This document shows, one piece after another, positions 1 to 64,000 of a stretch of 64,000 nt of DNA. Origin of the DNA: Natronomonas pharaonis DSM 2160 (GTDB lineage Archaea; Halobacteriota; Halobacteria; Halobacteriales; Haloarculaceae); NCBI RefSeq assembly GCF_000026045.1, contig NC_007426.1, positions 868,001 to 932,000 on the forward strand, given 5' to 3'. The notes below the pieces were generated by a model. It saw only the letters and a program-made list of their open reading frames with translations, made no database searches and was not told the origin of the DNA. The position numbers were made by a program, and so were the translations under genes. Position 1 is the first letter of the stretch. Every line of letters starts with the position of its first letter.

Positions 1-3000
1 TCGGCTCCTCGCCGGCATCCGCCGATGGGAACTCTAACCCTTCCTCGATGGCCGTCTCTTTGTCTCCGTCCTCAGCAAAGGAGATGAAGCCGCCCTGACT
101 GGTCGCAACGAACGTGTCGCCGTCGGCGTCGACATCCGGCCCGAGGGCTTCGGCGACCGTCACGTCGGCCGTCGATTCGAAGCTTTCGCCCTCGATTTCG
201 GCCGTGTGCTCGCCGAGGTCCTCTTCGGCGACGTCCCATTCGAGCGTGACCGTCTCGGTGTCGCCGGGGTCGACCTCGACGGTTTGGGTTTTGGTTTCGT
301 CGCCGACGGTGGCGGTGACCTCTTCGGAGCCGGGAGCGCCGCCGGTGTTTTCGACGGTGGCGGTGAGTGCGACGGTGTCGCCGGGTTCGGCGTCGGTGAC
401 GTCGACGTCGACGGTCATCTCGGGGTCGTCGGCGTCGAGTTCGACATCGACGGTGGTGGTATCGTCTTCGTCGACGGTGACGTCGGTGGTGGTGTCGGCG
501 TGGCCGTCGGCGGTGATTTCGAGTGTGTAGTCGCCGGTTTCGACGTCGGTGAGTTCGAAGTCGCCGTCGTCGTCGGTGGTGGTGTCGTCGAGTTCGTCTT
601 GGATGTCGACGGTGGCATCTTCGATGGGGTCGCCGGTTGATGATTCGACGGTGCCCTCGATGTCGCCGGTATCGGCTGCGGTCTCTTCGATATCGATGTC
701 GAAAGAGAGTGTGAGCCAGTTTTCGCCGGGTGTGGTGGCGGGCAGGTCGAGGGCGTTGTCCATGATGTCGTAGCCGCTTTCCTCTTGGATGAGGTATTCG
801 TTGTCGACGGCGGTGACGGTGCCGCCGTCGTCGTCGAGGTCGGCGTCGCCGTCGAGGTCATTGCTGCCGTCGGTGGTGGCGTCGATGTCGAATTCGAAGT
901 CACCGTCGGCGGCGGTGACGGCGAGTGTGCCCTCGACGGTCATGGTGTTGTCGTCGGTGTCGATGGTGCCTTCGAGGCCGTTGGGGGTGTCGATTTCGGC
1001 TTCGACGCCGTCGATGCCGGCTTCGCCGAGGTCGAGGTTGGGGAAGTCGACGGCGGTTGATTCCCAGGAGTTGTCGTCGGGGTTGTAATCGGCTTCGAGT
1101 TCGATGGGTGTGTCGCCGTCGTCTTCGTCGGGGAGCGAGAGGCCTTCGTCGCTGGCGGTGGTTTCGCTGGAGGTGTCTTCGGTGAAGGCGATGAAGCCGC
1201 CCTGGCTGGTTGCGGTGAGGACATCGTCGCCGGAGTCGGTTTCGTTGTCGTCGGCTTCGGAGACGGTGACCTCGGCTTCGGCGGTCGCATCGCCGGTATC
1301 CAGTTCCGCCGTGTACTCGCCGTCATCATCCGCATCCGTCTCCCAAGACAGCAGTATCGTCTCGTCGTCGCCGACGGCCAGCGCAAGCGTCTCAGTGTTT
1401 TCCTCGTCGGCGACCGAGAGCGTAACATCCTGCTCGCCGGCACCATCGCCCGTGTTTTCGACGGTGCCGACAAGGTCGACCTCCTCGCCGGCTTCGACCG
1501 CATCTCCTTCGAGGCTCGCCTCGAAGTTCGGGTCACCGGCCTCGAGGGTGAACGTCTCGTCGACGGTCTCGTCTTCGCCGACGGCGATGCTGGTTGTCTC
1601 CTCGAAGTATCCGTCCGCGTCGACGGTCACGTCGTAGTCGCCGGCTTCAACTTCGAGCTCAACGCTTCCGTCCTCTCCGGCTTCGGCCTGTCTGTCACCG
1701 ACCTCGACGACTGCGCCATCGATGGGTTCTCCCGATTCGTCTTCGACCGTACCGGCGAACGTTCCGGTCGTCGACAGCACCGACACGTCGAGTTCGAGTT
1801 CGAACCAGTTGTCACCCTCGTTGGGCGAGGGGAGGCCCAGACTACCGTCTACCAGCCCGCTGCCGGTCTGGTCGTCGACGGGGAACTCGTTGTCGACGAG
1901 GGTGACTGCCCCGCCGTCCTCCGAGAGGTCCGCATCCCCGGACAGTTCGCCGCTGTCTTCGGTTGTCGCACCGATATCGAAGCTGAACTCGTCGCCGGAG
2001 ACGATAACCGTCAGCTCACCTTCGGCTGTCATGGTCCCCGATTCGAGGTCGAGTTCGCCTTCGAGGCCGTCACGCGCTTCGACATCTGCCGGGAGAGCGG
2101 CATCCTGCAGCGTCGGGAACGAGGTATCTGTCGATTGCCACGTGCCGTCATCGAAGACTTGGCCCTCGATTTCGATGGGAATATCCCCATCAGGGTCGTC
2201 TCCCGGCGGGAAGCCGACACCCTCCTCGCGGGCCGTGTCGCCGTCGCCCTCGTTGAATTCGACGAAGCCGCCTTCGCTGGTGGCGACGATCTGACCGACT
2301 TGGGGTTCGTCGGGACCTTGCTCGTCTTCGCCGATGACGTCGATGTCTCCGCCCTCCCAGTCGGCCTCGACTTCGTCGCCGGTGTAGCCGATGGAGGAAT
2401 CCTCGCTGAAGCTGATGTCACCGACATCACCGGGGTCGCCGAGCACGACGAATTCGAGCCGGGCCGCGGTAAGTGGCGTCGACGGTGGTGAGGTCAGGTC
2501 GCCGAACTCGTAGTCGGACTCGATTTCGATGGTCCCTCCCCGTTCAGTTATTTCTGTGCTACCCACATCGACCGGCTGGCTGTTTACCGCACTGTACTGT
2601 AGCACGTCCCGGTCGTACTCGAGCTCGATATCGAGCTCGTTGATATCTATCGAGCTTCCCTCGTTGCTCTCAATGTCGACCTCAAGTACGACCTGCTCGC
2701 CCGGAACGCCCTCGCCGCTTTCGATGTCGACAGTCGCGTCGTACACTCGTACGTCGGGGTCGAGTTCGAAGTCGACCGTCTCGGTTTCCCCGGCAGCAAC
2801 GGTAAGCTGTGCTTCGTCCGACTCGTAGCCATCAGCGTTCGCTATGACCTCGATCTCCGCTGCGGGAACATCGAGCTCGTAGCTCCCGTCGTCGTCGACC
2901 GAGGCTTCGTCGCCGGTTTCAGGCGCTTCAACGGCCGCCGACGAGAGCGGCTCCCCGCCGCTGTCGGTTACGTTGCCGGTTATGGTTCCAGTCTCGTCAG

Positions 3001-3118
3001 TTGCGTCGACGACAGGGACCGCACCCGTTACGGCGGCAACCGCGACCGCAACGAATAGCACGGCTGCTACCGTCCCCGCCCCCCAAATGTGTCTGTCGCT
3101 CATACGGCTCTGATTCAT
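1..3118 (-). CDS. Large secreted surface protein with cohesin, carboxypeptidase-regulatory-like and CARDB-like repeats (C-terminus beyond window)
   Basis: One reading frame stays open on the minus strand from an ATG at 3118 (alternative in-frame ATG at 3103) to the window edge, about 1039 codons, with no stop seen. Residues 1-38 form a signal peptide with a hydrophobic Ala/Val core. Then come a carboxypeptidase-regulatory-like beta-sandwich (about 40-110), a cohesin-like domain (about 113-250), and a composite module that repeats. The module opens with ATSxGGF at residues about 277, 634 and 1002. Each complete copy holds an unrecognised all-beta domain, another regulatory-like domain (starting about 451 and 817) and a CARDB-like domain (about 533 and 901). 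The third copy is cut. The protein is extremely acidic. It is probably a cell-surface adhesin or scaffold, anchored by a C-terminal signal that lies outside the window (inference). Domain names are by eye. Confidence 0.85.
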   Translation of the reverse strand, partial: MNQSRMSDRHIWGAGTVAAVLFVAVAVAAVTGAVPVVDATDETGTITGNVTDSGGEPLSSAAVEAPETGDEASVDDDGSYELDVPAAEIEVIANADGYESDEAQLTVAAGETETVDFELDPDVRVYDATVDIESGEGVPGEQVVLEVDIESNEGSSIDINELDIELEYDRDVLQYSAVNSQPVDVGSTEITERGGTIEIESDYEFGDLTSPPSTPLTAARLEFVVLGDPGDVGDISFSEDSSIGYTGDEVEADWEGGDIDVIGEDEQGPDEPQVGQIVATSEGGFVEFNEGDGDTAREEGVGFPPGDDPDGDIPIEIEGQVFDDGTWQSTDTSFPTLQDAALPADVEARDGLEGELDLESGTMTAEGELTVIVSGDEFSFDIGATTEDSGELSGDADLSEDGGAVTLVDNEFPVDDQTGSGLVDGSLGLPSPNEGDNWFELELDVSVLSTTGTFAGTVEDESGEPIDGAVVEVGDRQAEAGEDGSVELEVEAGDYDVTVDADGYFEETTSIAVGEDETVDETFTLEAGDPNFEASLEGDAVEAGEEVDLVGTVENTGDGAGEQDVTLSVADEENTETLALAVGDDETILLSWETDADDDGEYTAELDTGDATAEAEVTVSEADDNETDSGDDVLTATSQGGFIAFTEDTSSETTASDEGLSLPDEDDGDTPIELEADYNPDDNSWESTAVDFPNLDLGEAGIDGVEAEIDTPNGLEGTIDTDDNTMTVEGTLAVTAADGDFEFDIDATTDGSNDLDGDADLDDDGGTVTAVDNEYLIQEESGYDIMDNALDLPATTPGENWLTLSFDIDIEETAADTGDIEGTVESSTGDPIEDATVDIQDELDDTTTDDDGDFELTDVETGDYTLEITADGHADTTTDVTVDEDDTTTVDVELDADDPEMTVDVDVTDAEPGDTVALTATVENTGGAPGSEEVTATVGDETKTQTVEVDPGDTETVTLEWDVAEEDLGEHTAEIEGESFESTADVTVAEALGPDVDADGDTFVATSQGGFISFAEDGDKETAIEEGLEFPSADAGEEP

Positions 3119-3149
3119 CCGTATTCCCTCGTTCGTATTATATCCACAG

Positions 3150-3330
3150 GGTGAACGCAGCTTTCGTGTCAGGTACCCACCGCTAAAGCGGTGGGCTTGT
3201 CAGTGGACTCCCGCTCTGACCACTAGAACCAGTGGTAGGCGAAAACTCACTGTTCGCGTTCACCATCCCTGACTTCAGGGCGACCTGACAGTCCGCCCGT
3301 CCAGCACCAGACTTGAGCCAATGCTGGACA
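3150..3330 (-). ncRNA. Putative omega/reRNA of the tnpB element
   Basis: In TnpB systems the guide RNA scaffold is made from the 3' end of tnpB and the right end of the element. Here the perfect hairpin at 3176-3195 overlaps the stop codon, and the nearby CCACTAGAACCAGTGG (3219-3234) forms a second hairpin. Placement is by analogy with the family; the ends are estimates. Confidence 0.4.
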
Positions 3331-4590
3331 AGACGCCACCCAATATTCCGAGCAGCGTTGTAATCCGCGTGAAGCTCCTTTCCACAGCTCAGGCACTCGA
3401 ACTCGTCACCGTCACGATTATCCTCGTGCGTGAACCCACACTCCGAGTGACTACACCGCTGGGACGTGTACTGTGGCTTCACGTCATCAACGAGGATGCC
3501 GTACTCTTCAGCCTTGTACTCAACAAGAGATTGGAGTTTGTTGAATGCCCACTGTTGGAACTTAGAAGCGTTCGAGATACGCCCTCGAATGTGTTTCAAG
3601 TTCTCGAACGCTATCGCGTCACAATCGTGTCGACGGGCTTCGAGAACCACTGCGAGTGCGACGCGATGCAAGTAATCCTCGCTCCAATTCGAGAATCTGT
3701 CACCAATAGATTTTAGCGTCAAGTGGGCACTGCGAGTGCCTGTCTGTTGCAGCTTTCCACGACGCCGTTCGTACTCCGCACGCTTGTGGTTGAGGTAGTC
3801 TGCGTTGCCGAGGAACGCGCCAGTCGAGGTGACGGCAAGGTAGCCGTCGACGTTCAAGTCTACGCCGAGTACCGCTCCGTACTCGGATGTAGACGCCTCG
3901 TCTTCCTCGCGTTCCTTTTTCATCGACACGTGCAAGTAGTACGTGCCATCACGCTTGTGAAGAGTGGACTCACCACGTTCCCACTCATCATTCTCCCAGT
4001 ATTCTTCGAACGGCGTTCCGCGAGTGTCCTCGGGGACGATGTATTCCGCGGTGACACGGTCTTCTGTAGTTGATAGCGTGCAGTGGTCGTCGTTGTACGT
4101 TATCGTGCGACCGTCGTAGAAGACCACGGTGCCGCGGAATTCTGGTTTACTGGCTTTCTTGCCGTCTTCGAGGATACGGTCTTTGCAGTTTTCGAGTGCG
4201 TTTGCTGCGAGGCTGCGTGCGGCTTGGACGTGGTTTGCAGTGAGGTCTGTCTTTTCACGTACGTCGGAGTACGTGGCGTCGTGGAGTTTGCTCTTGCTGT
4301 CGATTATCTGAGTAGGGTCGTCAGACCAGCCGTAGTCCGCGGCGTGTTGGGCGGCTTGACGGAATTGCTCGAACGTCTCATCGAGAACGCTGTGGGCGTC
4401 CTCGTCAACGTCGAGCTTGATTTCGAGGTTTCTGACGACCGCCACGATTCAAATATTGGGAGTGTATTATTTAAAGACTGTGTTTTTGCGTTGGGGAGTC
4501 AGCCGTGGCTGGATGCGTGGTTTGATTCAGGAGTGACGCGCTTCCTCCGCACGGCTAAAGCCGTGGGGTTCCGCGCTGCCTCTGTATGAT
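3160..4590 (-). mobile_element. IS200/IS605-family element, tnpB only (IS1341 type)
   Basis: The element carries one tnpB gene on the minus strand and no tnpA. A perfect hairpin with 9-nt arms at 3176-3195 overlaps the tnpB stop codon and marks the right end. A second hairpin at 4550-4565 lies upstream of the gene and marks the left end. The left-end sequence (GGAACCCCACGGC, then GGAGGAAGCGCGTCAC) is nearly identical to that of the non-coding element at 19495-19990. Exact borders are estimated, because these elements have no target duplication or terminal inverted repeats. Confidence 0.75.
3183..4445 (-). CDS. tnpB: TnpB, RNA-guided endonuclease of an IS1341-type element
   Basis: This 420-residue protein belongs to the TnpB family, RNA-guided DNA nucleases of IS200/IS605 elements and ancestors of Cas12. 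The three RuvC acidic residues are visible: Asp in GVDLNVDG, Glu in AFENLKHIRGR and Asp in DYNAARNIGWR. A four-cysteine zinc ribbon (CSHSEC, then CLSC) sits between the second and third RuvC motifs, as usual. The N-terminal helical region and length are normal, so the protein looks active. The stop codon lies inside the right-end hairpin, as expected if the guide RNA overlaps the 3' end of the gene. No tnpA is nearby, so movement would need a transposase supplied in trans. Confidence 0.93.
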   Translation of the reverse strand: MAVVRNLEIKLDVDEDAHSVLDETFEQFRQAAQHAADYGWSDDPTQIIDSKSKLHDATYSDVREKTDLTANHVQAARSLAANALENCKDRILEDGKKASKPEFRGTVVFYDGRTITYNDDHCTLSTTEDRVTAEYIVPEDTRGTPFEEYWENDEWERGESTLHKRDGTYYLHVSMKKEREEDEASTSEYGAVLGVDLNVDGYLAVTSTGAFLGNADYLNHKRAEYERRRGKLQQTGTRSAHLTLKSIGDRFSNWSEDYLHRVALAVVLEARRHDCDAIAFENLKHIRGRISNASKFQQWAFNKLQSLVEYKAEEYGILVDDVKPQYTSQRCSHSECGFTHEDNRDGDEFECLSCGKELHADYNAARNIGWRLVQHWLKSGAGRADCQVALKSGMVNANSEFSPTTGSSGQSGSPLTSPPL

Positions 4591-4691
4591 GCCGCTCTTA
4601 TAAAGAATGCCGCTCCTATGAGACAGCGGCCGCGCGGGGGAGTCCCTATCGCTCGCTGCCCGCGACAGTCCACAACGCCACGTCAGGAAAC

Positions 4692-6191
4692 ATGTCTGGC
4701 GGGCTAGCAGACACCGCTGACGGTATCGACCCCGAGGTAGCCGAGACAACAGTACAGCTACTGGTCGACGATGACGAGCGCCGCCGCCGGCTCGACGACG
4801 TGCTCGGCAAGCGGTATCGAATACTTGCCGACGAGGCGACGCCAGCAACCGAGGCCGACCTCCACGTGGTTGATAGTGCGGCGCTTGAGACTCTCCAAGA
4901 CCAGCTTGCCCGGCTGACTCGTCGCGACCAGCCGGTGTTTCGGCCGGTGTTGTTGCTCTGTCAGTCGGGCTGTCGGTGCGATGTCGCAGAGGAGGCACTT
5001 CACGAAGACGAAACCGAGACTGACGAGCCCCCTGTCGTCGACGACGTTATCCGTCCATCGCTGGACGATGTGCTGCTCCGCCGACGCATTCGAACGCTTG
5101 TCGTCCGCCGTCGCCAATCCCGACGGCTTGAATCGAAGGTCTCGACGCTCCGACAGCGGGAGCGCCGGCTGCGGAGCTTCAAGCGCGCTGTCGAACGCTC
5201 CGGGCACTCGATTATGATAACGGACACCGAGGGTGTCATCCGGTATGTGAACCCGGCGTTCGAAGGGATAACCGGCTACAGCGAGGCGGAAGCAGTCGGT
5301 GAAAAACCATCGCTGCTGCAGTCCGGCGAGCACGACGAGACGTTCTATCGGTCGCTGTGGACGACCATCTCAGACGGCGATGTCTGGGAGAGCCAAGTGA
5401 TAAACGAGCGCAAGGACGGCGAACAGTACGTGGTCGACCAGACTATCGCCCCCATCACAGACGGCGACCGGATAGAGGGCTACGTCTCGGTCAACTCCGA
5501 TATCACAGACCGCGTCACCCGCGAGCGTGAGCTCCGGAGCCGCGAGCGTGAACTCGACCGGCTCAGGCAGATCCTCACCCGCGTGCTCCGGCACAATATC
5601 CGTAACGACGCGACGGTTTTCACCGGCTACGGCGAACTGATAGCCGAAAACGCCGACGAGCCGTACGCCTCGATGGCAGAAGGCATCGTCGAGACTGCCG
5701 AGTCACTTTCAAAAACGACTGAGAAGGCAAGGGAGCTGAGCCGGCTGGTCGAACGGGACCCGACGCCGACCGCTCACGACCTCTCGTCGTTGCTGCGGTC
5801 GACCGCAGAGGAAGTACAGACGGAGTTTCCGGAGGTCGATATCACCGTAGATGTCGACGACGACCTCAGTGTCCTCGGAACCGAGGAGCTTCCGCGGGTG
5901 TTCCACGCCCTGCTTGAGAACGCCGCAGCGCACAACGACGCCTCCGACCCGGAGGTCAGATTGCGGACTGTCGCCGGCGACCCCGTTCTCGTTGTGATTG
6001 AAGACAACGGACCGGGGATTCCAGAAACGGAGGTCAAATCGCTTGATAGTCGCGAAGAGACCCCACTACAGCACAGCGACGGGACGGGGCTGTGGCTGGC
6101 GGGGTGGATACTCGACCGCTCCGATGGCACGCTTCGGTTCGACGACCACGATGACGGGACCCGAATCGAAATCGAACTGCTGCGTCCCTGA
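4692..6191 (+). CDS. Sensor histidine kinase: receiver-like domain, PAS, HisKA, HATPase
   Basis: This soluble 499-residue kinase has no membrane segments. Residues about 18-125 resemble the degenerate receiver-like N-terminus of haloarchaeal regulators. A coiled region (about 130-170) leads to a PAS domain (about 172-290, containing ITDTEGVIRYVNPAF). The phosphoacceptor histidine lies in LTRVLRHNIRND, at about residue 300, in the haloarchaeal H-box style. The HATPase domain has the N-box (LLENAAAHND) and G1-box (EDNGPGIP). No response regulator is adjacent, so the partner is unknown. It is likely a cytoplasmic redox or light sensor like other haloarchaeal PAS kinases, but the signal cannot be read from the sequence. 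Confidence 0.88.
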   Translation: MSGGLADTADGIDPEVAETTVQLLVDDDERRRRLDDVLGKRYRILADEATPATEADLHVVDSAALETLQDQLARLTRRDQPVFRPVLLLCQSGCRCDVAEEALHEDETETDEPPVVDDVIRPSLDDVLLRRRIRTLVVRRRQSRRLESKVSTLRQRERRLRSFKRAVERSGHSIMITDTEGVIRYVNPAFEGITGYSEAEAVGEKPSLLQSGEHDETFYRSLWTTISDGDVWESQVINERKDGEQYVVDQTIAPITDGDRIEGYVSVNSDITDRVTRERELRSRERELDRLRQILTRVLRHNIRNDATVFTGYGELIAENADEPYASMAEGIVETAESLSKTTEKARELSRLVERDPTPTAHDLSSLLRSTAEEVQTEFPEVDITVDVDDDLSVLGTEELPRVFHALLENAAAHNDASDPEVRLRTVAGDPVLVVIEDNGPGIPETEVKSLDSREETPLQHSDGTGLWLAGWILDRSDGTLRFDDHDDGTRIEIELLRP

Positions 6192-6212
6192 GCTGTCAGC
6201 AAAAAGCTGGAT

Positions 6213-7487
6213 TCACGGCCACAGTCCCCGCGCCTCGTGGGCGGCGGCGACCCGCTTTAGTGCGACGATATACGCTGCATCGCGCCAGCTTACGTCGTAG
6301 GTTTCGTGTGCGTCGGTAACCGCGTCCCATGCGTCGAGCATCTCGGTTTCGAGTTCCTCGTTGACGCGTTCCAGCGACCACGCCCGGCGGTTGATGTCCT
6401 GCAGCCACTCGAAGTAGGAGACGGTCACCCCGCCGGCGTTGGCGAGGATGTCGGGAATGACCCGTATACCACGCTCTTCGAGAATCGCGTCGCCGGTCGT
6501 CGTCGTCGGGCCGTTTGCTCCCTCGACGACGATGTCGGCGCTGATGTCGGTGGCGTTGTCAGCAGTGATGACGTTGCCGAGGGCGGCAGGAACGAGCACG
6601 TCGACATCGAGTTCGAGGAGCTCATCGTTCGAGATGACGGTGTCAGCGTACTCGGTGACGGCTTCCGGTTCCTCGTCGTGGGACGGAACAGACGCCGTAT
6701 CGATACCGTCTGGCGCGTACATCGCGCCGTTGACGTCGCTGACGGCGACAATCGTCGCCCCCCACTCATCGAGCAGGCGGGCGGCGTTGGCCCCGACGCT
6801 GCCGTAGCCCTGTATCGCGATGGTTGTCTCCGAGAGTGGCCGGTCGTAGTACTCACAGACTGCGCGCGTGATGATGGCGACGCTCCGGCCGGGGGCCTCC
6901 TCGCGGCCCTTGCTGCCGCCGATGACTGGCGGCTTGCCGGTCACGACCCCCGGCGTCGTTTCGCCTTCCTGCATCGAGTAGGCGTCCATCAGCCACGCCA
7001 TCGTCTGTGGGTCAGTTCCCATGTCGGGGGCTGGGATATCCTGCATCGGGCCGATTACCCCCCGGATTTCCTGTGCGAACCGCCGTGTGAGCCGCTCCTT
7101 TTCATCGTCGCTCAGCGACTTGGGGTCGACGGCGACGCCGCCTTTTGCGCCGCCGAACGGGAGGTCCATCACGGCACATTTCCAGGTCATCCACATCGCG
7201 AGTCCCACACACTCGTCGTGGGTTACCTCGGGGTGGTATCTGAGCCCGCCCTTGTATGGTCCTCGGACGCTGTCGTGCTGTGCTCGGTAGCCGGTGAAGG
7301 CCTCGACGGAGCCGTCGTCGCGCTCGATAGGAACCGTTACCTCCTGTACCCGGCGTGGATGATGAAGGCGTTCGACGACGTTCGGGTCGATATCGAGGTG
7401 GGCGGCCGCCCGGTCCAGCTGCAGCCGTGCCGTCTCAAGTGCCGTTTCCGTTTCGACTGCCTCGTCGTCTCCAGCAGCTCCCGGCAT
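6213..7487 (-). CDS. gdhB: Glutamate dehydrogenase (Glu/Leu/Phe/Val family)
   Basis: This 424-residue enzyme interconverts glutamate and 2-oxoglutarate plus ammonia. The substrate pocket shows YKGGLRYHP and the catalytic-lysine motif [18 protein letters not shown] follows, and then the Rossmann nucleotide-binding segment [14 protein letters not shown] at about residue 220. Length is typical for hexameric archaeal GDH. The C-terminus ends [10 protein letters not shown]. The start codon lies three bases after the stop of the small zinc-ribbon gene at 7491-7634, so the two are probably co-transcribed. The gene symbol reflects common haloarchaeal usage; which paralogue it is cannot be told here. 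Confidence 0.92.
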
Positions 7488-7490
7488 CGT

Positions 7491-7634
7491 TTATTCGATG
7501 GGGAGGAGTCGGTTCCGCATCTCGCCGCCGCAGCGTGGGCACCGGTCCGGTGTCTCAGCGGCGTTCACGACCGTGCCGCACTCGAAGCATTCGTACGGGC
7601 GTTCTTCGTCGAGATCGTATTCGGGGTCTCTCAT
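7491..7634 (-). CDS. Small zinc-ribbon (rubrerythrin-like) protein, 47 residues
   Basis: On the minus strand an ATG at 7634 opens a 47-residue frame. It has two CxxC pairs (CFEC and CPRC) about 15 residues apart, giving a single zinc ribbon flanked by acidic residues. The pattern matches the small rubrerythrin-like zinc-finger proteins common in haloarchaea. A TATA-like sequence lies upstream (7683-7695). The stop is three bases from the glutamate dehydrogenase start, so it forms the first gene of a two-gene operon. The function is unknown; zinc binding is inferred from the cysteines. Confidence 0.82.
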   Translation of the reverse strand: MRDPEYDLDEERPYECFECGTVVNAAETPDRCPRCGGEMRNRLLPIE

Positions 7635-7679
7635 GGTTGGTGGGCGCTCCGACGCTTGGAGCATACTCGGTAATATGGT

Positions 7680-7697
7680 TATAGGAATATAAGGGGA
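7680..7697 (-). promoter_or_regulatory. TATA box region for the zinc-ribbon/gdhB operon
   Basis: Read on the minus strand, the stretch contains CTTATATTCC followed by a purine-poor spacer. It is the only clearly AT-rich patch upstream of 7634 and would place initiation about 25 nt downstream, leaving a short leader. Confidence 0.45.
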
Positions 7698-7839
7698 TTG
7701 TGGTTGACCGCTCTGCGGTGGTCGACCGTACAGATTGGCTCCGATTGCGGGTCCAGCAATTGCGCTTTGCCCGGTCGCAGAGTCCCCGTCCCCTGTCGTG
7801 CGGGCGAGGGGTTATTGGAGTAGAGCCCCTAGTGCTGAT

Positions 7840-8271
7840 ATGACCGATGCGCCGGTGCTCATCTTTGACGGCGAGTGTCCCTACTGTTCGATGGCTGCGG
7901 TCGCGTTGCGCCGCATCGAGGGTATTCGGGCGGTGTCGTGGTACGATGAACCTGCCGGCCAGTTCCTCGATGCGCAGTTCGGCGAACGTCCCTTTGCGAT
8001 GATACTTGCCGACCCCGCAGAAGATACTGTGTACGCCGGCCGCAGCGCCGCAGAGGAACTCGCCTCGCGGGCAGGAACGCCAGGCATCGTCGCCTCGCTG
8101 GTGCGGGACAACTACGACAGCATCGCGGGTGTCGTCGGAACGCTCTCCGGTCGTGAGGCCGACCCCGACGACTACCACGACACCTACGCCCTCGATGCTG
8201 AAGCGGCCGGCCATCTCCCGGCGCTCCGAGCGGCTGGAGACGACGCCGTCCCCGACGACCAGCCGGCCTGA
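7840..8271 (+). CDS. DCC-family thiol-disulfide oxidoreductase (DUF393)
   Basis: This 143-residue protein opens with LIFDGECPYC, the defining motif of the DCC/DUF393 family, with a thioredoxin-like CxxC-type start. The family is believed to act in thiol redox chemistry, but substrates are mostly unknown. The start at 7840 was chosen because the conserved motif begins only seven residues later. A frame extension back to 7735 adds low-complexity residues with no family similarity. The gene is divergent from the gdhB operon and upstream of cstA. Confidence 0.85.
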   Translation: MTDAPVLIFDGECPYCSMAAVALRRIEGIRAVSWYDEPAGQFLDAQFGERPFAMILADPAEDTVYAGRSAAEELASRAGTPGIVASLVRDNYDSIAGVVGTLSGREADPDDYHDTYALDAEAAGHLPALRAAGDDAVPDDQPA

Positions 8272-8382
8272 GTCTGCGATAACCACCACTGCCGGCAGGA
8301 CAGTTGCTCCCCTCGAACCGACCGCACCCCGGTGGTTTTATGCGCCGGACATGAGACAGGCAGACAACCGGAGGTTCCACCG

Positions 8383-8460
8383 ATGGATGCACAGCCAAAC
8401 GCGGGGAGAAATGTACCGATAGCCAGCGATCCCGGATGCAACAGGGGTGACAACCGATGA
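8383..8460 (+). CDS. Possible 25-residue leader peptide overlapping the cstA start
   Basis: An ATG at 8383 opens a 26-codon frame whose TGA overlaps the cstA ATG in an ATGA arrangement, typical of translational coupling. The peptide begins MDAQPNAGRN and resembles no protein I know. It could be a regulatory upstream reading frame or chance; it is listed only because the overlap is exact. Confidence 0.25.
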   Translation: MDAQPNAGRNVPIASDPGCNRGDNR

Positions 8461-10325
8461 CGAGCATCATCTGGATCGTCGCGATTGTGCTTGCTTCCTT
8501 CACGGTCGCGTACATCGGCTACGGACGGTATCTTTCACAGTTCGTCGACCTCGACGACGACCGGGAGACGCCGGCACATAAATACGAGGACGGACAGGAG
8601 TACGTTCCGGCAAAAAAGCCTGTCCTCCTTGGCCATCACTACTCGAGCATCGCCGGCGGCGCACCGATTGTCGGCCCCATCACCGCAGCCTTCATCTGGG
8701 GCTGGGTGCCTGCGGTGCTGTGGGTCGCCATCGGAAACCCGCTTATTGGCGCTGTTCACGACTTTACGTCGCTGACCAGCAGTATTCGCCACGAAGGAAA
8801 GTCAATCGGATACATCATCGGCGAATACGTCGGCGAGCGCGGCAAAAATATGCTGCTGTGGTTTGCATTTCTACTGATCATCCTCGTTGCTGGCGTGTTC
8901 GCGCTGGTCATCGGAGTCGTTTTTGATGCGTATCCGGCGGTCGCAACAGCCGGGGTACTCTACATCGGCTTGGCGCTGCTTTTCGGCGTGTGGCTCTATC
9001 AGCTCAATCTCTCGTTTATCGGCGGCACCGTCATCTTTGTCGCCGGTGTCTTCGCGACGGTCTGGGTCGGCATCCAGTACCCGATCGCCTTCTTCGGCGA
9101 GCATCCGGACGGCGTCTTCGTCCTCTCGGAGACGGCACCCGTCTTTATCCCTGAACTGCTCGGTAGCGCAAACATCGCCGCGTGGGTTATCACGCTGTTG
9201 CTGTACGGCGGCGCGGCGAGCATCCTGCCGGTGTGGGTGCTCCTGCAGCCGCGGGATTACCTCTCGTCGTATCTCCTGTACACTGGCGTCGGGGGCGGCC
9301 TCCTCGCCATCATCGTCGGCGTCTTCCTGACTGGGCCGAGCGCGGCCGCTGTTGATGCAGGCGCATCCTTCGACATCCAACTCGAAGCGTGGTACGGCTT
9401 CTTCGGTGGCGAGAGCCCGTTCGCTGGTGCCTTGCCGCTCATGCCGCTTTTCCCGCTGCTCTTTTTGACGATTGCGTGTGGGACCATCAGCGGGTTCCAC
9501 TCGCTCGTCTCGTCGGGCACGACGGCGAAACAGCTGAACCGTGAAACCGACGCCCGGCTCATCGGATACGGCGGCATGCTCGGCGAGGGGCTGTTGGCAT
9601 CTGTCGCGCTGGTCACGGTTGCGGTCGTCGCCGTTCCGGAGACACCTGATGGCGGTATCGCGCTTGCGCTGCCGAACTTCGCTCAAGGCGGCGGGGCTAT
9701 CCTCACCGCGTTGGGCATCCCGTTCGCACTCGGTGAGGTGTTCATGGCGCTCGTGCTCTCGGCGTTCCTGCTGACGAGCATGGACACTGCGGTTCGACTG
9801 GGGCGATACATGGCCGAGGAGGCCATCGGCACGCCTGAAACGTCCGTCCAAGAGTACGGCGCAAACCAGTATGTCAACACCGGCGTCATCGTCGTCGCAG
9901 CGTTCCTCCTCGTCGCCAGTGGACGCTGGGCGGACCTCTGGACGCTGTTCGGCGGCGCGAACCAGCTCCTTGCCGCGATGGCGCTGCTCACCGTCACCAT
10001 CTGGCTGGCAAACTGGGACGAGACGAAGCAGCTGGTCTCGACCGGCGTGCCGCTGCTCATTATGGCCGTCATCACAATTGCCGGGCTGCTTTGGGTCTCG
10101 ATGTATCAGGTCCTTGGCGGCCGGCTCCTCGGCATCACCGCCGAGGCTGAAACGTCAGCCCTCGGCATCGGCTCCGCCATTGCCCAGATACTCATCGCCT
10201 TGACGCTTGTGGTGCTTGCGCTGTCGCTCCTGCGGATGGGGTACGGTAACCTGCGCGAGATGGGCCGTATCGGCGACGCACCAGCGGCCACGGACGGCGG
10301 CGACGGAAGCCGAGACGACGACTGA
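8457..10325 (+). CDS. cstA: Carbon starvation protein CstA family transporter
   Basis: This 622-residue multispanning membrane protein belongs to the CstA family, which takes up peptides and pyruvate in bacteria. Recognisable family blocks are YGRYLSQFVDLDDDR with EYVPAKKPVLLGHHYSSIAG (about residues 20-70), then GPITAAFIWGWVPA and GNPLIGAVHD. About 15 hydrophobic segments follow, ending in an acidic, glycine-rich cytoplasmic tail. CGTISGFHSLVSSGTTAKQ, a conserved loop, is present. It starts at the ATG overlapping the stop of a 25-codon frame. No neighbouring two-component pair specific to pyruvate is visible. Confidence 0.92.
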   Translation: MTSIIWIVAIVLASFTVAYIGYGRYLSQFVDLDDDRETPAHKYEDGQEYVPAKKPVLLGHHYSSIAGGAPIVGPITAAFIWGWVPAVLWVAIGNPLIGAVHDFTSLTSSIRHEGKSIGYIIGEYVGERGKNMLLWFAFLLIILVAGVFALVIGVVFDAYPAVATAGVLYIGLALLFGVWLYQLNLSFIGGTVIFVAGVFATVWVGIQYPIAFFGEHPDGVFVLSETAPVFIPELLGSANIAAWVITLLLYGGAASILPVWVLLQPRDYLSSYLLYTGVGGGLLAIIVGVFLTGPSAAAVDAGASFDIQLEAWYGFFGGESPFAGALPLMPLFPLLFLTIACGTISGFHSLVSSGTTAKQLNRETDARLIGYGGMLGEGLLASVALVTVAVVAVPETPDGGIALALPNFAQGGGAILTALGIPFALGEVFMALVLSAFLLTSMDTAVRLGRYMAEEAIGTPETSVQEYGANQYVNTGVIVVAAFLLVASGRWADLWTLFGGANQLLAAMALLTVTIWLANWDETKQLVSTGVPLLIMAVITIAGLLWVSMYQVLGGRLLGITAEAETSALGIGSAIAQILIALTLVVLALSLLRMGYGNLREMGRIGDAPAATDGGDGSRDDD

Positions 10326-10475
10326 GACAGCTCTCACTCGCTTTTCCCGTCTTTGCTGAGATTGGCCCCGCGTTTTCGTGTTGCTTCTGTGGACGGTAGG
10401 CCCCTCAGCGTTGGTGCCCGAACCCCGGCCAGCAGCCCGCGAAAAGCTAAACCCGCCAGCCGTCGCACGTGGTGT

Positions 10476-10720
10476 ATGCAGGAAGCCGCACGGAACGCCT
10501 TCGGAGTGCTTCCGACTTGGGCGCAGGTTCTGACGCTTCTGGTCACGGCACTCGTAGGAGCGAAGCTCATTGAGGTGGTCGGCTACTACGCGCTCCATCA
10601 GGCAGATAGATTGGCGAAGGGCGAGTACGACAGCCTGATTATCGAAGAAACCCACGCTGCGCTGTACATCTCAATCTTCCTTGGTGGCATCTATCTGAGC
10701 GCACAGTTCGTTCCTCAAGT
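10476..10720 (+). pseudogene. 5' fragment of a mechanosensitive (MscS-family) channel gene
   Basis: The frame starting at the ATG at 10476 encodes about 81 residues (MQEAARNAFG onwards) with two hydrophobic helices, resembling the N-terminal membrane part of haloarchaeal MscS-family channels. Similarity stops exactly where the tnpB-element end sequence GTAAACTACCCC begins (10719-10730). Beyond that the open frame merely reads transposon DNA to 10895. The rest of the channel gene reappears at 12600. Together the pieces lack roughly 90-110 residues covering the pore helix and early beta domain, so the gene is inactivated. Confidence 0.75.
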
Positions 10721-10990
10721 AAACTACCCCGCCCTACGTCGCTCACCCCGAAGGGATTCGCTCGTTGAGGAGGGGGCTTTATCCAGTTTGGTCAAGCCCG
10801 TGTCCCCGTGCAAGGCGAGGCGCGACCTTCATTGCAGGCAAGTCAGCATGAGCGAACAGCGTAGACACTTGGTTGAGTGTCCCGCTTTGGACTGATTCGC
10901 TCACTCATTGCCACTCCCGCTTTAATTATCGGTGACACAAGCGCAGTGTCCCGATATCTGGGGCCAGTTTACTCGTGGCCCACCTCTCCG
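10719..10990 (-). mobile_element. Remnant of a tnpB element (right end plus tnpB tail)
   Basis: The sequence at 10719-10765 matches, in the same orientation, the right end of the element at 49712-49770 (GTAAACTACCCC, a CCCTAC repeat arm and CGCTCGTTGAGG). Further in, the minus strand encodes ATSKLAPDIGTL (about 10930-10970), which resembles the ATSQLALVSGTL tail of the intact TnpB at 11217-12596. The rest of the gene is gone. This is therefore a second, mostly deleted insertion lying head to tail against the intact element. Confidence 0.65.
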
Positions 10991-11049
10991 AGACGTGTGC
11001 TCTGAGAGGCCTGCAATCATACGTTGGTACTGTTGGATTATGTACTTGT

Positions 11050-11137
11050 TGTCGGCTTCCTCCCCACCCTACTCGTTTGTGCTTCCGATTGGGCATCGGA
11101 AGCCCTGCACTCCTTGAGGGTGGGGAGGAAGCCGACA
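11050..11137. repeat. Nested palindrome at the left end of the tnpB element
   Basis: A perfect 21-nt inverted repeat (11050-11070 with 11117-11137) encloses a 46-nt loop. Within that loop a second perfect 9-nt inverted repeat (11081-11089 with 11095-11103, loop of 5) forms an inner hairpin. The pair could fold as a cruciform or a two-tier single-strand hairpin. IS200/IS605 transposases recognise such left-end hairpins in single-stranded DNA. Confidence 0.85.
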
Positions 11138-11216
11138 GTACTCTGTACAACCCAACCCAACCCACATAGCCAGCTCTGACACCCCAAGCGTAGCCTTTAC
11201 GATATAGTAAGCCGAC

Positions 11217-12596
11217 ATGTTGTATATGGTGGAATCGAACCGGACTGTGGTGATTCCCCTCTGGGTTCCAGAAGAATCACGCTCCGACTTCCACCAGACA
11301 ATTCTTCCGTATGCCTACTGCCAGCAGGAAGCAGTTAACCACTGCTGGCCAGATACACCGAAACAGCCAGACGACCTACAAACCAGCAAGCGGGATGTTG
11401 AAGACGCACTCTACGACCGACTTCGGGAGGACACCAACGAACAACTCCACTCGAATCTCGTCCAGAAAGCCATCAAAGACGCAACCAGTGCGATTTCCTC
11501 GTGCAAGACCAGTTGGGAGAACGGCGACCGTATCAGCAAACCTGATTTTTACGACCGTGACCGCGCTGGCTATACGATGACATACGACAAACGAGCCGCC
11601 ACCTACGGTCGGTACGAGGCGACGCTCTCGACGCTCAACGGCACTGTGACTTGCCGATACGAACTGCCAGCGGAACTCGAGGGAACGCCGTACGGCGAGT
11701 ATGTACTGGACAAGCGGTGGTCGTTTTCCACCAGCAAACTCGTCTTTGATGGTGACCGGTTTTGGCTCCATGCGGTGATGCAACGCCAGTTCAGAGATGA
11801 CCCAGTGTATACACCCCAGACGGACGAATCAGGTTCAGACACGCACGAGGACACGCATCGTGTTCTTGGCGTGGACTTGAACGTCGATGGGGCAACTGCG
11901 GTGACTTCAACCGGCCAATTCTACGGGAACGCGGACGCACTCAACGCCTACCGTTCTGAGCAAGAGCAATTACGCGGCGAACTTCAGCAGACAGGGACAC
12001 GAAGTGCTCACCTCCGATTTCAACAGCGGCGTGGCGTCGAGTGGCGATACTACGACCAGTACGCCCACCACGTCGCCAATTCCATCAAACAGGAGGCACT
12101 CCGCGTTCGTGCCACCCACGTCGCCTTCGAGAACTTGACGCGGATTCGCAAACGCATCTCGAATCTGCCCAAGTTCCAGCAATGGCTGTTCAAGAAAGTT
12201 CGCAAGTACACCGAGTACAAGCTGGAACGGTCTGGTGTGACTGTGGATACGACCAAACCAGCCCACACGAGTCAGGCGTGTAGCCGCACAGATTGTGACT
12301 GTGTGGACGAAGACAATCGTGACGGCAAACACTTCGAATGTCTGGAGTGTGGCTACACGGTTAATTCGGATTATAATGCGGCCAAGAACATCGGATTCCG
12401 GTATCTCTGTGAGGAACTATCCAGCCCGGCGAGCCGCACGTGTTCGTCCGGGCAGGCCACGAGTCAACTGGCCTTGGTGTCGGGGACACTCTCACCAACC
12501 GGCGATTTTGCCGAGCATGAGTGGGTGTCCACCGACAAGCCCCACCCTCAACAAGCGAGCGAGTCGTCAGACTCCGAGCGCAGTAGGGTGGGGTAG
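11217..12596 (+). CDS. tnpB: TnpB, RNA-guided endonuclease of an IS1341-type element
   Basis: This 459-residue TnpB may start at 11217 or at the in-frame ATG at 11223 (MVESNRTVV). The RuvC residues are intact: Asp in GVDLNVDG, Glu in AFENLTRIRKR and Asp in DYNAAKNIGFR. The zinc ribbon CSRTDCDC...CLEC is present. It shares the NVDGxxAVTSTG and QQTGTRSAHL blocks with the TnpB at 3183-4445, so they are the same subfamily. The last 40 residues read through the right-end inverted repeat, so the tail is transposon-end sequence rather than a protein domain. The insertion splits an MscS-type gene. Confidence 0.92.
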   Translation: MLYMVESNRTVVIPLWVPEESRSDFHQTILPYAYCQQEAVNHCWPDTPKQPDDLQTSKRDVEDALYDRLREDTNEQLHSNLVQKAIKDATSAISSCKTSWENGDRISKPDFYDRDRAGYTMTYDKRAATYGRYEATLSTLNGTVTCRYELPAELEGTPYGEYVLDKRWSFSTSKLVFDGDRFWLHAVMQRQFRDDPVYTPQTDESGSDTHEDTHRVLGVDLNVDGATAVTSTGQFYGNADALNAYRSEQEQLRGELQQTGTRSAHLRFQQRRGVEWRYYDQYAHHVANSIKQEALRVRATHVAFENLTRIRKRISNLPKFQQWLFKKVRKYTEYKLERSGVTVDTTKPAHTSQACSRTDCDCVDEDNRDGKHFECLECGYTVNSDYNAAKNIGFRYLCEELSSPASRTCSSGQATSQLALVSGTLSPTGDFAEHEWVSTDKPHPQQASESSDSERSRVG

Positions 12597-12602
12597 TTGA
12601 CG
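12440..12602 (+). ncRNA. Putative omega/reRNA at the right end
   Basis: The 3' end of tnpB and the element end contain the paired arms 12540-12548 and 12585-12593 (CCCCACCCT with AGGGTGGGG). This is where the guide RNA scaffold of TnpB systems is encoded. The guide would be the sequence just beyond 12602, here the remnant of the channel gene. Positions are approximate. Confidence 0.4.
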
Positions 12603-13070
12603 CGGGACAACACGGAGGTTACCGTACCGAACGCACAGATGAACTCGACACAAGTCATCAACGAGTCCGCGCCGGTCCGTCGGCGTCGCATCCGCCTGAA
12701 CATCGGTGTCGCCTACGATTCGGACCTTGCGACCGCCGAGGAAGCCATCGTTGATGCAGCATACGAAGAAGATGTCGTGCTCGATACGCCGGTCCCGAAG
12801 GTTCGGTTTCTGGAGTTCGACGACTCCGCAATCGTCGCACAGCTTCAGTGCCACATCGCACGCCCTAGCCAACGCGATGAAGCACGGCACGGACTCGTTC
12901 AACGTATCGACAAGCGCTTTGACGACGAGGATGTCAAGATTCCCTTCCCGCAACGCGAGGTCACGTTCTTCGAGTCGGGCAACGAAATCTCGATTGCAGA
13001 AGACGACAGCGACGGCCGGACGCAGGCGTTCGACCAACCGGCCCGTGACAGCCGCGAGTTCTCGAACTGA
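12600..13070 (+). pseudogene. 3' fragment of a mechanosensitive (MscS-family) channel gene
   Basis: From about 12600 the plus strand encodes RDNTEVTVPNAQMNSTQVIN and some 137 further residues. This is the characteristic end of the MscS beta domain followed by the alpha/beta vestibule domain (ERI-type RIRLNIGVAYDSD, then KVRFLEFDDSAI). The C-terminus is complete and ends at 13070. It lacks its own credible start: the only upstream start is a TTG inside the transposon end. It pairs with the N-terminal fragment at 10476-10720, confirming an insertion plus an internal deletion. Confidence 0.8.
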
Positions 13071-13074
13071 CGCC

Positions 13075-14031
13075 CTACTCTACTGGCCGCGTATCGAGTT
13101 CGGCCGCGACCGCGGTGAGGGTGTCGCCGGTTATCTCCTCGGCTCTGGACTGTATCTCGGCGACGACCGGCGGCTCAAGCTCCGAACGAATCGTTTCGAG
13201 CCGCTCGCGCTCCCGGCTAACGCGGTTCCGCAGGAACGCCGCACCGGTTCCAGTCTCGTCGGGGTCGGGGTCCGGCGTGAGTTTGTTCACGACCAGCCCG
13301 TCGACGGTGAGGTCGGCCTCCTGAAGCGACTCCAGCGCCCGACGTGTCTCGTGTATCGATAGCTCGTCGGGGTTGAGAACGAAGGTGAAGGCCGCCTCGT
13401 TTCTGAGCACCTCGCCTGCGAACTCGAAGTTCCGTTTTCGTTCCTGTAGCCGGTCGATGATGGGGTCTCCCTCCAGCATCCGTCGGGCCTGTTGGTCGCC
13501 GATGGCCGCCCGCTCGAAGTTCTTGATGCTCTTTTCCCGCTTGTGTCGCAGGCGCTCGACCCATTGTTCGAGGTACTCCGGAAGCGCAAGCAGCCGGAGC
13601 GTGCCGCCGGTCGGCGACGTGTCGAAGACGACACGGTCGTAGTCGTCGGCGTTCTGCATCACGTCGACAAAGCAGTCGAAAAGCGCCGCCTCGTAGGCCC
13701 CCGGCGTTTGATGTGCCATCTCAAGCTGCATCGACACTTCATTGACCATCGCGGGGCTGAGCTGCTGGCCGAGCTGCTGTCGAAGCTCCTGCAGGTGGTC
13801 GTCGACCTCCGCTTGGGGGTCGATTTCCATCGCGTGGAGTCGGTCGTGTGCCGACACCGGCTGCGGCACGTCGCCGAACTGCTGGTCGAACACGTCGGAG
13901 GTGCTGTGGGCCGGGTCGGTTGAGACGACGAGCGTCTCCAGTCCGTCCCGCGCACAGGCGACCCCGTGTGCGGCGGCGACGGTCGTCTTCCCGACGCCGC
14001 CTTTGCCGCCGAAGAACCGAAACGAGACCAT
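13075..14031 (-). CDS. ArsA-like ATPase (MinD/ArsA/GET3 superfamily)
   Basis: Starting at ATG 14031, this 318-residue P-loop ATPase begins MVSFRFFGGKGGVGKTT, the deviant Walker A (KGGVGKT) of ArsA/GET3 proteins. STDPAHSTSDVF follows at about residue 38, and DTSPTGGTLRLLALP is the Walker B/A-loop region. In haloarchaea such proteins act either as GET3-type tail-anchored protein chaperones or in arsenite export. No arsenic genes are nearby, so the role is open. Its ATG overlaps the TGA of the upstream small gene (14031-14327), indicating coupling. Confidence 0.85.
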   Translation of the reverse strand: MVSFRFFGGKGGVGKTTVAAAHGVACARDGLETLVVSTDPAHSTSDVFDQQFGDVPQPVSAHDRLHAMEIDPQAEVDDHLQELRQQLGQQLSPAMVNEVSMQLEMAHQTPGAYEAALFDCFVDVMQNADDYDRVVFDTSPTGGTLRLLALPEYLEQWVERLRHKREKSIKNFERAAIGDQQARRMLEGDPIIDRLQERKRNFEFAGEVLRNEAAFTFVLNPDELSIHETRRALESLQEADLTVDGLVVNKLTPDPDPDETGTGAAFLRNRVSRERERLETIRSELEPPVVAEIQSRAEEITGDTLTAVAAELDTRPVE

Positions 14032-14327
14032 CAGAAGTGGTACTGCTGTCCTTTTCGTTCGATGAGTGAGTCCCGGTCCCACATCCGGCGCTGCCAGGCC
14101 TCGAAATCGTCGGTCAGGTACGGCAAGAGCTCGGCGGTGTAGTACGACACCGGGCTCGGAATCCCGAACGCGTCGGGAAAGCAGGCGAGCATGAACTCGT
14201 CTTCGAGGTCCTCGGCCGCTTTTTCAATGTTCTCATAGGCAGGGTGACGTATCATTCCGTGATACAGCCCCCGTGCCCAGAGTTTCAGCTCGGCGAGGAG
14301 GCTATCGATTCGCGCTGGCAGGTCCAT
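14031..14327 (-). CDS. Small hypothetical protein coupled to the ArsA-like ATPase
   Basis: This 98-residue helical protein probably starts at ATG 14327 (MDLPARIDSL); a start at 14351 is possible. It contains many aromatic and acidic residues (LWARGLYHGMIRHPAYENIEKAAEDLEDEF) and ends KGQQYHF. It has no signal peptide or cysteines. The stop overlaps the next gene's start (TGATG), so it is expressed with the ATPase and may be its partner. I do not recognise the family. Confidence 0.7.
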   Translation of the reverse strand: MDLPARIDSLLAELKLWARGLYHGMIRHPAYENIEKAAEDLEDEFMLACFPDAFGIPSPVSYYTAELLPYLTDDFEAWQRRMWDRDSLIERKGQQYHF

Positions 14328-14410
14328 GCCGGGACGTACGCGGTTTGTCACTAAAGCATGTCGCCGCGGCGACCCGGGCGTACTTACCGATAGCCACCGA
14401 CCGATATGGT

Positions 14411-15658
14411 ATGGGCAGTGGAATACCCGTTACAGTACTGAGCGGGGGACTGGGCGCGGGAAAGACCACGACGCTGAACCGGCTGCTGCACGAAAGCGGC
14501 GACCGGTCTATCGCCGTGTTGGTAAACGATATGGGCGATATCAACGTCGACGCCGAACTCCTCGCGTCGGGAACCGACCTCGCGGCCGACGGCAGGGTCG
14601 CAGAGCTATCGAACGGCTGTATCTGTTGTGAGCTACAGACTGATTTGGAGACGGAGGTCGCCCGGCTGGCAAGCGAACAGACGTTCGACTATCTGGTTGT
14701 CGAATCCTCCGGCATCAGCGAACCCGAGCCGGTTGCCCGGCTCTTCACGACGGCCTCGCGGGCGGCTGCGGCCTACGACCTCGATACGATGGTGACGGTT
14801 GTCGACGCGAGCCAGTTCGTCGAGGCCTTCGGTGACAGTCCCCGATTGGAGCGGACAGCCGCCCCCGGCGACGAGGAACGGCCACTCTCCGATTTACTCG
14901 TCGAACAGCTCGAATTCGCCGATGTCGTCCTCCTCAACAAGCGGGACTTGGTCGACGAGTCGGCACTCGACCGCGCCGAGACGCTCATCACAGCGCTCGC
15001 CCCTCGTGTCGAAATCATCCGGACCGAACACGGATGCGTCGACCCGGACGACATCCTCGGTACGGGGCGGTTCGACCCCGTCGAAACCGGCTCCGGGGCC
15101 GGCTGGCGGCAGGCCATCGACCACGGAGACGAGAGCCACGCACATGGCGGCCACACGCACGACCACGACCACGACCACGACCACATCCACCCGGAATCGG
15201 AGTACGGCATCACGTCCTTCACGTATCGCCGCCGCCGCCCGTTCGACCCGGACGAACTCCTCGAACAGCTTCGGACGCTTCCGTCATCGGTCGTCCGGGC
15301 GAAGGGGCCGTTCTGGGCGGCCGGACGCGACGAGACGGCATTTCTCCTGAGTCTAGCGGGGCCGACCGTTCAAATCGAGGTGCTCGGTCCGTGGCTTGCC
15401 GGGCTCCCCGATATCGAACGTGAGATGTACCGGAACAGCCGCCCCGACGTTTCGTGGCACGACGAACACGGGGACCGCCGGACAGAACTCGTCTTTATCG
15501 GCCGGGATATCGACGCTGATGCCCTCACCTCGCAGCTTGATGCGTGCCTCGTCGCCGATACAGCACAGGATGGAACCGACAGACAGAGAGTGCTGCCGGC
15601 AGATGACGACACACTCGTCGTCGACGACACGCACACGAGTGGTAGAGCCGGCCGATAG
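14411..15658 (+). CDS. CobW/COG0523-family GTP-binding metallochaperone
   Basis: This 415-residue protein has the G3E-GTPase fold: Walker A GGLGAGKTT near residue 12, the metal-binding GCICC motif near residue 73, ESSGISEPEP and the NKRD guanine specificity motif. A His/Asp-rich stretch at about residues 238-256 (HAHGGHTHDHDHDHDHIH) is typical of zinc-handling members. A C-terminal CobW_C domain follows. COG0523 proteins deliver metals to client enzymes; zinc is suggested by the histidines (inference). The start at 14411 puts the P-loop at the expected distance. No cobalamin genes are adjacent. Confidence 0.88.
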   Translation: MGSGIPVTVLSGGLGAGKTTTLNRLLHESGDRSIAVLVNDMGDINVDAELLASGTDLAADGRVAELSNGCICCELQTDLETEVARLASEQTFDYLVVESSGISEPEPVARLFTTASRAAAAYDLDTMVTVVDASQFVEAFGDSPRLERTAAPGDEERPLSDLLVEQLEFADVVLLNKRDLVDESALDRAETLITALAPRVEIIRTEHGCVDPDDILGTGRFDPVETGSGAGWRQAIDHGDESHAHGGHTHDHDHDHDHIHPESEYGITSFTYRRRRPFDPDELLEQLRTLPSSVVRAKGPFWAAGRDETAFLLSLAGPTVQIEVLGPWLAGLPDIEREMYRNSRPDVSWHDEHGDRRTELVFIGRDIDADALTSQLDACLVADTAQDGTDRQRVLPADDDTLVVDDTHTSGRAGR

Positions 15659-15886
15659 CAGTAGCTGGCAATACCGTCTCTTTATTCAGTTTAGCACAGA
15701 AAACGCCGGCAAAAAGGATTTGTGTTTGTGCATGTGTATACAAACTACTTGATGGAGTATCTGTGGAGAGCTATTAATAGCTGAGAAATTTTGCGTAAAT
15801 AAATCGTGCACCCAACCACCGATAAACGATATCCAGCGACGGGCGACAGCGGGCGCTTTATTACTCAGTTCGACTAGCTTCGAAGC

Positions 15887-16120
15887 ATGTCACAGGGCGA
15901 GTCGAACGACGCCGAGAAAGACTCCGGGTCTCTCAAAGAGGGGCTCTCCGAATCCGCCGGGGACCCGCGGGTCCACTTGGTGATGAACCTGCTACTGTCG
16001 GCGATGTTCGTCTACACCCTGCTGTGGGGGCTGGACTTCCTTGGGACGCTCGAGTTCACTCGCCTCAGATTCGCCTTCGGGACCGTCGTTATGATGGGGC
16101 TGACGCGGACGCTCATTTGA
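15887..16120 (+). CDS. Small two-helix membrane protein
   Basis: The 77-residue protein has an acidic N-terminus, then two hydrophobic helices (about residues 33-55 and 60-76). A TATA-like TTTATTA about 30 nt upstream supports expression. It sits alone between the CobW-like gene and uspA. I recognise no family and assign no function. Confidence 0.65.
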   Translation: MSQGESNDAEKDSGSLKEGLSESAGDPRVHLVMNLLLSAMFVYTLLWGLDFLGTLEFTRLRFAFGTVVMMGLTRTLI

Positions 16121-16151
16121 GCCGCGGGCGTCCTCACCACCGGCCTTCGGC

Positions 16152-16601
16152 TCAATCGTCGGGCCGTATCGTCAGCACGGGAACCGGGCTCTTCCGGACC
16201 ACCTTCTCAGCAACGCTGCCCATCACCAGCCGCTCGGCGCCCGACCGCCCGTGGGTCCCCATCACGACCGCGTCCATACCCTCCGTGTCAACGTAGTCGA
16301 GTATCTCCTCGCTCGGCTTCCCGTACTCGATGGTGTCGACGACATCGACACCGTGGTCGGCACAGAGCTCCGTAACGCGTTCGAGCGCCTGCTTTGCTTC
16401 GCTTTTCTGTTCGTCGAGTATCTCACCGTGCTCGGCAGATGCCGGCTCGGGGCCGGCGGTAAACTTCCCGAGCGGCATGGGCTCGACGGCGTACAGAGCA
16501 TGTACCGTTGCGCCGTGTTCTGCCGCCAACTCGGCACCCGTCTCGACGGCCCCCTCCGCGGGCTTGCTCCCGTCTGTCGGCATTAGCACCGTTTCGAACA
16601 T
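16152..16601 (-). CDS. Universal stress protein, UspA family
   Basis: This single-domain protein of 149 residues begins MFETVLMPTDGS and carries the ATP-binding motif GTHGRSGAERLVMGSVAEKVVRKSPVPV near its end (G-x2-G-x9-G-S/T). Members of this type bind ATP and are induced under stress. A TATA box (16627-16634) lies about 26 nt before the ATG, so the transcript should be leaderless. A tandem-domain paralogue is at 51450-52271. Confidence 0.92.
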   Translation of the reverse strand: MFETVLMPTDGSKPAEGAVETGAELAAEHGATVHALYAVEPMPLGKFTAGPEPASAEHGEILDEQKSEAKQALERVTELCADHGVDVVDTIEYGKPSEEILDYVDTEGMDAVVMGTHGRSGAERLVMGSVAEKVVRKSPVPVLTIRPDD

Positions 16602-16626
16602 ACAGGTGCCTGTTCGAAGGTATCAG

Positions 16627-16636
16627 GTATATAGTT
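16627..16636 (-). promoter_or_regulatory. TATA box of uspA
   Basis: On the minus strand CTATATACC sits about 26 nt upstream of the ATG at 16601, the standard distance for a leaderless haloarchaeal promoter. Confidence 0.5.
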
Positions 16637-16752
16637 CATCGACAGCGGTGGACGGTAACACCAGCCGCTACGAGTGGCTGGCCGCTCGGCGGCGCTGGTC
16701 CACCGTAGAAGCACCCACCAACTGGCATCAAGAGCCGCAGCGCACCCGCCGG

Positions 16753-16974
16753 CTATCGGGAGTACGTCAGCCGCAGCACGACGCGGTTGAGGCGAGCTGT
16801 GACCTTCCTGATGAAGACCTCGTGTCGGAGCACCGAGCGTGCTTCCGACTCCGCAATCTCGATTCGTTCGCCTTCAAAAGGGTTTGTGGCGCTCCGTTCG
16901 CCCTCCTCCTCGACGGTGTCGACGACGGACGACACGCCACAGCGGCCACACGCCTCGGTTTCCTTGGTCCCCAT
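16753..16974 (-). CDS. Small CxxC protein, function unknown
   Basis: From ATG 16974 this 73-residue frame begins MGTKETEACGRCG. The single CxxC pair is followed by acidic and then basic amphipathic segments ending in LRLTYSR. The pair could bind a metal as a dimer or serve redox chemistry. It is divergent from the gene at 17067. I do not recognise the family. Codon choice is typical of real genes in this window. Confidence 0.55.
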   Translation of the reverse strand: MGTKETEACGRCGVSSVVDTVEEEGERSATNPFEGERIEIAESEARSVLRHEVFIRKVTARLNRVVLRLTYSR

Positions 16975-17066
16975 TACCAATGAGTTGGCCCTGCCGGCTG
17001 TTAAGCGTTCTGTCGCCCCTGCTCGGAAGGATTTACCCCGCCCCCGGCGAAACACCCACAACAGTC

Positions 17067-17675
17067 ATGAGCCAGACCGAGACGGAAGCGGGGGCGGAGG
17101 CTCCAGCGGGGGACGATATCCCTGTCTGGGACGACGAGTACATAGAGGCGGTCAGCAAGCGTCTCTGTCACCACTACGACCTCGAAAAGAACCGCCGAGT
17201 CGAGGGAACAACGTTCTCGCTCTACGGGGAGATGGTTCTCGAAAACACGAAACACTTCCTCCATCCGGCGATAACCATCGCCCGACACGAATCCCGCGAG
17301 CACCTGTTCGTACAGCGGGTCGCAGAGCTCACTGAAGCCGACCTCGACCGCCTTGTAGCGACTGGCCATGCGCTCGCCGACGAGTGGATAGACGCCGACG
17401 GCGAACATTACAGCACGGAGTTTACGTTCGTCACGGTCGTTCCATCTCTCTCCGAGGACGTTCGCTCAGCGGTCCAGTCGCTCGACGAGCGGACGCTGCT
17501 GAAATACGGCTATCACGGCCACTACGAGGTGAATCTCATCGTCGTCGCGCCGGACGCCGGCGAGCTCGTGGCGAACGAGGGCGTCGATGTCGCCGAAGCC
17601 TTTGCGACGTGGGACGAAATCGAACGGACGGAACCGGGGCTGCTCCAGTTGGTCGCGCGCCGCCTCCAGCTGTGA
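17067..17675 (+). CDS. Conserved-looking hypothetical protein, 202 residues
   Basis: The start at 17067 (MSQTETEAG) gives a soluble, acidic protein without signal peptide or membrane helices. Segments such as YDLEKNRRVEGTTFSLYGEMVLENTKHFLHP and EHYSTEFTFVTVVPSLSEDV suggest an alpha/beta fold. The reading frame continues upstream to 16839, but that part has no protein-like composition. I do not recognise a family. The NhaC gene follows 86 bases later on the same strand. Confidence 0.7.
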   Translation: MSQTETEAGAEAPAGDDIPVWDDEYIEAVSKRLCHHYDLEKNRRVEGTTFSLYGEMVLENTKHFLHPAITIARHESREHLFVQRVAELTEADLDRLVATGHALADEWIDADGEHYSTEFTFVTVVPSLSEDVRSAVQSLDERTLLKYGYHGHYEVNLIVVAPDAGELVANEGVDVAEAFATWDEIERTEPGLLQLVARRLQL

Positions 17676-17761
17676 CCGTTCTGTGTCCCGCCTGGACCTC
17701 TGGCTCGGTTTCCCGCCGCCGAAGCCGCGGGCTTTAGTGACTGCTCCTCCGCGTTTGGCGT

Positions 17762-19468
17762 ATGTCCGAGTTCGGCGCTCTCTCGCTTATCCCACCGCTT
17801 TTCGCAATCGCTCTGGCGCTTGTCACCCGAAAGGCCGTGCTGTCGCTGTTTTTGGGTATCTGGTCGGGCGGCATCATCTACGTCGGCGGGCCGAATCCTC
17901 GCGCCGACCCGACTGGATGGGTGCACGCGGTCGTCGCGGATGGGTTCGGTCTCTTTACCACGTTTGACTGGATTGTCATGGCGATTATCGCCGACGATGG
18001 GTTCCACGCACAGATTTTGCTCTTCTTGCTCCTGATTGGCTCCGGCGTGGCGATGGTCTGGACTCTCGGCGGTGCGTACGCCGTCCGGGACTGGGCGCTC
18101 CGGCGTCTCGATACGCCCCGGAAGGGTATGCTTGCCACGTGGGTGCTTGGACTGTTGCTGTTCTTCGACGACTACGCCAACACCGCCATCGTCGGGAGCA
18201 CGATGAAAGATGTCTCTGACCAGTTGCAGGTCTCCCGCGAGAAGCTCTCGTACGTGGTTGACTCCACGGCAGCTCCGGTATCGACAGTCCTGTTGTCGTC
18301 GTGGGTGGCGTTCCAGATCGGGCTCATCGATGACGCCTACGGGAGACTGGGACTCACGGGCGAGGACGCCCCCTCGGCGTTCGAGGTGTTCCTCAGTTCG
18401 ATTCCGTTCAACATGTACGCCATCCTCGCCATTGCAATGGTCGGCATCATCGTGGTGACGGGGCGTGACTACGGGGAGATGCTCACCGCCGAGCGTCGGG
18501 CGTGGCGGACCGGCAAAGTCTATCGCGACGGCGCTCGGCCCATGCAAGACGCCGAAGCGGGGCTGGGAGAGCCAGCGGCGGACACCCACCGCCTCAGTAG
18601 CTTCTTCGTACCCGTTGTTGTGCTTATCGTCGTGACACTCGGGGCGGCGCTGTACACCGGTTATCTCGCGGCCGGCGCTGACCTGACCGGGATGGTCATC
18701 GAAGGCGATTACACCGCAGCGCTCATCTACGGCTCGTTTGCGATGGTTGCTTCCGGCTTCCTGCTCGGCAAGTTCCACGGCATCCTCGATGTCGGCGCGT
18801 CGACAGACACTACCATCAACGGGTTCGGCATCATGCTTACCGCTGTCACCATCCTCGTGCTCGCGTGGGGCATCGGCACCGCCGTGGGCACCCTCGGGAC
18901 TGGCGAGTACGTGAGCGGCTTCGCCGAGGCGGTGCTCAATCCGGCCGTGCTGCCGGCGGTCGTGTTCGCGATTGCGGCCGTCATCGCGTTCGCGACAGGG
19001 ACCTCGTGGGGTGCAATGACGATTCTGACGCCCATTGTCATCCCCGTTGCGTGGGAGTTGACCGGCTCCCACGAGATGACCGCGGCGGTCGTCGGGATGG
19101 TCTTTTCCGGAACGGTGCTTGGCGACCACACGTCACCGATTTCGGATACCTCCGTGCTGTCCTCGACCTTTACCGGCGCTGACCTCATCGACCACGTCCG
19201 TACCCAGTTGTACTACGCTCTGACGGTTGGCGTCGTCGTCGTCGCGCTCATTCTCGTCTGGGGTCTCACCGGCATCTCGCCGCTGCTGCTGTTGCCCGTC
19301 GGCGTGTTGGCTCTCGTGGGACTGGTCTACGCGCTCTCCGAGTTTGACGCCCGCCGAAGAGGCGTTTCACCAGTCGCGGTGCGTGAAGCGAGCGAGGTGA
19401 ACCAGCCCGTCAAGCCGCCTATCGGCGGCCAGACGGCGGACGATGAGAAGCAAACGGCCGACGACTAG
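17762..19468 (+). CDS. nhaC: NhaC-family Na+/H+ antiporter
   Basis: This 568-residue membrane protein with about 12-13 hydrophobic segments begins PPLFAIALALVTRKAVLSLFLGIWSGG. It carries the NhaC-family block LLLFFDDYANTAIVGSTMKDVSD with two adjacent Asp residues in a membrane segment, and later FATGTSWGAMTILTPIVIP with FSGTVLGDHTSPISDTSVLSS. The family exchanges cytoplasmic Na+ for protons (or malate/lactate in some members). Substrate cannot be settled from the sequence. The acidic, charged C-terminal tail (ADDEKQTADD) is cytoplasmic. It ends just before the palindrome-ended element at 19495. Confidence 0.9.
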   Translation: MSEFGALSLIPPLFAIALALVTRKAVLSLFLGIWSGGIIYVGGPNPRADPTGWVHAVVADGFGLFTTFDWIVMAIIADDGFHAQILLFLLLIGSGVAMVWTLGGAYAVRDWALRRLDTPRKGMLATWVLGLLLFFDDYANTAIVGSTMKDVSDQLQVSREKLSYVVDSTAAPVSTVLLSSWVAFQIGLIDDAYGRLGLTGEDAPSAFEVFLSSIPFNMYAILAIAMVGIIVVTGRDYGEMLTAERRAWRTGKVYRDGARPMQDAEAGLGEPAADTHRLSSFFVPVVVLIVVTLGAALYTGYLAAGADLTGMVIEGDYTAALIYGSFAMVASGFLLGKFHGILDVGASTDTTINGFGIMLTAVTILVLAWGIGTAVGTLGTGEYVSGFAEAVLNPAVLPAVVFAIAAVIAFATGTSWGAMTILTPIVIPVAWELTGSHEMTAAVVGMVFSGTVLGDHTSPISDTSVLSSTFTGADLIDHVRTQLYYALTVGVVVVALILVWGLTGISPLLLLPVGVLALVGLVYALSEFDARRRGVSPVAVREASEVNQPVKPPIGGQTADDEKQTADD

Positions 19469-19494
19469 ATCGGGGCTACTCATACAGAGGGGGC

Positions 19495-19990
19495 GCGGAA
19501 CCCCACGGCTTTAGCCGTGGGAGGAAGCGCGTCACTTGTGAATCTAACTACGCGCTACAGCACGACTGGGTTTCAAATCCCTCTTTTCAAGTAATACTCA
19601 GACAAATCAAATGCTAGTGCCAGCGAGCCACAAGTGTTCGCAGGTACGGGCGGTCGTCAGCCCGCTCCGAACTCGGGGCCGACGAAGCGAGCGTGCTACC
19701 CTGTCCACACTGGACACGGGTTCTCCGCACCCCACACAGGGTTCGAGTGGAGGTTACCGAGAATTAAATCGGCGTGCCCCATCGCCTCGCCCTCGCAAGA
19801 GCGCGAGAGTGCCTCTCCATAGGTCAGTACCCACGGTCGTTTGAAGCGGACGTGGAGTACCCGAGTGTGGAATAGAGTAATTCCACACGGGGAACCGACG
19901 GGTTGCAGTCAGCCTACGACGATACGGTCGCTCGGGCCGAAACCCCACTACGGGTGGAAGCCCACGACTTCACTCGTGGGTAGCTGACGC
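19495..19990 (+). mobile_element. Non-coding palindrome-ended element (PATE/MITE-like, IS200/IS605-derived)
   Basis: About 500 bases contain no credible gene. The left end has the hairpin 19502-19521 (CCCACGGCT-TT-AGCCGTGGG) followed by GAGGAAGCGCGTCAC, almost identical to the left end of the tnpB element at 4590-4530. The right end has a hairpin at 19961-19980 (CCCACGA-6-TCGTGGG) followed by TAGCTGACGC. Such palindrome-associated elements without tnpB are known in haloarchaea and are mobilised in trans. The interior shows no similarity to TnpB that I can see. Borders are approximate. Confidence 0.7.
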
Positions 19991-20100
19991 GGCTGTATTA
20001 CCGTCTGGGACTGCCGCAGGGTAGTGGTACCACCTCAGCTTGAGCCAACGCTACCGAACGTACTCGGCAAAATGGTAGCCAGCGGCCCACGACGAATGGT

Positions 20101-20532
20101 TCAAAACCGGAGGTGTGAGGTCGACCCCGGCTCGTCGTCATCATCGTCGTCGCTCGGCCCGGCATGGATGTAGCTGACGTTGTCGTCGGTGAGATACACC
20201 TGTCCGTCCTCAGCGGCGACATCGACAGACGGCAGCGTTGAGCCGGCCGCCGGACCGTTGTCACAGCCGCCCGAGCAGCTGTCGAAGGCGGAGCCGTGCT
20301 TCGGACAGACGACGCTCCCGTCTCGCACAACCGCGCCGACATCCTCGCGGTATAGCCGCTGGTCTTCGTGCGTACAACGGTTTTCCCATGCCTCGACATC
20401 CGAGTCGGCGCTGTCGTCCTCGCAGGGAACGACGATGATTTCACGTTCCTCGCCTCCACCGACCCGGCCAGTAAAGAGCCACACACCCTCCTCGCGGACC
20501 GTCTCGATGTCCGTCAGTCGGTACCGTACCAT
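20101..20532 (-). CDS. Rieske [2Fe-2S] domain protein
   Basis: From ATG 20532, this 143-residue soluble protein is a single Rieske domain. C53-x-H55 (NRCTHEDQRL) and C76-x2-H79 (VVCPKHGSAFD) are the four cluster ligands. It has no signal peptide or membrane anchor, so it is probably cytoplasmic, like ferredoxins of NirD or dioxygenase-ferredoxin type. A further CSGGC lies just after the second motif, and the C-terminus is a poly-Asp stretch. No partner oxygenase or reductase is adjacent, so its electron partner is unknown. The upstream extension of the frame to 20598 overlaps the divergent gene and is unlikely. Confidence 0.87.
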   Translation of the reverse strand: MVRYRLTDIETVREEGVWLFTGRVGGGEEREIIVVPCEDDSADSDVEAWENRCTHEDQRLYREDVGAVVRDGSVVCPKHGSAFDSCSGGCDNGPAAGSTLPSVDVAAEDGQVYLTDDNVSYIHAGPSDDDDDDEPGSTSHLRF

Positions 20533-20570
20533 CGCGCCGTCATACGCTCGCGGCCGGCTTTGGACTGTCG

Positions 20571-21209
20571 ATGCCGGAGGCTGCCACTCCCAGCGCAACT
20601 GTCGTGGGGGACAGCGAACGCGTTCGGACAGCGCGGCGACCGCAGTTCGCCCGACGGCCGCGTACCTTCTTGTCGCTGCCGACCGTAGCCGGCGGTGTGC
20701 TTCGCACCGTCCGTGACGCCGGGCCGACCGTCCTCGTGCCGCTCGCGTGGCTTGTCGTCGCAGCCGCCCATCGCGGGCTGGTTAGCGACCACGCACTCCT
20801 CGTGGCCCACGTCGTGATGGCCGCGTTCATCGCCGGCTTTGCCGTCACCGGCTGGTCGGAGATGGACGACGGCGCACTCCGGGCGTGGCGCGCCGTATTG
20901 GTCGTCGGCCTCGGAGTGACGCTTTCCGGAATCGCCGGCTTCCTGCTCCCGTCGGAGCCGTTGCGTGCCGTTAGCATCGTCGGCTGGATGCTGCTTCCCG
21001 CCGCCGGACTGCTGTATACTGGTTACTTGTTCACCGCCGCACGGACGGTCTATTTCGGTGCCGGCTGGCTCTCGGTGGCTGGCGCGGTCGTCTACACCAT
21101 CTCGCTCTGTGGCGACGGCCCGCTCGTTCTTGTCGGCATCGCGCTCGTGGGGGCTGGCCAGACTGTCGGCATCGTTGACGCTGCGATGCGGGACGACCGC
21201 GAGCAATGA
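20571..21209 (+). CDS. Six-helix membrane protein, function unknown
   Basis: The 212-residue protein has about 45 polar residues (Arg-rich) and then six hydrophobic segments between residues 50 and 203. It starts 38 bases from the divergent Rieske gene. GWxxxxDGALRAWRAVLVVGLGVTLSGIAGFLLP resembles small haloarchaeal membrane proteins of no assigned function. I name no family. The start could be further in than 20571, because the Arg-rich leader is unusual. Confidence 0.65.
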   Translation: MPEAATPSATVVGDSERVRTARRPQFARRPRTFLSLPTVAGGVLRTVRDAGPTVLVPLAWLVVAAAHRGLVSDHALLVAHVVMAAFIAGFAVTGWSEMDDGALRAWRAVLVVGLGVTLSGIAGFLLPSEPLRAVSIVGWMLLPAAGLLYTGYLFTAARTVYFGAGWLSVAGAVVYTISLCGDGPLVLVGIALVGAGQTVGIVDAAMRDDREQ

Positions 21210-21219
21210 GCGCCCCGAA

Positions 21220-21546
21220 TCAGCCGATAACGACCCGGAACGACTCCGTCGTCGTTGCATACAGTTCCATTTCAGTGCCTTTCTCGGAGTAGGTCGTTCC
21301 AACAGGCGCGACGAGGCCGGCTTTCTGCAGTTGGTCGAGATGATACGAGACAGTCTGGATTGAGGTCTCGGTCTCCTCGGCAATCGCGGAGGCAGCAGCC
21401 GGTGCGGGCTGCAGCGACCGGACAATCTGTCGGGCTGTCGATGATGACAGCGCCTCGATGACCGCGCCGTCCTCCAGCGTCACCGACTCGACGGCTGGCT
21501 CATCCGGGCGGTCAAGCCGAGGCGATGCGAGTTCGTCAACGCCCAT
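21220..21546 (-). CDS. ArsR-type winged-helix transcriptional regulator
   Basis: The 108-residue protein carries a winged helix: LSSSTARQIVRSLQ, then a recognition-helix region TSIQTVSYHLDQLQKAGLV and a wing YSEKGTEMELY. This is the haloarchaeal ArsR/HTH_20 type. No metal-binding cysteines are present, so it is probably not a metal sensor. Its start overlaps the end of the upstream DUF4870-like gene by 11 bases, so the two are co-transcribed and the regulator may control that operon. Confidence 0.83.
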   Translation of the reverse strand: MGVDELASPRLDRPDEPAVESVTLEDGAVIEALSSSTARQIVRSLQPAPAAASAIAEETETSIQTVSYHLDQLQKAGLVAPVGTTYSEKGTEMELYATTTESFRVVIG

Positions 21547-22432
21547 GGCTCACCCGTCGGACGAGATAGACGACTGCTGCGACCCAGAGAACGGCCATAT
21601 ATCCGTAAACGGCGTCGCCTGCGGGGCTAATCGACCCGGCGACGGCGGCAACCGGGTATGTCGCAATGCCGCTGGCAACCGGCGCGCCGAGATACAGCCG
21701 TGGGTCCGGCATCCAGCCATGCTCCGCCCCGCGAACCGCCTCGATATCCTTGTACAGCAATGCGAACGTGACAAACGACAGCACGAAGACGACGGCAAGT
21801 AACGCGAAAACGCCCCAGAACAGCGGGTCGGCGTCAGGGCCGTCAGCAAAGGCTTCCCACGCCAGCGTGGCGAAAAGCGGCGGCGTAGCGACCGCATACA
21901 CCGAAAGCAGTGTCCACCACGGGATGTTGTCACCGCCGACCGCCTCCCGTCGGTCGAAAAACGACGGCGCGATTGGGTATGTCCATGCGTGTCCGAAGAT
22001 GGCCTTGCCGCTGGCCACGAGGACGAACCCTATGTTGAGAAGGATGCCGATACCGATTCCGAAGGTCCCGACAAAGACAGCGAGCAACAGGACGAACACG
22101 ACCGGGTCCGGCAGGAGGGCGTCGGCGGCGAACGTGACCCCGAGCATACCGAAGACGCCAACGATGGCAGCTAGGTAGAACAGTTGCCAGTTCGCCGCGT
22201 TCCGGGCGTTCTCGCGGGTGAAATCGTGGTCGGCGGCTGCATACACGACGAGCGGACCGATAAAAAACGTCAGGAGGCCAAGCAAGTGGACGAAGATGCC
22301 CGAGAGCGTTCGCTCGGCGAGGATATCCGGTCCGGGAGGCGTCTGCTCAGCCGGGTCGGTCGGAGGGGTCGGCTGCGAACCGCCTGCACTGTTCGGCTGC
22401 GGGTCGGTCGGGGAATCGTGGGTGTTCGACAT
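21536..22432 (-). CDS. DUF4870-like membrane protein
   Basis: Of 298 residues, the first 40 are Pro/Thr-rich and disordered. Then RTLSGIFVHLLGLLTFFIGPLVVYAA and FTRENARNAANWQLFY form the conserved DUF4870 start, followed by about 7 hydrophobic helices. The family has no established function. The gene overlaps the ArsR-type regulator downstream. Confidence 0.75.
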   Translation of the reverse strand: MSNTHDSPTDPQPNSAGGSQPTPPTDPAEQTPPGPDILAERTLSGIFVHLLGLLTFFIGPLVVYAAADHDFTRENARNAANWQLFYLAAIVGVFGMLGVTFAADALLPDPVVFVLLLAVFVGTFGIGIGILLNIGFVLVASGKAIFGHAWTYPIAPSFFDRREAVGGDNIPWWTLLSVYAVATPPLFATLAWEAFADGPDADPLFWGVFALLAVVFVLSFVTFALLYKDIEAVRGAEHGWMPDPRLYLGAPVASGIATYPVAAVAGSISPAGDAVYGYMAVLWVAAVVYLVRRVSHGR

Positions 22433-22472
22433 TGGTAGGGTCGGTGGTGGTCAGTGTGGCTGTGACGCCGTT

Positions 22473-23072
22473 TCATTTCGAGACGAACTGCTCTGGCGTC
22501 GGGAGCAAGCTCCTCGCGCCGTCGGTTCTGACTTTTCGGGCGATGCGCTCGGCGAGCAGCAAGAAAAGACAGAGAACAAAGAGGTTCCCTGCGGCAGCCC
22601 AAAAGCCGTTGTCGCTCTGGACTGCGGGGTCGACCATTGCGACGGCGGCGACGACGCCGACGACAAACAGCACGAGGCTCAACTGGAACCCGGCGAGGAC
22701 GAGCGTCCGGATACCAGCCGGGTTGCGAAGCCGGACGAAGTCGGCCAGCGAAAGCGTCTCAAGCGGTGTCGAGTGTGACAGCGCCTCCGCGCCTTCGGGG
22801 GAGAGCGGCCATTCCGATTCGGGATGGTTAATATAGTATAGGGTAATCGACTCAGGATAGGTTTCGGCGGCGACCACGTCGATTTCGTGGAGCTCGTCGA
22901 GCCGGTTGCGGACCGTCTCCTTGCTCACCTCCGGCTGGACGCGAGCACGGATTTGCTCCGCCGAAAAGAACGGCCGCTCGGCTTCGAGCATCGTCTCGAC
23001 GACGTGCCGCTGTGTTAACTTCTTGTTGAGGTCGAACTCGGTTCGGTCTTCTATCCACGCTGGGAGGGCCAT
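22473..23072 (-). CDS. Winged-helix membrane protein
   Basis: From ATG 23072 (MALPAWIEDRTEFDLNKK) the first 100 residues form an HTH domain (SAEQIRARVQPEVSKETVRNRLDELHEIDVV). After a linker come two hydrophobic helices (about residues 130-150 and 163-180) and a short basic tail. It may be a membrane-tethered transcription factor, as seen in haloarchaea; targets are unknown. The frame extends upstream to 23117 but the conserved start is at 23072. Confidence 0.72.
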   Translation of the reverse strand: MALPAWIEDRTEFDLNKKLTQRHVVETMLEAERPFFSAEQIRARVQPEVSKETVRNRLDELHEIDVVAAETYPESITLYYINHPESEWPLSPEGAEALSHSTPLETLSLADFVRLRNPAGIRTLVLAGFQLSLVLFVVGVVAAVAMVDPAVQSDNGFWAAAGNLFVLCLFLLLAERIARKVRTDGARSLLPTPEQFVSK

Positions 23073-23202
23073 TGCTCGGTATCTCGCCGTTTGTCGACCG
23101 GGAGAATAAACCCCCACCCGGATTTTGCGGGCGCCAAACGGACTGTACCGTCTGTGAAACGGCCGAAATGCCGCCGGAGCTGTATTTGCGGCCGAATCTC
23201 TC

Positions 23203-24855
23203 TCAGTATCCTAATGCCGCCCCATCGCCCCGGGGGTCAGCACCGCCTTCGAGCCAGCCGGTCTCGCCGTCGATCCAAATCGCCTGTGCGTGGCCCATGC
23301 GCTCGCTCCAATCTGCGGCTTTCCTCGCCGGCTGTCCACGCCGTCGCAGCTCCCGGACGACACCGTCCGAGACCCGACCCTCAAGTGATAGTTCGTGGGA
23401 CTCAGCTCCCCACGTCCGACCCAGCAGCCACCGCGGAGCCTCGATTGCCTGCTGGACATCGTAGCCGAAATCGACGAGCCGCGTCACGAGCGCGGCGTGG
23501 GTCTGTGGCTGTCCCTCACCGCCCATCGTCCCGTAGACGGCGCGGGCCTCGCCGTCTTCGCACAACAGCCCCGGAATCAGCGTATGGAACGGCCGCTTCC
23601 CGGGTTCGAGTCGGTTGGGATGGCCGTCTGCCAGCGAGAACGACGCGCCGCGGTTCTGCATGAGAACCCCCGTGTCGCCGCCAACGACGGCGCTACCGAA
23701 GTCGTGGTATATCGACTGTATCGCCGAGACGGCCAGCCCGTCTTCGTCGACGACGGAGAATGCGACGGTGTCACCGCTGGCGTCGACCTGTCGGCTATCG
23801 CCGTCGAAGTCGATTCCCGGCTCGACATCGGCTGCCGGCTGGGCGTGCCCAGCGTCGATGTACTGGCGGCGGTCGTCAGCGTACGCCGCCGATGCCAGCG
23901 TCTCCGTTGGAATGTCGACGAAATCGGGGTCGGTAAGCCACGCATCGCGGTCCGCGAAAGCGACCTTCACCGCCTCGGCAAGGTGGTGGTAGTAGTCGGC
24001 GGTCCCGTCTCCCCACGCGGCGACATCGAACCCGTCGAGCAGATTCAATAGCTCGATGGCCGCGAGCCCCTGCGTGTTCGGCGGGAACTCGTAGGCCGTG
24101 TAGCCACGGTAGGTTGTCGAGAGCGGCTCGACCCACTCGGCGGTGAACGCGGCGAAGTCGTCGGTCGAAAGCGGCGACCCGCGGTCGCCGATATCGGCGA
24201 CGATGCGCTCTGCGATGTCGCCCTCGTAGAACGCCCGCGCGCCGGCCTCGGCGATGCGTTCGAGCGAGTCCGCGAGCGCTGGCTGGGCGAACAGCTCGCC
24301 CTCCCGTCGCGGCTGACCGTTGTCCAGAAAGACATCGCCAGACGAGGGATGGGCCGTCAACTCCGGTACGTCTTCGACGAGCCAGTCGGCCAGCGACCGC
24401 GAAACGGCGGTGCCCTCGCGGGCGTGTCGTATCGCGTCATCGAAGAGGGCTGCCCACGGGAGTCGGCCGTATTCCTCGTGGGCTCGCCGCCAGCCGTCAA
24501 CGGCTCCGGGGACCGTCAGTGCTGCCAGCGGCCCACGCTCCGGAATATCGTCCAGCCCCCGTTCTCGGTAGTGCTCCCGCGTCGCGCCAGCGGCGGCCGG
24601 GCCGCTGGCATTGAGGCCCCGAACGTCGCCATCGGGCTGTTTGACGAGCCAGAAGCCGTCGCCGCCGACCCCGGCCATGTGTGGATAGACGACACACAGC
24701 GTCGCGTTGGCAGCGATGGCGGCGTCAACCGCGCTGCCGCCCGCACGAAGCACGTCCAACCCAGCCGAGCTCGCGGCGGCGTGTGGCGTCGTAACCATCC
24801 CGCGCGGCGCTCGCGTCGGCGGCCGTCCCGTTGTCGGTCCGTCAGGGCATGTCAT
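23203..24855 (-). CDS. ggt: Gamma-glutamyltransferase family hydrolase
   Basis: From ATG 24855 (MTCPDGPTTG) this 550-residue protein shows the GGT fold: RGMVTTPHAAASSAGLDVLRAGGSAVDAAIAAN near the start, GVGGDGFWLV, and the maturation site GDTVAFSVVDEDGLAVSAIQS around residue 370. That site retains the Thr in the position of the catalytic nucleophile but replaces the usual TTHxS context. The glycine-rich MGGEGQPQTHAAL block is present. GGT enzymes cleave gamma-glutamyl bonds of glutathione-like compounds. Haloarchaea make gamma-glutamylcysteine, a plausible substrate. There is no signal peptide. A TATA box lies 25 nt before the ATG. Confidence 0.9.
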   Translation of the reverse strand: MTCPDGPTTGRPPTRAPRGMVTTPHAAASSAGLDVLRAGGSAVDAAIAANATLCVVYPHMAGVGGDGFWLVKQPDGDVRGLNASGPAAAGATREHYRERGLDDIPERGPLAALTVPGAVDGWRRAHEEYGRLPWAALFDDAIRHAREGTAVSRSLADWLVEDVPELTAHPSSGDVFLDNGQPRREGELFAQPALADSLERIAEAGARAFYEGDIAERIVADIGDRGSPLSTDDFAAFTAEWVEPLSTTYRGYTAYEFPPNTQGLAAIELLNLLDGFDVAAWGDGTADYYHHLAEAVKVAFADRDAWLTDPDFVDIPTETLASAAYADDRRQYIDAGHAQPAADVEPGIDFDGDSRQVDASGDTVAFSVVDEDGLAVSAIQSIYHDFGSAVVGGDTGVLMQNRGASFSLADGHPNRLEPGKRPFHTLIPGLLCEDGEARAVYGTMGGEGQPQTHAALVTRLVDFGYDVQQAIEAPRWLLGRTWGAESHELSLEGRVSDGVVRELRRRGQPARKAADWSERMGHAQAIWIDGETGWLEGGADPRGDGAALGY

Positions 24856-24872
24856 AAGTTCACAACTCGGGG

Positions 24873-24887
24873 TAATTAATATAAAAC
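24873..24887 (-). promoter_or_regulatory. TATA box of the ggt gene
   Basis: On the minus strand TTTTATATTAATTA lies about 20-30 nt upstream of ATG 24855, implying a leaderless transcript. Confidence 0.55.
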
Positions 24888-24974
24888 GTGCCGTTCTACA
24901 CCTGCCGAGCGGCTTGGGCTCGACCATCCGAAACACCCTCAATGATTATGCGGTTGGAAGGCGGCTAGTTGGCT

Positions 24975-25880
24975 ATGGCTCAGACCGTTCTCTGCGTCGA
25001 TACACCCGACCGTGTCTCGACCGTTACCGATGCCGTTGCTGCTGGCGACGACCTCAACGCGGTTTCGGCGACATCTGTTTCGGATGCCACGGAAGTACTC
25101 ATCGACGACCCCGTTGTCTGTGTGGTTACTGCCTACGACCTCTCTGATGGGACGGGACTCGACATCGTCGGTGCAATCAGAGAACATGCACCACAGACTC
25201 CATGCGTGCTCTTTACCGACGCTTCTCCCGGAGAAATCGATACTGCGGCCTTCGAAGAGACGATTGTCGAGTATCTCAACCGTGACCTTCCGGATGCCGA
25301 CGAGCGTCTTTCCTTCGTCGTTGACGATGTTATTTCCCACAGCGCACAGGTTGGGTTCCTCGCCCCCAAAAACGAGGGCGAACGACTTGAGACACTCGCA
25401 GCGTACGATGTCGACGCCTTACCCATCGAAGATAGCTTCGACCGTCTGACGGACCTCATCGCCGACCGCTTCGACGTCGCTGTCTCGTTCATCGGGCTCA
25501 TCGAGCGCGAAGAGGAGAACTTCCTTGCGTGTACCGGTGCCGACTGGGATTCGCTGACCCGCGAGGATACAATCTGTACCCATAGCATGCTGCAGGAAGA
25601 CGTGATGGTCGTCGAAGACATCGACGAGGACAAGCGCTTCAGCGAGAACGAGCAGCTCCACGACCTTGGAATCGTCTCCTATGCCGGCGCGAATATGACC
25701 GCCCCGGACGGTAGCGTCATCGGACAGGTCTGTGTGCTCGACCACGAGCCGCGGAGCTACGACGCCGGCGAACGCGAGACACTCCAGCAGTACGCCGAGA
25801 CGGCAATGGAGATTCTGGAGCTTCGACGGCGGCTCCACGAACTCGACAGCGAGTCCGCAGCCACGGAGGTAGACCAATGA
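24975..25880 (+). CDS. Pseudo-receiver plus GAF domain protein
   Basis: From ATG 24975 this 301-residue protein has a receiver-like domain (residues 1-120) and a GAF domain (about 140-285, containing ICTHSML and VIGQVCVLDH). In the receiver the usual phospho-acceptor aspartate position holds Ala53 (CVVTAYDL where D-Y-D is expected), so it is probably not phosphorylated. No DNA-binding or output domain is present. Its TGA overlaps the next gene's ATG, so both work together; the signal is unknown. Confidence 0.75.
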   Translation: MAQTVLCVDTPDRVSTVTDAVAAGDDLNAVSATSVSDATEVLIDDPVVCVVTAYDLSDGTGLDIVGAIREHAPQTPCVLFTDASPGEIDTAAFEETIVEYLNRDLPDADERLSFVVDDVISHSAQVGFLAPKNEGERLETLAAYDVDALPIEDSFDRLTDLIADRFDVAVSFIGLIEREEENFLACTGADWDSLTREDTICTHSMLQEDVMVVEDIDEDKRFSENEQLHDLGIVSYAGANMTAPDGSVIGQVCVLDHEPRSYDAGERETLQQYAETAMEILELRRRLHELDSESAATEVDQ

Positions 25881-26527
25881 GCAGTCTTGAACAGGCGTTT
25901 TCGGTCTCGGGACTGCCGGTCGCCGAGCTTGACAACGGCACTTCGGTACTGATAACTGGCGACGACACCGAAGCGCTCCGGACGCTGTTTGCCCGCGTCG
26001 TCGCTCCCCGAAATGAGGAGGCCGGACTCGTCCTTGATACTGAGGGCGACGCCCGGTCGCTGCGTCGCTCGTTGGATAGCGTCGTCTCCGGAGCCGGCGA
26101 CGCCAGCACCGTTCTCACGACCGATGTGTCGGTCAGCGGTGATGATGTCGGTATCGACGACCTCAGTGATGTGACCACTATCGGCATGTCACTGTCGAAC
26201 CTCACCGCCGAAATTCAGCAGGAGACCGACCGGTTCCGCACCGGCGTTTTCCTCTGTACCGGTATCTGTACCGAGGTCGACGATATGCGGTCCGTCTACC
26301 GATTTCTCAACACCAATTTCCTGTCATCGCTCCGCCGTAACGACGCAATCGGCGTCTGCGTCGTAGATACCAGTGCCGACATCGGCACCGAAACGTCCAG
26401 TCTCGTCGCGGGCCTAGATACTTCCTTCAGCGCTCGAATCGATATCGAATCGGTCGACAGTCGGGAGGCGACCCTTTCGCTGTCGGGGTTTAATGACGCC
26501 GACGGCGAAGCGACTGTCTCCCTCTGA
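25877..26527 (+). CDS. Degenerate KaiC/RecA-like protein
   Basis: The 216-residue protein resembles the haloarchaeal RecA/KaiC-like ATPase family that accompanies signalling genes (SVLITGDDTEALRTLFARVV, then a VLTTDVSVS and SVYRFLNTNFLSSLRRNDAIGVCVVD pattern). A canonical Walker A motif is missing; the first strand ends in GDDTEALR. It therefore looks catalytically degenerate and is probably a regulatory partner. It starts inside the stop of the upstream pseudo-receiver gene (ATGA overlap). Confidence 0.65.
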   Translation: MSSLEQAFSVSGLPVAELDNGTSVLITGDDTEALRTLFARVVAPRNEEAGLVLDTEGDARSLRRSLDSVVSGAGDASTVLTTDVSVSGDDVGIDDLSDVTTIGMSLSNLTAEIQQETDRFRTGVFLCTGICTEVDDMRSVYRFLNTNFLSSLRRNDAIGVCVVDTSADIGTETSSLVAGLDTSFSARIDIESVDSREATLSLSGFNDADGEATVSL

Positions 26528-26534
26528 CGGCGGC

Positions 26535-27551
26535 TCACCGGTCGGTGAATGAAACGCCGACAACGTCGAACCGAGCGCCGCCGTCGACGCTCTCCGAGAG
26601 GCGTACTTCCCAGCCGTGGCCGGACGCGATTTGCTGGACGATACCTAGCCCGAAGCCGGTCCCCTGCTCGCTGGTCGTGTAGCCGGTCTCGAAGACCTGC
26701 TCGCGGCGGTCGGCGGGAATGCCGACACCATCGTCGGCGACGTAGAACCCCTCGTCGGTCACGCCGACAGTAACTACGACATCTTGACCGCCGTGCTCGA
26801 CGGCGTTCCGGAAGAGGTTCTCGAACAGCTGCTGCAGACGCGTCTGGTCGGCAAGCACCGTGACAGTCGATGACGGCGGGTGGAGCGTCGCCCTCGGCGT
26901 CGAGACGGTCTCCCATGCGTCTTCGGCGGCCGCACACAGCGCGACCGGCTCGGCCTCCCCGACTTGGTCGCCACCCTGTGCGAGTTCGAGTAGCTCGCGT
27001 ATCAGCACGTCCATCCGGTCGAGGGCGTTGTCGACGAGCCGGAGTTCGTCGCGGTCGACATCCTCGCGTAGGAGGTCGATGTAGCCTTGCGCGACGTTCA
27101 GCGGGTTCCGGAGGTCGTGGGAGACGATGCTCGCGAAGTTTTCGAGCCGTTCGTTTTGTCGTCGGAGCTCTTTTTCTCTGGCTTTTCGCTCGGAAATGTC
27201 TTTGATGGTCCCGAAATGATACGCCGTGCCGTCTATCGTTCGTCGAGTCGTCACTGTTCCAACGGGGACGCCCTCGCCGCCGTAGCTGTGAACCGATTCG
27301 GCCGTCCGGGTTTCACCCTCCTCAAAGGAGTTCCAGTAGCTCTCGAAGCGGTCTGCCTCGATATCATCGACGACGTCCCAGAGTGGGGTGTCGATTAGCT
27401 CCGCAGTTGACGCGCCGAAAAGCGACGCGTACGCCTCGTTAACGTAGACGTACCGGCCATCGGCTCCGTAGATGCCGACGCCCACGCCGACGGACTCCAC
27501 CATCGTAGCGAAAAATTCCGGGGCCACGTCGGCCGGAAGCTCCGAACTCAT
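26535..27551 (-). CDS. PAS-domain sensor histidine kinase
   Basis: This 338-residue soluble kinase has a PAS domain (residues about 10-120, YGADGRYVYVNEAYASLFGAS), a HisKA with phosphoacceptor in ASIVSHDLRNPLNVAQG (about 143) and an HATPase with N-box NAVEHGG and G1 DDGVGIP, then TTSEQGTGFGLGIVQQ. It has a typical histidine-kinase build with a conventional H-box, unlike the HNIRN/HNLRN type elsewhere in the window. It faces the pseudo-receiver operon with convergent ends. Confidence 0.9.
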   Translation of the reverse strand: MSSELPADVAPEFFATMVESVGVGVGIYGADGRYVYVNEAYASLFGASTAELIDTPLWDVVDDIEADRFESYWNSFEEGETRTAESVHSYGGEGVPVGTVTTRRTIDGTAYHFGTIKDISERKAREKELRRQNERLENFASIVSHDLRNPLNVAQGYIDLLREDVDRDELRLVDNALDRMDVLIRELLELAQGGDQVGEAEPVALCAAAEDAWETVSTPRATLHPPSSTVTVLADQTRLQQLFENLFRNAVEHGGQDVVVTVGVTDEGFYVADDGVGIPADRREQVFETGYTTSEQGTGFGLGIVQQIASGHGWEVRLSESVDGGARFDVVGVSFTDR

Positions 27552-27704
27552 AGCGCCGGGTTCACTGTGCTACCGTATATCATTAACCCTTGTTCGGGAT
27601 TCAGTGGCGGTGGCGAATCGAGGGGAGGGAGATATCCACCCCTGTTCCTAAAATTTGTGAAAAGATTGATGAACGGAGTGGCTGTAGCACGCCTGTCCCT
27701 CCAC

Positions 27705-28550
27705 ATGAACTTCAACATCGACGGCGGTAAGCTGTTGTATGTCCTCGGCGTACTGTTCGCGTTCGCTGCCCTCCTGTATTTTGTCAGCGATGTCGTGTTC
27801 GGCCTCTCGATTACGGTGACGGCACTGTTGCTTTTTGTCGCCTTCGTCGCCTTCCTCGTTGCCGGCCTCGCGATAGACCGCGACGCCCTCGATGTCGTTG
27901 CCTACGCGATTTCCGGGCTCTCGTATGCCGTCTTCCTCGGCTACGTCACGGCCCGGTACGGGCTCGGCGAGACGGGGATATTCCTGCTGCTTGCGGCCTC
28001 TGCCGGGCTGTTCGTCGGCCTCGGCTACGGTGTCCGCCAGCAATCGCTCGACATCGACCGGCGGACGGCCGCCTACGTCGCCGTTGTGCTCGTCGCCGTC
28101 GGCGTCGTCTTTATTGGCGCTGACCTCGCTACCGGCGATGTCGAGTACACGGTCGAGATGCAAGACGAGACAACCATCTCGGTGACCGACGAACATGTCG
28201 AGCGCGACCGGCCGCGCGTCACTGCCGACCTCTGGACGGTCACCGCTACGAACCCTTCGCCGTTTACTCGCCCTGTCGACCTTCCGTCGGCTCGTGGCTG
28301 TCTCAGCGGCGTCGCTGAATTCGGCGATGAGACCTTCCCTGTCCGGTATGAGCCTCGCTCCTTCGGTACTCCGGACCGGCTCGACGGCGGCGCGGAGCGT
28401 ACCCACACGCTAACCGGGAGCGTGCCGGTGGTCGCTGACGACCCCGGCGAGCGGACGTACGCGGTCGAACGGGCCGAAAGCTGTGACGTATCCCACGACG
28501 AGCCGACAATCGTCGTCGTCTTTGAGGACGACACCGCTGTCGCCGTCTGA
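27705..28550 (+). CDS. Membrane protein with extracellular beta domain, function unknown
   Basis: From ATG 27705 (MNFNIDGGKLLYVLGVLF) this 281-residue protein has five hydrophobic segments (residues about 8-145) and then a soluble beta-rich C-terminal domain of about 130 residues with two cysteines (ARGCLSG and RAESCDVSH) that could pair outside the cell. The upstream frame to 27567 is unlikely to be coding. I do not recognise a family. Confidence 0.68.
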   Translation: MNFNIDGGKLLYVLGVLFAFAALLYFVSDVVFGLSITVTALLLFVAFVAFLVAGLAIDRDALDVVAYAISGLSYAVFLGYVTARYGLGETGIFLLLAASAGLFVGLGYGVRQQSLDIDRRTAAYVAVVLVAVGVVFIGADLATGDVEYTVEMQDETTISVTDEHVERDRPRVTADLWTVTATNPSPFTRPVDLPSARGCLSGVAEFGDETFPVRYEPRSFGTPDRLDGGAERTHTLTGSVPVVADDPGERTYAVERAESCDVSHDEPTIVVVFEDDTAVAV

Positions 28551-28757
28551 CGAACCGTACTGAGAAGAGCCCGACAGGACAGGCTGCCCGCCGGCCCTGT
28601 GGGCTGGAATCCATGACCTGATGCGGGGGTCGCTTGCAGTACTCCCCCGCTGTCTGCCGGTACCCCCCCGCCGGAGTAATGTGCTCTGGTGTGCCTCTAG
28701 CAGCAGGCGTGGCCCCCCGACCGATTGCACACGTCGTTCACGAGGGGGGCTCGCTCG

Positions 28758-30713
28758 CTACTCGTCGGAGCGTCCCTGCCGCCACCGGTGGACACCATAC
28801 CCGGCCGCACCGACCGCCGCTGCTCCCGCAAGCGGCTTCAGAGCGAGCGGCCGGCCCGATGTCTCAAGCAGGCGACCGTCCCGGTCGTGATACTGCTGTG
28901 CGAGTCGGGGCGTGCCGTCTGCATCCTGTGGCTGGTTTTCGGCGTAGCGGGCGACCGTTTCCCAGACTTTCAGCTCTCGACCGTCTGCCCGCTCGACGAT
29001 GGCGTCCGCAAGAGCTATCGGGTCGCCGGTTTCGTTTTTCGGCGTCACTTCCAGCCGCGAGACGATCTCGCCGACGACTGGAATCTGCGACCCGAGGTAG
29101 TAGTCGGTCGCGACCCGGTAGAGACGGTCGCCACCGTCGAGCGGCTCGTACTGTGCATCGTCCTGTATGCCGTCGCCGACGTACCGCTCGGCTCCCAAGA
29201 GTGCGCGGTAGGCTGGCAGCGGCGTGTCGACGACCGGGACTGTCCCCCACGTTGCGCGGTCGGGGTCGTATTCGAACCGCCCGCCGGAAACCTGCATGAA
29301 GTATGCCGGTCCCATGACCCCCGACAGCAGGATGCTGACCTCCATCGCCCGACGTATCTCGTCTTCAGTCACCCAAAAGGAGACGACAGGATAGCCGGGC
29401 CGGCCGTCGTTGCCGACGCCGATGCCGCTCGTCGTCACAAGGTCGTAGAACAGTACCTCACCGTCGGCCCATTCGACCGCTCCGGGTGCGAGTTGTTCGC
29501 GGATCAGCCCGTCCGGGTAGAAGGCGAAGTCGACGCGTTCGCCGAGGTGGCGTCCCGTCTCCAGTCGAATGGCGTCCGTGATGAAGTTTCCGAGCGCCGT
29601 CTCCGTTCGGGGCGGCCCCCTCGACAGCGAGACATCGGAACGCATCAGAAACTCGTCGAACCGAGAGAACTCACCGTGGGTGGTTGCTTCGACGTGGCTG
29701 TGGAGTCGGCTTTCGTATTCGGCGACCATCTCCCGTACATCCGGTGCCTCCGGCACGGTGGCATCGAGTGGGCGCAGGAACGCCGTCCCGTCGCGGTCGT
29801 TCAGGAGTTCGATGGAGTCGCTGGCGCGGTCGTAGGCCAGTTCCAGCTGCCCGAGATACTCGAGATGTGCCCCCGCCTGTGCAATGATGGTGCCGTCCTC
29901 GTTGAGCGGCTGGGTGAGGGCAGTATGGGAGTGACCGCCGACGATGAGGTCGATACCGTCGATTGCCTGTGCAAGCTCGCGGTCCTCCTCGACGCCGGCG
30001 TGAGTGAGCGCGACGACGATATCCGCGCCACCCGCTTGGAGCTCAGTGACCGTTTCACGCGCCGTCTCGTGCTGGTCAGCGAAGGCTATCGGGTCCGTCT
30101 TCAGTATCACGTCGATAGCGCTCTCACCGAGCAGCCCGAAGACGCCGACAGTCGTCCCGTCCCGTAGCTCCATCGTGGTCGTCGGCAAGAGACCGATATC
30201 GTCCAGTCCGTGTCCCGACGGCGGGGTGATATTCGTCCCGAGAACGGGCATCCGTTCGTGTGCATCGGGGTAGCCGCCGGCGGCGTAGTATTCGGCGAGG
30301 GCCCCTGGCCCGTAGTCGAACTCGTGGTTGCCGACGACGGCCGCATCGTAGCCGACATACTGCATCAGTTCCAGTTCGGCGGCCACACCTTCGAGCGGGA
30401 GCCAGCCGAACGGGGGGCCGGATATCAGGTCGCCGGCCGAAAGGAGGACCACGTCGTCACCGGCGGCCTGTTTTTCGTTCCGGACCTGCCTCACCGCTCC
30501 AGCGAGGCGGGCGAACCCGCCCCTTGCAGTGCCCCCCCGCTCCGGGTGGTCGTTGACGACCGGAAACGGAATCAGATGGGAGTGTTCGTCGTTCGTATGC
30601 AGGACGGTAAATCGGGTACGGCCGCCGTCCTCGTCGCTGTTGTCGGCGGCGAGACTACCAAGCGGACTTGTCCCGAGCAACGTTAGCATCGTCCGGCGGC
30701 GGATTCCTGTCAT
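28758..30713 (-). CDS. 5'-nucleotidase/UshA-family metallophosphatase, exported
   Basis: The 651-residue protein opens with GIRRRTMLTLLG, a likely Tat-type leader. It then carries the calcineurin-like metal motifs VLHTNDEHSH, GDLISGPPFGW, VGNHEFDYGP and GGHSHT, in family order. The C-terminal 5_nucleotid_C domain (residues about 350-560) contains LGNFITDAIRLETG. A short hydrophobic helix near the end (about 625-640) may anchor it. Such enzymes release phosphate from extracellular nucleotides. It does not lie next to transport genes. Confidence 0.88.
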   Translation of the reverse strand: MTGIRRRTMLTLLGTSPLGSLAADNSDEDGGRTRFTVLHTNDEHSHLIPFPVVNDHPERGGTARGGFARLAGAVRQVRNEKQAAGDDVVLLSAGDLISGPPFGWLPLEGVAAELELMQYVGYDAAVVGNHEFDYGPGALAEYYAAGGYPDAHERMPVLGTNITPPSGHGLDDIGLLPTTTMELRDGTTVGVFGLLGESAIDVILKTDPIAFADQHETARETVTELQAGGADIVVALTHAGVEEDRELAQAIDGIDLIVGGHSHTALTQPLNEDGTIIAQAGAHLEYLGQLELAYDRASDSIELLNDRDGTAFLRPLDATVPEAPDVREMVAEYESRLHSHVEATTHGEFSRFDEFLMRSDVSLSRGPPRTETALGNFITDAIRLETGRHLGERVDFAFYPDGLIREQLAPGAVEWADGEVLFYDLVTTSGIGVGNDGRPGYPVVSFWVTEDEIRRAMEVSILLSGVMGPAYFMQVSGGRFEYDPDRATWGTVPVVDTPLPAYRALLGAERYVGDGIQDDAQYEPLDGGDRLYRVATDYYLGSQIPVVGEIVSRLEVTPKNETGDPIALADAIVERADGRELKVWETVARYAENQPQDADGTPRLAQQYHDRDGRLLETSGRPLALKPLAGAAAVGAAGYGVHRWRQGRSDE

Positions 30714-30958
30714 GGTGTCTCTGGTAGCGGAATAGACAGCGCCGGGCGTGCGCTGTCGTGGCCCCCGTACCGGCTGGCGGAGCGGCAGGCTGGTTGATAT
30801 CGTCTATCATTACAGTGTTGCGAGGCGAAAGCCCACGGCTTCAGCCGTGGGATGAAGCCGACAACAGGGAAACGTTCCACGCTCGGGCGCTCGGCTGGAT
30901 ATTCCAGCGTGCTGAACCATCAACTTTTACAAATCTGCAACAGTACGTTACACGTGTA

Positions 30959-32011
<1,053 letters not shown>

Positions 32012-32497
32012 CACTTCGGGTGACGCGAACCGTGCGGCCCAGCAGGATGAACAACCTGCCGACCACATCGTGGTCGCCTGCCACGTGCAGGTGGGAAGGC
32101 TCGTTTGACCGAGCTATACGCGCTGGAAAGCACGCCCTTGGTCATAACTGGGCGGCGACCGTTGACGCTGGCCACGCGAAAGCGTATTTGAGCCGCCGAG
32201 GAAACGCGCAACCCTAATATCCCCATCGGGGAATCCCACGGCTTCAGCCGTGGGAGGAGGTCAAATTCTAACTAATCGTTATAATTCTATCGCCCGGAGT
32301 GACTCCCCCGAGCGCTGGACTGTCCCTCCCGCCCGCTGCTACGGGTTTTCGATGTCGTCGGCGTCGGTCACCTGCCGGAAAAAGAACACGGCATCAGTCG
32401 GGCGGGCAGTCATCTCCAGCGGGTCAGGCGGTCCGAACAAGTGCCTTTGGGCCGACGCGAGCACAGTCGTTATGTCGTTTCGGACGCCAGCACCCGT

Positions 32498-33070
32498 ATG
32501 GTCTCCCGCAGACAACTTCTCGCAGCCGGCGGCCTTGCAAGCGCTGGGCTCGCCGGCTGTCTCGACAGCCTGTCGGACGGCTCCAGCCCCGAACCAGAGC
32601 CGGCCGAAACGCCCCCGACACCCGAGTACGATTCTCCAGCACCAGTCTCCGTCGCCGATGCCGCTCCAGTTGATGCCGATTCGCCGCTTGTTACCGTCGC
32701 TGCTGAAGGTTCTCCAACCGGCACCCCCGACGGAGAGACCGAACGCCTGCTTGCGACGTACGGCGATGTCGCGGAACTTGGGGTCCCAGCCATCGACGAG
32801 ACACAGCAGACACACTACGTCAGCGTCCTTTTTGAGGCGGCAGCGGCGGATGCCTTCGTCGACCAATTGGCTGCCATCGGAGCGCTTGAATCCCCTGGCG
32901 ACTACGACCTCGGTATCGTCTTTCCCGACGGCGAGACAGCCGAATACGACCTTGCGCCGTCGCTCGCCCAAGCGATGGCGGCCGGCGACTGGGACGGCCG
33001 CTTTCGGCTGCAAGGTGACGACGAGGCGGCCATGGAGGCCGTCGTCGACGCCTTCGACCGCGAGCAGTAG
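32498..33070 (+). CDS. Tat-type lipoprotein, function unknown
   Basis: Starting at ATG 32498, the 190-residue protein begins MVSRRQLLAAGGLASAGLAGC: a twin-arginine leader ending in a lipobox with Cys at position 21. Haloarchaea use this for Tat-exported, lipid-anchored proteins. A Pro/Glu/Ser linker follows, then a soluble acidic domain of about 130 residues. I recognise no family. The upstream frame to 32441 adds no signal peptide and is rejected. Confidence 0.82.
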   Translation: MVSRRQLLAAGGLASAGLAGCLDSLSDGSSPEPEPAETPPTPEYDSPAPVSVADAAPVDADSPLVTVAAEGSPTGTPDGETERLLATYGDVAELGVPAIDETQQTHYVSVLFEAAAADAFVDQLAAIGALESPGDYDLGIVFPDGETAEYDLAPSLAQAMAAGDWDGRFRLQGDDEAAMEAVVDAFDREQ

Positions 33071-33158
33071 CGTGTCTTTCTGACGGACGATCGGCGGGTA
33101 TCGAACTCGAGGGCCAACGCATCCGGCAGTTAGCCACCAAGTTGCCCCTCCATACCTG

Positions 33159-33209
33159 CGTTCTTTAAACGAACGTTAAACGAAGTTCACATTTTATCAC
33201 CAGATATAA
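33159..33209 (+). promoter_or_regulatory. Candidate operator and TATA box upstream of the HemAT-type transducer
   Basis: An inverted repeat CGTTC-N7-GAACG lies at 33159-33175, and AAACGAA recurs (33167-33173 and 33178-33184). These lie 20-40 nt ahead of the TATA-like GATATAAG (33203-33210), in turn about 55-60 nt upstream of ATG 33264. The spacing suits a regulator site at or near the promoter. Confidence 0.45.
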
Positions 33210-33263
33210 GTTCGGCCGTTGCGGAGGTTTCTGCCATATTATCGCTCCCGCGAACGACCACCA

Positions 33264-35249
33264 ATGACATACCTCGACAGACTACGGGCGATGCTGGCAC
33301 GGTTGCGACCCGGCGGCGGGTCCTCCGACAGCGCTGGCGACGCCGAGACGACGGGCGGCGCTCGGACGACGAAACGACCCGACGGCGGACGAGCGATGCA
33401 GGCGGGCGATGCACCGGCGCTTGAAGACATCGGCCTTCGAAGCGAGATTGACGAGACACAGCTGTTGTCGGCGATTGGTCTCGATGACGACGAAATCGAC
33501 TGGCGAAAGGAGTTCGTCGGCTTCGATGAGACTGACGCCGAGCGGCTGTCGTCGCTGACGCCCGTCTTCGAGGAGATGGCTGACGACGCCGCCGACCACT
33601 TCTATGACCACCTCGGCCAGTACGAACAGACGCGGTCGATACTGGACCGGTCGGACCGTTCTGTCGACGAACTTGAGTGGACGCAGAAACGGTACCTGCT
33701 GAGCCTCGGTGACCATCCCTACATCCCCGGTGGCGCTCCCGGCTACGGACGAGAGTACTTCCGGCAGCGGGCGATTATCGGCAAGCTACACGAGCGGCTG
33801 GACATGCCACCGAAGCATTACATCGGCATGTACGGCCAGTACCACGATATGGTGGTCGAAGAGCTGTTCGACCGCCTCGAAGACGAGGTCGACGGCGACG
33901 CTGCCACGGCTGTCGCCGACACCCGCGACCAGCTTAGGTCGTTCCTGAAGGTCACGAATCTCGATTTGCAGGTCGCGATGGACGCCTACCTCCAGTCCGG
34001 CGAGCAGATATGGATTAACGCCCTCGAAGAACTCCTTCAGCCGGTTATCGTTCTCGACAACGAGGGCGAGGTACTGTTGTTCAACGACGCGATGGAGGAG
34101 CTGACGGGTGTCACGAAGGACGATGCACACTCGATGGAGCTGTGGGAGATCTATCGGACCGACGAGACCCACGACACGAAACAGACGATGCTCGATGTCG
34201 TCTTGGAGACCGAAGACCCGATTCGGGAGAACGAAATCGAGCTACTCACCCACCACGACGAGCGGCGCCACGTCGTCCTGTCGAGCGTGCCGCTGTATGA
34301 CGACCACGGCGCGCTCGTCGGCGGTGCGACAATCATCCAGGACATCACCGACCTCCGGGAACAGGAAGCCGAGCTTGAACGCCGACGTGAGACCGCGACA
34401 CAGATAGAGGCCGCCATCGCTGAACTCCGCGATGCGACCGCAGCCGTCGCCGAGGGCAGCGACGAAATCGCGGCGCTGGCTGACCGGCAGCGCGACGACG
34501 TGCAAGGTGTCGCCGACGAGGTGTCGAACATCAGCGCCTCTATCGAGGAGGTCGCCGCCAGCGCTGACCAGGTGCATACGGCGAGCAACGAGACGGTTTC
34601 GCTGGCGACTGACGGACAGGAGGCGGCCGGGGAGGCACGCGAGCTGATGGAACAGCTTGATGCGGACCGCGCGGAGATGCTTGATGACATCGACGACCTT
34701 CGGGACGCCGCCGAGGAAATCGGCGACATCGTCGACATCATCGACGACATCGCCGAACAGACGAACATTCTCGCACTGAACGCGTCCATCGAGGCTGCCC
34801 GCGCCGATGAAGCCGGCGATGGCTTTGCCGTCGTCGCCGACGAGGTCAAGTCGCTGGCTGAAGAGTCACAGCAGCAGGCCGCCGAAATCGAGTCACTCGT
34901 TGCGGCCGTTCAGGAGAACACCGAAGAGACAGCGGCGAACTTAGAACGGACCGGCGAGCGCGTCGGCGACGGTGTCGACCACGTCGAATCGGTCCTTGAG
35001 AAACTCGACGCCATCGTTGCCGCCGCCCGCGAGACTGCCGACGGTATCGAGGAGGTCGCAGAAGCGACCGACGGTCAGGCCGCAAGCACCGAAGAGGTCG
35101 CGGCGATGGTCGACCAGACCGCAGCGCAGGCCCGTGATGTCGCGACCGAAATCGAAGACATCGCCGAAGCCGCCCAATCACAGCTGGAACAGGCACAGAC
35201 CATCGAAGAAGGGATTACGGAGCTAACACAGACAGACGACGAGACGTAG
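33264..35249 (+). CDS. Globin-coupled aerotaxis transducer (HemAT type) with PAS domain
   Basis: From ATG 33264 this soluble 661-residue protein has an N-terminal linker (1-50), a protoglobin/sensor-globin domain (about 60-240), a PAS domain (about 250-375) and an MCP signalling domain (about 380-661) with the hairpin tip [35 protein letters not shown]. The proximal heme ligand is His176 ([10 protein letters not shown], matching the HemAT motif HVRIxL). It has no membrane helices, as in HemAT. Family function is oxygen-directed swimming via CheA/CheW. A PAS insert is not in the classic HemAT. Confidence 0.9.
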
Positions 35250-35278
35250 TGCTGGCGTAGAAAACGCCTTGACAGTAA

Positions 35279-35896
35279 TTACTGTCCTCGACCTTCGCTC
35301 CGATACCGCGCCGGCACGTACGGATGGACGGTCGACGGGAGCGCCCGGACGACGATTGGGGCAAGTGCCGCAAGGTGTCGGCGGGTAAGCGTGTAGACCG
35401 CGCCGACAAGGGCGGTCCCGAGAACGACGAGCCACAGCGGACCATCGAGAACGGCCAGCAGCGGCACCGCAAACACGCCCATCAGGAGCAGGTCGGCCGG
35501 GGAGCCGTCGTAGCCTACCGTCCGGCGAGGAGCGATCCACTCACCGCGGAGGTGGTCATAAACCGCCCGCTCGGAGGTGCCTTCCCACGGGCGGAGTTCG
35601 AGGCCGCCGCCGAAGACATCGGCGACACAGTGGAGCGCTGCACCGAGGAAAAACAGTGCCATGGCGATGGTCACCGTCGACGGGGCCGCAAGGGTTACGG
35701 GGACCGCGACGGCCGCCAGCACGGAGTAGTACACCGGGTAATGGAGGGTCTTCCGGTGGCCGAAATACATGTCCAGGTCGGGGGCGAGTCCGCCGAGGAA
35801 CCCGGCGACGAGGCCGACGGGGGCGAACTCCGGTGCCACGACTAGCAGGGGGAGCGCAAGCGCCATCCCGCTCAGGACGTGGGTCGGAAGCATCAT
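35279..35896 (-). CDS. YdjM-type membrane-bound metal-dependent hydrolase
   Basis: The 205-residue protein begins MMLPTHVLSGMALALPL with early His, then GGLAPDLDMYFGHRKTLHYPVYYSVL, the family's membrane-embedded metal-ligand pattern (H, D-x-D, HR..LH). About five hydrophobic segments follow. YdjM-like proteins are annotated hydrolases with unknown substrates. It stands alone on the minus strand. Confidence 0.85.
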   Translation of the reverse strand: MMLPTHVLSGMALALPLLVVAPEFAPVGLVAGFLGGLAPDLDMYFGHRKTLHYPVYYSVLAAVAVPVTLAAPSTVTIAMALFFLGAALHCVADVFGGGLELRPWEGTSERAVYDHLRGEWIAPRRTVGYDGSPADLLLMGVFAVPLLAVLDGPLWLVVLGTALVGAVYTLTRRHLAALAPIVVRALPSTVHPYVPARYRSEGRGQ

Positions 35897-36122
35897 CGTG
35901 TTCTATCAGTCGCGACAGAAGCGTATGAACGTGTCGGCGCGGTCGAACGCGGTCGATTTACCCGATTTCTCGGGGGAGAGCTTTCGATACGGCAATCGGA
36001 CCGATTCTTCTCGAAGAACCCTCTCGGGCAAACGACGCACCGCTGCGGGTGAGACACACACTGAATCCACTGTCGAGCATCCGTACTGACTAATATCCTC
36101 CGCGGCCGACCACGAACAACGA

Positions 36123-37562
36123 ATGCCCTCCCCTGGCCCGCCACGTGGGACGACGCGCCCCCTCACCTTCGCCCCGATGTTCTTGGCGAACCTGCTGCCG
36201 CTCGTGGGAGTCGTTTGGCTCGACTGGAGCGCGGAAACACTGGTCATAATATACGTCGTCGAAGTCTTGGTCGTCTTCCCGCTTGCCGGTCTGAAAGCGC
36301 TCTTTGCTCAACAGCCCCCGAAAGAAGACCGCGAAAGCGGCGTCATCAGTGTCACAGAGAGCGACCTCGTCGACAAACACGGCAGCGTGACCATTCACGA
36401 GCGGCTCCCGCCGGTGTATCCGCGGAATCTCCCGTTTGCATCCAACGTCATCGCGTTCACCGTCTGGGTCGCCATCTTCGTCGGCGTCGCCATCTCGGGG
36501 CTTGGCCCGCTTGCTGATGCCGTTCATATCCCGACAGTCCTCGTCGCCGTGGGCGGACTGCTCATCGGCCATGTTGTCGAGCTGTGGCGGGAGTACTTCG
36601 GCCAGCGCCGCTATGAAGACGTTTCGCCGTATGCAGTCGTTGAAACCCCCGCCAGACAGGCGTTTTTGCTGATGTTCCTCCTGATTGTGCTGCCGCAGAC
36701 CCAACCGACCGCTGGCACGTTCGTGCTGGGCGCGTTCGTCTTTGTCAAGCTGCTCGTCGATTGGTCCGGGTTCCGCGCCGAACGCGGCGGTGGCGGCCGG
36801 CTTACCGGCTGGCTTTCCGGCCCCGAGCCGGACGCCGAAGCGTCTGCGGCAGCGCCGGAGCCGCCGTCGGTGCCCGATGCGGACCCATCGGAGGTCGTTG
36901 CGACGAGCCGCCGGTCGGCAGCCCTCGCTGCCGCAAGCGCGGCGCTCACGAAGCGGGCCCCGTTCCACGTTCCCTACCTGTTCGTCCTGTGGGTGCTCGT
37001 CAGTGCGTTCGGCCTTGGCGGCGACGCGTCGCCGCTTGCTGCCCTCGCGGTCACGGGCATCATCATCGGACTCTTCGGCGTCATCGTCGCCGGCGACGTT
37101 CTCGAAGAGATACTCCGCCACGACGCGATGGAGTATCGCCGCTGTGGCGACCACCTCGTTGCCTACGATACCCGGCTTGAGACGCCGCAGTGGGCAGCCC
37201 CCGTCGACACGCTCCGCGGTGTTGACCTCGTCTGCGACCGCTTTGCCGACCGGTATTACGGAACGCGAACGGTCACCGTCACGACCGGCTGGGGCGACAG
37301 CGAAACCGAGCGCCTTGTCGGTCCGGTTGACGACCCCGAAACGCTCGTTGCGGCGTTCGAACTCCCGATTAGCGACACCGACCTCACGCCGTTCGACAGG
37401 CGGGTCGGCGCAGCGGTGGTGGCCGGAGCAGTGCTCGTGGTTGTTGCCGCTGCTGCAATGGCTTTTCTGCCGTCCGTGCCGCCCGGTGGGCTGTTCTACC
37501 TGTTTTTCCTTTTTCCGGTCGTCGCGCTCACGCTGCGCGGAGTGTGGCGGCTGGGGTACTAG
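36123..37562 (+). CDS. DUF6498-type membrane protein
   Basis: The 479-residue protein has about seven hydrophobic segments. Early blocks PLVGVVWLDWSAETLVIIYVVEVLVVFPLAGLKALF resemble the DUF6498 family. The C-terminal part has a cytoplasmic PH-like stretch (LRGVDLVCDRFADRYYGTRTVTV) and then two more helices. Function unknown. It ends directly against the minus-strand gene at 37563. Confidence 0.72.
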   Translation: MPSPGPPRGTTRPLTFAPMFLANLLPLVGVVWLDWSAETLVIIYVVEVLVVFPLAGLKALFAQQPPKEDRESGVISVTESDLVDKHGSVTIHERLPPVYPRNLPFASNVIAFTVWVAIFVGVAISGLGPLADAVHIPTVLVAVGGLLIGHVVELWREYFGQRRYEDVSPYAVVETPARQAFLLMFLLIVLPQTQPTAGTFVLGAFVFVKLLVDWSGFRAERGGGGRLTGWLSGPEPDAEASAAAPEPPSVPDADPSEVVATSRRSAALAAASAALTKRAPFHVPYLFVLWVLVSAFGLGGDASPLAALAVTGIIIGLFGVIVAGDVLEEILRHDAMEYRRCGDHLVAYDTRLETPQWAAPVDTLRGVDLVCDRFADRYYGTRTVTVTTGWGDSETERLVGPVDDPETLVAAFELPISDTDLTPFDRRVGAAVVAGAVLVVVAAAAMAFLPSVPPGGLFYLFFLFPVVALTLRGVWRLGY

Positions 37563-37754
37563 CTAGTTCGATACTGCGGCTACTGCGTCTGCTGCGGTCG
37601 TCCCGACCTGCTCGTAGAAGTGTCCACGGAGGCTGTTGGCGTGCTGTGACATCTGTGTCACGACCACGATTCGGTCCGGTTCGACGGTGAACACGATGTC
37701 GAGGTCCGTCCCGAAGAACGTCCCACGCATGATGAACTTCGTTTCATCGTACAA
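37563..37754 (-). CDS. Small hypothetical protein, 63 residues
   Basis: The peptide MYDETKFIMRGTFFGTDLDIVFTVEPDRIVVVTQM... is a compact beta-rich domain with no membrane segment or cysteines. The stop abuts the stop of the DUF6498-type gene. It could be a truncated or complete small regulatory protein; I do not recognise it. Confidence 0.5.
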   Translation of the reverse strand: MYDETKFIMRGTFFGTDLDIVFTVEPDRIVVVTQMSQHANSLRGHFYEQVGTTAADAVAAVSN

Positions 37755-37866
37755 CCCCTCGTTATTTAACGGACATGATATGTAAATAGCTACGGTGTAG
37801 GTAGCCGGTCCCTATCCTAAGTTAGATGGGTACAAAAATAATTGTTTTGGCAGCCTAACCACGGCG

Positions 37867-39186
37867 TCAGTCCGAACGCCGCTTGTCGCCCGCGATGCGG
37901 ACTCCGTCGGGCAACTCCGGTTCCGGCTTCCGGCCGAGCGTCAGCGCCCGCTCGGTGAACGTCAACTCGTCCGAAGCGGCCAGTGGTTTCTCTATCTCCT
38001 CGTAGTCGACCACGAGGTCGCCGCCGTCGGCCTCCATCCGGACCGCACACAGCTGATACGACGGGTAGAACACGGGTGGAAGTACGCCGATGACGCCGTC
38101 GCGCCGGTGGAGCCGCTTCAACCACGTGCCCGTGTTGACGAGTGCGCCGCCGTCGACGTGCTGTACCATCGGTCGGTGCGTGTGCCCGTAGCAGAACACC
38201 GACGCGTCCGGATTGGCATCGAAGACCTCCTCGGCGGCCTCTTGATACGGTGTTTCGGCGTCGACGGTGAGGTCCGTCTCGAAGACGCCGAATCGGTCTA
38301 CCGTCTTCGTGATGTCGCGCCTGATGAGATACAGCGGAATCCCGACAAGTACCAGCAGCCCCGCGATAACGACGTTACCGACGAGCAGAAACCACGCGGT
38401 CGTTCCCGCGGGACCGAGTTCCGTGAGGAACGCCTCTGTCTGTTCGACCGGCAGTGAAATAACACCGGCGAGGTCCATTCCTGCCGCGATGGCGACAAGC
38501 GCAGCGATATTGAATATCAGCAGGAACGGCAGCAACGCATACCGCAACAGCGGGTTCATTTCGCGATAGAAGTACTTCGAGAACACCCATGATGGCACCC
38601 GCTCGGTCGGTGTGACTGCCTGGACGTCTTTGAGCCAGTTGTAGCGGCCACGGTCCGAGAGGTGACCGGCCCGACTCACGACCTGTGTGTTGTAGTGGTA
38701 GCCCAGCGGCTTGTCGTACGGGTTGCCCCAGTCTTCGATGTGGTTGTTCGCATCCCGCTGGTGGCCGTGTTCGAAATGTACCACGTGGTCGCCGACACGG
38801 CGTTCGATGGACTGGCCCTGTATGAGGTCGACGTTGTACTCGGCGAACCGCTCGACGTAGGCGTCGTAGGCGGCGAGTTCGTGGTCGTGGTTCCCCGGCA
38901 GCAGCGTAATCTGTACCTGCTCGCCGGTCGCTCGAAGCTGTTCGAAGAGCTTCGGGTACGTCGCCACAAGGTGGTCGAACTTCTCGACGCCGTCGAGCCC
39001 GGTGAACTCCCAGAGACCGAATGCGTCGCCGTTGATGACGAGTTCGATGTCATCGTCAGTCGCTCTGAGCCGTTCGAGAAACGCGAGCAATTCATCGAGG
39101 AACGGAACCTCCTCTAGCTGTTCGTCACCGCCGATATGTAGGTCACTGATGACGTAGTAGACCCGGTCATCGGCAGTCTCCTCCAT
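37867..39186 (-). CDS. Metallophosphoesterase with membrane hairpin insert
   Basis: The 439-residue enzyme has calcineurin-like metal motifs VISDLHIGGD (about 10), INGDAFGLWE, LLPGNHDHE (about 97), FEHGHQRD and CYGHTHRP (about 344). Between the fourth and fifth motifs two hydrophobic segments (about residues 215-240 and 265-290) are inserted into the catalytic domain. The enzyme is therefore probably membrane-anchored. Substrate unknown: phosphoesters or nucleic acids. Confidence 0.85.
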   Translation of the reverse strand: MEETADDRVYYVISDLHIGGDEQLEEVPFLDELLAFLERLRATDDDIELVINGDAFGLWEFTGLDGVEKFDHLVATYPKLFEQLRATGEQVQITLLPGNHDHELAAYDAYVERFAEYNVDLIQGQSIERRVGDHVVHFEHGHQRDANNHIEDWGNPYDKPLGYHYNTQVVSRAGHLSDRGRYNWLKDVQAVTPTERVPSWVFSKYFYREMNPLLRYALLPFLLIFNIAALVAIAAGMDLAGVISLPVEQTEAFLTELGPAGTTAWFLLVGNVVIAGLLVLVGIPLYLIRRDITKTVDRFGVFETDLTVDAETPYQEAAEEVFDANPDASVFCYGHTHRPMVQHVDGGALVNTGTWLKRLHRRDGVIGVLPPVFYPSYQLCAVRMEADGGDLVVDYEEIEKPLAASDELTFTERALTLGRKPEPELPDGVRIAGDKRRSD

Positions 39187-39281
39187 AGGTACTCCACCCG
39201 CCCAACTAGTAAAACTCTTTTTCTCGATGGAATCACCGTGTGGTGGCAGTATTTACGGTCCCGTGAGCCGAACGGCCGGTA

Positions 39282-40406
39282 ATGGAGCTGACAGACGAAC
39301 AGCGGATGATTCAGGAGACGGTTCGGGAGTTCGTCGACGAGGACGTATCCGAGAACGTTGAGTCGGCCGACAAAGCCCAGGCGTTTCCTGAAGATATCTG
39401 GGATGCCCTCGCCGAACTCGACTTGACGGGGCTCACCGTCCCTGAGCGGTACGGTGGCTTCGACGCCGACGAAGTCACCTACAGCATCGTCAACGAGGAG
39501 CTCGCTCGCGGCCATCTCGCAGTCGCGACGGCGCTTTCCGTTCACGGCCTCGCAACATCGTGTATCCGGCAGTTCGGCTCCGCGGAACAGCAGGACCGCT
39601 GGCTTTCGGAGATGGTCGACGGCCGACCGGTCGGTGCCTTCGCGCTGTCGGAGCCGGACGCCGGGTCGAACCCCGCCGAAATGTCTACTGAAGCGGTCAA
39701 AGACGGCGACGAGTACGTTATCAACGGTAAAAAACAGTGGATTACGAACGGGGAACGCTCCGGTGTCGTCATTCTCTTTGCGAAGACTGACCGCGACGAC
39801 CCCAATACGGTCACACAGTTTCTTGTCCCGAAGGATGTTGAGGGGCTAGAGGTCGGCAAGAAGGAAGACAAACTCGGCCTACGCGCCAGCGACACGACGA
39901 CGCTTCTCTTTGACGATGTCCGAATCCCCGCGGAGAACCGCCTTACGGAGGTCGGCGACGGGCTCCAAGCCGCCTTCTCTATCCTGACTGGTGGCCGCAT
40001 CGCCATCGCTGCACAGGCTGTCGGGCTCGCACAGGCCGCGCTTGACGATGCCGTCGAGTACGCCAACGACCGCGAGCAGTTCGGCAAGCCGCTCATCGAA
40101 CACCAGGCCATCGCTCACAAACTGGCCGATATGCAGACGGACATACAAGCCGCTCGTCTTCTAACCCGCGACGCCGCCCGGAAGAACGAAACTGGGGTCG
40201 ACCCGAAGGCCGCGAGCATGGCGAAATACTTCGCCAGCGAGACTGCCGTCGATGTCGCCAACGAAGCCGTTCAGGTCCACGGTGGCTACGGCTACACCAA
40301 GGACTTCGATGTCGAACGCTACTACCGGGACGCCAAAATCACGACCATCTACGAGGGGACCTCGGAGATTCAAAAGAAGGTCATCGCTCGCCACCTCAAA
40401 CAATAG
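39282..40406 (+). CDS. Acyl-CoA dehydrogenase
   Basis: The 374-residue flavoenzyme begins MELTDEQRMIQETVREFVDEDV. It has FAD/substrate blocks GAFALSEPDAGSNPAE and GKKQWITNG, then the catalytic base Glu in ITTIYEGTSEIQ and a CoA-domain C-terminus IARHLKQ. It introduces the 2,3-double bond in fatty or branched acyl-CoA. No companion ETF or enoyl-CoA hydratase is adjacent, so chain length is unknown. A 3-hydroxyacyl-CoA dehydrogenase lies 19 kb away. Confidence 0.93.
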   Translation: MELTDEQRMIQETVREFVDEDVSENVESADKAQAFPEDIWDALAELDLTGLTVPERYGGFDADEVTYSIVNEELARGHLAVATALSVHGLATSCIRQFGSAEQQDRWLSEMVDGRPVGAFALSEPDAGSNPAEMSTEAVKDGDEYVINGKKQWITNGERSGVVILFAKTDRDDPNTVTQFLVPKDVEGLEVGKKEDKLGLRASDTTTLLFDDVRIPAENRLTEVGDGLQAAFSILTGGRIAIAAQAVGLAQAALDDAVEYANDREQFGKPLIEHQAIAHKLADMQTDIQAARLLTRDAARKNETGVDPKAASMAKYFASETAVDVANEAVQVHGGYGYTKDFDVERYYRDAKITTIYEGTSEIQKKVIARHLKQ

Positions 40407-40469
40407 GAGAAGCTGGCCGGTCTCCCCACGACGGCAAGACCTATGGCTGTCCTCGCGTAATCGACGATA

Positions 40470-41417
40470 ATGTCGCTGCTGGAGGCCATCGCGGAGCTGC
40501 ACGTCATCCCCTACACGGACGTGCTCGCGTGGGTGGTGATGGCCGCCTTCATCGCCGGCGTCGCCGCCGACTACCGCGATAACCTGCTCGCCGCCCGCCG
40601 ACTGACGGCGGGTGCGTGGTGGCTGTTTGCGGTGTTTTGGTTCGTTCTCATCCAGCATTTCGCCTTCGTCCATCGGAGCGTCGTCCAGACGGTGTTGATC
40701 CTCATCGCCGTGCCGGCCTGTTTGTACGTGGGCTGGCTCGTCTTTGCGGGCCGGGACTCGCTGTTGACGCTTTCGCGTGCGGTGGCGTTTATGACCGTCA
40801 TCTACCTGCCCTTTGAGACCTCGGAGCTTGCTCGCGGGCTCCTCATCGAGGCGGTCGCCTTCCAGACGGCAACGGTCATCGACGCGCTGTCGCTCGCCGA
40901 CGGCATGGAATACATGCAGGACCCCGATGAGGGGTCGACGCTGATGAACACCTTCTGGTTCCCCGAAACCGGCCGCGCCTCTCGGGTCGTCTTCGAGTGT
41001 ACCGGCATCGGCGCGATGTCGATATTTGGCGGCCTCATCGCCGCCGTCAACGCGCCCCTGCGCCGGAAGGCGGTTGGCATCGCCCTCTCGATTTCGATAA
41101 TCTGGGTGCTCAACATCGGCCGCAACGTCTTCATCGCCTTGGCGAACGGCTACCAGTGGTTCGCCTACTCGTGGCTCGAAGGTCCGATAATGGCGCTTTT
41201 CGGGCTGACCGACCCGGCCCGCGTGTCGTTTTTCGTCGCCGACCGGGTGCTCGCACAGCTGCTTGCGGTCGTCGCGTTGGCAGGGCTGGCGTGGTTCATC
41301 GCCCGCTGGGTACCGGAACTGCTGGATATCGCCGAAGAACTGCTCTCGATTGTCGGCATCGATGTCGAGCTTCACCACCCGTCGGTCGACCGAACTGATA
41401 CCGACCCCGCCGACTGA
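40470..41417 (+). CDS. artA: Archaeosortase A
   Basis: This 315-residue polytopic protein (about eight hydrophobic segments) carries the exosortase/archaeosortase catalytic signature: Cys177 in FECTGIGAMS, Arg218 in LNIGRNVFIA and an Arg-containing SFFVADRV segment near 251-259. ArtA removes the C-terminal PGF-CTERM helix of surface proteins and links them to a lipid at the cell surface (known from Haloferax). ArtA of this length and layout is the usual haloarchaeal form. It is followed after one base by the Tat-leader gene at 41419. Confidence 0.9.
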   Translation: MSLLEAIAELHVIPYTDVLAWVVMAAFIAGVAADYRDNLLAARRLTAGAWWLFAVFWFVLIQHFAFVHRSVVQTVLILIAVPACLYVGWLVFAGRDSLLTLSRAVAFMTVIYLPFETSELARGLLIEAVAFQTATVIDALSLADGMEYMQDPDEGSTLMNTFWFPETGRASRVVFECTGIGAMSIFGGLIAAVNAPLRRKAVGIALSISIIWVLNIGRNVFIALANGYQWFAYSWLEGPIMALFGLTDPARVSFFVADRVLAQLLAVVALAGLAWFIARWVPELLDIAEELLSIVGIDVELHHPSVDRTDTDPAD

Positions 41418-41418
41418 G

Positions 41419-42423
41419 ATGGCTGATAACGAACCCACACAGCACGGCGACTCCGAAACACCGACGATAACTCGCCGCCGACTGCTGGCAGCGGGCGGTG
41501 GTGGCGCGTTGGCGGCCGCTGGCGGCGGCGTGGTCTACAACACCCAACTCGGATACGGCCGGTTTACTGGGACGAACCTCCGCAAGCAGGACCTCGACCC
41601 GGTTGTCACCGAGCGGCTCGACCCTACCTTCGATGAGACACTGGGTGAGGGACATATCCGGACAGACGACGCAGCGCTGGTCGCTGATGGCGACCGGCTC
41701 CCGTTTGACGCCGACCGCGACGCCGTCGCCAGCGTCGACAGACACATTGCCGCTAACGACCGTCTGCTCGCACTTTGGGAGGACCTCGCGGCGCTGGACC
41801 GCGGTGAGTTTACAATCGAGTCCAGTACCCCATCGGCATTCTTCGACCGTATCGCTGGGGCGACAGCCCGGCCGGAAACCGTGACGGCAATCCGCGGCCG
41901 CTGGGACCAAACTGTCGATGTGGACCTCGTCGAGCGGTTCGCTGCGACCGACCCTGCCGACCCACGGGCGCTCGTCGATGGATTGGCCGACGCCTTCGAG
42001 CGACACACCGATTACGACATCCCGCGGTACCTTGCCGGGGCTATCGAGGACAACGTGCTGTTCGGTGCTGTCGACCTTCGTTCCCGGTTCGAAGCTGCTG
42101 TCGATTTCGAGTCGTTGCTCGCCGACGACCCCCGTATTTTCTGCTGGGAACTCACCTACCGCGCCATCGAGGCGCTACACGCTGTCGAGGCAGCCGAACA
42201 GACCCTCCCGGTCGCAGCCTGCTACGTCAGCGACCGCCGACACAAGCACGTCTACACCGGTGTCGTGAGCGCTGTGCGAGATGAGGGAACGCTCGTATTG
42301 CCGATGACGTTTCTCGACTACACAGCCGTATTGCTTGACGACACGCCGGGCTTTTCGCGGCTGTTCGGTGACGGGCTGGCGGCCTACGACCGCGACCACC
42401 GAGCTGACGAGATATACTGGTAG
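41419..42423 (+). CDS. Tat-exported protein of unknown function, downstream of artA
   Basis: From ATG 41419, one base after the artA stop, this 334-residue protein begins with polar residues and then TITRRRLLAAGGGGALAAAGGG, a twin-arginine leader without a lipobox. The mature part is acidic with HKHVYTGVVSAVRDEG near the end and no recognisable domain. Co-transcription with artA suggests a surface-related role (inference). Confidence 0.75.
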   Translation: MADNEPTQHGDSETPTITRRRLLAAGGGGALAAAGGGVVYNTQLGYGRFTGTNLRKQDLDPVVTERLDPTFDETLGEGHIRTDDAALVADGDRLPFDADRDAVASVDRHIAANDRLLALWEDLAALDRGEFTIESSTPSAFFDRIAGATARPETVTAIRGRWDQTVDVDLVERFAATDPADPRALVDGLADAFERHTDYDIPRYLAGAIEDNVLFGAVDLRSRFEAAVDFESLLADDPRIFCWELTYRAIEALHAVEAAEQTLPVAACYVSDRRHKHVYTGVVSAVRDEGTLVLPMTFLDYTAVLLDDTPGFSRLFGDGLAAYDRDHRADEIYW

Positions 42424-42465
42424 CTGTAGCCGCTGTCGGTGTATCGCTCAGCTCGACACCGCGAC

Positions 42466-42480
42466 AGGTATTTATATCTG
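42466..42480 (+). promoter_or_regulatory. TATA box of the pilin-like gene
   Basis: GGTATTTATATC is centred about 26 nt before ATG 42500, giving a leaderless transcript. Confidence 0.55.
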
Positions 42481-42499
42481 CTGCTAATAGTCTCAACAA

Positions 42500-43261
42500 A
42501 TGGTCCCCGAGCGCCGCGGTGCTGTTCCGGTCACCGGCGTTGCCTTCCTCGTCGCCATCACGCTCATCCTTGCGACGACAGCGTCGGTGTTCGTTTTTGG
42601 TATCGGCGACGATGGTATCGCCGACGAGGCGGTCCCGTCGGCCGCCTTCGATACCGCAACCGAGTCGACGACGCTAACGCTGACCCACGAAAGCGGCGAC
42701 ACCATCGACGGCGACCGGCTCGAAGTTCAGGGCGGCGTCAATACAGACGTTCCCGAGACAGTCGCCGCGGGGAGCCGAATCGAGACGACGCCAATCGAAG
42801 ACGAGGTCAGGCTCGTCTGGCACGGTGATGATATCAGCGCCACGCTGACGACCGTCGAAACCGACTCCGTCGACCTCTCGGAGTTGTCGGCGTTTGTCAT
42901 CGAGTCATTCGCTGTCGATGACAGCGACTGCCCCAGCGGTACTGCAAACATCGATGCGACCATCCGAAACACCGGTGAAGTAACTCACGAACAGGACATC
43001 AAGCTGTATCTGGTCTACGATGATGGGGAAGACGAGCTGTTTGAGACGCGAACGCTGGAGCTTGCCCCCGGTGAGACGGAGGAGATATCCGAGACACGTA
43101 GCTGCAATGAGTTTGAGGACAATCCCGACGCGGTCCGCCTCGAAACCGAAGACGACGAGGCGGTCGAGGACCTCGCCGGTTTCGGCGTTCTCGTCGCGCT
43201 CATTGCAATCGGGCTGGCGCTTGTACGTTTTAGCCGGCTGGGCCGTTCGAAGAACGCGTGA
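42500..43261 (+). CDS. Pilin-like protein with CARDB-type domain and C-terminal AGF-type sorting signal
   Basis: The 253-residue protein begins MVPERRGAVPVTGVAFLVA with a hydrophobic helix, like archaeal type IV pilin N-termini. The middle is acidic beta-rich, including IDATIRNTGEVTHEQDIKLYLVYD, a CARDB-like fold with Cys (DSDCPSG and RSCNEF). The end is GFGVLVALIAIGLALVRFSRLGRSKN, the layout of the ArtA-recognised C-terminal signal (motif, helix, basic residues) but with AGF instead of PGF. Archaeosortase A lies just upstream at 40470. Confidence 0.72.
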   Translation: MVPERRGAVPVTGVAFLVAITLILATTASVFVFGIGDDGIADEAVPSAAFDTATESTTLTLTHESGDTIDGDRLEVQGGVNTDVPETVAAGSRIETTPIEDEVRLVWHGDDISATLTTVETDSVDLSELSAFVIESFAVDDSDCPSGTANIDATIRNTGEVTHEQDIKLYLVYDDGEDELFETRTLELAPGETEEISETRSCNEFEDNPDAVRLETEDDEAVEDLAGFGVLVALIAIGLALVRFSRLGRSKNA

Positions 43262-43311
43262 ACCTCAGCGTGTCAGGATACGTGTCTGAATTCTTATAAA
43301 AACGCCGGCTG

Positions 43312-43653
43312 CTACTGCATCGTCTGTGCCCCGACGTACATCCCGACAATCAACGCGACAGCACCGAACAGGATGATGCCTCCGCCCAGCTTCTTATCGT
43401 GGTGTCTCCAGAGCTGTACGCCACAGAATATAGAGACGACACCGAAGAGCGGCGGCAGGAAGCCGAAAGCGATGACGCCGCTGATGCCGCCGATTCCGAG
43501 ATACCCCTTTTCCCCGATGTCGAACCGGCTTTCCGGTTCACCGGAGACCCGCGACGACGTATCCCCTGTGGCGCTGCTGGAAAACTGCGCTCCACACGAG
43601 GGACAGAAGTCATCCTCGGAGCTGACTTCGGTCCCACAGTTGCCACATTCCAC
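43312..43653 (-). CDS. Zinc-ribbon membrane protein
   Basis: The 113-residue protein starts with a CxxC...CxxC zinc ribbon (ECGNCGTEV and CPSCG), a short linker, and two hydrophobic helices (about 50-75 and 88-108). This arrangement is common in haloarchaea and has no assigned function. It is followed 11 bases upstream by the gene at 43665 on the same strand. Confidence 0.75.
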   Translation of the reverse strand: MECGNCGTEVSSEDDFCPSCGAQFSSSATGDTSSRVSGEPESRFDIGEKGYLGIGGISGVIAFGFLPPLFGVVSIFCGVQLWRHHDKKLGGGIILFGAVALIVGMYVGAQTMQ

Positions 43654-43664
43654 GCACTGCCACC

Positions 43665-43967
43665 TCAGTTGTCCACCTTCTTTGCGACTTTTTCCGTCCG
43701 CTGCTGCTGAGTTGACGAGCCGTGGGCCGCCACCCGCTGCTGTCCAGTTGCAACCGCATCAGCAATGACTTTGTATCCGAGCCCGGCGGTTCCAGCCGCG
43801 ATGATACTGAATCCGATAAGTGCCAGCACGATGCCGGCAACCGGCGACTCGAGCATCAACCCGACACCGACGAGCGCGAAGAACACTCCCGAGAGGACAA
43901 TGAGTATCCCAGTCGCAATGTGCTTGAACCCGTACACTATCGCGTCAGTAGTGTTAACAGCCTCCAT
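43665..43967 (-). CDS. Small membrane protein, function unknown
   Basis: This 100-residue protein has two hydrophobic helices (about 15-37 and 45-70) and a Gln-rich basic tail (QQRVAAHGSSTQQQRTEKVAKKVDN). It is likely co-transcribed with the zinc-ribbon membrane protein 11 bases downstream. No family recognised. Confidence 0.65.
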   Translation of the reverse strand: MEAVNTTDAIVYGFKHIATGILIVLSGVFFALVGVGLMLESPVAGIVLALIGFSIIAAGTAGLGYKVIADAVATGQQRVAAHGSSTQQQRTEKVAKKVDN

Positions 43968-44169
43968 ACGACGGCTGCGAACGGGTGGATAAAAACGCTT
44001 TTGCTTTGTACAGGTTACTGAACTATTGTCCTAATTCGTCGGACATACGACAACATCGATGCTTGTTACCATGACTGCGTTTTGTCTCACAGAGATGTCC
44101 CTTCTTCCTGATTGGGCGAGTCCACAAGAACGTCGGCCACTGCGGACGAATTGAACCCCTGCATACTGA

Positions 44170-44184
44170 ACGCGTATATTAAAC
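44170..44184 (+). promoter_or_regulatory. TATA box upstream of the 7TM histidine kinase
   Basis: CGTATATTAAAC at 44173-44184 is the only good TATA candidate in the 284-base gap 43968-44251; no gene is seen there otherwise. A start near 44205 would leave a 45-nt leader. Confidence 0.4.
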
Positions 44185-44251
44185 TTCAGCCGATACATAC
44201 CATCTGCATCAGAGACACGCAGTCCACCGAAGCCTTGCCGACCGTAGTTGG

Positions 44252-46882
44252 ATGGACGCCATAATGATACAGCAGGGATACATCGCCGTCTTTGCCCTCA
44301 CGGGCGTCGTCTGTCTGCTCGCAGCGACGACTGTCCGGAGCTTCACGAATCCGGATGTCCGCCGAGGGCTTGTGGGACTGCTCGCACTCAACGGCTTCTG
44401 GTCGCTGGCGACAGCGGTCCAGTTGGCCACGACAGCCCACCCGGTCGCCCGAGCAATGCACATTCTGGCGCTCGTGCTCGGAATCGCGACGGTGTTCGCG
44501 TGGCTCGCGTTCGCGTCCGCCTACTCCGGCCGCGAGTACCACCGACAGCGCACGCTACAGGCCGCCGGGGCGTTCGTGTATCTCGCCATCGTAGCTGTGA
44601 AGGTCAGTAATCCGCTTCACGGGCTGTATTTCGCCACCTCGGTCGTCGCTGACCCGTTTGCTCACATCGCAATCAGCTATCACGCGTTCCACTGGTTCGT
44701 GACGGGCTTTGCCTACACGGCCGCGGGCGTCGGATTCCTCTGGCTGTTCGAGTCGTTTAACCGCAACAGCGCGGGCGGAACAGCCGAATGGAGCGCACGG
44801 CCGGCAGCACTATACGTGCTCGTGGCCGCCACTGCGCTTCCCATCGTCCCGTACGGGCTGTCCTCGTACTCTGACCTACTGATTCGGACGAACTACGAGC
44901 CGCTCGGCGTCGCCGTGTTCGCTCTCGGCGTCTCGCTGTACGCCCGAGCGGAGTTTCGCCGACACAGCTCGCCCAGCCACTCGGCGCTTGTCGATGGGCT
45001 CTCCGACGGCGGGCTACTTGTCGACGAGTCGGAGACGGTTATCAACGCCAACGAGCGTGCAGCGGAGATTCTCGGCCGTTCGTACGTCCCTCGCGTCCCG
45101 CTCGCGGAGCTCGATACGGAACTGGCGTCGCTGGAGACGGGGGAGACAACGCGGATTACTCGGTCGGTCGGCGGCGACGAGCGGGTGTTCGAAACACACC
45201 GCCTCACTGCCGAAGACTCGCCCATCGCCGCAGAGATGGTCACCCTGAAAGACGTGACGAGGGTTTCCCGCCTCGAGCAACTGATGGGCATCCACCGGGA
45301 CATCAACGAGGCGTTGATAGACGCTGCCGAGCCGTGGCAGTTCGTCCGCGAACTCCCCGACCAGTTCGCCGCCATCGACGCCTACGAGTTCGTCTGGCTC
45401 TACCCGGTTGCCGACGACAGCAGCGATGGCTCGCTAGATTCATCAAGCTGGACGGCTCCCGACGACTCGCTTGACGACGGATTCGGAGCCGTCGCCGGCG
45501 ACGCGGCGGCCTACCCCCGATGGGCGGACGCCGAGGCCAGTTCGACGGAGCCAGTTCTCACCGCGGCTGCTCGCCGGCAGGCGACCCGGGTCGGCGTCTC
45601 GAAAACGGACGCCGAGTGGGCACGCCGCCTCTCGGAGCGCGGTGTCACCGACTGCCTTGCCGTTCCGGTTGCTGTGACCGACGAGCAGCCGGTCGTTCTC
45701 GGCGTCTACACGACCGACTCCAATGGCTTCGACGCCGCCGAGACGCAACTCATCGAGGAAATATGCCGGCTGGTTCCCGAGGCGGTGCGGCGTATCACAG
45801 CCCATCGTGATGCGCTCCGATATAAGGAGGCGATCACGCACACGGCCACAGCCGTGTTCATCACCGACACCGACGGCACCATCGAGTACGTCAACCCGGC
45901 GTTCGAGCGCCTCACCGGCTACTCTAAACGGGAAGCCATCGGTTCAACCCCGTCGATGCTGCAGTCCGGGGACATGGACGACGACTACTACGACCAGCTG
46001 TGGGATACCATCAACGCTGGTGAGGTGTTCAAAGAGCGGATTACGAACAAGACGAAACACGGCGACCGCTACATCGCCGAACAGACAATTTCGCCCATCT
46101 TGGATGACGATGGCTCCCCGAGTGCTTTCGTGGCAATCCAGTTTGAGGTGACAAACCGGATGCTTCGTGAACAGCGGCTGTCGGTGCTGCATCGGGTGCT
46201 TCGTCATAACCTCCGGACGAATCTGAACGTCATCGACGGCCACGCGACGCTGGTCGAAGACCAACTTGACGCCGCCGCAGACGCCGATACAACACTGGAA
46301 GCAGCGAACGACTCCCTCGAGACGATTCGGGCACACACGACGAAGCTCGCCGACCAGTCAGCGACGGCACAACGAATCGAGCAGGCGCTGTCGAACGACC
46401 GGAGCGGCCGGACCTGTCTGCCGGTCGCCGAATTGGCCACGACCGCTCGCGAAACCGCCGAGCGACTCGGTGGAACCTGCGAGGTGGCGGTTCGAATGGA
46501 CCGCTGTCGGCAAATCGATGCCGAACTGCGGCAGGTCGTCGAAGAGCTTGTCGAAAACGCCGTCGTCCACAACGACGCACCGCCGGCCGAAGCCACTGTC
46601 CGGCTTACGCTGGAGCAGGACGGGAACGAGTTGGTCCTCGTCATCGAAGATGACGGCCCCGGCATCCCGGACACCGAACTCGTCTTTACCGAAGAGGGCA
46701 CAGAAGAGCCACTCCACCACAGCAGCGGCCTTGACGTGTGGCTGGTGAAGTGGCTCGTCGTCTCTATCGGCGGCTCGGTTACCGTCTCGACTGATGACGA
46801 CGGAACGTCGGTTCGTGTAGCCGTCCCCATCCGCAGCCCTGACGCCGCCGAGCCGGAAGCGGCACAGACCGGCCTCGATTAA
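44252..46882 (+). CDS. 7TM sensor histidine kinase with GAF and PAS domains
   Basis: The 876-residue membrane kinase has a seven-helix N-terminal sensor domain (residues about 8-230), a degenerate PAS (about 245-335), a GAF-type domain (about 345-515), a PAS domain (about 525-640, ITDTDGTIEYVNPAFERLTGYS) and a HisKA with the haloarchaeal H-box RVLRHNLRTNLNVIDG (about 647), then an HATPase domain (ELVENAVVHND, EDDGPGIPDTE). The N-terminal domain resembles the haloarchaeal 7TM histidine-kinase sensor fold. No response regulator is adjacent. Confidence 0.9.
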   Translation: MDAIMIQQGYIAVFALTGVVCLLAATTVRSFTNPDVRRGLVGLLALNGFWSLATAVQLATTAHPVARAMHILALVLGIATVFAWLAFASAYSGREYHRQRTLQAAGAFVYLAIVAVKVSNPLHGLYFATSVVADPFAHIAISYHAFHWFVTGFAYTAAGVGFLWLFESFNRNSAGGTAEWSARPAALYVLVAATALPIVPYGLSSYSDLLIRTNYEPLGVAVFALGVSLYARAEFRRHSSPSHSALVDGLSDGGLLVDESETVINANERAAEILGRSYVPRVPLAELDTELASLETGETTRITRSVGGDERVFETHRLTAEDSPIAAEMVTLKDVTRVSRLEQLMGIHRDINEALIDAAEPWQFVRELPDQFAAIDAYEFVWLYPVADDSSDGSLDSSSWTAPDDSLDDGFGAVAGDAAAYPRWADAEASSTEPVLTAAARRQATRVGVSKTDAEWARRLSERGVTDCLAVPVAVTDEQPVVLGVYTTDSNGFDAAETQLIEEICRLVPEAVRRITAHRDALRYKEAITHTATAVFITDTDGTIEYVNPAFERLTGYSKREAIGSTPSMLQSGDMDDDYYDQLWDTINAGEVFKERITNKTKHGDRYIAEQTISPILDDDGSPSAFVAIQFEVTNRMLREQRLSVLHRVLRHNLRTNLNVIDGHATLVEDQLDAAADADTTLEAANDSLETIRAHTTKLADQSATAQRIEQALSNDRSGRTCLPVAELATTARETAERLGGTCEVAVRMDRCRQIDAELRQVVEELVENAVVHNDAPPAEATVRLTLEQDGNELVLVIEDDGPGIPDTELVFTEEGTEEPLHHSSGLDVWLVKWLVVSIGGSVTVSTDDDGTSVRVAVPIRSPDAAEPEAAQTGLD

Positions 46883-46917
46883 TCGGCGGTGGCAGGCCCC
46901 AGCCGGCAGAGAAACGC

Positions 46918-47718
46918 TCAGACCGGGTCCGGAAGCGCCGACTCGGGCGCGCCGGCAAGCGCTACGAGTGCGTCGTGTTCGACGACGTGGAGGTCACCGG
47001 GAACGATGAGCAGATGCAGCGGGTCGCCGAAAGACCGGTCTGCGAGCGCCGACAGCCGGTCGGCCGCAAGCACCGGGTCGGGGCTGCCAGCACGGGCGAT
47101 AGCAACGCCGACGGTGTCGAGGTCCTCGGCCAGTAGCTCGGCGGCGTAGTCGGCTGTCATGTACTCCTCGTGGTCGGGGTCCGGGCCACGAGGGCCAGTG
47201 CCGACCTTGATATCGAGATAGACGAGCGTGTGCAGCCCACGCTTGCGGTTGTCGGCGATGGTATCGAGGACGCTTCCGGGGACGCCCTCGCCGCCGTGGG
47301 CGTAGGGAAACGGCAGCGTCGTCGCCTTACCGAACCGGTAGTTCTGGAGGCCGGAAAGTGACGCTGCGGCCGCGCCGGCGGTCGTTCCGTGGATGATTTG
47401 CGTCTCGATGCCGCGGTTGTCGGCCCGCAACCGCAGGTCGACGTGTGTCGTCGATATCATCGTGTCACCGGCGGTCAGAAAGACCGCACCACCGGCTTCG
47501 GCGGCGTCGAGTATCGGGCCCGGTTCCTGTTCGACGCCGGCACGGTCCCGGACTTCGATGTCGATGTCGTGGTGATTCTGCAGTTCCTCGACGGTTGCTC
47601 CGGCGAGTTTGCTGGTGTAGAACTCCGCGAAGACGCGGTCGGCCGACCGGAGCGCCTCCCGGCCAGCCACGGTTATCGACCGCTCGTCGTAGAGCCCGAG
47701 TCCGACGAAGGTGAGCAT
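46918..47718 (-). CDS. dphB: Diphthine synthase
   Basis: From ATG 47718, this 266-residue enzyme starts MLTFVGLGLYDERSIT and shows the SAM-binding tetrapyrrole-methylase fold with GDTMISTTHVDLR and HGTTAGAAAASLSGLQNYRFG. DphB methylates the modified histidine of elongation factor 2 in diphthamide synthesis. The upstream frame to 47919 overlaps the divergent trm5 and is not real. Both genes face away from an 87-base intergenic stretch. Confidence 0.93.
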   Translation of the reverse strand: MLTFVGLGLYDERSITVAGREALRSADRVFAEFYTSKLAGATVEELQNHHDIDIEVRDRAGVEQEPGPILDAAEAGGAVFLTAGDTMISTTHVDLRLRADNRGIETQIIHGTTAGAAAASLSGLQNYRFGKATTLPFPYAHGGEGVPGSVLDTIADNRKRGLHTLVYLDIKVGTGPRGPDPDHEEYMTADYAAELLAEDLDTVGVAIARAGSPDPVLAADRLSALADRSFGDPLHLLIVPGDLHVVEHDALVALAGAPESALPDPV

Positions 47719-47805
47719 ACGGAGCCTCGCCCGCGGCGGGAGAAAAGCCCCCCGCTTCGCCGCCGGAGCGTCAGACTTACCCCCGGCGGCGGCCGACGGT
47801 CGGTA

Positions 47806-48843
47806 ATGTCCGTTCGCTGCGTCCGGGTTCCCCGCGAGGACGGTGAGACGGCCCGCGGGCGCATCGCCGACGCCGACGCGCTGGCCGACGACTACGAAAT
47901 CGAACTCGATGACGGCCACCTCTATCTCCCGATCGTCGAGTCGGCCGACGAGGCAGCGCTTGAGGCGGCGCTTTCTGACCTCGATGCCGACATCGTCGAC
48001 CGCCGACCCGCGGCCCGCGAGACACAGACACTTCCGGCCGATATTCTCGGCTTCGAACCCTCTTACGAACGGCTCGGCGACATCGCCATCATTGATGAGG
48101 ACGACCCCGAACGCGCCCGGCGGGTCGCTAACGCCATCGCTGACTCCGAGCTACCTATCGAGACCGTCGTCAACCGTGCCTCACCCGTCGAAGGTGAACT
48201 CCGCGTCCGCGAGTGGGATGTCCTCGTCGGCGACACCACCGAGACGGTCCACCGCGAGTACGGGTGTGCCTTCGAGGTTGACATCGCCGAGGTGTATTTT
48301 TCGCCACGGCTCGCCACCGAGCGCCACCGCATCGTCAGCGATGTCGAGGCCGACGAGTCGGTTTTCGACATGTTCGCCGGCGTCGGGCCGTTTGTCATCC
48401 CGGCAGCCAAACGCGGGGCCGACTGCGTCGGCGTCGACCTCAACGCGGCCGCAATCGAGTACCTGCGGCGCAACGCCGAACGCAACAGCGTTGCCGACCG
48501 CATCACGGCCATCCACGGCGATGTCCGTGAGGTAGTCTCGGAGCCACCGGACGAGCGTTCCGAGGCCGCCGACAGCTACGACGACTGGGCCGACCGCATC
48601 GTCATGAACCTGCCACACAGCGCCGACGAGTTCCTCGACACGGCCGTCCGGCTGGCCGGCAACGACTGTCTGCTCCATTATTACGACATCCAGCACGACT
48701 CGGACCCCTTTGGCCCCGGCGAGCGAGCTATCCGAGAGGCCGCCGCCCCCGAGTATGATGTCGACATCGAAACCCGGCGTGAGGTCAGGTCGTACGCACC
48801 GCACGAACTCAACGTCTGCTTGGACGTGCGGCTGACCCGCTAG
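47806..48843 (+). CDS. trm5: tRNA (guanine-37 N1)-methyltransferase, archaeal Trm5
   Basis: From ATG 47806 (MSVRCVRVPREDGETARG) this 345-residue protein has an N-terminal D1-like and substrate domain and a Rossmann methyltransferase domain. SAM is bound by FDMFAGVGPFVIPAAKRGADCVGVD (about residue 188). The catalytic pocket includes NLPHSADEFLD. Trm5 makes m1G37, which prevents frameshifting. It lies divergent from dphB, as in other haloarchaea. Confidence 0.92.
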   Translation: MSVRCVRVPREDGETARGRIADADALADDYEIELDDGHLYLPIVESADEAALEAALSDLDADIVDRRPAARETQTLPADILGFEPSYERLGDIAIIDEDDPERARRVANAIADSELPIETVVNRASPVEGELRVREWDVLVGDTTETVHREYGCAFEVDIAEVYFSPRLATERHRIVSDVEADESVFDMFAGVGPFVIPAAKRGADCVGVDLNAAAIEYLRRNAERNSVADRITAIHGDVREVVSEPPDERSEAADSYDDWADRIVMNLPHSADEFLDTAVRLAGNDCLLHYYDIQHDSDPFGPGERAIREAAAPEYDVDIETRREVRSYAPHELNVCLDVRLTR

Positions 48844-48897
48844 CGCCGTCGGAGTCCGCAACCCTTATGCCGATTATCCTCCCACTATCGAATGCGC

Positions 48898-48970
48898 GCC
48901 GGTGTAGCTCAGCTGGCAGAGCGAATCCTTCGTAAGGATTAGGCCGAGGGTTCAAATCCCTCCACCGGCT
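48898..48970 (+). tRNA. tRNA-Thr (anticodon CGU)
   Basis: The 73-base cloverleaf has acceptor arms GCCGGTG (48898-48904) and CACCGGC (48963-48969) with discriminator T at 48970. The D arm is GCTCAGCTGGCAGAGC. The anticodon stem is AATCC/GGATT with loop TTCGTAA, anticodon CGT at 48931-48933. The T arm is GAGGGTTCAAATCCCTC. The anticodon reads ACG (Thr). No intron is present and CCA is not encoded. Confidence 0.97.
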
Positions 48971-49015
48971 CTTATTACCAAGTTCAAATCCTACAGCGCT
49001 CGCTGAAGCATCTAT

Positions 49016-49549
49016 TTAGCTGCTCTCTCCGCTGGTCCCCGTACTACCCACACCTGGCGGCTTCGTCGGCCCGTCTTCCTCGAATGGAGCTGGACTTGGG
49101 AAGTCCTCCAGCGCCTCCATCGGCTCGAAGAGCGCACACCAATCCTGTGACCGGGCGATGCCTTCGACGATTGCACAGGCTCCCGGCACCTGCTCGTCGG
49201 TCCGATGTCCAGGGATGAAGTATGTACAGTTTCCGCACAACTGATACCCCTGCGGGTGGCACTGGTAGGCTGCTTCTTCTCGACCGCTTAGTTCGTCCGG
49301 GTCGCGCTCGATACCGTCGATGCTCTCGGCCGTTCGGTACTCTTCGGGGACCGGGACGTCGTTTTCGTCGACACACCAGTCGGGGTCACGCCCGGTATCC
49401 GGTTCTTCCGCCGGCTCCTCGTCGCCAAGCCCCAGACAGCCGGCGACCGAGACTGCTGCCGCGGCACCGGCAGCGCGGAGAACCCCCCGCCTGTCAGCTA
49501 TCCGTTCTGTGCTGTCGTCGACTGCCTTGGGAGACTCTCTGTCGGGCAT
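49016..49549 (-). CDS. High-potential iron-sulfur protein (HiPIP), Tat lipoprotein
   Basis: The 177-residue protein has a Tat leader (DRRGVLRAAGAAAAVSVAG) ending in a lipobox with Cys38. The C-terminal half carries the HiPIP pattern: Cys105-x2-Cys108 (QLCGNCTYF), Cys125 (VPGACAIVEG) and Cys138 (SQDWCALFEP). This is the C-x2-C...C-x12-C order that binds a [4Fe-4S] cluster. It is expected to be a membrane-anchored electron carrier on the outside. Two extra cysteines (59 and 97) lie in the linker. HiPIPs are mostly bacterial. Confidence 0.83.
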   Translation of the reverse strand: MPDRESPKAVDDSTERIADRRGVLRAAGAAAAVSVAGCLGLGDEEPAEEPDTGRDPDWCVDENDVPVPEEYRTAESIDGIERDPDELSGREEAAYQCHPQGYQLCGNCTYFIPGHRTDEQVPGACAIVEGIARSQDWCALFEPMEALEDFPSPAPFEEDGPTKPPGVGSTGTSGESS

Positions 49550-49711
49550 CGTATTCGTTGCTACTCATCGAAGTGTGGTAACCCTTGTAGTGCAGCTATC
49601 GAAAAGTGTAGTGCAGTTGTCGAAACGTTACACTATACTACTCGGGCAGCCGCAGCCATCTCGCCCCGTTGGCTCTTTCATTCGACGCTCAGGCCAGCCC
49701 TGGCTTCCTCG

Positions 49712-49897
49712 TGTAAACTACCCCACCCTACTTCGCTCGGTCTGACGACCTCGCTCGTTGAGGGTGGGGCTTTGACGTGGACTCCCGTTCTAGCCACCGA
49801 GCGGTGGCACGGAGAGGCCCGGCTCCCCGTCGAAGGGGCTTCGGTGCTCTGCGGGCGTTGGCCCGCATCGCTAGCGAGACCGTCGGTCTCGCCCAGC
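49712..49897 (-). ncRNA. Putative omega/reRNA with four hairpins
   Basis: Between the tnpB stop and the right end lie four perfect or near-perfect stem-loops (positions in the mobile-element entry). They lie exactly where TnpB guide RNA scaffolds are encoded, and the terminal arms at 49721/49769 close the structure. No protein is encoded. RNA identity is inferred by family, not shown. Confidence 0.45.
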
Positions 49898-51142
49898 TTA
49901 CACGTTCACGGTCATCGTCCCGCCATTCAGCGCAATGTTTACAGATGCGCCTCCGTCGCCGCCAGTCTGGTTGCGACGGAGTAGCCGCCGACAACACCGC
50001 ACCGCCACGTTCTTGCTGGCGTTGTAGTCGGCGTGATTCTCGTACCCACACTTCTGGCACTCGAAATACTCTTGCGTGGGGCGGTTGTCCTCGTGGATGA
50101 ACCCACAGCTGCTGCATCGCTGGGATGTGTAGTAGGCTGGCACTGTCTTCACCTGTGGACTCCGCTCCAACTCCTCAACGTCGATCCCGTAGGCTTTCGC
50201 CTTGTACTCGACGTACTCATACAGGCGGTTAAACCGCCAGCGGTGATGCCACGTCGCTCCCTGTGCCCGTTTGCGGATGTCAGTTAAATCCTCGAAGGCG
50301 ATTATCGAACAGTCGTGTTCGACCGCTTCCTCGATGATCTCGTTGGCGACGATGTGGAGATACTGTTTGTAGTAGGCTGTTTCTTTCTTGCTCACACGCT
50401 GGAGCGTGCGGTGGGCCTCCTGTGAGCCTGCTTGCTGGAGATCGCCGCGGCGTTGCTGGAACTCACGGTGCCAGTGGTCGAGCTCGTCGCCCGTCCAAAA
50501 CGTCCCGGTTGATGCGACAGCGAGGTTTTCGACGCCGAGGTCGATCCCGAGGACTGTGTTGTGCTCGGGGACAGCGGCGTCAGGTTGGGTGCTGTCGGTG
50601 GCTTCCTTGTTCCGTTTGAAGCCGATGTGCAGCCAGAACTCGTCGTCGAAGGGCTTGTAGTGGAGTGTGCTGGTGCGGAACTCCCACTCGTCGCCGTTGA
50701 GGTACTCTTCGAACGGTGTGTTTGTCTCGTCTACCGGGAGAACATAGTCAGCCTCGATACGCCCGTCCACGGTCGACAAGGAAACATGGTCGTCGTGGAA
50801 GGTCGCAGCACGTTTGTCGTAGCGAGCGGTGTCAGCGGTAAACTCGGGTTGGCTAGTGTCTTCGTTCTTTTCGAGTCGTTCGACGCCAGCTTTGACGGCT
50901 TCGACGGCTTGGAAGATGGCTTGCTGGACGAGATTCGCCGTCAAGTCGTGCTCTGCTTTGAGGTCGTGGTAGAGTTCGTCCTTGACGGCGTACTTGGCTG
51001 TTTTTTTGTAGCCGTTGTCGTCCCAGCAGTGGTCGCTGGTTGCGTTCGCACAGTGTTTGTACTGGTCGATAGTTTCGAGAAGTGCGTCGCTGTCGCTGTC
51101 GGCCACGAGAAGTTTGACCGGGAGCGCCCGACGCGCTTCCAT
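49898..51142 (-). CDS. tnpB: TnpB, RNA-guided endonuclease of an IS1341-type element
   Basis: This 414-residue TnpB begins MEARRALPVKLLVADSD. RuvC residues are intact: Asp in GIDLGVENLAVA, Glu in AFEDLTDIRKRA and Asp in DYNASKNVAVR; the zinc ribbon is CSSC...CQKC. It differs in sequence from those at 3183 and 11217, forming a third subfamily. No tnpA is nearby. Confidence 0.92.
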   Translation of the reverse strand: MEARRALPVKLLVADSDSDALLETIDQYKHCANATSDHCWDDNGYKKTAKYAVKDELYHDLKAEHDLTANLVQQAIFQAVEAVKAGVERLEKNEDTSQPEFTADTARYDKRAATFHDDHVSLSTVDGRIEADYVLPVDETNTPFEEYLNGDEWEFRTSTLHYKPFDDEFWLHIGFKRNKEATDSTQPDAAVPEHNTVLGIDLGVENLAVASTGTFWTGDELDHWHREFQQRRGDLQQAGSQEAHRTLQRVSKKETAYYKQYLHIVANEIIEEAVEHDCSIIAFEDLTDIRKRAQGATWHHRWRFNRLYEYVEYKAKAYGIDVEELERSPQVKTVPAYYTSQRCSSCGFIHEDNRPTQEYFECQKCGYENHADYNASKNVAVRCCRRLLRRNQTGGDGGASVNIALNGGTMTVNV

Positions 51143-51449
51143 ACGTGTTTCAATGTTTCCATTTAGTTAAATTATTTTATCAGGTGTTGGGGAGTTGGCC
51201 GAGTGCAGAGAGCAGTGTTAGTGGGGGGACGTGACGCGCTCCTCCCCTCCCTACTGCGCTGTCTGCGGGCGACCCACGAGTCGCCCGCACGGCGAGCGAG
51301 ACCTCTGGTCTCGCCCTGCTTGAGAGACAGGCGTCTCTCTGCGCTGCTCGTCGAGGAAGGGGGCTCCGCGCTATCTTATGCTGACATCGGCCGGCCGTGG
51401 ATGCCGCTCGGCACGAAATACGCGTGGCCGTTCCAGCGTCGCGGCACCG
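51143..51449. other. Gene-free stretch: left end of the tnpB element plus flank
   Basis: No credible gene is seen here. It holds the TATA-rich tnpB promoter area (ATTTAGTTAAATTATTTTATC, just above 51143), the motif GTGACGCGCTCCTCCC at 51231 shared with two other elements, three hairpins (51264-51338), and the flank of the uspA-type gene from about 51375. Confidence 0.6.
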
Positions 51450-52271
51450 TCAGTCCACCTGCCGCTCGTGGACGACTGTCACCGTCACCGGAGCGTTCCG
51501 GACGACCGCTTCAGCAACGCTTCCGAGGGTCAGCCGGTCGATACCCGTCCGGCCGTGGCTCCCGACGACGACGTGGTCGGCCGTCGCCGCTGCATCGACG
51601 AGGGCGTCCGCCGGGTCACCGTCTCGGACGACGGTTTCGATATCGGCCGCTTCGGTATCGACAGCCCCGATAGTCGTCTCCAGCAGCCGCTCGGCGGCGG
51701 CGTTGTCGTCGGGGCCGTCACCGTCCGATTCGACGACGGTGAGCACGCGGACGCGGTCGGGGTCGTGTGCGGTGACGGCTTCGCGGAGCGCTGCCGTCGA
51801 GAGTGGCGAGCCGTCGACGCCGACTAGTATCTGCTGCTCGACCCCGGCGGCGTCTGCGCCTCGAACGACGGTGACGGGAACGGGGGCGTTCCGGACGACG
51901 TTCTCCGCGACGCTCCCGAGCAGGATGTCGCTCGCGCCGGCCTGTCCGTGTTCGCCCATGACGATTCTGTCGGCGTTCACGTCGGCGGCGTAGTCGGGAA
52001 TCGCCTCCGAGGGCGGCCCGTAGATAACCTCCGTCGTGAGCTGTCGGCCGTCGGCGCGGGCAGCGGCATCGTCGAGGACCGCCTCCGCGTCCGCAACCGC
52101 CCGGTCGTACTCCGCTCGGCGGTCCTCCGGGAGCTGGTCGGCTGCCGCGGCCGAGTCAACGACGCCGACGACACAAACGGCGGTCACCGCCGCGTCCGGA
52201 AACGCCGCCAGCGCGTACTCAAGGGCGGCCTCGGCCGGCGCGTTCCCGTCGAGCGGCACGAGCACATGCAT
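51450..52271 (-). CDS. Tandem universal stress protein
   Basis: The 273-residue protein carries two UspA domains, MHVLVPLDGNAPAEAAL... and ...QQILVGVDGSPLSTAALREAV. Both have the ATP-binding signature G-x2-G-x9-G-S/T: GEHGQAGASDILLGSVAENV in the first and GSHGRTGIDRLTLGSVAEAV in the second. Both domains therefore look nucleotide-binding. The single-domain relative is at 16152. Confidence 0.9.
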   Translation of the reverse strand: MHVLVPLDGNAPAEAALEYALAAFPDAAVTAVCVVGVVDSAAAADQLPEDRRAEYDRAVADAEAVLDDAAARADGRQLTTEVIYGPPSEAIPDYAADVNADRIVMGEHGQAGASDILLGSVAENVVRNAPVPVTVVRGADAAGVEQQILVGVDGSPLSTAALREAVTAHDPDRVRVLTVVESDGDGPDDNAAAERLLETTIGAVDTEAADIETVVRDGDPADALVDAAATADHVVVGSHGRTGIDRLTLGSVAEAVVRNAPVTVTVVHERQVD

Positions 52272-52435
52272 ACCCGTGCTTCGACGCCCCGGGTATTAGT
52301 AGTCCGGTCCGGTCTGGTTCAGTTCGGTCGCCGCCTATCCCTGCTACCGCGGCCGGCGTGGGTGTCCAATGCCCTTGCTTGCTTCCGTGCCGGCACCACA
52401 ACAGTGATACGACTGTCCCCGAAGTAGGCGAACGT

Positions 52436-53680
52436 ATGGACGACGGGGACGACCTCTCGGAGTGGTTCTCCGACCGGCTCACGCTGACTGTCGTCACGGC
52501 GGTCAGCGTCGTTCTCGGCTTGCTGGTCGTCATCCCGTATCTCGAGTACGTACTGCTTGGGGCCGTGCTGGCTTATGTCCTCCTGCCGGTGCAGCGACGG
52601 CTCGAAGCCCACGTCGGCCGGCTCGTCGCGGCGGTTTCTATCTCCGTCGCGACCGTGCTGGCGTTTCTGCTCCCGCTGCTTACGGTGCTTGCCATCGCGC
52701 TCCGTGAGGCAGTCGCTGTTGCGACGGCCCTCCAACGTGGGGTCGTCGATGTCCCTGGAATCGAGCTATGGGTAGAAGAGACAACCGGCTTCGAGGTTGA
52801 CCTCGTCAACCTCTACAGCACCTACGAGGGGCAAATCGCCTCGGCGATTCAGAGCATCGTGACGCGGGCGATGCGGGTCGTCGGCGGTATCCCGTCGCTG
52901 CTCATCGGATTGACAGTGACCGTTTTTGTCCTTTTTGCGCTGCTGAGAGACAGAGGGAAGCTTCTGGCGTGGCTGTACCGCGTCCTCCCGGTTGATGACG
53001 GCGTCCAGCAGGAACTCTTTCGGGAGCTCGACCGGCTCATGTGGGCCTCCGTGGTCGGCAACGTCGCCGTCGCTGCGATACAGGCCGTCCTGCTCGGTGT
53101 GGCCTTGGTCCTGTTGGATGTCCCTGTCGTCGTCTTTCTCACCGTTACGACCTTCGTGCTTTCGCTGTTGCCGCTTGTCGGCGCGTTCGGCGTCTGGGTC
53201 CCCGTCTCGGTCTACCTCGCCGTCGCCGACCGGCCGACGGCTGCGGCACTCTTGGTCGTGTACGGGTCTCTGGTGAGCCTCTCGGACAACTACTTCCGGC
53301 CGGCGCTTATCGGTCGCTCCGGCGCGCTCAATCCCGCCATCATCGTCGTCGGTATCTTCGGCGGTATCGTCGCTTTCGGCGCGGTGGGGCTTTTCATTGG
53401 CCCGGTCGTTCTCGGCGGCGCGAAGGTAACCCTCGATGTGTTCGCCCGCGAGCGGGCCGCCGCAACTGGTCGCACGGCTCCGGAGTGGGACGGCGACGAT
53501 GCTGTCGCTGGGTCCCCGACGGATGGCGATGCTGCCAACAGTGGTAACGACGGCGAACAGGGAGAGGGCGCTGCTGACGACGCTGACGCCGGTGGTGAGG
53601 GAGACGCGGATGGTGAAGCCGCTGCCAGTACTGCCACCGACGCTGGCGACGAAGCCGACGACAACGACGACCGCGCCTGA
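52436..53680 (+). CDS. AI-2E/PerM-family transporter
   Basis: From ATG 52436 this 414-residue protein has about eight hydrophobic segments. Family blocks include YLEYVLLGAVLAYVLLPVQRRL and SLLPLVGAFGVWVPVSVYLAV, then GRSGALNPAIIVVGIFGGIVAFGAVGLFIGPVV. The C-terminal 80 residues are an extremely acidic, disordered cytoplasmic tail. The family exports autoinducer-2 in some bacteria, but in haloarchaea the substrate is unknown. Confidence 0.85.
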   Translation: MDDGDDLSEWFSDRLTLTVVTAVSVVLGLLVVIPYLEYVLLGAVLAYVLLPVQRRLEAHVGRLVAAVSISVATVLAFLLPLLTVLAIALREAVAVATALQRGVVDVPGIELWVEETTGFEVDLVNLYSTYEGQIASAIQSIVTRAMRVVGGIPSLLIGLTVTVFVLFALLRDRGKLLAWLYRVLPVDDGVQQELFRELDRLMWASVVGNVAVAAIQAVLLGVALVLLDVPVVVFLTVTTFVLSLLPLVGAFGVWVPVSVYLAVADRPTAAALLVVYGSLVSLSDNYFRPALIGRSGALNPAIIVVGIFGGIVAFGAVGLFIGPVVLGGAKVTLDVFARERAAATGRTAPEWDGDDAVAGSPTDGDAANSGNDGEQGEGAADDADAGGEGDADGEAAASTATDAGDEADDNDDRA

Positions 53681-53732
53681 CCGCTGTCGGCCGACCGGAG
53701 TCTCTTTGTGGCCGTCATCAATACTGTCGCAC

Positions 53733-53924
53733 ATGACCGGCAGCCGCCTCCGGACGCTGCTTGCGGTCGTCCTCGTCCTGCTTGGAACCTCGCAGGCGCT
53801 CGTAGCCCTCACCGACGACAGCCCCGGCTACTCGATGTTTTACGGGCTGTTCGGTGTCGGTATCGCTACCGTCGGCGTCGTTGCGTTGTGGTTGCGTTGG
53901 CGGTCTGAGACAGCCAGTACCTAG
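53733..53924 (+). CDS. Small two-helix membrane protein
   Basis: The 63-residue peptide MTGSRLRTLLAVVLVLLGTSQ... has two hydrophobic helices (about 7-25 and 36-55) separated by DDSPGYS. Its stop overlaps the stop of the minus-strand HAD gene by four bases. No family recognised; it may be co-transcribed with the transporter 52 bases upstream. Confidence 0.6.
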   Translation: MTGSRLRTLLAVVLVLLGTSQALVALTDDSPGYSMFYGLFGVGIATVGVVALWLRWRSETAST

Positions 53925-54622
53925 CTTTCGACGCCGAGAAGCTCCAGTATCTCGCGTAAATCCTCTATTTCGTGGTCGGCTTGGTCGCCCCACGCCTCCT
54001 CGCCGTAGCCGACCGTCCGAATGCCGAGCGCTGCCGCCCCGGTCACGTCGTGGCTGTGTCGGTCACCAACCATTACCGCGCGTTCGGGGGCGACATCGAG
54101 CGCGGAGAGTGCGTCCTGGAACATCCGCTCGTCGGGCTTCGTGTAACCGACGGCCTCCGAGGTGGTGATATGGTCGAATCGGTCGCGAATCCCGAAGGCC
54201 TCAAGCATCCTGTGGGCCTCGGGCGTATCGATGTCGGAAACGATGGCCTGTCGGTAGCCGGCCTCAGCGAGCGCTTCGACGGTCTCGACCGCCCCGGGTT
54301 CGGGCCTGAGCGCTGGCTTCGTCGCGGCTTCGAAGGTTTCCAGCCAGTCTGCCGGCGGGTCACCATCGAAAAGCGCCGCAGTCGCTTTCTCGTAGCCGTC
54401 TCTCGCGAGTCGGTACTGGTTGCCCTCCCGGCCGCGGAAGTGGTCGCCGAGAACCGATTGCCACGTCTCCAGCGCCGCATCGGGGTCGCGGCCGGCATCG
54501 GCGGCGAGTTCGGCGACGAAGGCCGCATACCCCTCACGGACCGAGCGGAGTTCAACGAGGACACCGCCGATATCCCAGAGTACAGCCTCCGTGTCCGTGG
54601 CATGTGCCGCGTCGTCAGTCAT
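53921..54622 (-). CDS. HAD-superfamily hydrolase
   Basis: The 233-residue protein begins MTDDAAHATDTEAVLWDIGGVLVEL, the HAD motif I (D-x-G-G). IVSDIDTPEAH is motif II, the Lys of GYTKPDERMF motif III, and VGDRHSHDVTGA motif IV. It is a phosphatase of unknown substrate. The start codon overlaps the stop of the upstream MBL-fold gene (ATGA), indicating translational coupling. Confidence 0.88.
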   Translation of the reverse strand: MTDDAAHATDTEAVLWDIGGVLVELRSVREGYAAFVAELAADAGRDPDAALETWQSVLGDHFRGREGNQYRLARDGYEKATAALFDGDPPADWLETFEAATKPALRPEPGAVETVEALAEAGYRQAIVSDIDTPEAHRMLEAFGIRDRFDHITTSEAVGYTKPDERMFQDALSALDVAPERAVMVGDRHSHDVTGAAALGIRTVGYGEEAWGDQADHEIEDLREILELLGVES

Positions 54623-55581
54623 GCGTCGTAGTATCTGACGCCGTCGTTTAGCGTTGAGTCGATTTCGCCGGCCGCTTCGAGATGGGCCAGCGCGCTCATC
54701 GCCTCGGGAATGAGGTACTCGATTTCGCGGTCGCCGGCCAGCGACATCGCAACCGCCGGTGCGGTCGCGTGACCGTCGGCGACGAGGTCGGCGACCTGGG
54801 AGAGTCGCGAATCGAGGCTCGCACGAGCATGAGCGACAGCGCCCGCGAGGTCACCGTGGACCGGTCCGTGGCCCGGGTACACGCGCTCGACATCGATGTC
54901 GTCGAGGCGGTCGAGAGCGGTATAGAAAGCGGGGAACGCCTCCCGATAGCCGTCATCGAGGCCGTCATGCATAACGACGGGGCGGAACGGCTTGATGCCC
55001 ATATCACCCGCCAGCAGCGCGTCCTCGCCGTCGATGTCGACAGGATAACAGAGGTGGTCGGCCTGATGGCCGGGGACGTGGACCGGTGTCGTCTCAAGGC
55101 CGCCAACGTTTGCTTCCTCGCCGGCGTCGAGCCAGACGTCGACCGCTTCGGGGGCCAACAGCGTACTATCGCGTTCGAGGGACTCGACAGCCATCTCAAC
55201 GGCCGTCGAGCGCTGTTCGTCCGGGAACCCGGCTTCCCGGCAGTTCGCTTCGACGCGTTCTCTGAGCCCCGCAACGCCACGGTTGAAGCGTTCGCGAACG
55301 CCGGCGGGCGCATAGACGGTCGGGTCGCCGGCCTGCAGCAGCGTCGGCGTCAAACCGACGTGGTCGACGTGGGGATGGGTTATCAGCAGGTGGTCGATAT
55401 CAGCGGGGGTGTAGTCGTGTTCGGCAAGCGCTTGCCGGAAGGCCGCTTCGTGTTCCGGAAGCGCGGCGTCGACGAGAACCGGTTCGGGCCCATCGACGAG
55501 ATAACAGGCGACGTGTCCCGGTCGCCAGTCGACGTCGAAGGCGAGCCGGTGGATGGGACCCTGCGTACTCCGTGCGTCCAT
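54619..55581 (-). CDS. MBL-fold metallo-hydrolase
   Basis: The 320-residue protein has the HxHxDH motif LITHPHVDHVGLTP (about residue 68), then GHQADHLCY and GDMGIKPFRP. The C-terminal helical domain YPGHGPVHG is of the glyoxalase-II/lactonase type. It hydrolyses an ester or thioester, but the substrate is unknown. It precedes and overlaps the HAD gene, so the two form an operon. Confidence 0.88.
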   Translation of the reverse strand: MDARSTQGPIHRLAFDVDWRPGHVACYLVDGPEPVLVDAALPEHEAAFRQALAEHDYTPADIDHLLITHPHVDHVGLTPTLLQAGDPTVYAPAGVRERFNRGVAGLRERVEANCREAGFPDEQRSTAVEMAVESLERDSTLLAPEAVDVWLDAGEEANVGGLETTPVHVPGHQADHLCYPVDIDGEDALLAGDMGIKPFRPVVMHDGLDDGYREAFPAFYTALDRLDDIDVERVYPGHGPVHGDLAGAVAHARASLDSRLSQVADLVADGHATAPAVAMSLAGDREIEYLIPEAMSALAHLEAAGEIDSTLNDGVRYYDA

Positions 55582-55670
55582 TCACTTGTCGGACGGTTCG
55601 CCCGTGTATAAATCTTTGTTTTGACAATATCCCATTTCCATTTCCAATGTTTACCGTGTTCGTTTGATAC

Positions 55671-55685
55671 TTACCTTTATTAACG
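55671..55685 (+). promoter_or_regulatory. TATA box of the SDR-LLM-TPP gene cluster
   Basis: TTACCTTTATTAACG at 55671-55685 lies about 60 nt before ATG 55743 in a short AT-rich stretch. It is the likely promoter for the plus-strand cluster. Upstream (55630-55647) the direct repeat CCATTTCCATTTCCA occurs; its role is unknown. Confidence 0.4.
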
Positions 55686-55742
55686 AAGGGGGCGAAGCGG
55701 GCGGCACAGCATGACAGACCGGACACGCGCAGGTGAGACTCG

Positions 55743-56519
55743 ATGTTAGAGCAGTTCAGTGTCGAGGGCCAAACGGCCGTTATCACCGGCTCCAGCCAAG
55801 GCATCGGCGCTGTAACCGCAAAGCGGTTCGCCGACGAGGGCGCAAACGTCGTCGTCACCTCACGCACACAGGAACAGATTGACGAAGTCGCCGACGAAAT
55901 CAACGACAGCGACCGACCGGGCGAGGCCATCGCCGTCGAATGCGATGTCCGGGAGCGCGAGGCCGTCGAAGCGCTCGTCGAGGCAACCGTCGATGAGTTC
56001 GGCCGCATCGATTCGATGATAAACAACGCCGGGGCCTCGTTCATGGCAGGCTTCGACGACATCTCCGAGAACGGCTGGAAGACCATCGTCGACATCAACC
56101 TCCACGGGACCTTTCACTGCTCGCAGGTCGCCGGCCAGCAGATGCAGTCCCAAGACGGCGGCGGCACCATCGTCAACTTCGCCTCCGTCGCCGGCACGAT
56201 GGGGTCGCAGTATATGAGCCACTACGGAGCCGCCAAGGCGGCCGTCGTCAACCTGACAACATCGCTTTCGGCCGCCTACGCCGACGAGAACATCCGCGTC
56301 AACTGCATCGCGCCGGGGCTTGTCGGCACGCCGGGGGTCGCCTCCCAGATGGGTCTCGACCCCTCCGATGTCGACCGCGAGGATGTCGCCAAGGAAATGG
56401 GCCTGCCGGAGGAGATCGCGGACATCGTTCAGTTCCTCGCCAGCGATGCCGCCTCCTACATCGTCGGCGAAACAATAACGGCACAGGGAGTCCCACCACT
56501 AGAGGATTCAAACCTCTAA
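55743..56519 (+). CDS. Short-chain dehydrogenase/reductase
   Basis: The 258-residue enzyme begins MLEQFSVEGQTAVITGSSQGIG with the NAD(P)-binding TGxxxGIG motif, NNAGASF and the active site Tyr-x3-Lys (HYGAAKAA). It is a classical SDR that oxidises or reduces an alcohol/ketone; substrate unknown. The next gene starts one base after its stop. Confidence 0.92.
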   Translation: MLEQFSVEGQTAVITGSSQGIGAVTAKRFADEGANVVVTSRTQEQIDEVADEINDSDRPGEAIAVECDVREREAVEALVEATVDEFGRIDSMINNAGASFMAGFDDISENGWKTIVDINLHGTFHCSQVAGQQMQSQDGGGTIVNFASVAGTMGSQYMSHYGAAKAAVVNLTTSLSAAYADENIRVNCIAPGLVGTPGVASQMGLDPSDVDREDVAKEMGLPEEIADIVQFLASDAASYIVGETITAQGVPPLEDSNL

Positions 56520-56520
56520 C

Positions 56521-57519
56521 ATGCCCCGAGATGTCTTCCTACCGGTCGCAGCACAGCCCAGCGTCGACGCGCTCGTCGAGCAAGCCCAGCTTGGCGAACA
56601 GCTCGGGTACGATACGGCGTGGCTTCCCGAGACGTGGGGGCGCGACGCTGTGACGACGCTTACGTGCATCGCACAGGGAACCGACGACATCGATATCGGG
56701 ACCTCGATTATGCCCGTCTACTCGCGGTCGCCGGCGCTCATCGGTCAAAGCGCCGCGACGCTACAGGAGGTCTCCGACGGCCGGTTCCGGCTCGGGCTTG
56801 GCCCCTCCGGGCCGGTCGTCATCGAAAACTGGCACGGCGTCGACTTCGGGAACCCGCTTCGGCGAACCCGGGAGACCGTCGACGTTGTCAAGCAGGTGCT
56901 GGCCGGCGAGGAGGTCACCTACGACGGCGAGTACTTCGATTTGGAGGGCTTCCGGCTCCGCTGTGACCCGCCGGAGCCGACACCGCCTGTCGATGCTGCC
57001 GGGATGGGGCCGAAAGCCGTCGAACTTGCCGGCCGCTTCGCCGACGGCTGGCACGCCCTGCTGTTTACCCGCGATGGCATCCGCGACCGGCTGGAGGACT
57101 TCGACCGCGGCTCCGAGATGGGCGACCGGGACCGCGACGACCAGCGGGTGACGCTTTCGCTTACCTGCTGTGTCCTCGACGACGCCGAGGAGGCGAAATC
57201 GCTCGTCAAACAACACACCGCCTTCTACATCGGCGGTATGGGGACCTTCTACCGGGACAGCCTCGCCAGACAGGGCCACGAGGAGACGGCCCACGAAATA
57301 TACGACCACTGGCAGGACGGCGACCAGGCGGCGGCGATGGACGCCCTCGACGATGACCTGCTCGAAGAAATCGCGGTCTGGGGCACGCCGGACACAGCAC
57401 CCGACCACTTCGAGCGGTTCGCCGACATCGACGGCGTCGAGTCGGCATCGGTGTCGTTCCCCCGCGGCGCCGACCTCGACCAGATAGAGTCGACGATGCG
57501 GGCGCTCGCCCCCGAGTAG
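56521..57519 (+). CDS. LLM-class F420-dependent oxidoreductase
   Basis: The 332-residue protein begins MPRDVFLPVAAQPSVDALVEQAQLGEQLGYDTAWLPETWGRDAVT, the LLM-fold start. It continues GTSIMPVYSRSPALIGQSAATL and GRFRLGLGPSGPVV, the coenzyme F420 or FMN pocket. Its closest recalled family is the NP1902A-type F420 oxidoreductases of haloarchaea (F420 specificity not shown). It is co-transcribed with the SDR. Confidence 0.85.
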   Translation: MPRDVFLPVAAQPSVDALVEQAQLGEQLGYDTAWLPETWGRDAVTTLTCIAQGTDDIDIGTSIMPVYSRSPALIGQSAATLQEVSDGRFRLGLGPSGPVVIENWHGVDFGNPLRRTRETVDVVKQVLAGEEVTYDGEYFDLEGFRLRCDPPEPTPPVDAAGMGPKAVELAGRFADGWHALLFTRDGIRDRLEDFDRGSEMGDRDRDDQRVTLSLTCCVLDDAEEAKSLVKQHTAFYIGGMGTFYRDSLARQGHEETAHEIYDHWQDGDQAAAMDALDDDLLEEIAVWGTPDTAPDHFERFADIDGVESASVSFPRGADLDQIESTMRALAPE

Positions 57520-57665
57520 CCGCCGCGTCCTGTCGGCTTGCACGCTCTTCGGGCCGCGCCAGTGTCTGAGTAGCTACTGCAGTCTGTGGCTTTCCACCCG
57601 TACTCCGGCTGACTGCCACCCCGCTTGGGGCAACTATTTTGCTCTCCCGGACGGCACGGGAACAC

Positions 57666-59360
57666 ATGGCAGAATCCGACACCGGCGCGGAGCTTTTCGT
57701 CGACGCGCTCGAATCCTACGGCGTCGAGCACATCTTCGGTAACCCAGGGACAACCGAACTCCCCGTTCTCGATGCTATCTCCGAAAGCGACATCGAGTAC
57801 ATTCTCGGACTGCAGGAAGACATCGCTACCGGGATGGCGGCTGGCTACGCCTCAACTCGCCGCTACCACGCCGAAGACGACGCCGACATCTGTCCGGTCG
57901 GTGTCGTCAACCTCCACGTTACGCCCGGGCTGGCACACGGTCTCGGGAACGTCTTCGGTGCGATGTACAGCGGTGCGCCGGTCGTCGTCACTGCCGGCAA
58001 CCACGAACTCGACTTCCGGCACGAAGAGCCCATTCTGACCGGCGACCTCGAAGCGATGGTCGAGCAGTTCTGCAAGTTCTCCGCGGAGGTAACGCACGTC
58101 GACTCGCTACCGATGCTGCTCCGTCGGGCAGTCAGGACGGCGCTGACGCCGCCGACCGGCCCCGTCTTTCTCGCGTTGCCCGCCGACGTGATGATGGCCG
58201 AGACCGACGCCGACCCGGAGCCGCTGGGGCCGATTCCGGACGCCGGTGGCGGCGACCCGAATCAGATTGCTACTGCGGCCGACTACTTTGTCGAGGCCGA
58301 CCAGCCCGTGTTGGTCCTCGGCGACCACGTCGCCCGCGCCGGCCGCGATGCCGTCGAAGCGGCCGTCGAACTCGCGGAGGCGACGGGCGCGCGCGTCCAC
58401 GGCGAAATCCTCGCTAGCGAAATCAACTTCCCGACCGACCACGACCAGTGGGTGTCGTTTATCGGTCCCGACGAGTCCATCGCCTCGATGCTGATGGACA
58501 CCGATACGCTCGGCTTGGTCGGCTGCTCGACGAACACGACGCTGTTGCGTCATGAGTCGCCCCTTATCGACGCCGATACGACGACCGTACAGGTCTCCAG
58601 CGACCCCGACGAGGTCGGCAAAAACCATCCCGCCGATGCCGCCGTCATCGGCGACCCTGGCCGTATTATGCGCGCCATCGCCGAACGGGTCGACAAGCGT
58701 CTTGACGACGACGAGCAGGCCGCCCGCATCGACCACGTCGAAACGATGAAGGCGAGTCTCGAACCGACGATGCAGAGCCTCGGTGAGGACGAAACGCCCC
58801 CCGGCGACACGCGGTCGTCGAAGGCGGAACTCGTCGATACGATGGCCGCCGTCGAGGAGGACGTCTTCATCGTCGACGAGGGCGTCACCTCCAAGTTCGC
58901 ATTGCTGACACGGTTCCCGCTGGACGTACAGGGGTATCTCTCGAACAAGGGCGGCGGCCTCGGCTACGGGCTGCCGGCCGCCGTCGGGGCGGCGCTGGCG
59001 GAATCGCTTCGAGATGACCCCCAAGAAGTCGTCGGCTACATCGGCGACGGCTCCTATCTCTACTACCCGAACAGCATCTATTCGGCGACCCGATACGACC
59101 TCGACCTGACCGTTGTGGTTCCAGACAACCGCAACTACCGCATTCTCAAGGACAACACGGTCGCGATGATGGGCGGCGACGAATCCGACTACGACTTCGT
59201 GGGGATGGATTTCGACCCGCACGTTGACATTCCGAAAAACGCTGAAAGCCACGGAGCACGCGGCCATCTCGCTGAAACGCCCGAGGAATTCGAGGACATC
59301 TACGCCGAGGCGCTGGACAGTTCGGGGACTGACGTTATCGACGTTCTCGTCCACGACTGA
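57666..59360 (+). CDS. Thiamine pyrophosphate enzyme (acetolactate synthase/benzoylformate decarboxylase superfamily)
   Basis: From ATG 57666 the 564-residue protein has an N-terminal TPP-binding Pyr domain with FGNPGTTELPVLDAI (Glu that activates the cofactor), a central domain (about 195-340), and a C-terminal PP domain with GYIGDGSYLYYPNSIY...VVVPDNRNYRIL, the TPP/Mg2+ motif. It is a decarboxylase, synthase or lyase. The loop GNPGTTE recalls the benzoylformate decarboxylase branch. The reaction is unknown. It lies third in the co-directional cluster. Confidence 0.88.
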   Translation: MAESDTGAELFVDALESYGVEHIFGNPGTTELPVLDAISESDIEYILGLQEDIATGMAAGYASTRRYHAEDDADICPVGVVNLHVTPGLAHGLGNVFGAMYSGAPVVVTAGNHELDFRHEEPILTGDLEAMVEQFCKFSAEVTHVDSLPMLLRRAVRTALTPPTGPVFLALPADVMMAETDADPEPLGPIPDAGGGDPNQIATAADYFVEADQPVLVLGDHVARAGRDAVEAAVELAEATGARVHGEILASEINFPTDHDQWVSFIGPDESIASMLMDTDTLGLVGCSTNTTLLRHESPLIDADTTTVQVSSDPDEVGKNHPADAAVIGDPGRIMRAIAERVDKRLDDDEQAARIDHVETMKASLEPTMQSLGEDETPPGDTRSSKAELVDTMAAVEEDVFIVDEGVTSKFALLTRFPLDVQGYLSNKGGGLGYGLPAAVGAALAESLRDDPQEVVGYIGDGSYLYYPNSIYSATRYDLDLTVVVPDNRNYRILKDNTVAMMGGDESDYDFVGMDFDPHVDIPKNAESHGARGHLAETPEEFEDIYAEALDSSGTDVIDVLVHD

Positions 59361-59413
59361 CCGCACGGTGACCTGCGGTACGCTTAGGTTTCTGCCGGCC
59401 GCAGGCCCACGAT

Positions 59414-60271
59414 ATGCTCACCACTGATTCGCTTGACCGCGTCGGCGTCGTCGGTGCAGGAACGATGGGCAGCGGTATCGCACAGGTCGCGGCGGCGGCG
59501 GGCTACGATGTCGTGATGCGCGATATCGAACAGGAGTACGTCGACAGCGGCTTCGAGACGATAGCAGACAGCCTCGACCGGAAGGTAAAGAGCGGCGACT
59601 ACACGGAGAAAGAAGCCGAGGCGATACGCGACCGTATCGAAGGAACCACCGCGCTTGGCGATCTGGCTGATTGTGGCCTCGTCATTGAGGCGGCCGTCGA
59701 AGACATCGATGTCAAAAAAGATGTTTTCGCCGACCTCGACGGGCTCGTTGACGACGCTGTCCTCGCGACCAACACGAGCACGCTGTCGATTACCACCATC
59801 GCCAGCGCGACGACCAGCCCCGAGCGGGTCGTCGGTCTCCACTTCATGAATCCGGTGCCGGTGATGAAGGGCGTCGAAATCGTCGTTGGCGAGAAGACGA
59901 GGCCCGGCATCGTCGACTTCGCCCACGAGTTTGCCGCAGAACTCGGCAAGGAGACGTGGGAGTCAGACGATAAGCCGGGCTTTGTCACCAACCGAATTTT
60001 GATGCCGTGGCTCAACGAGGGGATTCGAGCCTTTGACGAAGGCGTCGCCTCCAAGGAAGACATCGATGCGGGCATGAAACTCGGCACGAACGTTCCGATG
60101 GGACCGCTTGAGCTCGCAGACCACATCGGCCTCGATGTCTGTCTGCACGCCTCCGAGACGCTCTATGAGGAACTTGGCGACCGGTACAAGCCGGCCTACC
60201 TGCTCAAGCGGAAAGTCGAAGCCGGTGACCTCGGCAAAAAGACCGGGGAAGGGTTCTACGACTACGATTGA
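59414..60271 (+). CDS. 3-hydroxyacyl-CoA dehydrogenase
   Basis: The 285-residue protein starts MLTTDSLDRVGVVGAGTMGSGIAQVAAAAGYDVV with the NAD-binding GxGxxG. HFMNPVPVMKGVEIVVG carries the catalytic His, and GFVTNRILMPWLNEGIRAFDEGVA opens the dimerisation domain. It oxidises 3-hydroxyacyl-CoA. It starts 54 bases after the TPP enzyme and may share its promoter. Confidence 0.92.
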   Translation: MLTTDSLDRVGVVGAGTMGSGIAQVAAAAGYDVVMRDIEQEYVDSGFETIADSLDRKVKSGDYTEKEAEAIRDRIEGTTALGDLADCGLVIEAAVEDIDVKKDVFADLDGLVDDAVLATNTSTLSITTIASATTSPERVVGLHFMNPVPVMKGVEIVVGEKTRPGIVDFAHEFAAELGKETWESDDKPGFVTNRILMPWLNEGIRAFDEGVASKEDIDAGMKLGTNVPMGPLELADHIGLDVCLHASETLYEELGDRYKPAYLLKRKVEAGDLGKKTGEGFYDYD

Positions 60272-60283
60272 ACCGGCAATTTG

Positions 60284-61420
60284 TCAGCGGCCGAGCGATT
60301 CCCGCCGCTCGCTGAGCGGTTCGGGTGCGGCCTGATAGAAGAAATTCGGCTTCTCGATGCGGTCATCGTAGTCGTTGGAGAAGACGTGTGTCGTCGCCGA
60401 ACTCATCGGCGGCAGCAGCCACGAACGGTCGCCCGTTACCTCTCGGTCGGCCTCGGCCTCGTTCTGTTCGAACTGCTCGAACTGGTCGGTCACGGTGTGG
60501 TGGTCGACGATTGTGACGCCCGCTTCCTCGTAGGAATGGAGCACAGCACGGTTCAGCTCGACGAGCGCCTCGTCTTTCCACAGCGAGCGGTTGTCGTCAG
60601 TATCGAGGCCGAGCCGCTCGGCGACGGTGGGCAACATGTCGTAGCGGTCCTCGTCGGCGAGGTTCCGTGCGCCGATTTCCGTCGACACGTACCAACCGCT
60701 GAACGGCGCGGCGGTGTAGTGGATGCCGCCGAGTTCGAGTCGCATGTTCGACACGACCGGGACGTCGTACCACCGTAGCCCGAGGTCCTCGAACCACTCG
60801 TAGTCGGGGTGTCGAAGCGGCACCTCGCCGACAGCCGAGTCCGGGACCTCGAAGATGGCCGGCTCGTCGTCGCCCATCTGGATGACGTGCGGGAGGATGT
60901 CGAAGTCCGTGCCATCGCCCTCCCAGCCTCTCGACTGGCAGTAGTCTGTCAGCTCGATTTCGTCGGGGTCACCGACGATGCCATCGTCAGTCCGGTAGCC
61001 CGCATACCGCAGCAGTTCGTAGTTCCAGATGCGGACCTGTCGGTCACCATCGACCATCGGCTTGAAGACCGTAATCAGCGGCTTGATATCGCCGCCATTG
61101 CGGGCCTTCTCGAGGTGGCGACAGCATGCTTCGTGGACCGCTTCGGCGGTTTCACAGTCACGCTCGTCGGCGACGTTGAGCTGCTGCCAAAAGAGCCGAC
61201 CGATACAACGATTGCTGTTCCGCCAGGCCATCTTCGCGCCGTGTTCGAGCTCCTCGGGCGTATGCTCGTAGTGGTTTCGGCGCTCGATTTCAGCCTCGAT
61301 TTCGGCGAGCCGGTCGTCGATTTCCGACTCCCGCCCGAGTTCGGTGTAACACTGCTCGATGAACGATTTCGCTTCCGCGAAGCGTTCTTCGCGGCTGTAC
61401 TCCTGCGGCGGCTCGTGCAT
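60284..61420 (-). CDS. nos: Nitric oxide synthase oxygenase
   Basis: From ATG 61420 (MHEPPQEYSREERF) this 378-residue protein is the NOS oxygenase domain alone. Cys72 in AWRNSNRCIGRLFW is the heme thiolate ligand. The Arg-binding Glu is in GWYVSTEIGARNL, and DHHTVTDQF and LLPPMSSATTHVF match the conserved pterin/heme region. NOS oxygenase makes nitric oxide from arginine using electrons from a separate reductase. No reductase domain is fused or adjacent. A longer frame starting TTG at 61522 adds 34 residues without conservation. Confidence 0.93.
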   Translation of the reverse strand: MHEPPQEYSREERFAEAKSFIEQCYTELGRESEIDDRLAEIEAEIERRNHYEHTPEELEHGAKMAWRNSNRCIGRLFWQQLNVADERDCETAEAVHEACCRHLEKARNGGDIKPLITVFKPMVDGDRQVRIWNYELLRYAGYRTDDGIVGDPDEIELTDYCQSRGWEGDGTDFDILPHVIQMGDDEPAIFEVPDSAVGEVPLRHPDYEWFEDLGLRWYDVPVVSNMRLELGGIHYTAAPFSGWYVSTEIGARNLADEDRYDMLPTVAERLGLDTDDNRSLWKDEALVELNRAVLHSYEEAGVTIVDHHTVTDQFEQFEQNEAEADREVTGDRSWLLPPMSSATTHVFSNDYDDRIEKPNFFYQAAPEPLSERRESLGR

Positions 61421-61547
61421 ACACGAGATAGTTACGCCGACGGTATAGATTCCGCGGAGTTCCCCCGCAATCGCCGGCTTCTGCGGCGCTTTGGTCTGGG
61501 ACACTTCGTAACCATTAAACAATATTCAACTCAACAAAGAATCAATA

Positions 61548-62360
61548 ATGGAAACAGCACAGCTTGAGTCGGGGGTCGTCGGTGTCGTCGAAACCGCTTT
61601 CACTGATGGGACAGACAGTCTCGTCGTCGTTGACCCATCGGAGGAGACGCTTGCCGCGCTCGTGTCGGCATCGTTCGACCGAACACTACCGACGCTGCTC
61701 GTACTGGCCGAAGAACGCACGCTCAAGGACGCAATGGGGGATTTTGTCGTCGCTTCGAAGGCCGCTGCACTCGTCGAGGAGGGGGACCTATCGCTACGTG
61801 TGCTTTCGGAGCCGGCCGACAACTCCGTGTTCGCCGCCGAGGACCAAATTGTCGCGCCGGTCCCGACGGGTGACGGAGTCGCAGCGCTCAGCACCGACGA
61901 TGGGGTCGTCGTCGACGACGTCTATGAGAGCTACCACGACCGGTTTGAGACGGCGCTCGATTACGACCTTCGGACACCGTCGATAACTCGTGTCCGGGAA
62001 ACGCTGGAGGAGGCACTCGACGAACAGACCAGAGCGGACTTCGACGCGGTGCTTGAGGCCGTTCCCGAGGTTCGGAGCCGAGGCGACAGCCTCGATGAGG
62101 TTTCGATTCTCCTCTTGCTCACCGCCAAGAACGGCAATCTGCTGTACGATATCTCCAAGTGGGGCGAGGATGTCGGCGTCGCCTCGAAGGCGACCTTCTC
62201 GCGGACGAAGACCGACCTCGAGGACGCCGGTCTGCTCGATACGGAGAAGGTCCCGATCGATGTCGGCCGTCCACGGCTGCGGCTCAAACTCGGCGACAAC
62301 CGGCTTCAAGGCCGGGACGCCGTCGACCTCGTCGAGACCGCGGCTGACATCCTCAACTAG
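61548..62360 (+). CDS. Transcriptional regulator, TbsP-like
   Basis: The 270-residue protein has an N-terminal regulatory domain (1-165) and a C-terminal winged helix (about 190-260: LLYDISKWGEDVGVASKATFSRTKTDLEDAGLLDTEKV, then DVGRPRLRLKL). This matches, by memory, the haloarchaeal TbsP regulator family, linked to central carbon metabolism control in Haloferax. It is divergent from nos across about 130 bases, so may regulate it (inference). Confidence 0.72.
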   Translation: METAQLESGVVGVVETAFTDGTDSLVVVDPSEETLAALVSASFDRTLPTLLVLAEERTLKDAMGDFVVASKAAALVEEGDLSLRVLSEPADNSVFAAEDQIVAPVPTGDGVAALSTDDGVVVDDVYESYHDRFETALDYDLRTPSITRVRETLEEALDEQTRADFDAVLEAVPEVRSRGDSLDEVSILLLLTAKNGNLLYDISKWGEDVGVASKATFSRTKTDLEDAGLLDTEKVPIDVGRPRLRLKLGDNRLQGRDAVDLVETAADILN

Positions 62361-64000
62361 TCCTCTCTTGCGTTCGACGGGAGCCTGAGCACGACCCGGG
62401 TGCCGCCGAGGTCGCTCGTTCCGAAGTCGAGTTCGCCGCCGTATGCCTCGATGACCCATCTAGCGACCCACAGGCCGATCCCGGTCGTGTGTTCCAACTG
62501 CGTAATCTCGCGCTCGCCGGTGATTATTTTCCGTGCCGTTTCGGGGATACCGGGGCCGTCGTCGTCGATCCACAGCTCCGTAACCGCCGTATCGTCGGTC
62601 TCTCCGACGGTCACCCGAACGCTCGGCTCGTCGCCGTTGTGTACGATGGCGTTCTCGATGACGTGTTCGAGAACGGTCTCGAACCGGGAGTCGACCACGG
62701 CTGTCTCCGCTGGTGGAACCGACCGGTCGATGGTCGCCGACGGATACCGCGCCTTGAGTTGTTCGCTGACGCGTTCGACGAACGGGGCGAGTGCAGCTTC
62801 CTCCAGCCCCGGGCCCACGTTCCGGCCGACGACGTTTCGGAGCTCGTTTGCGTCCGCCGCAAGCGACACGAGCTCGTCGGCCGTCTCGAAGATGCGCTCC
62901 GCGTAGTCGACGTGTTCCGGGTCGTCGAGCTCGGCGGCCAACAGCTCCGCAAAGCCGCGAACGACGTTGAGGTCGTTTCTGAGGTTGTGTCTGAGGATGC
63001 GGTTCGTGACACGGAGATACCGCTCGCGCTCGTTTTGTTCGGTGATGTCGGTGTAGATACCGAACACGTGGTCGGTCTCGCCGGTCTGGTAGACGAAGCC
63101 ACGGAAGAGGAACTGCCGGGGGCCGGAGACGGTTCGGCGTCGTATCTCTCGGGTCGCAACACCGTCGCTTTTGAGCATCTCCCGAAGCTCGTCGGCGGTT
63201 TCGGCGCGGCTTTCCGGGACGATAACGTCGCCGGCCTTCTGTCCCACTACCGAGGACGATTCGTATCCAAAGACGGACTCGAACGCCGAGTTGACGCCTT
63301 CAATGCGGACCTCTTCATCGTCGATGGTAGCCTCGACGACAGGGTCGGGTATCCGCTCGAAGAGTTCTGCAAACCGGTCTCGCTCGGTCGATAGCTCTGC
63401 CTTCGTCGCGGCTAGCTCCCGAATGTCGTCGACTGAGGCGACGACTCCGCCGTTCTCAAGCGGTGCGACCGTCACTTCCGCAAGCCGAGGGTCGCCCCCT
63501 GCGGTGTGTGCGGTCGCCTCGATTGTTCGTTGTCCGTCTGTCGCCGCCTCTCCGGTTGGCTTGGCGTCAGGGAACACCGACGTAACCGACTCACCGACCA
63601 AGTCCTCACGGTCATAGCCGAGCCACTCGGCCAGCGGCGCCGTGAGGTACGTAATCCTCCCGTCGGCGTCGGCGAGGTATATCATGTCCTCGGTACTTTC
63701 CAACACCGTCTCGTATGTTTTCAGCGTCGACAGCCGCGCTGCCCGGTCGAGAGCGGCCGCTGCGGTTGTCGCCAACAGCTCTACGACGGATTCATCCGAG
63801 CCGTCGAACGCCCCGGGCGTCTCGGAGCCAACGCTGAGAACGCCGTGGTCGCCCATCGGAACTGCGATGGCAGACCGGACCGACCCATAATCGTAGGCGT
63901 CGATGCGCTCGATGTCGTCGTAGGTCTTCGGCTCCCCGCTCTCAAACACCGACCCGATGAGCCCTTCACCGACCTCGTACGTCGGCGGTTCGCCGACCAG
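62357..64000 (-). CDS. Sensor histidine kinase with GAF and PAS domains (N-terminus beyond window)
   Basis: The reading frame is open to the right window edge; 547 codons are visible. From the left of the protein: the end of a GAF domain (GEGLIGSVFESGEP, then YGSVRSAIAVPMGDHGVLSVGS), two PAS domains (TLKTYETVLESTEDMIYLADADGRITYLT and RFAELFERIPDPVVEATIDDE), a HisKA (RILRHNLRNDLNVVRGF) and an HATPase domain with N-box ENAIVHNGD and DDGPGIPE. It is the haloarchaeal HNLRN type, like the kinases at 4692 and 44252. The stop overlaps the regulator's stop by four bases. Confidence 0.9.
   Translation of the reverse strand: MVGEPPTYEVGEGLIGSVFESGEPKTYDDIERIDAYDYGSVRSAIAVPMGDHGVLSVGSETPGAFDGSDESVVELLATTAAAALDRAARLSTLKTYETVLESTEDMIYLADADGRITYLTAPLAEWLGYDREDLVGESVTSVFPDAKPTGEAATDGQRTIEATAHTAGGDPRLAEVTVAPLENGGVVASVDDIRELAATKAELSTERDRFAELFERIPDPVVEATIDDEEVRIEGVNSAFESVFGYESSSVVGQKAGDVIVPESRAETADELREMLKSDGVATREIRRRTVSGPRQFLFRGFVYQTGETDHVFGIYTDITEQNERERYLRVTNRILRHNLRNDLNVVRGFAELLAAELDDPEHVDYAERIFETADELVSLAADANELRNVVGRNVGPGLEEAALAPFVERVSEQLKARYPSATIDRSVPPAETAVVDSRFETVLEHVIENAIVHNGDEPSVRVTVGETDDTAVTELWIDDDGPGIPETARKIITGEREITQLEHTTGIGLWVARWVIEAYGGELDFGTSDLGGTRVVLRLPSNARED

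What the first reader, a model, noticed from the sequence alone, without database searches (positions are those of the whole stretch)
10476..13070. Mechanosensitive channel gene split by two head-to-tail tnpB insertions with an internal deletion
The N-terminal two-helix part ends at the exact base where one element end begins, and the beta domain resumes right after another element's end. Roughly 90-110 residues are missing. The left insertion is reduced to its right end plus a TnpB tail on the opposite strand. A simple insertion would leave no gap, so a second insertion and deletion, perhaps from TnpB cutting or recombination between ends, is implied.
Basis: partly seen in the sequence, partly recalled or inferred. 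Interest (0 to 1): 0.65.

Follow-up and report, generated by a model that had tools for sequence, protein, structure and literature searches.

The report
Channel gene broken by facing transposons
In a salt-loving archaeon, a mechanosensitive-channel gene was hit by two mobile elements facing each other, and a later deletion between matching hairpin sequences in their ends removed the middle third of the gene; it is a well-resolved example of a known kind of genome decay, not a new system.

Summary
The split gene is real, but several details change. An MscS-type gene is in two in-frame pieces (81 and 156 codons), each abutting the right end (RE) of an IS605/IS1341-type element. The elements are inverted with left ends (LE) facing, not head-to-tail. 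The three closest intact relatives each contain exactly 135 more residues, not 90-110: the pore-lining helices and about two thirds of the beta domain. The left element is not just an RE plus TnpB tail. It also keeps most of an LE, so it is a ~0.4 kb non-autonomous element (PATE-like), with two ~0.5 kb relatives in another genome of the same genus. The right element has an open, catalytically intact tnpB but lost its outer ~72 bp of LE. The junction between them is a 9-bp sequence, AGGGTGGGG, which is both the outer hairpin stem of the inverted left LE and the inner stem of the right LE. The hairpin loop is in the left element's orientation (78-91% identity against 45-53%). This fits two ordinary insertions after TCAC-type targets, then a repeat-mediated deletion between hairpin stems, which palindromy turns into direct repeats. 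Such deletions in IS605 elements are already described in haloarchaea. Other intact mscS-type genes remain. Interest is low.

The parts
10476..10718 (+). mscS-type gene, 5' piece (81 codons, N-terminal helices)
   Evidence: blastp to N-termini of the orthologues that also match the 3' piece, best E=9e-23
10719..11125 (-). Left element: non-autonomous PATE-like IS605-type element on the - strand. RE tip TTTAC at 10719-10723; LE lacks its outermost ~17 bp
   Evidence: RE 85-90% identical to other REs; LE 94.7% identical to L106 LE over 76 bp; two ~0.5 kb relatives, 89% identical to each other, in same-genus genome G011 with the same LE type, internal part and RE
11050..11137 (.). LE-LE junction: 21-bp perfect inverted arms (11050-11070 / 11117-11137) around a 46-nt loop
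   Evidence: DNA fold -36 kcal/mol, z=-10 against shuffles; loop inverted relative to the right element's relatives
11117..11125 (+). AGGGTGGGG, the 9-bp deletion junction: outer stem of the left (inverted) LE and inner stem of the right LE
   Evidence: matches to relatives end at 11125 on - and begin at 11117 on +; it is among the longest repeats shared by facing LEs
11117..12601 (+). Right element, complete except for ~69-72 bp of outer LE
   Evidence: 78-89% DNA identity to complete copies L098, L105-L109 from 11117 or 11122 to the RE tip
11217..12596 (+). tnpB (IS1341-type), 459 aa, open; its stop codon lies inside the RE
   Evidence: PF07282 E=1e-16; D in GVDLN 218-222, E in FENL 304-307, D in SDYNAAKN 384-391 and cysteine pairs present; 80-90% aa identity to seven copies
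12597..12601 (+). RE tip TTGAC of the right element
   Evidence: conserved up to this base in eight copies, variable after it
12602..13070 (+). mscS-type gene, 3' piece (codon 1 of the piece, ACG, starts at 12600 and uses the last two bases of the RE tip)
   Evidence: PF21082 E=1e-11 and the end of PF00924; 54-65% identity to orthologues; most orthologues read CTCAC at this site

Best explanation
An MscS-type channel gene (in what is very probably Natronomonas pharaonis DSM 2160) took two independent IS605/IS1341-type insertions on opposite strands, about 405 bp apart. Each followed a TCAC-type target: a small non-autonomous element (PATE) on the - strand and a complete tnpB element on the + strand. 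Their LE ends faced each other across the middle of the gene. Because each LE hairpin is palindromic, its stems CCCCACCCT and AGGGTGGGG occur as direct repeats when two LEs face each other. A repeat-mediated deletion between the outer stem of the left LE and the inner stem of the right LE removed ~17 bp of left LE, ~405 bp (135 codons) of mscS and ~72 bp of right LE, leaving one AGGGTGGGG. The result is a dead channel gene and a fused LE-LE hairpin in which neither element keeps its LE cleavage site, so neither should be able to excise. Shown from sequence: both RE junctions, orientation, gap size, 9-bp junction, loop orientation, missing LE tips. Inferred: order of events, the deletion process (slippage, annealing or microhomology end joining), loss of channel function and loss of mobility.
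For: Gap of exactly 135 aa against the three nearest orthologues. Right element matches complete copies only from 11117 on, while 11050-11125 matches their LE on the opposite strand. Loop identity 78-91% inverted against 45-53% direct for five reference LEs, which puts the crossover at the AGGGTGGGG stems and not at CCCCACCCT. Stems are among the longest repeats shared by facing LEs; only 37 of 2000 shuffled LE pairs share any 9-mer. Complete LEs begin C..ATTCGAGGCGGAGG after TCAC or TTAC in almost all of 19 copies; that tip is absent on both sides here. Four relatives (L056, L057, G049/L085, L013) read CTCAC at the right insertion site. PATE relatives with both ends in G011. Three IS200-type tnpA genes elsewhere in the genome could have mobilised both. 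Repeat-mediated deletions with 7-19 bp repeats, and core deletions between near-terminal palindromes of IS605 elements, are documented in haloarchaea (PMC3119063).
Against: No strain with the pre-deletion state was available, so the deletion is reconstructed from relatives. The left target cannot be tested: orthologues L056 and L058 keep the V codon but not the full GTGA. The pattern of two fused LEs was found nowhere else in 391 haloarchaeal genomes, so recurrence is not shown.
Confidence: 0.85

Rival explanations
1. The deletion was made by a double-strand break from TnpB cutting at its RE-flank-guided site, followed by microhomology-mediated end joining.
For: The tnpB is intact and haloarchaea can make deletions by microhomology end joining after self-targeting (PMC7521656). 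The junction has a 9-bp repeat.
Against: From established knowledge of TnpB, the guides would come from mscS sequence just outside each RE (left of 10718, right of 12602), with cuts inside that sequence. That sequence is retained and still abuts each RE, and the breakpoints lie in the LE hairpins. TnpB also cuts the empty site, not the filled one.
Confidence: 0.07
2. Nested insertion: the right element inserted into the left element, and a separate deletion then removed mscS sequence up to the right element's RE.
For: The two elements are adjacent, and nesting of mobile elements is common in haloarchaea (PMC3119063).
Against: The right element lacks its LE tip, so its left side is not an insertion junction. 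Its RE junction is an ordinary one at a site that reads CTCAC in orthologues. A chance deletion would have to end exactly at the RE tip.
Confidence: 0.03
3. The whole RE-LE-LE-RE structure inserted as one composite unit and replaced the mscS segment.
For: It is bounded by REs on both sides.
Against: Both LE cleavage sites are missing, and IS605 transposition needs LE and RE on one strand (established mechanism). A single insertion would not remove 405 bp, and no second copy of the fused hairpin exists in the own genome or 390 others.
Confidence: 0.03

Closest known systems
Repeat-mediated deletion in haloarchaea (Dyall-Smith et al. 2011, PMC3119063)
   Same: Short direct repeats (7-19 bp in most of that study's cases, 9 bp here) with one copy left; near-terminal palindromes of IS605-type elements supply the repeats.
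   Different: The published cases are core deletions inside one element or indels in host DNA. Here the repeats lie in two inverted elements, and the deletion takes host coding sequence between them and fuses the LEs.
PATEs, palindrome-associated transposable elements (same paper); HqIRS71 carries part of the TnpB C-terminal region
   Same: The left element is transposase-free, has IS605-type near-terminal hairpins and carries a degenerate tnpB 3' end.
   Different: Different genus and sequence; its LE tip is lost by the fusion.
IS605-family IS1341-type elements of Natronomonas pharaonis (ISNph5-ISNph22; 38 tnpB and 3 tnpA reported in PMC3119063)
   Same: Open tnpB without adjacent tnpA, RE ending in TTGAC or TTTAC, very few close copies in the genome.
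   Different: LE truncated, so probably immobile. Whether it has an ISNph number could not be looked up.
MscS-family channel genes of haloarchaea (PF00924/PF21082)
   Same: Both pieces align to one full-length protein type.
   Different: Interrupted, with 135 residues missing.

Membership tests
MscS mechanosensitive channel (pseudogene) | Both pieces homologous to one full-length protein in order and frame | tested here: met
   ten relatives with both matches
MscS mechanosensitive channel (pseudogene) | Pore-lining helix and complete beta domain present (needed for a working channel) | tested here: not met
   PF21088 absent, PF00924 only positions 45-66 of 68
IS605-type element with IS1341-type TnpB (right element) | TnpB with RuvC D/E/D and zinc-binding cysteines | tested here: met
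IS605-type element with IS1341-type TnpB (right element) | RE with conserved tip followed by variable host DNA | tested here: met
   tip TTGAC conserved, flanks variable
IS605-type element with IS1341-type TnpB (right element) | Complete LE preceded by target tetranucleotide | tested here: not met
   ~69-72 bp of outer LE missing, so it is a truncated member
PATE (left element) | No transposase gene, near-terminal hairpins of IS605 type at both ends | tested here: met
   LE outermost ~17 bp missing
PATE (left element) | Exists as a repeated mobile element | tested here: met
   two relatives, 89% identical to each other, at different sites in same-genus genome G011
Repeat-mediated deletion | A single copy of a short repeat left at the junction, both copies present in parental sequences | tested here: met
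   with relatives standing in for the parent
Repeat-mediated deletion | Comparison of strains with and without the deletion | not testable with these tools
   only one genome per species is held

The most novel reading that the evidence does not exclude
Facing IS605 left ends may be a general deletion hot spot that locks TnpB in place. The stranded TnpB can no longer be excised, but its guide, read from the flanking mscS 3' piece, would still cut any intact mscS allele arriving by recombination or mating, so the broken allele would be maintained by an RNA-guided nuclease.
Probability: 0.06. Interest if true: 0.5.

Novelty: new member of a known kind. Interest (0 to 1): 0.2.

Why it matters
It gives a base-level reconstruction of how two IS605-type elements of opposite orientation destroyed a gene and immobilised each other. 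The palindromic left end itself supplies the direct repeats. It extends a described haloarchaeal deletion process from single elements to pairs of elements with host DNA between them, and it warns that a fused LE-LE hairpin can be mistaken for the LE of one element. The organism still has other mscS-type genes, so no large physiological effect is expected.

Tried and rejected
Rfam found no RNA family in 10400-13200 beyond a chance hit. A search for other fused LE pairs (TCGGCTTCCTCCCCN{38,68}GGGGAGGAAGCCGA) in 391 haloarchaeal genomes found only this site; the pattern was exact, so diverged cases would be missed. 'Head-to-tail' was rejected because the RE tips point outward. A left element consisting only of RE plus TnpB tail was rejected because its LE is present. 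Nested insertion was rejected (see rivals). An apparent LE tip at 11125 was rejected as a true end: complete copies carry a further 17 bp before TCAC. In one search several relatives on the minus strand were read in the wrong orientation; the gap measurement was redone correctly. No conserved neighbourhood was seen: the CstA-like and ArsA-like neighbours are not within a few kb of the gene in the three closest orthologue loci. The exact annotation of this locus in public records could not be read.

Full report
Setting. The window is C1:868001-932000 of a three-contig, 2,749,696-bp genome with a 2,595,221-bp chromosome. From memory these sizes are those of Natronomonas pharaonis DSM 2160. The three IS200-type tnpA genes found here equal the number reported for Natronomonas in PMC3119063, which agrees. 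The organism's name was not given by any tool.

The gene. Codons 1-81 of an MscS-type protein run from 10476 to 10718 and 156 further codons from 12600 to 13070, in the same reading direction. Pfam gives PF21082 (MscS C-terminal) and the last third of PF00924 (beta domain, positions 45-66 of 68) for the second piece. A search of 391 haloarchaeal genomes found closer relatives than the first 60 genomes had. In L056, L057 and L058 (C piece 54-65% identical) both pieces match one open reading frame, and each of the three holds exactly 135 residues between them. Ten relatives give 135-143. In L056 the lost part contains PF21088 (helices 2/3) and most of PF00924. The same genome has six other PF00924 matches over the cut-off, all in frames without stops; five score 64 to 96 bits in frames of 288-434 aa, the sixth is weaker. 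None is a close paralogue of this gene: the best is 36-37% identical.

The right element. The closest complete copies (L098 in G343; L105-L109 from named haloarchaea) match window 11117-12601 at 78-89% DNA identity and 80-90% in TnpB. The RE tip TTGAC (12597-12601) is conserved in all copies and followed by variable host DNA. tnpB is open with RuvC residues and cysteines present. In the own genome no close copy exists, only ends and distant TnpBs.

The left element. Its RE (tip TTTAC, 10719) is on the - strand, followed by a degenerate stretch with a tnpB 3' end. The same internal sequence and RE occur in two ~0.5 kb elements, 89% identical to each other, at different sites in G011 of the same genus. 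These have an LE and RE of the same type and no recognisable tnpB. The window's left element also has an LE: 11050-11125 read on the - strand is 94.7% identical to the L106 LE, and the L105 LE is 92.8% identical over a match that runs on to 11043. It is therefore a non-autonomous, PATE-like element of about 0.4 kb, not a leftover RE.

The junction. In complete copies the LE begins C..ATTCGAGGCGGAGG immediately after TCAC (TTAC in one G011 copy), then CCCCACCCT - loop - AGGGTGGGG - AGGAAGCCGAC. In the window neither strand has the tip. Left-LE identity stops at 11125 and right-element identity starts at 11117, so the two overlap by AGGGTGGGG (11117-11125). The 46-nt loop is in the left element's orientation: 78-91% identical inverted against 45-53% direct, over five reference LEs. 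Two LEs that face each other share both stems as 9-bp direct repeats, which are among the longest such repeats. A deletion between the AGGGTGGGG copies gives exactly the observed order, and one between the CCCCACCCT copies would give the opposite loop orientation. The product is a 21-bp perfect inverted repeat that folds at -36 kcal/mol as DNA. With the relatives as proxies, 17 bp of left LE and 69-72 bp of right LE are gone in addition to ~405 bp of gene.

Targets. Four relatives read CTCAC at the right insertion point (L056, L057, G049/L085, L013; L058 reads CTGAC), as expected for an insertion after TCAC. At the left point the orthologues L056 and L058 keep the valine codon (GTA, GTG) that a GTGA target would give, but the fourth base is not conserved, so the left target is consistent but unproven.

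Mechanism. Dyall-Smith et al. 2011 describe repeat-mediated deletions in haloarchaea, mostly with repeats of 7-19 bp, core deletions between near-terminal palindromes of IS605-type elements, and PATEs that keep only the ends of such elements (PMC3119063). The present case has the same features but joins two elements of opposite orientation. Whether the process was slippage, strand annealing or microhomology end joining cannot be told from the sequence. Microhomology end joining is known in Haloferax (PMC7521656). TnpB cutting is not required: by established TnpB biology each guide would match mscS sequence just outside its RE, and that sequence is retained.

Consequences (inferred). The channel gene is dead. 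Both elements lack the LE cleavage site and should be unable to excise. The tnpB may still be expressed.

Verdict. The explanation is an ordinary, already described type of event in an unusual arrangement. Searching 391 genomes for the same fused hairpin found no second case.

Noticed in passing
window 3169-4590 (-): A second tnpB element whose DNA is 98.5% identical over 1.4 kb to a copy at C1 ~2.219 Mb (L096), so this element type moved recently in this genome.
   Followed up: partly
window 49708-51261 (-): A third tnpB element, 94% identical over 1.56 kb to a copy at C1 ~0.484 Mb (L091); its RE ends in GTAGTTTAC.
   Followed up: partly
window 31463-31987 (+): A partial TnpB-like stretch (30% identity over 183 aa) with no close relation to the element studied.
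   Followed up: no
window 12597-13070: The RE tip TTGAC supplies an in-frame TTG, so the mscS 3' piece is an open frame of 157 codons starting inside the element end; no evidence of expression.
   Followed up: no
L144 711-1216 and L145 (G011 C26 and C9): Two copies of a ~0.5 kb PATE-like element in another genome of the same genus, at different sites with TCAC or TTAC before the LE and TTTAC at the RE.
   Followed up: partly

Follow-up and report, generated by a model that had tools for sequence, protein, structure and literature searches.

An open reading frame in a 64,000-nucleotide window of the Natronomonas pharaonis DSM 2160 genome combines a pilin, an Ig-like domain, and an archaeosortase-type tail in a single polypeptide. 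In our preferred reading, which we regard as evenly balanced, the gene specifies a complete haloarchaeal type IV pilin that continues into an Ig-like domain and an archaeosortase A (ArtA) sorting tail and would be processed at both ends. The unusual feature of this protein is the pairing of pilin and ArtA tail, not the AGF motif within the tail.

Anatomy of the fusion gene

The gene (42,500–43,261; all window features described here lie on the + strand) starts with ATG and comprises 253 codons for a protein of 253 residues, its fused architecture being defined by the open reading frame and by profile matches. A TATA-box-like element, TATTTATATC (42,469–42,478), is read directly in the sequence ~26 bases 5′ of the ATG. 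In archaea, a TATA-like box at such a distance is compatible with a leaderless gene, and the position of the element fits a leaderless fusion gene. The GC content by codon position (0.66/0.44/0.73) is like that of the neighbouring genes. The encoded protein is acidic overall (54 D/E versus 14 K/R) with basic residues at both ends, which fits a middle part facing the outside. In the AlphaFold2 full model, the chain is arranged as a helix, two beta domains, and a second helix. A Foldseek search with this whole model returned low TM-scores only, with no pilin among the best 50 rows listed, and the pilin relationship described below is drawn from the amino acid sequence and not from the fold search.

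The N-terminal half corresponds to a short haloarchaeal pilin

The N-terminal region scores above cut-off with Pilin_N (PF07790; 4.3e-13, 50.4 bits, cut-off 25.2) and with the archaellin/pilin N-terminus model TIGR02537 (27.3 bits, cut-off 20). Together with the tripartite tail described below, the Pilin_N score bears out the initial annotation, which had recognized a type IV pilin-like start and an AGF-helix-basic tail. Moreover, residues ~4–125 match short haloarchaeal pilins end to end, for example with query residues 4–120 on residues 25–143 of a 145-residue ORF. Thus, the fusion protein contains a complete pilin and more than a pilin-like signal. Type IV pilins of haloarchaea (PF07790; solved chains 8fj5, 8gi2, and 9myg) likewise consist of a leader, a hydrophobic helix, and a beta head; the fusion protein differs from them by ~128 extra residues that make up the Ig-like domain and the membrane tail. 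Chain 8fj5 was matched at 6e-11 with the single sequence and at 8e-46 with a pilin profile.

The basic leader MVPERRG (42,500–42,520) is followed by AVPVTG, and this junction aligns with RA/VSPVIG and RG/VIPVLG of other pilins (slash, cleavage position), P10 being nearly invariant. Prepilin peptidase is consequently predicted to cut after G7. By alignment, the leader RRG/AVPVTG fits the class III prepilin peptidase pattern, and we consider the protein a fairly likely substrate of this enzyme. The adjoining hydrophobic helix (42,521–42,601; helix 11–33 in the AlphaFold2 model, within the Pilin_N match to residues 10–78) reaches a hydropathy peak of 2.48, towards the lower end of the values for other pilin-like ORFs. 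It leads into the beta head (residues 48–125; 42,641–42,874), which is delimited by the match to short pilins and by its pLDDT of 91–97 over residues 51–120 in the full model.

A predicted Ig-like domain follows the pilin head

Residues 130–218 (42,887–43,153) form a beta sandwich in the full model as well as in a model of the C-terminal half, with a pLDDT of 73–83 for residues 131–210 of the former and 84–96 for residues 21–90 of the latter. Upon alignment, this segment shares the pattern of the CARDB-type stretches of surface proteins of the genus. It resembles Ig-like stretches of the CARDB type (PF07705) in haloarchaeal surface proteins by its N-T-G ... L-x-P-G-E type pattern and by the beta sandwich predicted in the models, yet its CARDB match of 14.2–15.6 bits stays under the Pfam cut-off of 22.7. 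The “CARDB-like middle” of the initial annotation is therefore a fair likeness, although the domain is no CARDB member by score. Foldseek with the C-terminal half found as best matches part of GH3 beta-glucosidases (best E 9e-5), at a TMq of only ~0.5; we take the matched part to be their fibronectin-III-like domain.

The tail resembles an ArtA sorting signal in its AGF form

The C-terminal segment (43,160–43,258), identified by TIGR04126, hydropathy, and the model, comprises VEDL, AGFG (residues 226–229), a hydrophobic helix with a hydropathy peak of 2.4, and the basic end RFSRLGRSKNA. The AlphaFold2 model shows the tail helix at residues 226–252 with low confidence. Against the PGF_CTERM profile TIGR04126, the protein scores 19.4 bits as a whole, 23.5 bits in the genome search, and 24.3 bits with the tail alone, so that the cut-off of 24.5 is never reached. 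The tail is nevertheless the genome's seventh-best match (E 1.8e-4), set apart from the next one (16.2 bits, E 0.038). The window has 342 stop-to-stop ORFs with 100 residues or more, and the fusion gene is the sole one to terminate in GF followed by a hydrophobic stretch and basic residues, which argues that the pattern is more than chance.

The accessible part of PMC7157517 describes the PGF signal as tripartite and ArtA as processing Tat and Sec substrates. The fusion protein shares with PGF-CTERM/ArtA substrates (TIGR04126 with TIGR04125) the C-terminal GF-helix-basic tail, the presence of ArtA in the genome, and AGF in other surface-type proteins. It differs from them in having A for P, in a score barely below the curated cut-off, and in an export signal of the pilin type, compared with the Tat and Sec substrates of which that source speaks. 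Further, its tail is not preceded by the low-complexity P/T/E/D-rich stretch that comes before GF in the genome's other tails, and its basic end (RFSRLGRSK) is dispersed instead of forming a run of R as in those tails.

Despite these differences, the most plausible reading of the tail is an ordinary ArtA signal, with AGF as the local form, and the protein is quite probably an ArtA substrate. A plain membrane anchor is the weaker reading, since the PGF_CTERM score of the tail clearly exceeds the background of the genome. Thus, of the two options offered by the initial annotation, AGF as a tolerated variant is supported by the tails of the genome and the genus, while the plain anchor has lost ground.

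Proline is missing from the clear PGF_CTERM tails of this genome

The genome contains six tails above the PGF_CTERM cut-off, reading AGF in four, HGF in one, and SGF in one, and PGF in none; three of the six are near-identical and may be paralogues. As all six are devoid of P, the AGF of the fusion protein is ordinary for this genome, and it is largely settled that AGF represents the local norm of the ArtA signal. In 19 further genomes of the genus, P precedes GF in 57 of the 68 tails read and A, D, S, or T in the other 11. In all, 75 of the 201 TIGR04126 matches tallied were read, with a preference for high scores that biases the count towards P in the genomes other than this one. Broken down, P is found before GF in 0 of 7 tails here (the six above cut-off and the fusion gene), in 16 of 22 in six other genus genomes with a single artA, and in 41 of 46 in the remaining genomes of the genus. 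Outside the genus, the best tail of each of 29 genomes reads PGF in 28 cases and PGL in one. The accessible text of PMC8875312 lists five S-layer proteins of other haloarchaea that carry PGF, and that of PMC3403918 gives 17 PGF_CTERM targets in Natrialba magadii.

At the genus rate, the chance of encountering no P is 2e-5, a value too strong given the possible paralogues, or 7e-4 with four independent proteins, still uncorrected for the choice of this genome after looking. The genome has shifted away from P among its clear PGF_CTERM members, and two tails below cut-off keep it (TPGF, 16.2 bits; QPGL, 13 bits). The former, DTPGFTIGAAVLALALVLATALIGYNRR at 2,136,990–2,137,055 of the chromosome, possibly marks a further ArtA substrate.

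The combination of pilin and tail is rare

A C-terminal membrane helix occurs in one of 128 distinct pilin-like ORFs, the fusion gene, and in none of the other 127. These ORFs were collected with the pilin-start profile as distinct stop-ended frames that continue for 20 residues or more beyond the match, and their loci had in part been selected for long frames. Applied as a control to 77 PGF-like tails, the hydropathy test recognizes 76. Likewise, no other pair of TIGR04126 and Pilin_N in one frame was seen when the genus matches listed, which comprised all but the weakest for TIGR04126, were compared by eye. The initial annotation had expected a protein handled by both pathways to be unusual, and the count of 1 in 128 agrees.

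No full-length homologue was found in 60 relatives (no match past residue 157), in 392 genomes of the order (E 1e-10, best six candidates or fewer per genome; no match past residue 151), or in genome contigs (two partial matches), plasmids (three partial matches), and viral contigs (no match). The C-terminal half alone retrieved only CARDB-like or PGF-tail pieces from 20 genus genomes. As to the checks proposed at the outset, the residue before GF varies among PGF_CTERM tails, both in this genome (A, H, S) and across the genus (P, A, D, S, T). For the refuting case of homologues with a plain anchor and no GF, these searches offered no full-length homologue, and the pilin relatives are without any C-terminal anchor.

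In the accessible parts of PMC9263693 and PMC4343526, the prepilin peptidase PibD and ArtA belong to separate pathways. The portions available of PMC5867893, PMC8305020, PMC4500146, and PMC12186497 mention neither AGF nor pilins with ArtA-like tails, and no dual-processed pilin appears in the accessible text of the literature on the PGF-CTERM/PGF motif, archaeosortase, prepilin peptidase, the N. pharaonis S-layer, or Natronomonas pilins.

The artA locus

The artA gene (40,470–41,417; TIGR04125, 329.6 bits, cut-off 75) lies 1,082 bases upstream of the fusion gene, as approximated by the ~1.1 kb of the initial annotation. Its product carries C177, R218, and R259, which follow one another in the same order and at similar distances as C173, R214, and R253 of Haloferax volcanii ArtA, residues named as critical in the accessible part of a review (PMC9263693). 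Between the two genes, a Tat-type protein of 334 residues is encoded (41,419–42,423), which is without a Pfam or NCBIfam family over cut-off. This gene is kept beside artA in 17 of 17 other loci of the genus (partial or broken in three, on the opposite strand in one), and its product is a possible ArtA partner. Beyond it, 11 of these 17 loci contain a second archaeosortase gene, about where the fusion gene sits here; these second enzymes are 40–47% identical to the ArtA of the window, and the N. pharaonis genome has one copy only.

None of the 17 other loci contains the fusion gene itself. Consequently, the gene was either acquired or formed independently in this lineage, and its closeness to artA carries no weight; we have therefore rejected this nearness as evidence for ArtA processing.

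Within ArtA, S184, seven residues past C177, replaces an alanine that is present in 27 of 27 other aligned archaeosortases, and S141 stands where 25 of 27 have G. Co-variation of ArtA with tails that lack P was considered and set aside, as one genome is no test and another genome with several such tails has the usual alanine.

Discussion

The genome is equipped for both maturation steps. It encodes a single prepilin peptidase of the archaeal type (PF06847, 44.2 bits) and one ArtA, ten T2SSF matches across several pilus-platform genes, and seven Pilin_N matches over cut-off, the fusion gene included. From the anatomy of the protein and this equipment, we infer that insertion would place its two beta domains outside the cell and keep leader and tail on the inner side. 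Prepilin peptidase would then cut after G7, and ArtA would cut at AGF, remove the tail helix, and leave a lipid anchor on the new C-terminus. The chances of the protein being a substrate of both enzymes are about equal to those of the contrary. What remains would be a pilin-like subunit held at the membrane through its lipid, unable to travel off in a growing filament but capable of tethering the pilus at its base. This role as a pilus-base anchor is doubtful. Several points stand against the preferred reading as a whole: there is no orthologue in the collections searched, the tail scores barely below cut-off and departs from the genome's other tails in the stretch before GF and in its basic end, and pilins are normally without a second membrane helix, so that the tail may block entry into the filament.

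The strongest alternative, which we hold tentatively and at less than an even chance, is a surface protein anchored by ArtA whose pilin start serves as an export signal alone, with the cut by prepilin peptidase optional and without the protein ever joining a pilus. It draws on the same evidence for ArtA as the preferred reading, namely the tail score and the genome's other tails without P, and it accommodates the modest hydropathy of the N-terminal helix as well as the diversity of ArtA substrates noted in the accessible part of PMC7157517. Against it, the whole pilin head is present and would be superfluous for a mere signal. A surface protein with a pilin signal and no pilus role is about as likely as a lipid-tethered subunit at the pilus base.

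A membrane protein held by two plain anchors appears unlikely. Here, an uncut signal anchor and a C-terminal anchor would hold the beta domains as an outside loop at both ends, and neither enzyme would act. In its favour, the basic ends suit such a simple in-out-in topology, the tail narrowly misses the PGF_CTERM cut-off, and the lack of such a tail in any other of the 128 pilin-like ORFs may indicate that pilus function has been lost. Yet GF is found where the profile wants it, in a tail that ranks seventh in the genome and apart from the next match, and the leader retains the R-G/xxP pattern. Very improbable is a recent, functionless accident in which a short pilin gene happened to fuse with the 3′ end of a gene for a CARDB-PGF surface protein: the lack of a full-length relative in the 392 genomes of the order or the 20 genus genomes and the absence from other artA loci speak for it, but codon-position GC resembling that of the neighbours, a frame open across both domain borders, a TATA-like box of its own, and two beta domains that model well speak against it.

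In its boldest form, our preferred reading describes a pilin whose two ends are processed by membrane proteases unrelated to each other and which covalently links the pilus base to the membrane, in a genome whose clear ArtA substrates drifted from PGF to AGF-type tails, possibly with a matching change in ArtA (S184). We consider this full combination rather improbable. Processing at both ends would make the protein an ArtA substrate that takes the pilin pathway instead of Sec or Tat, and would join a pilin to the membrane directly through a lipid.

In genomes such as that of N. pharaonis, likely substrates can fall short of the curated PGF_CTERM cut-off. A mutational study of the PGF motif reportedly exchanged G and F and left P unchanged. 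With the proline lost from every clear ArtA substrate, this genome amounts to a natural experiment on the requirements of ArtA, in which the P of PGF would be dispensable.
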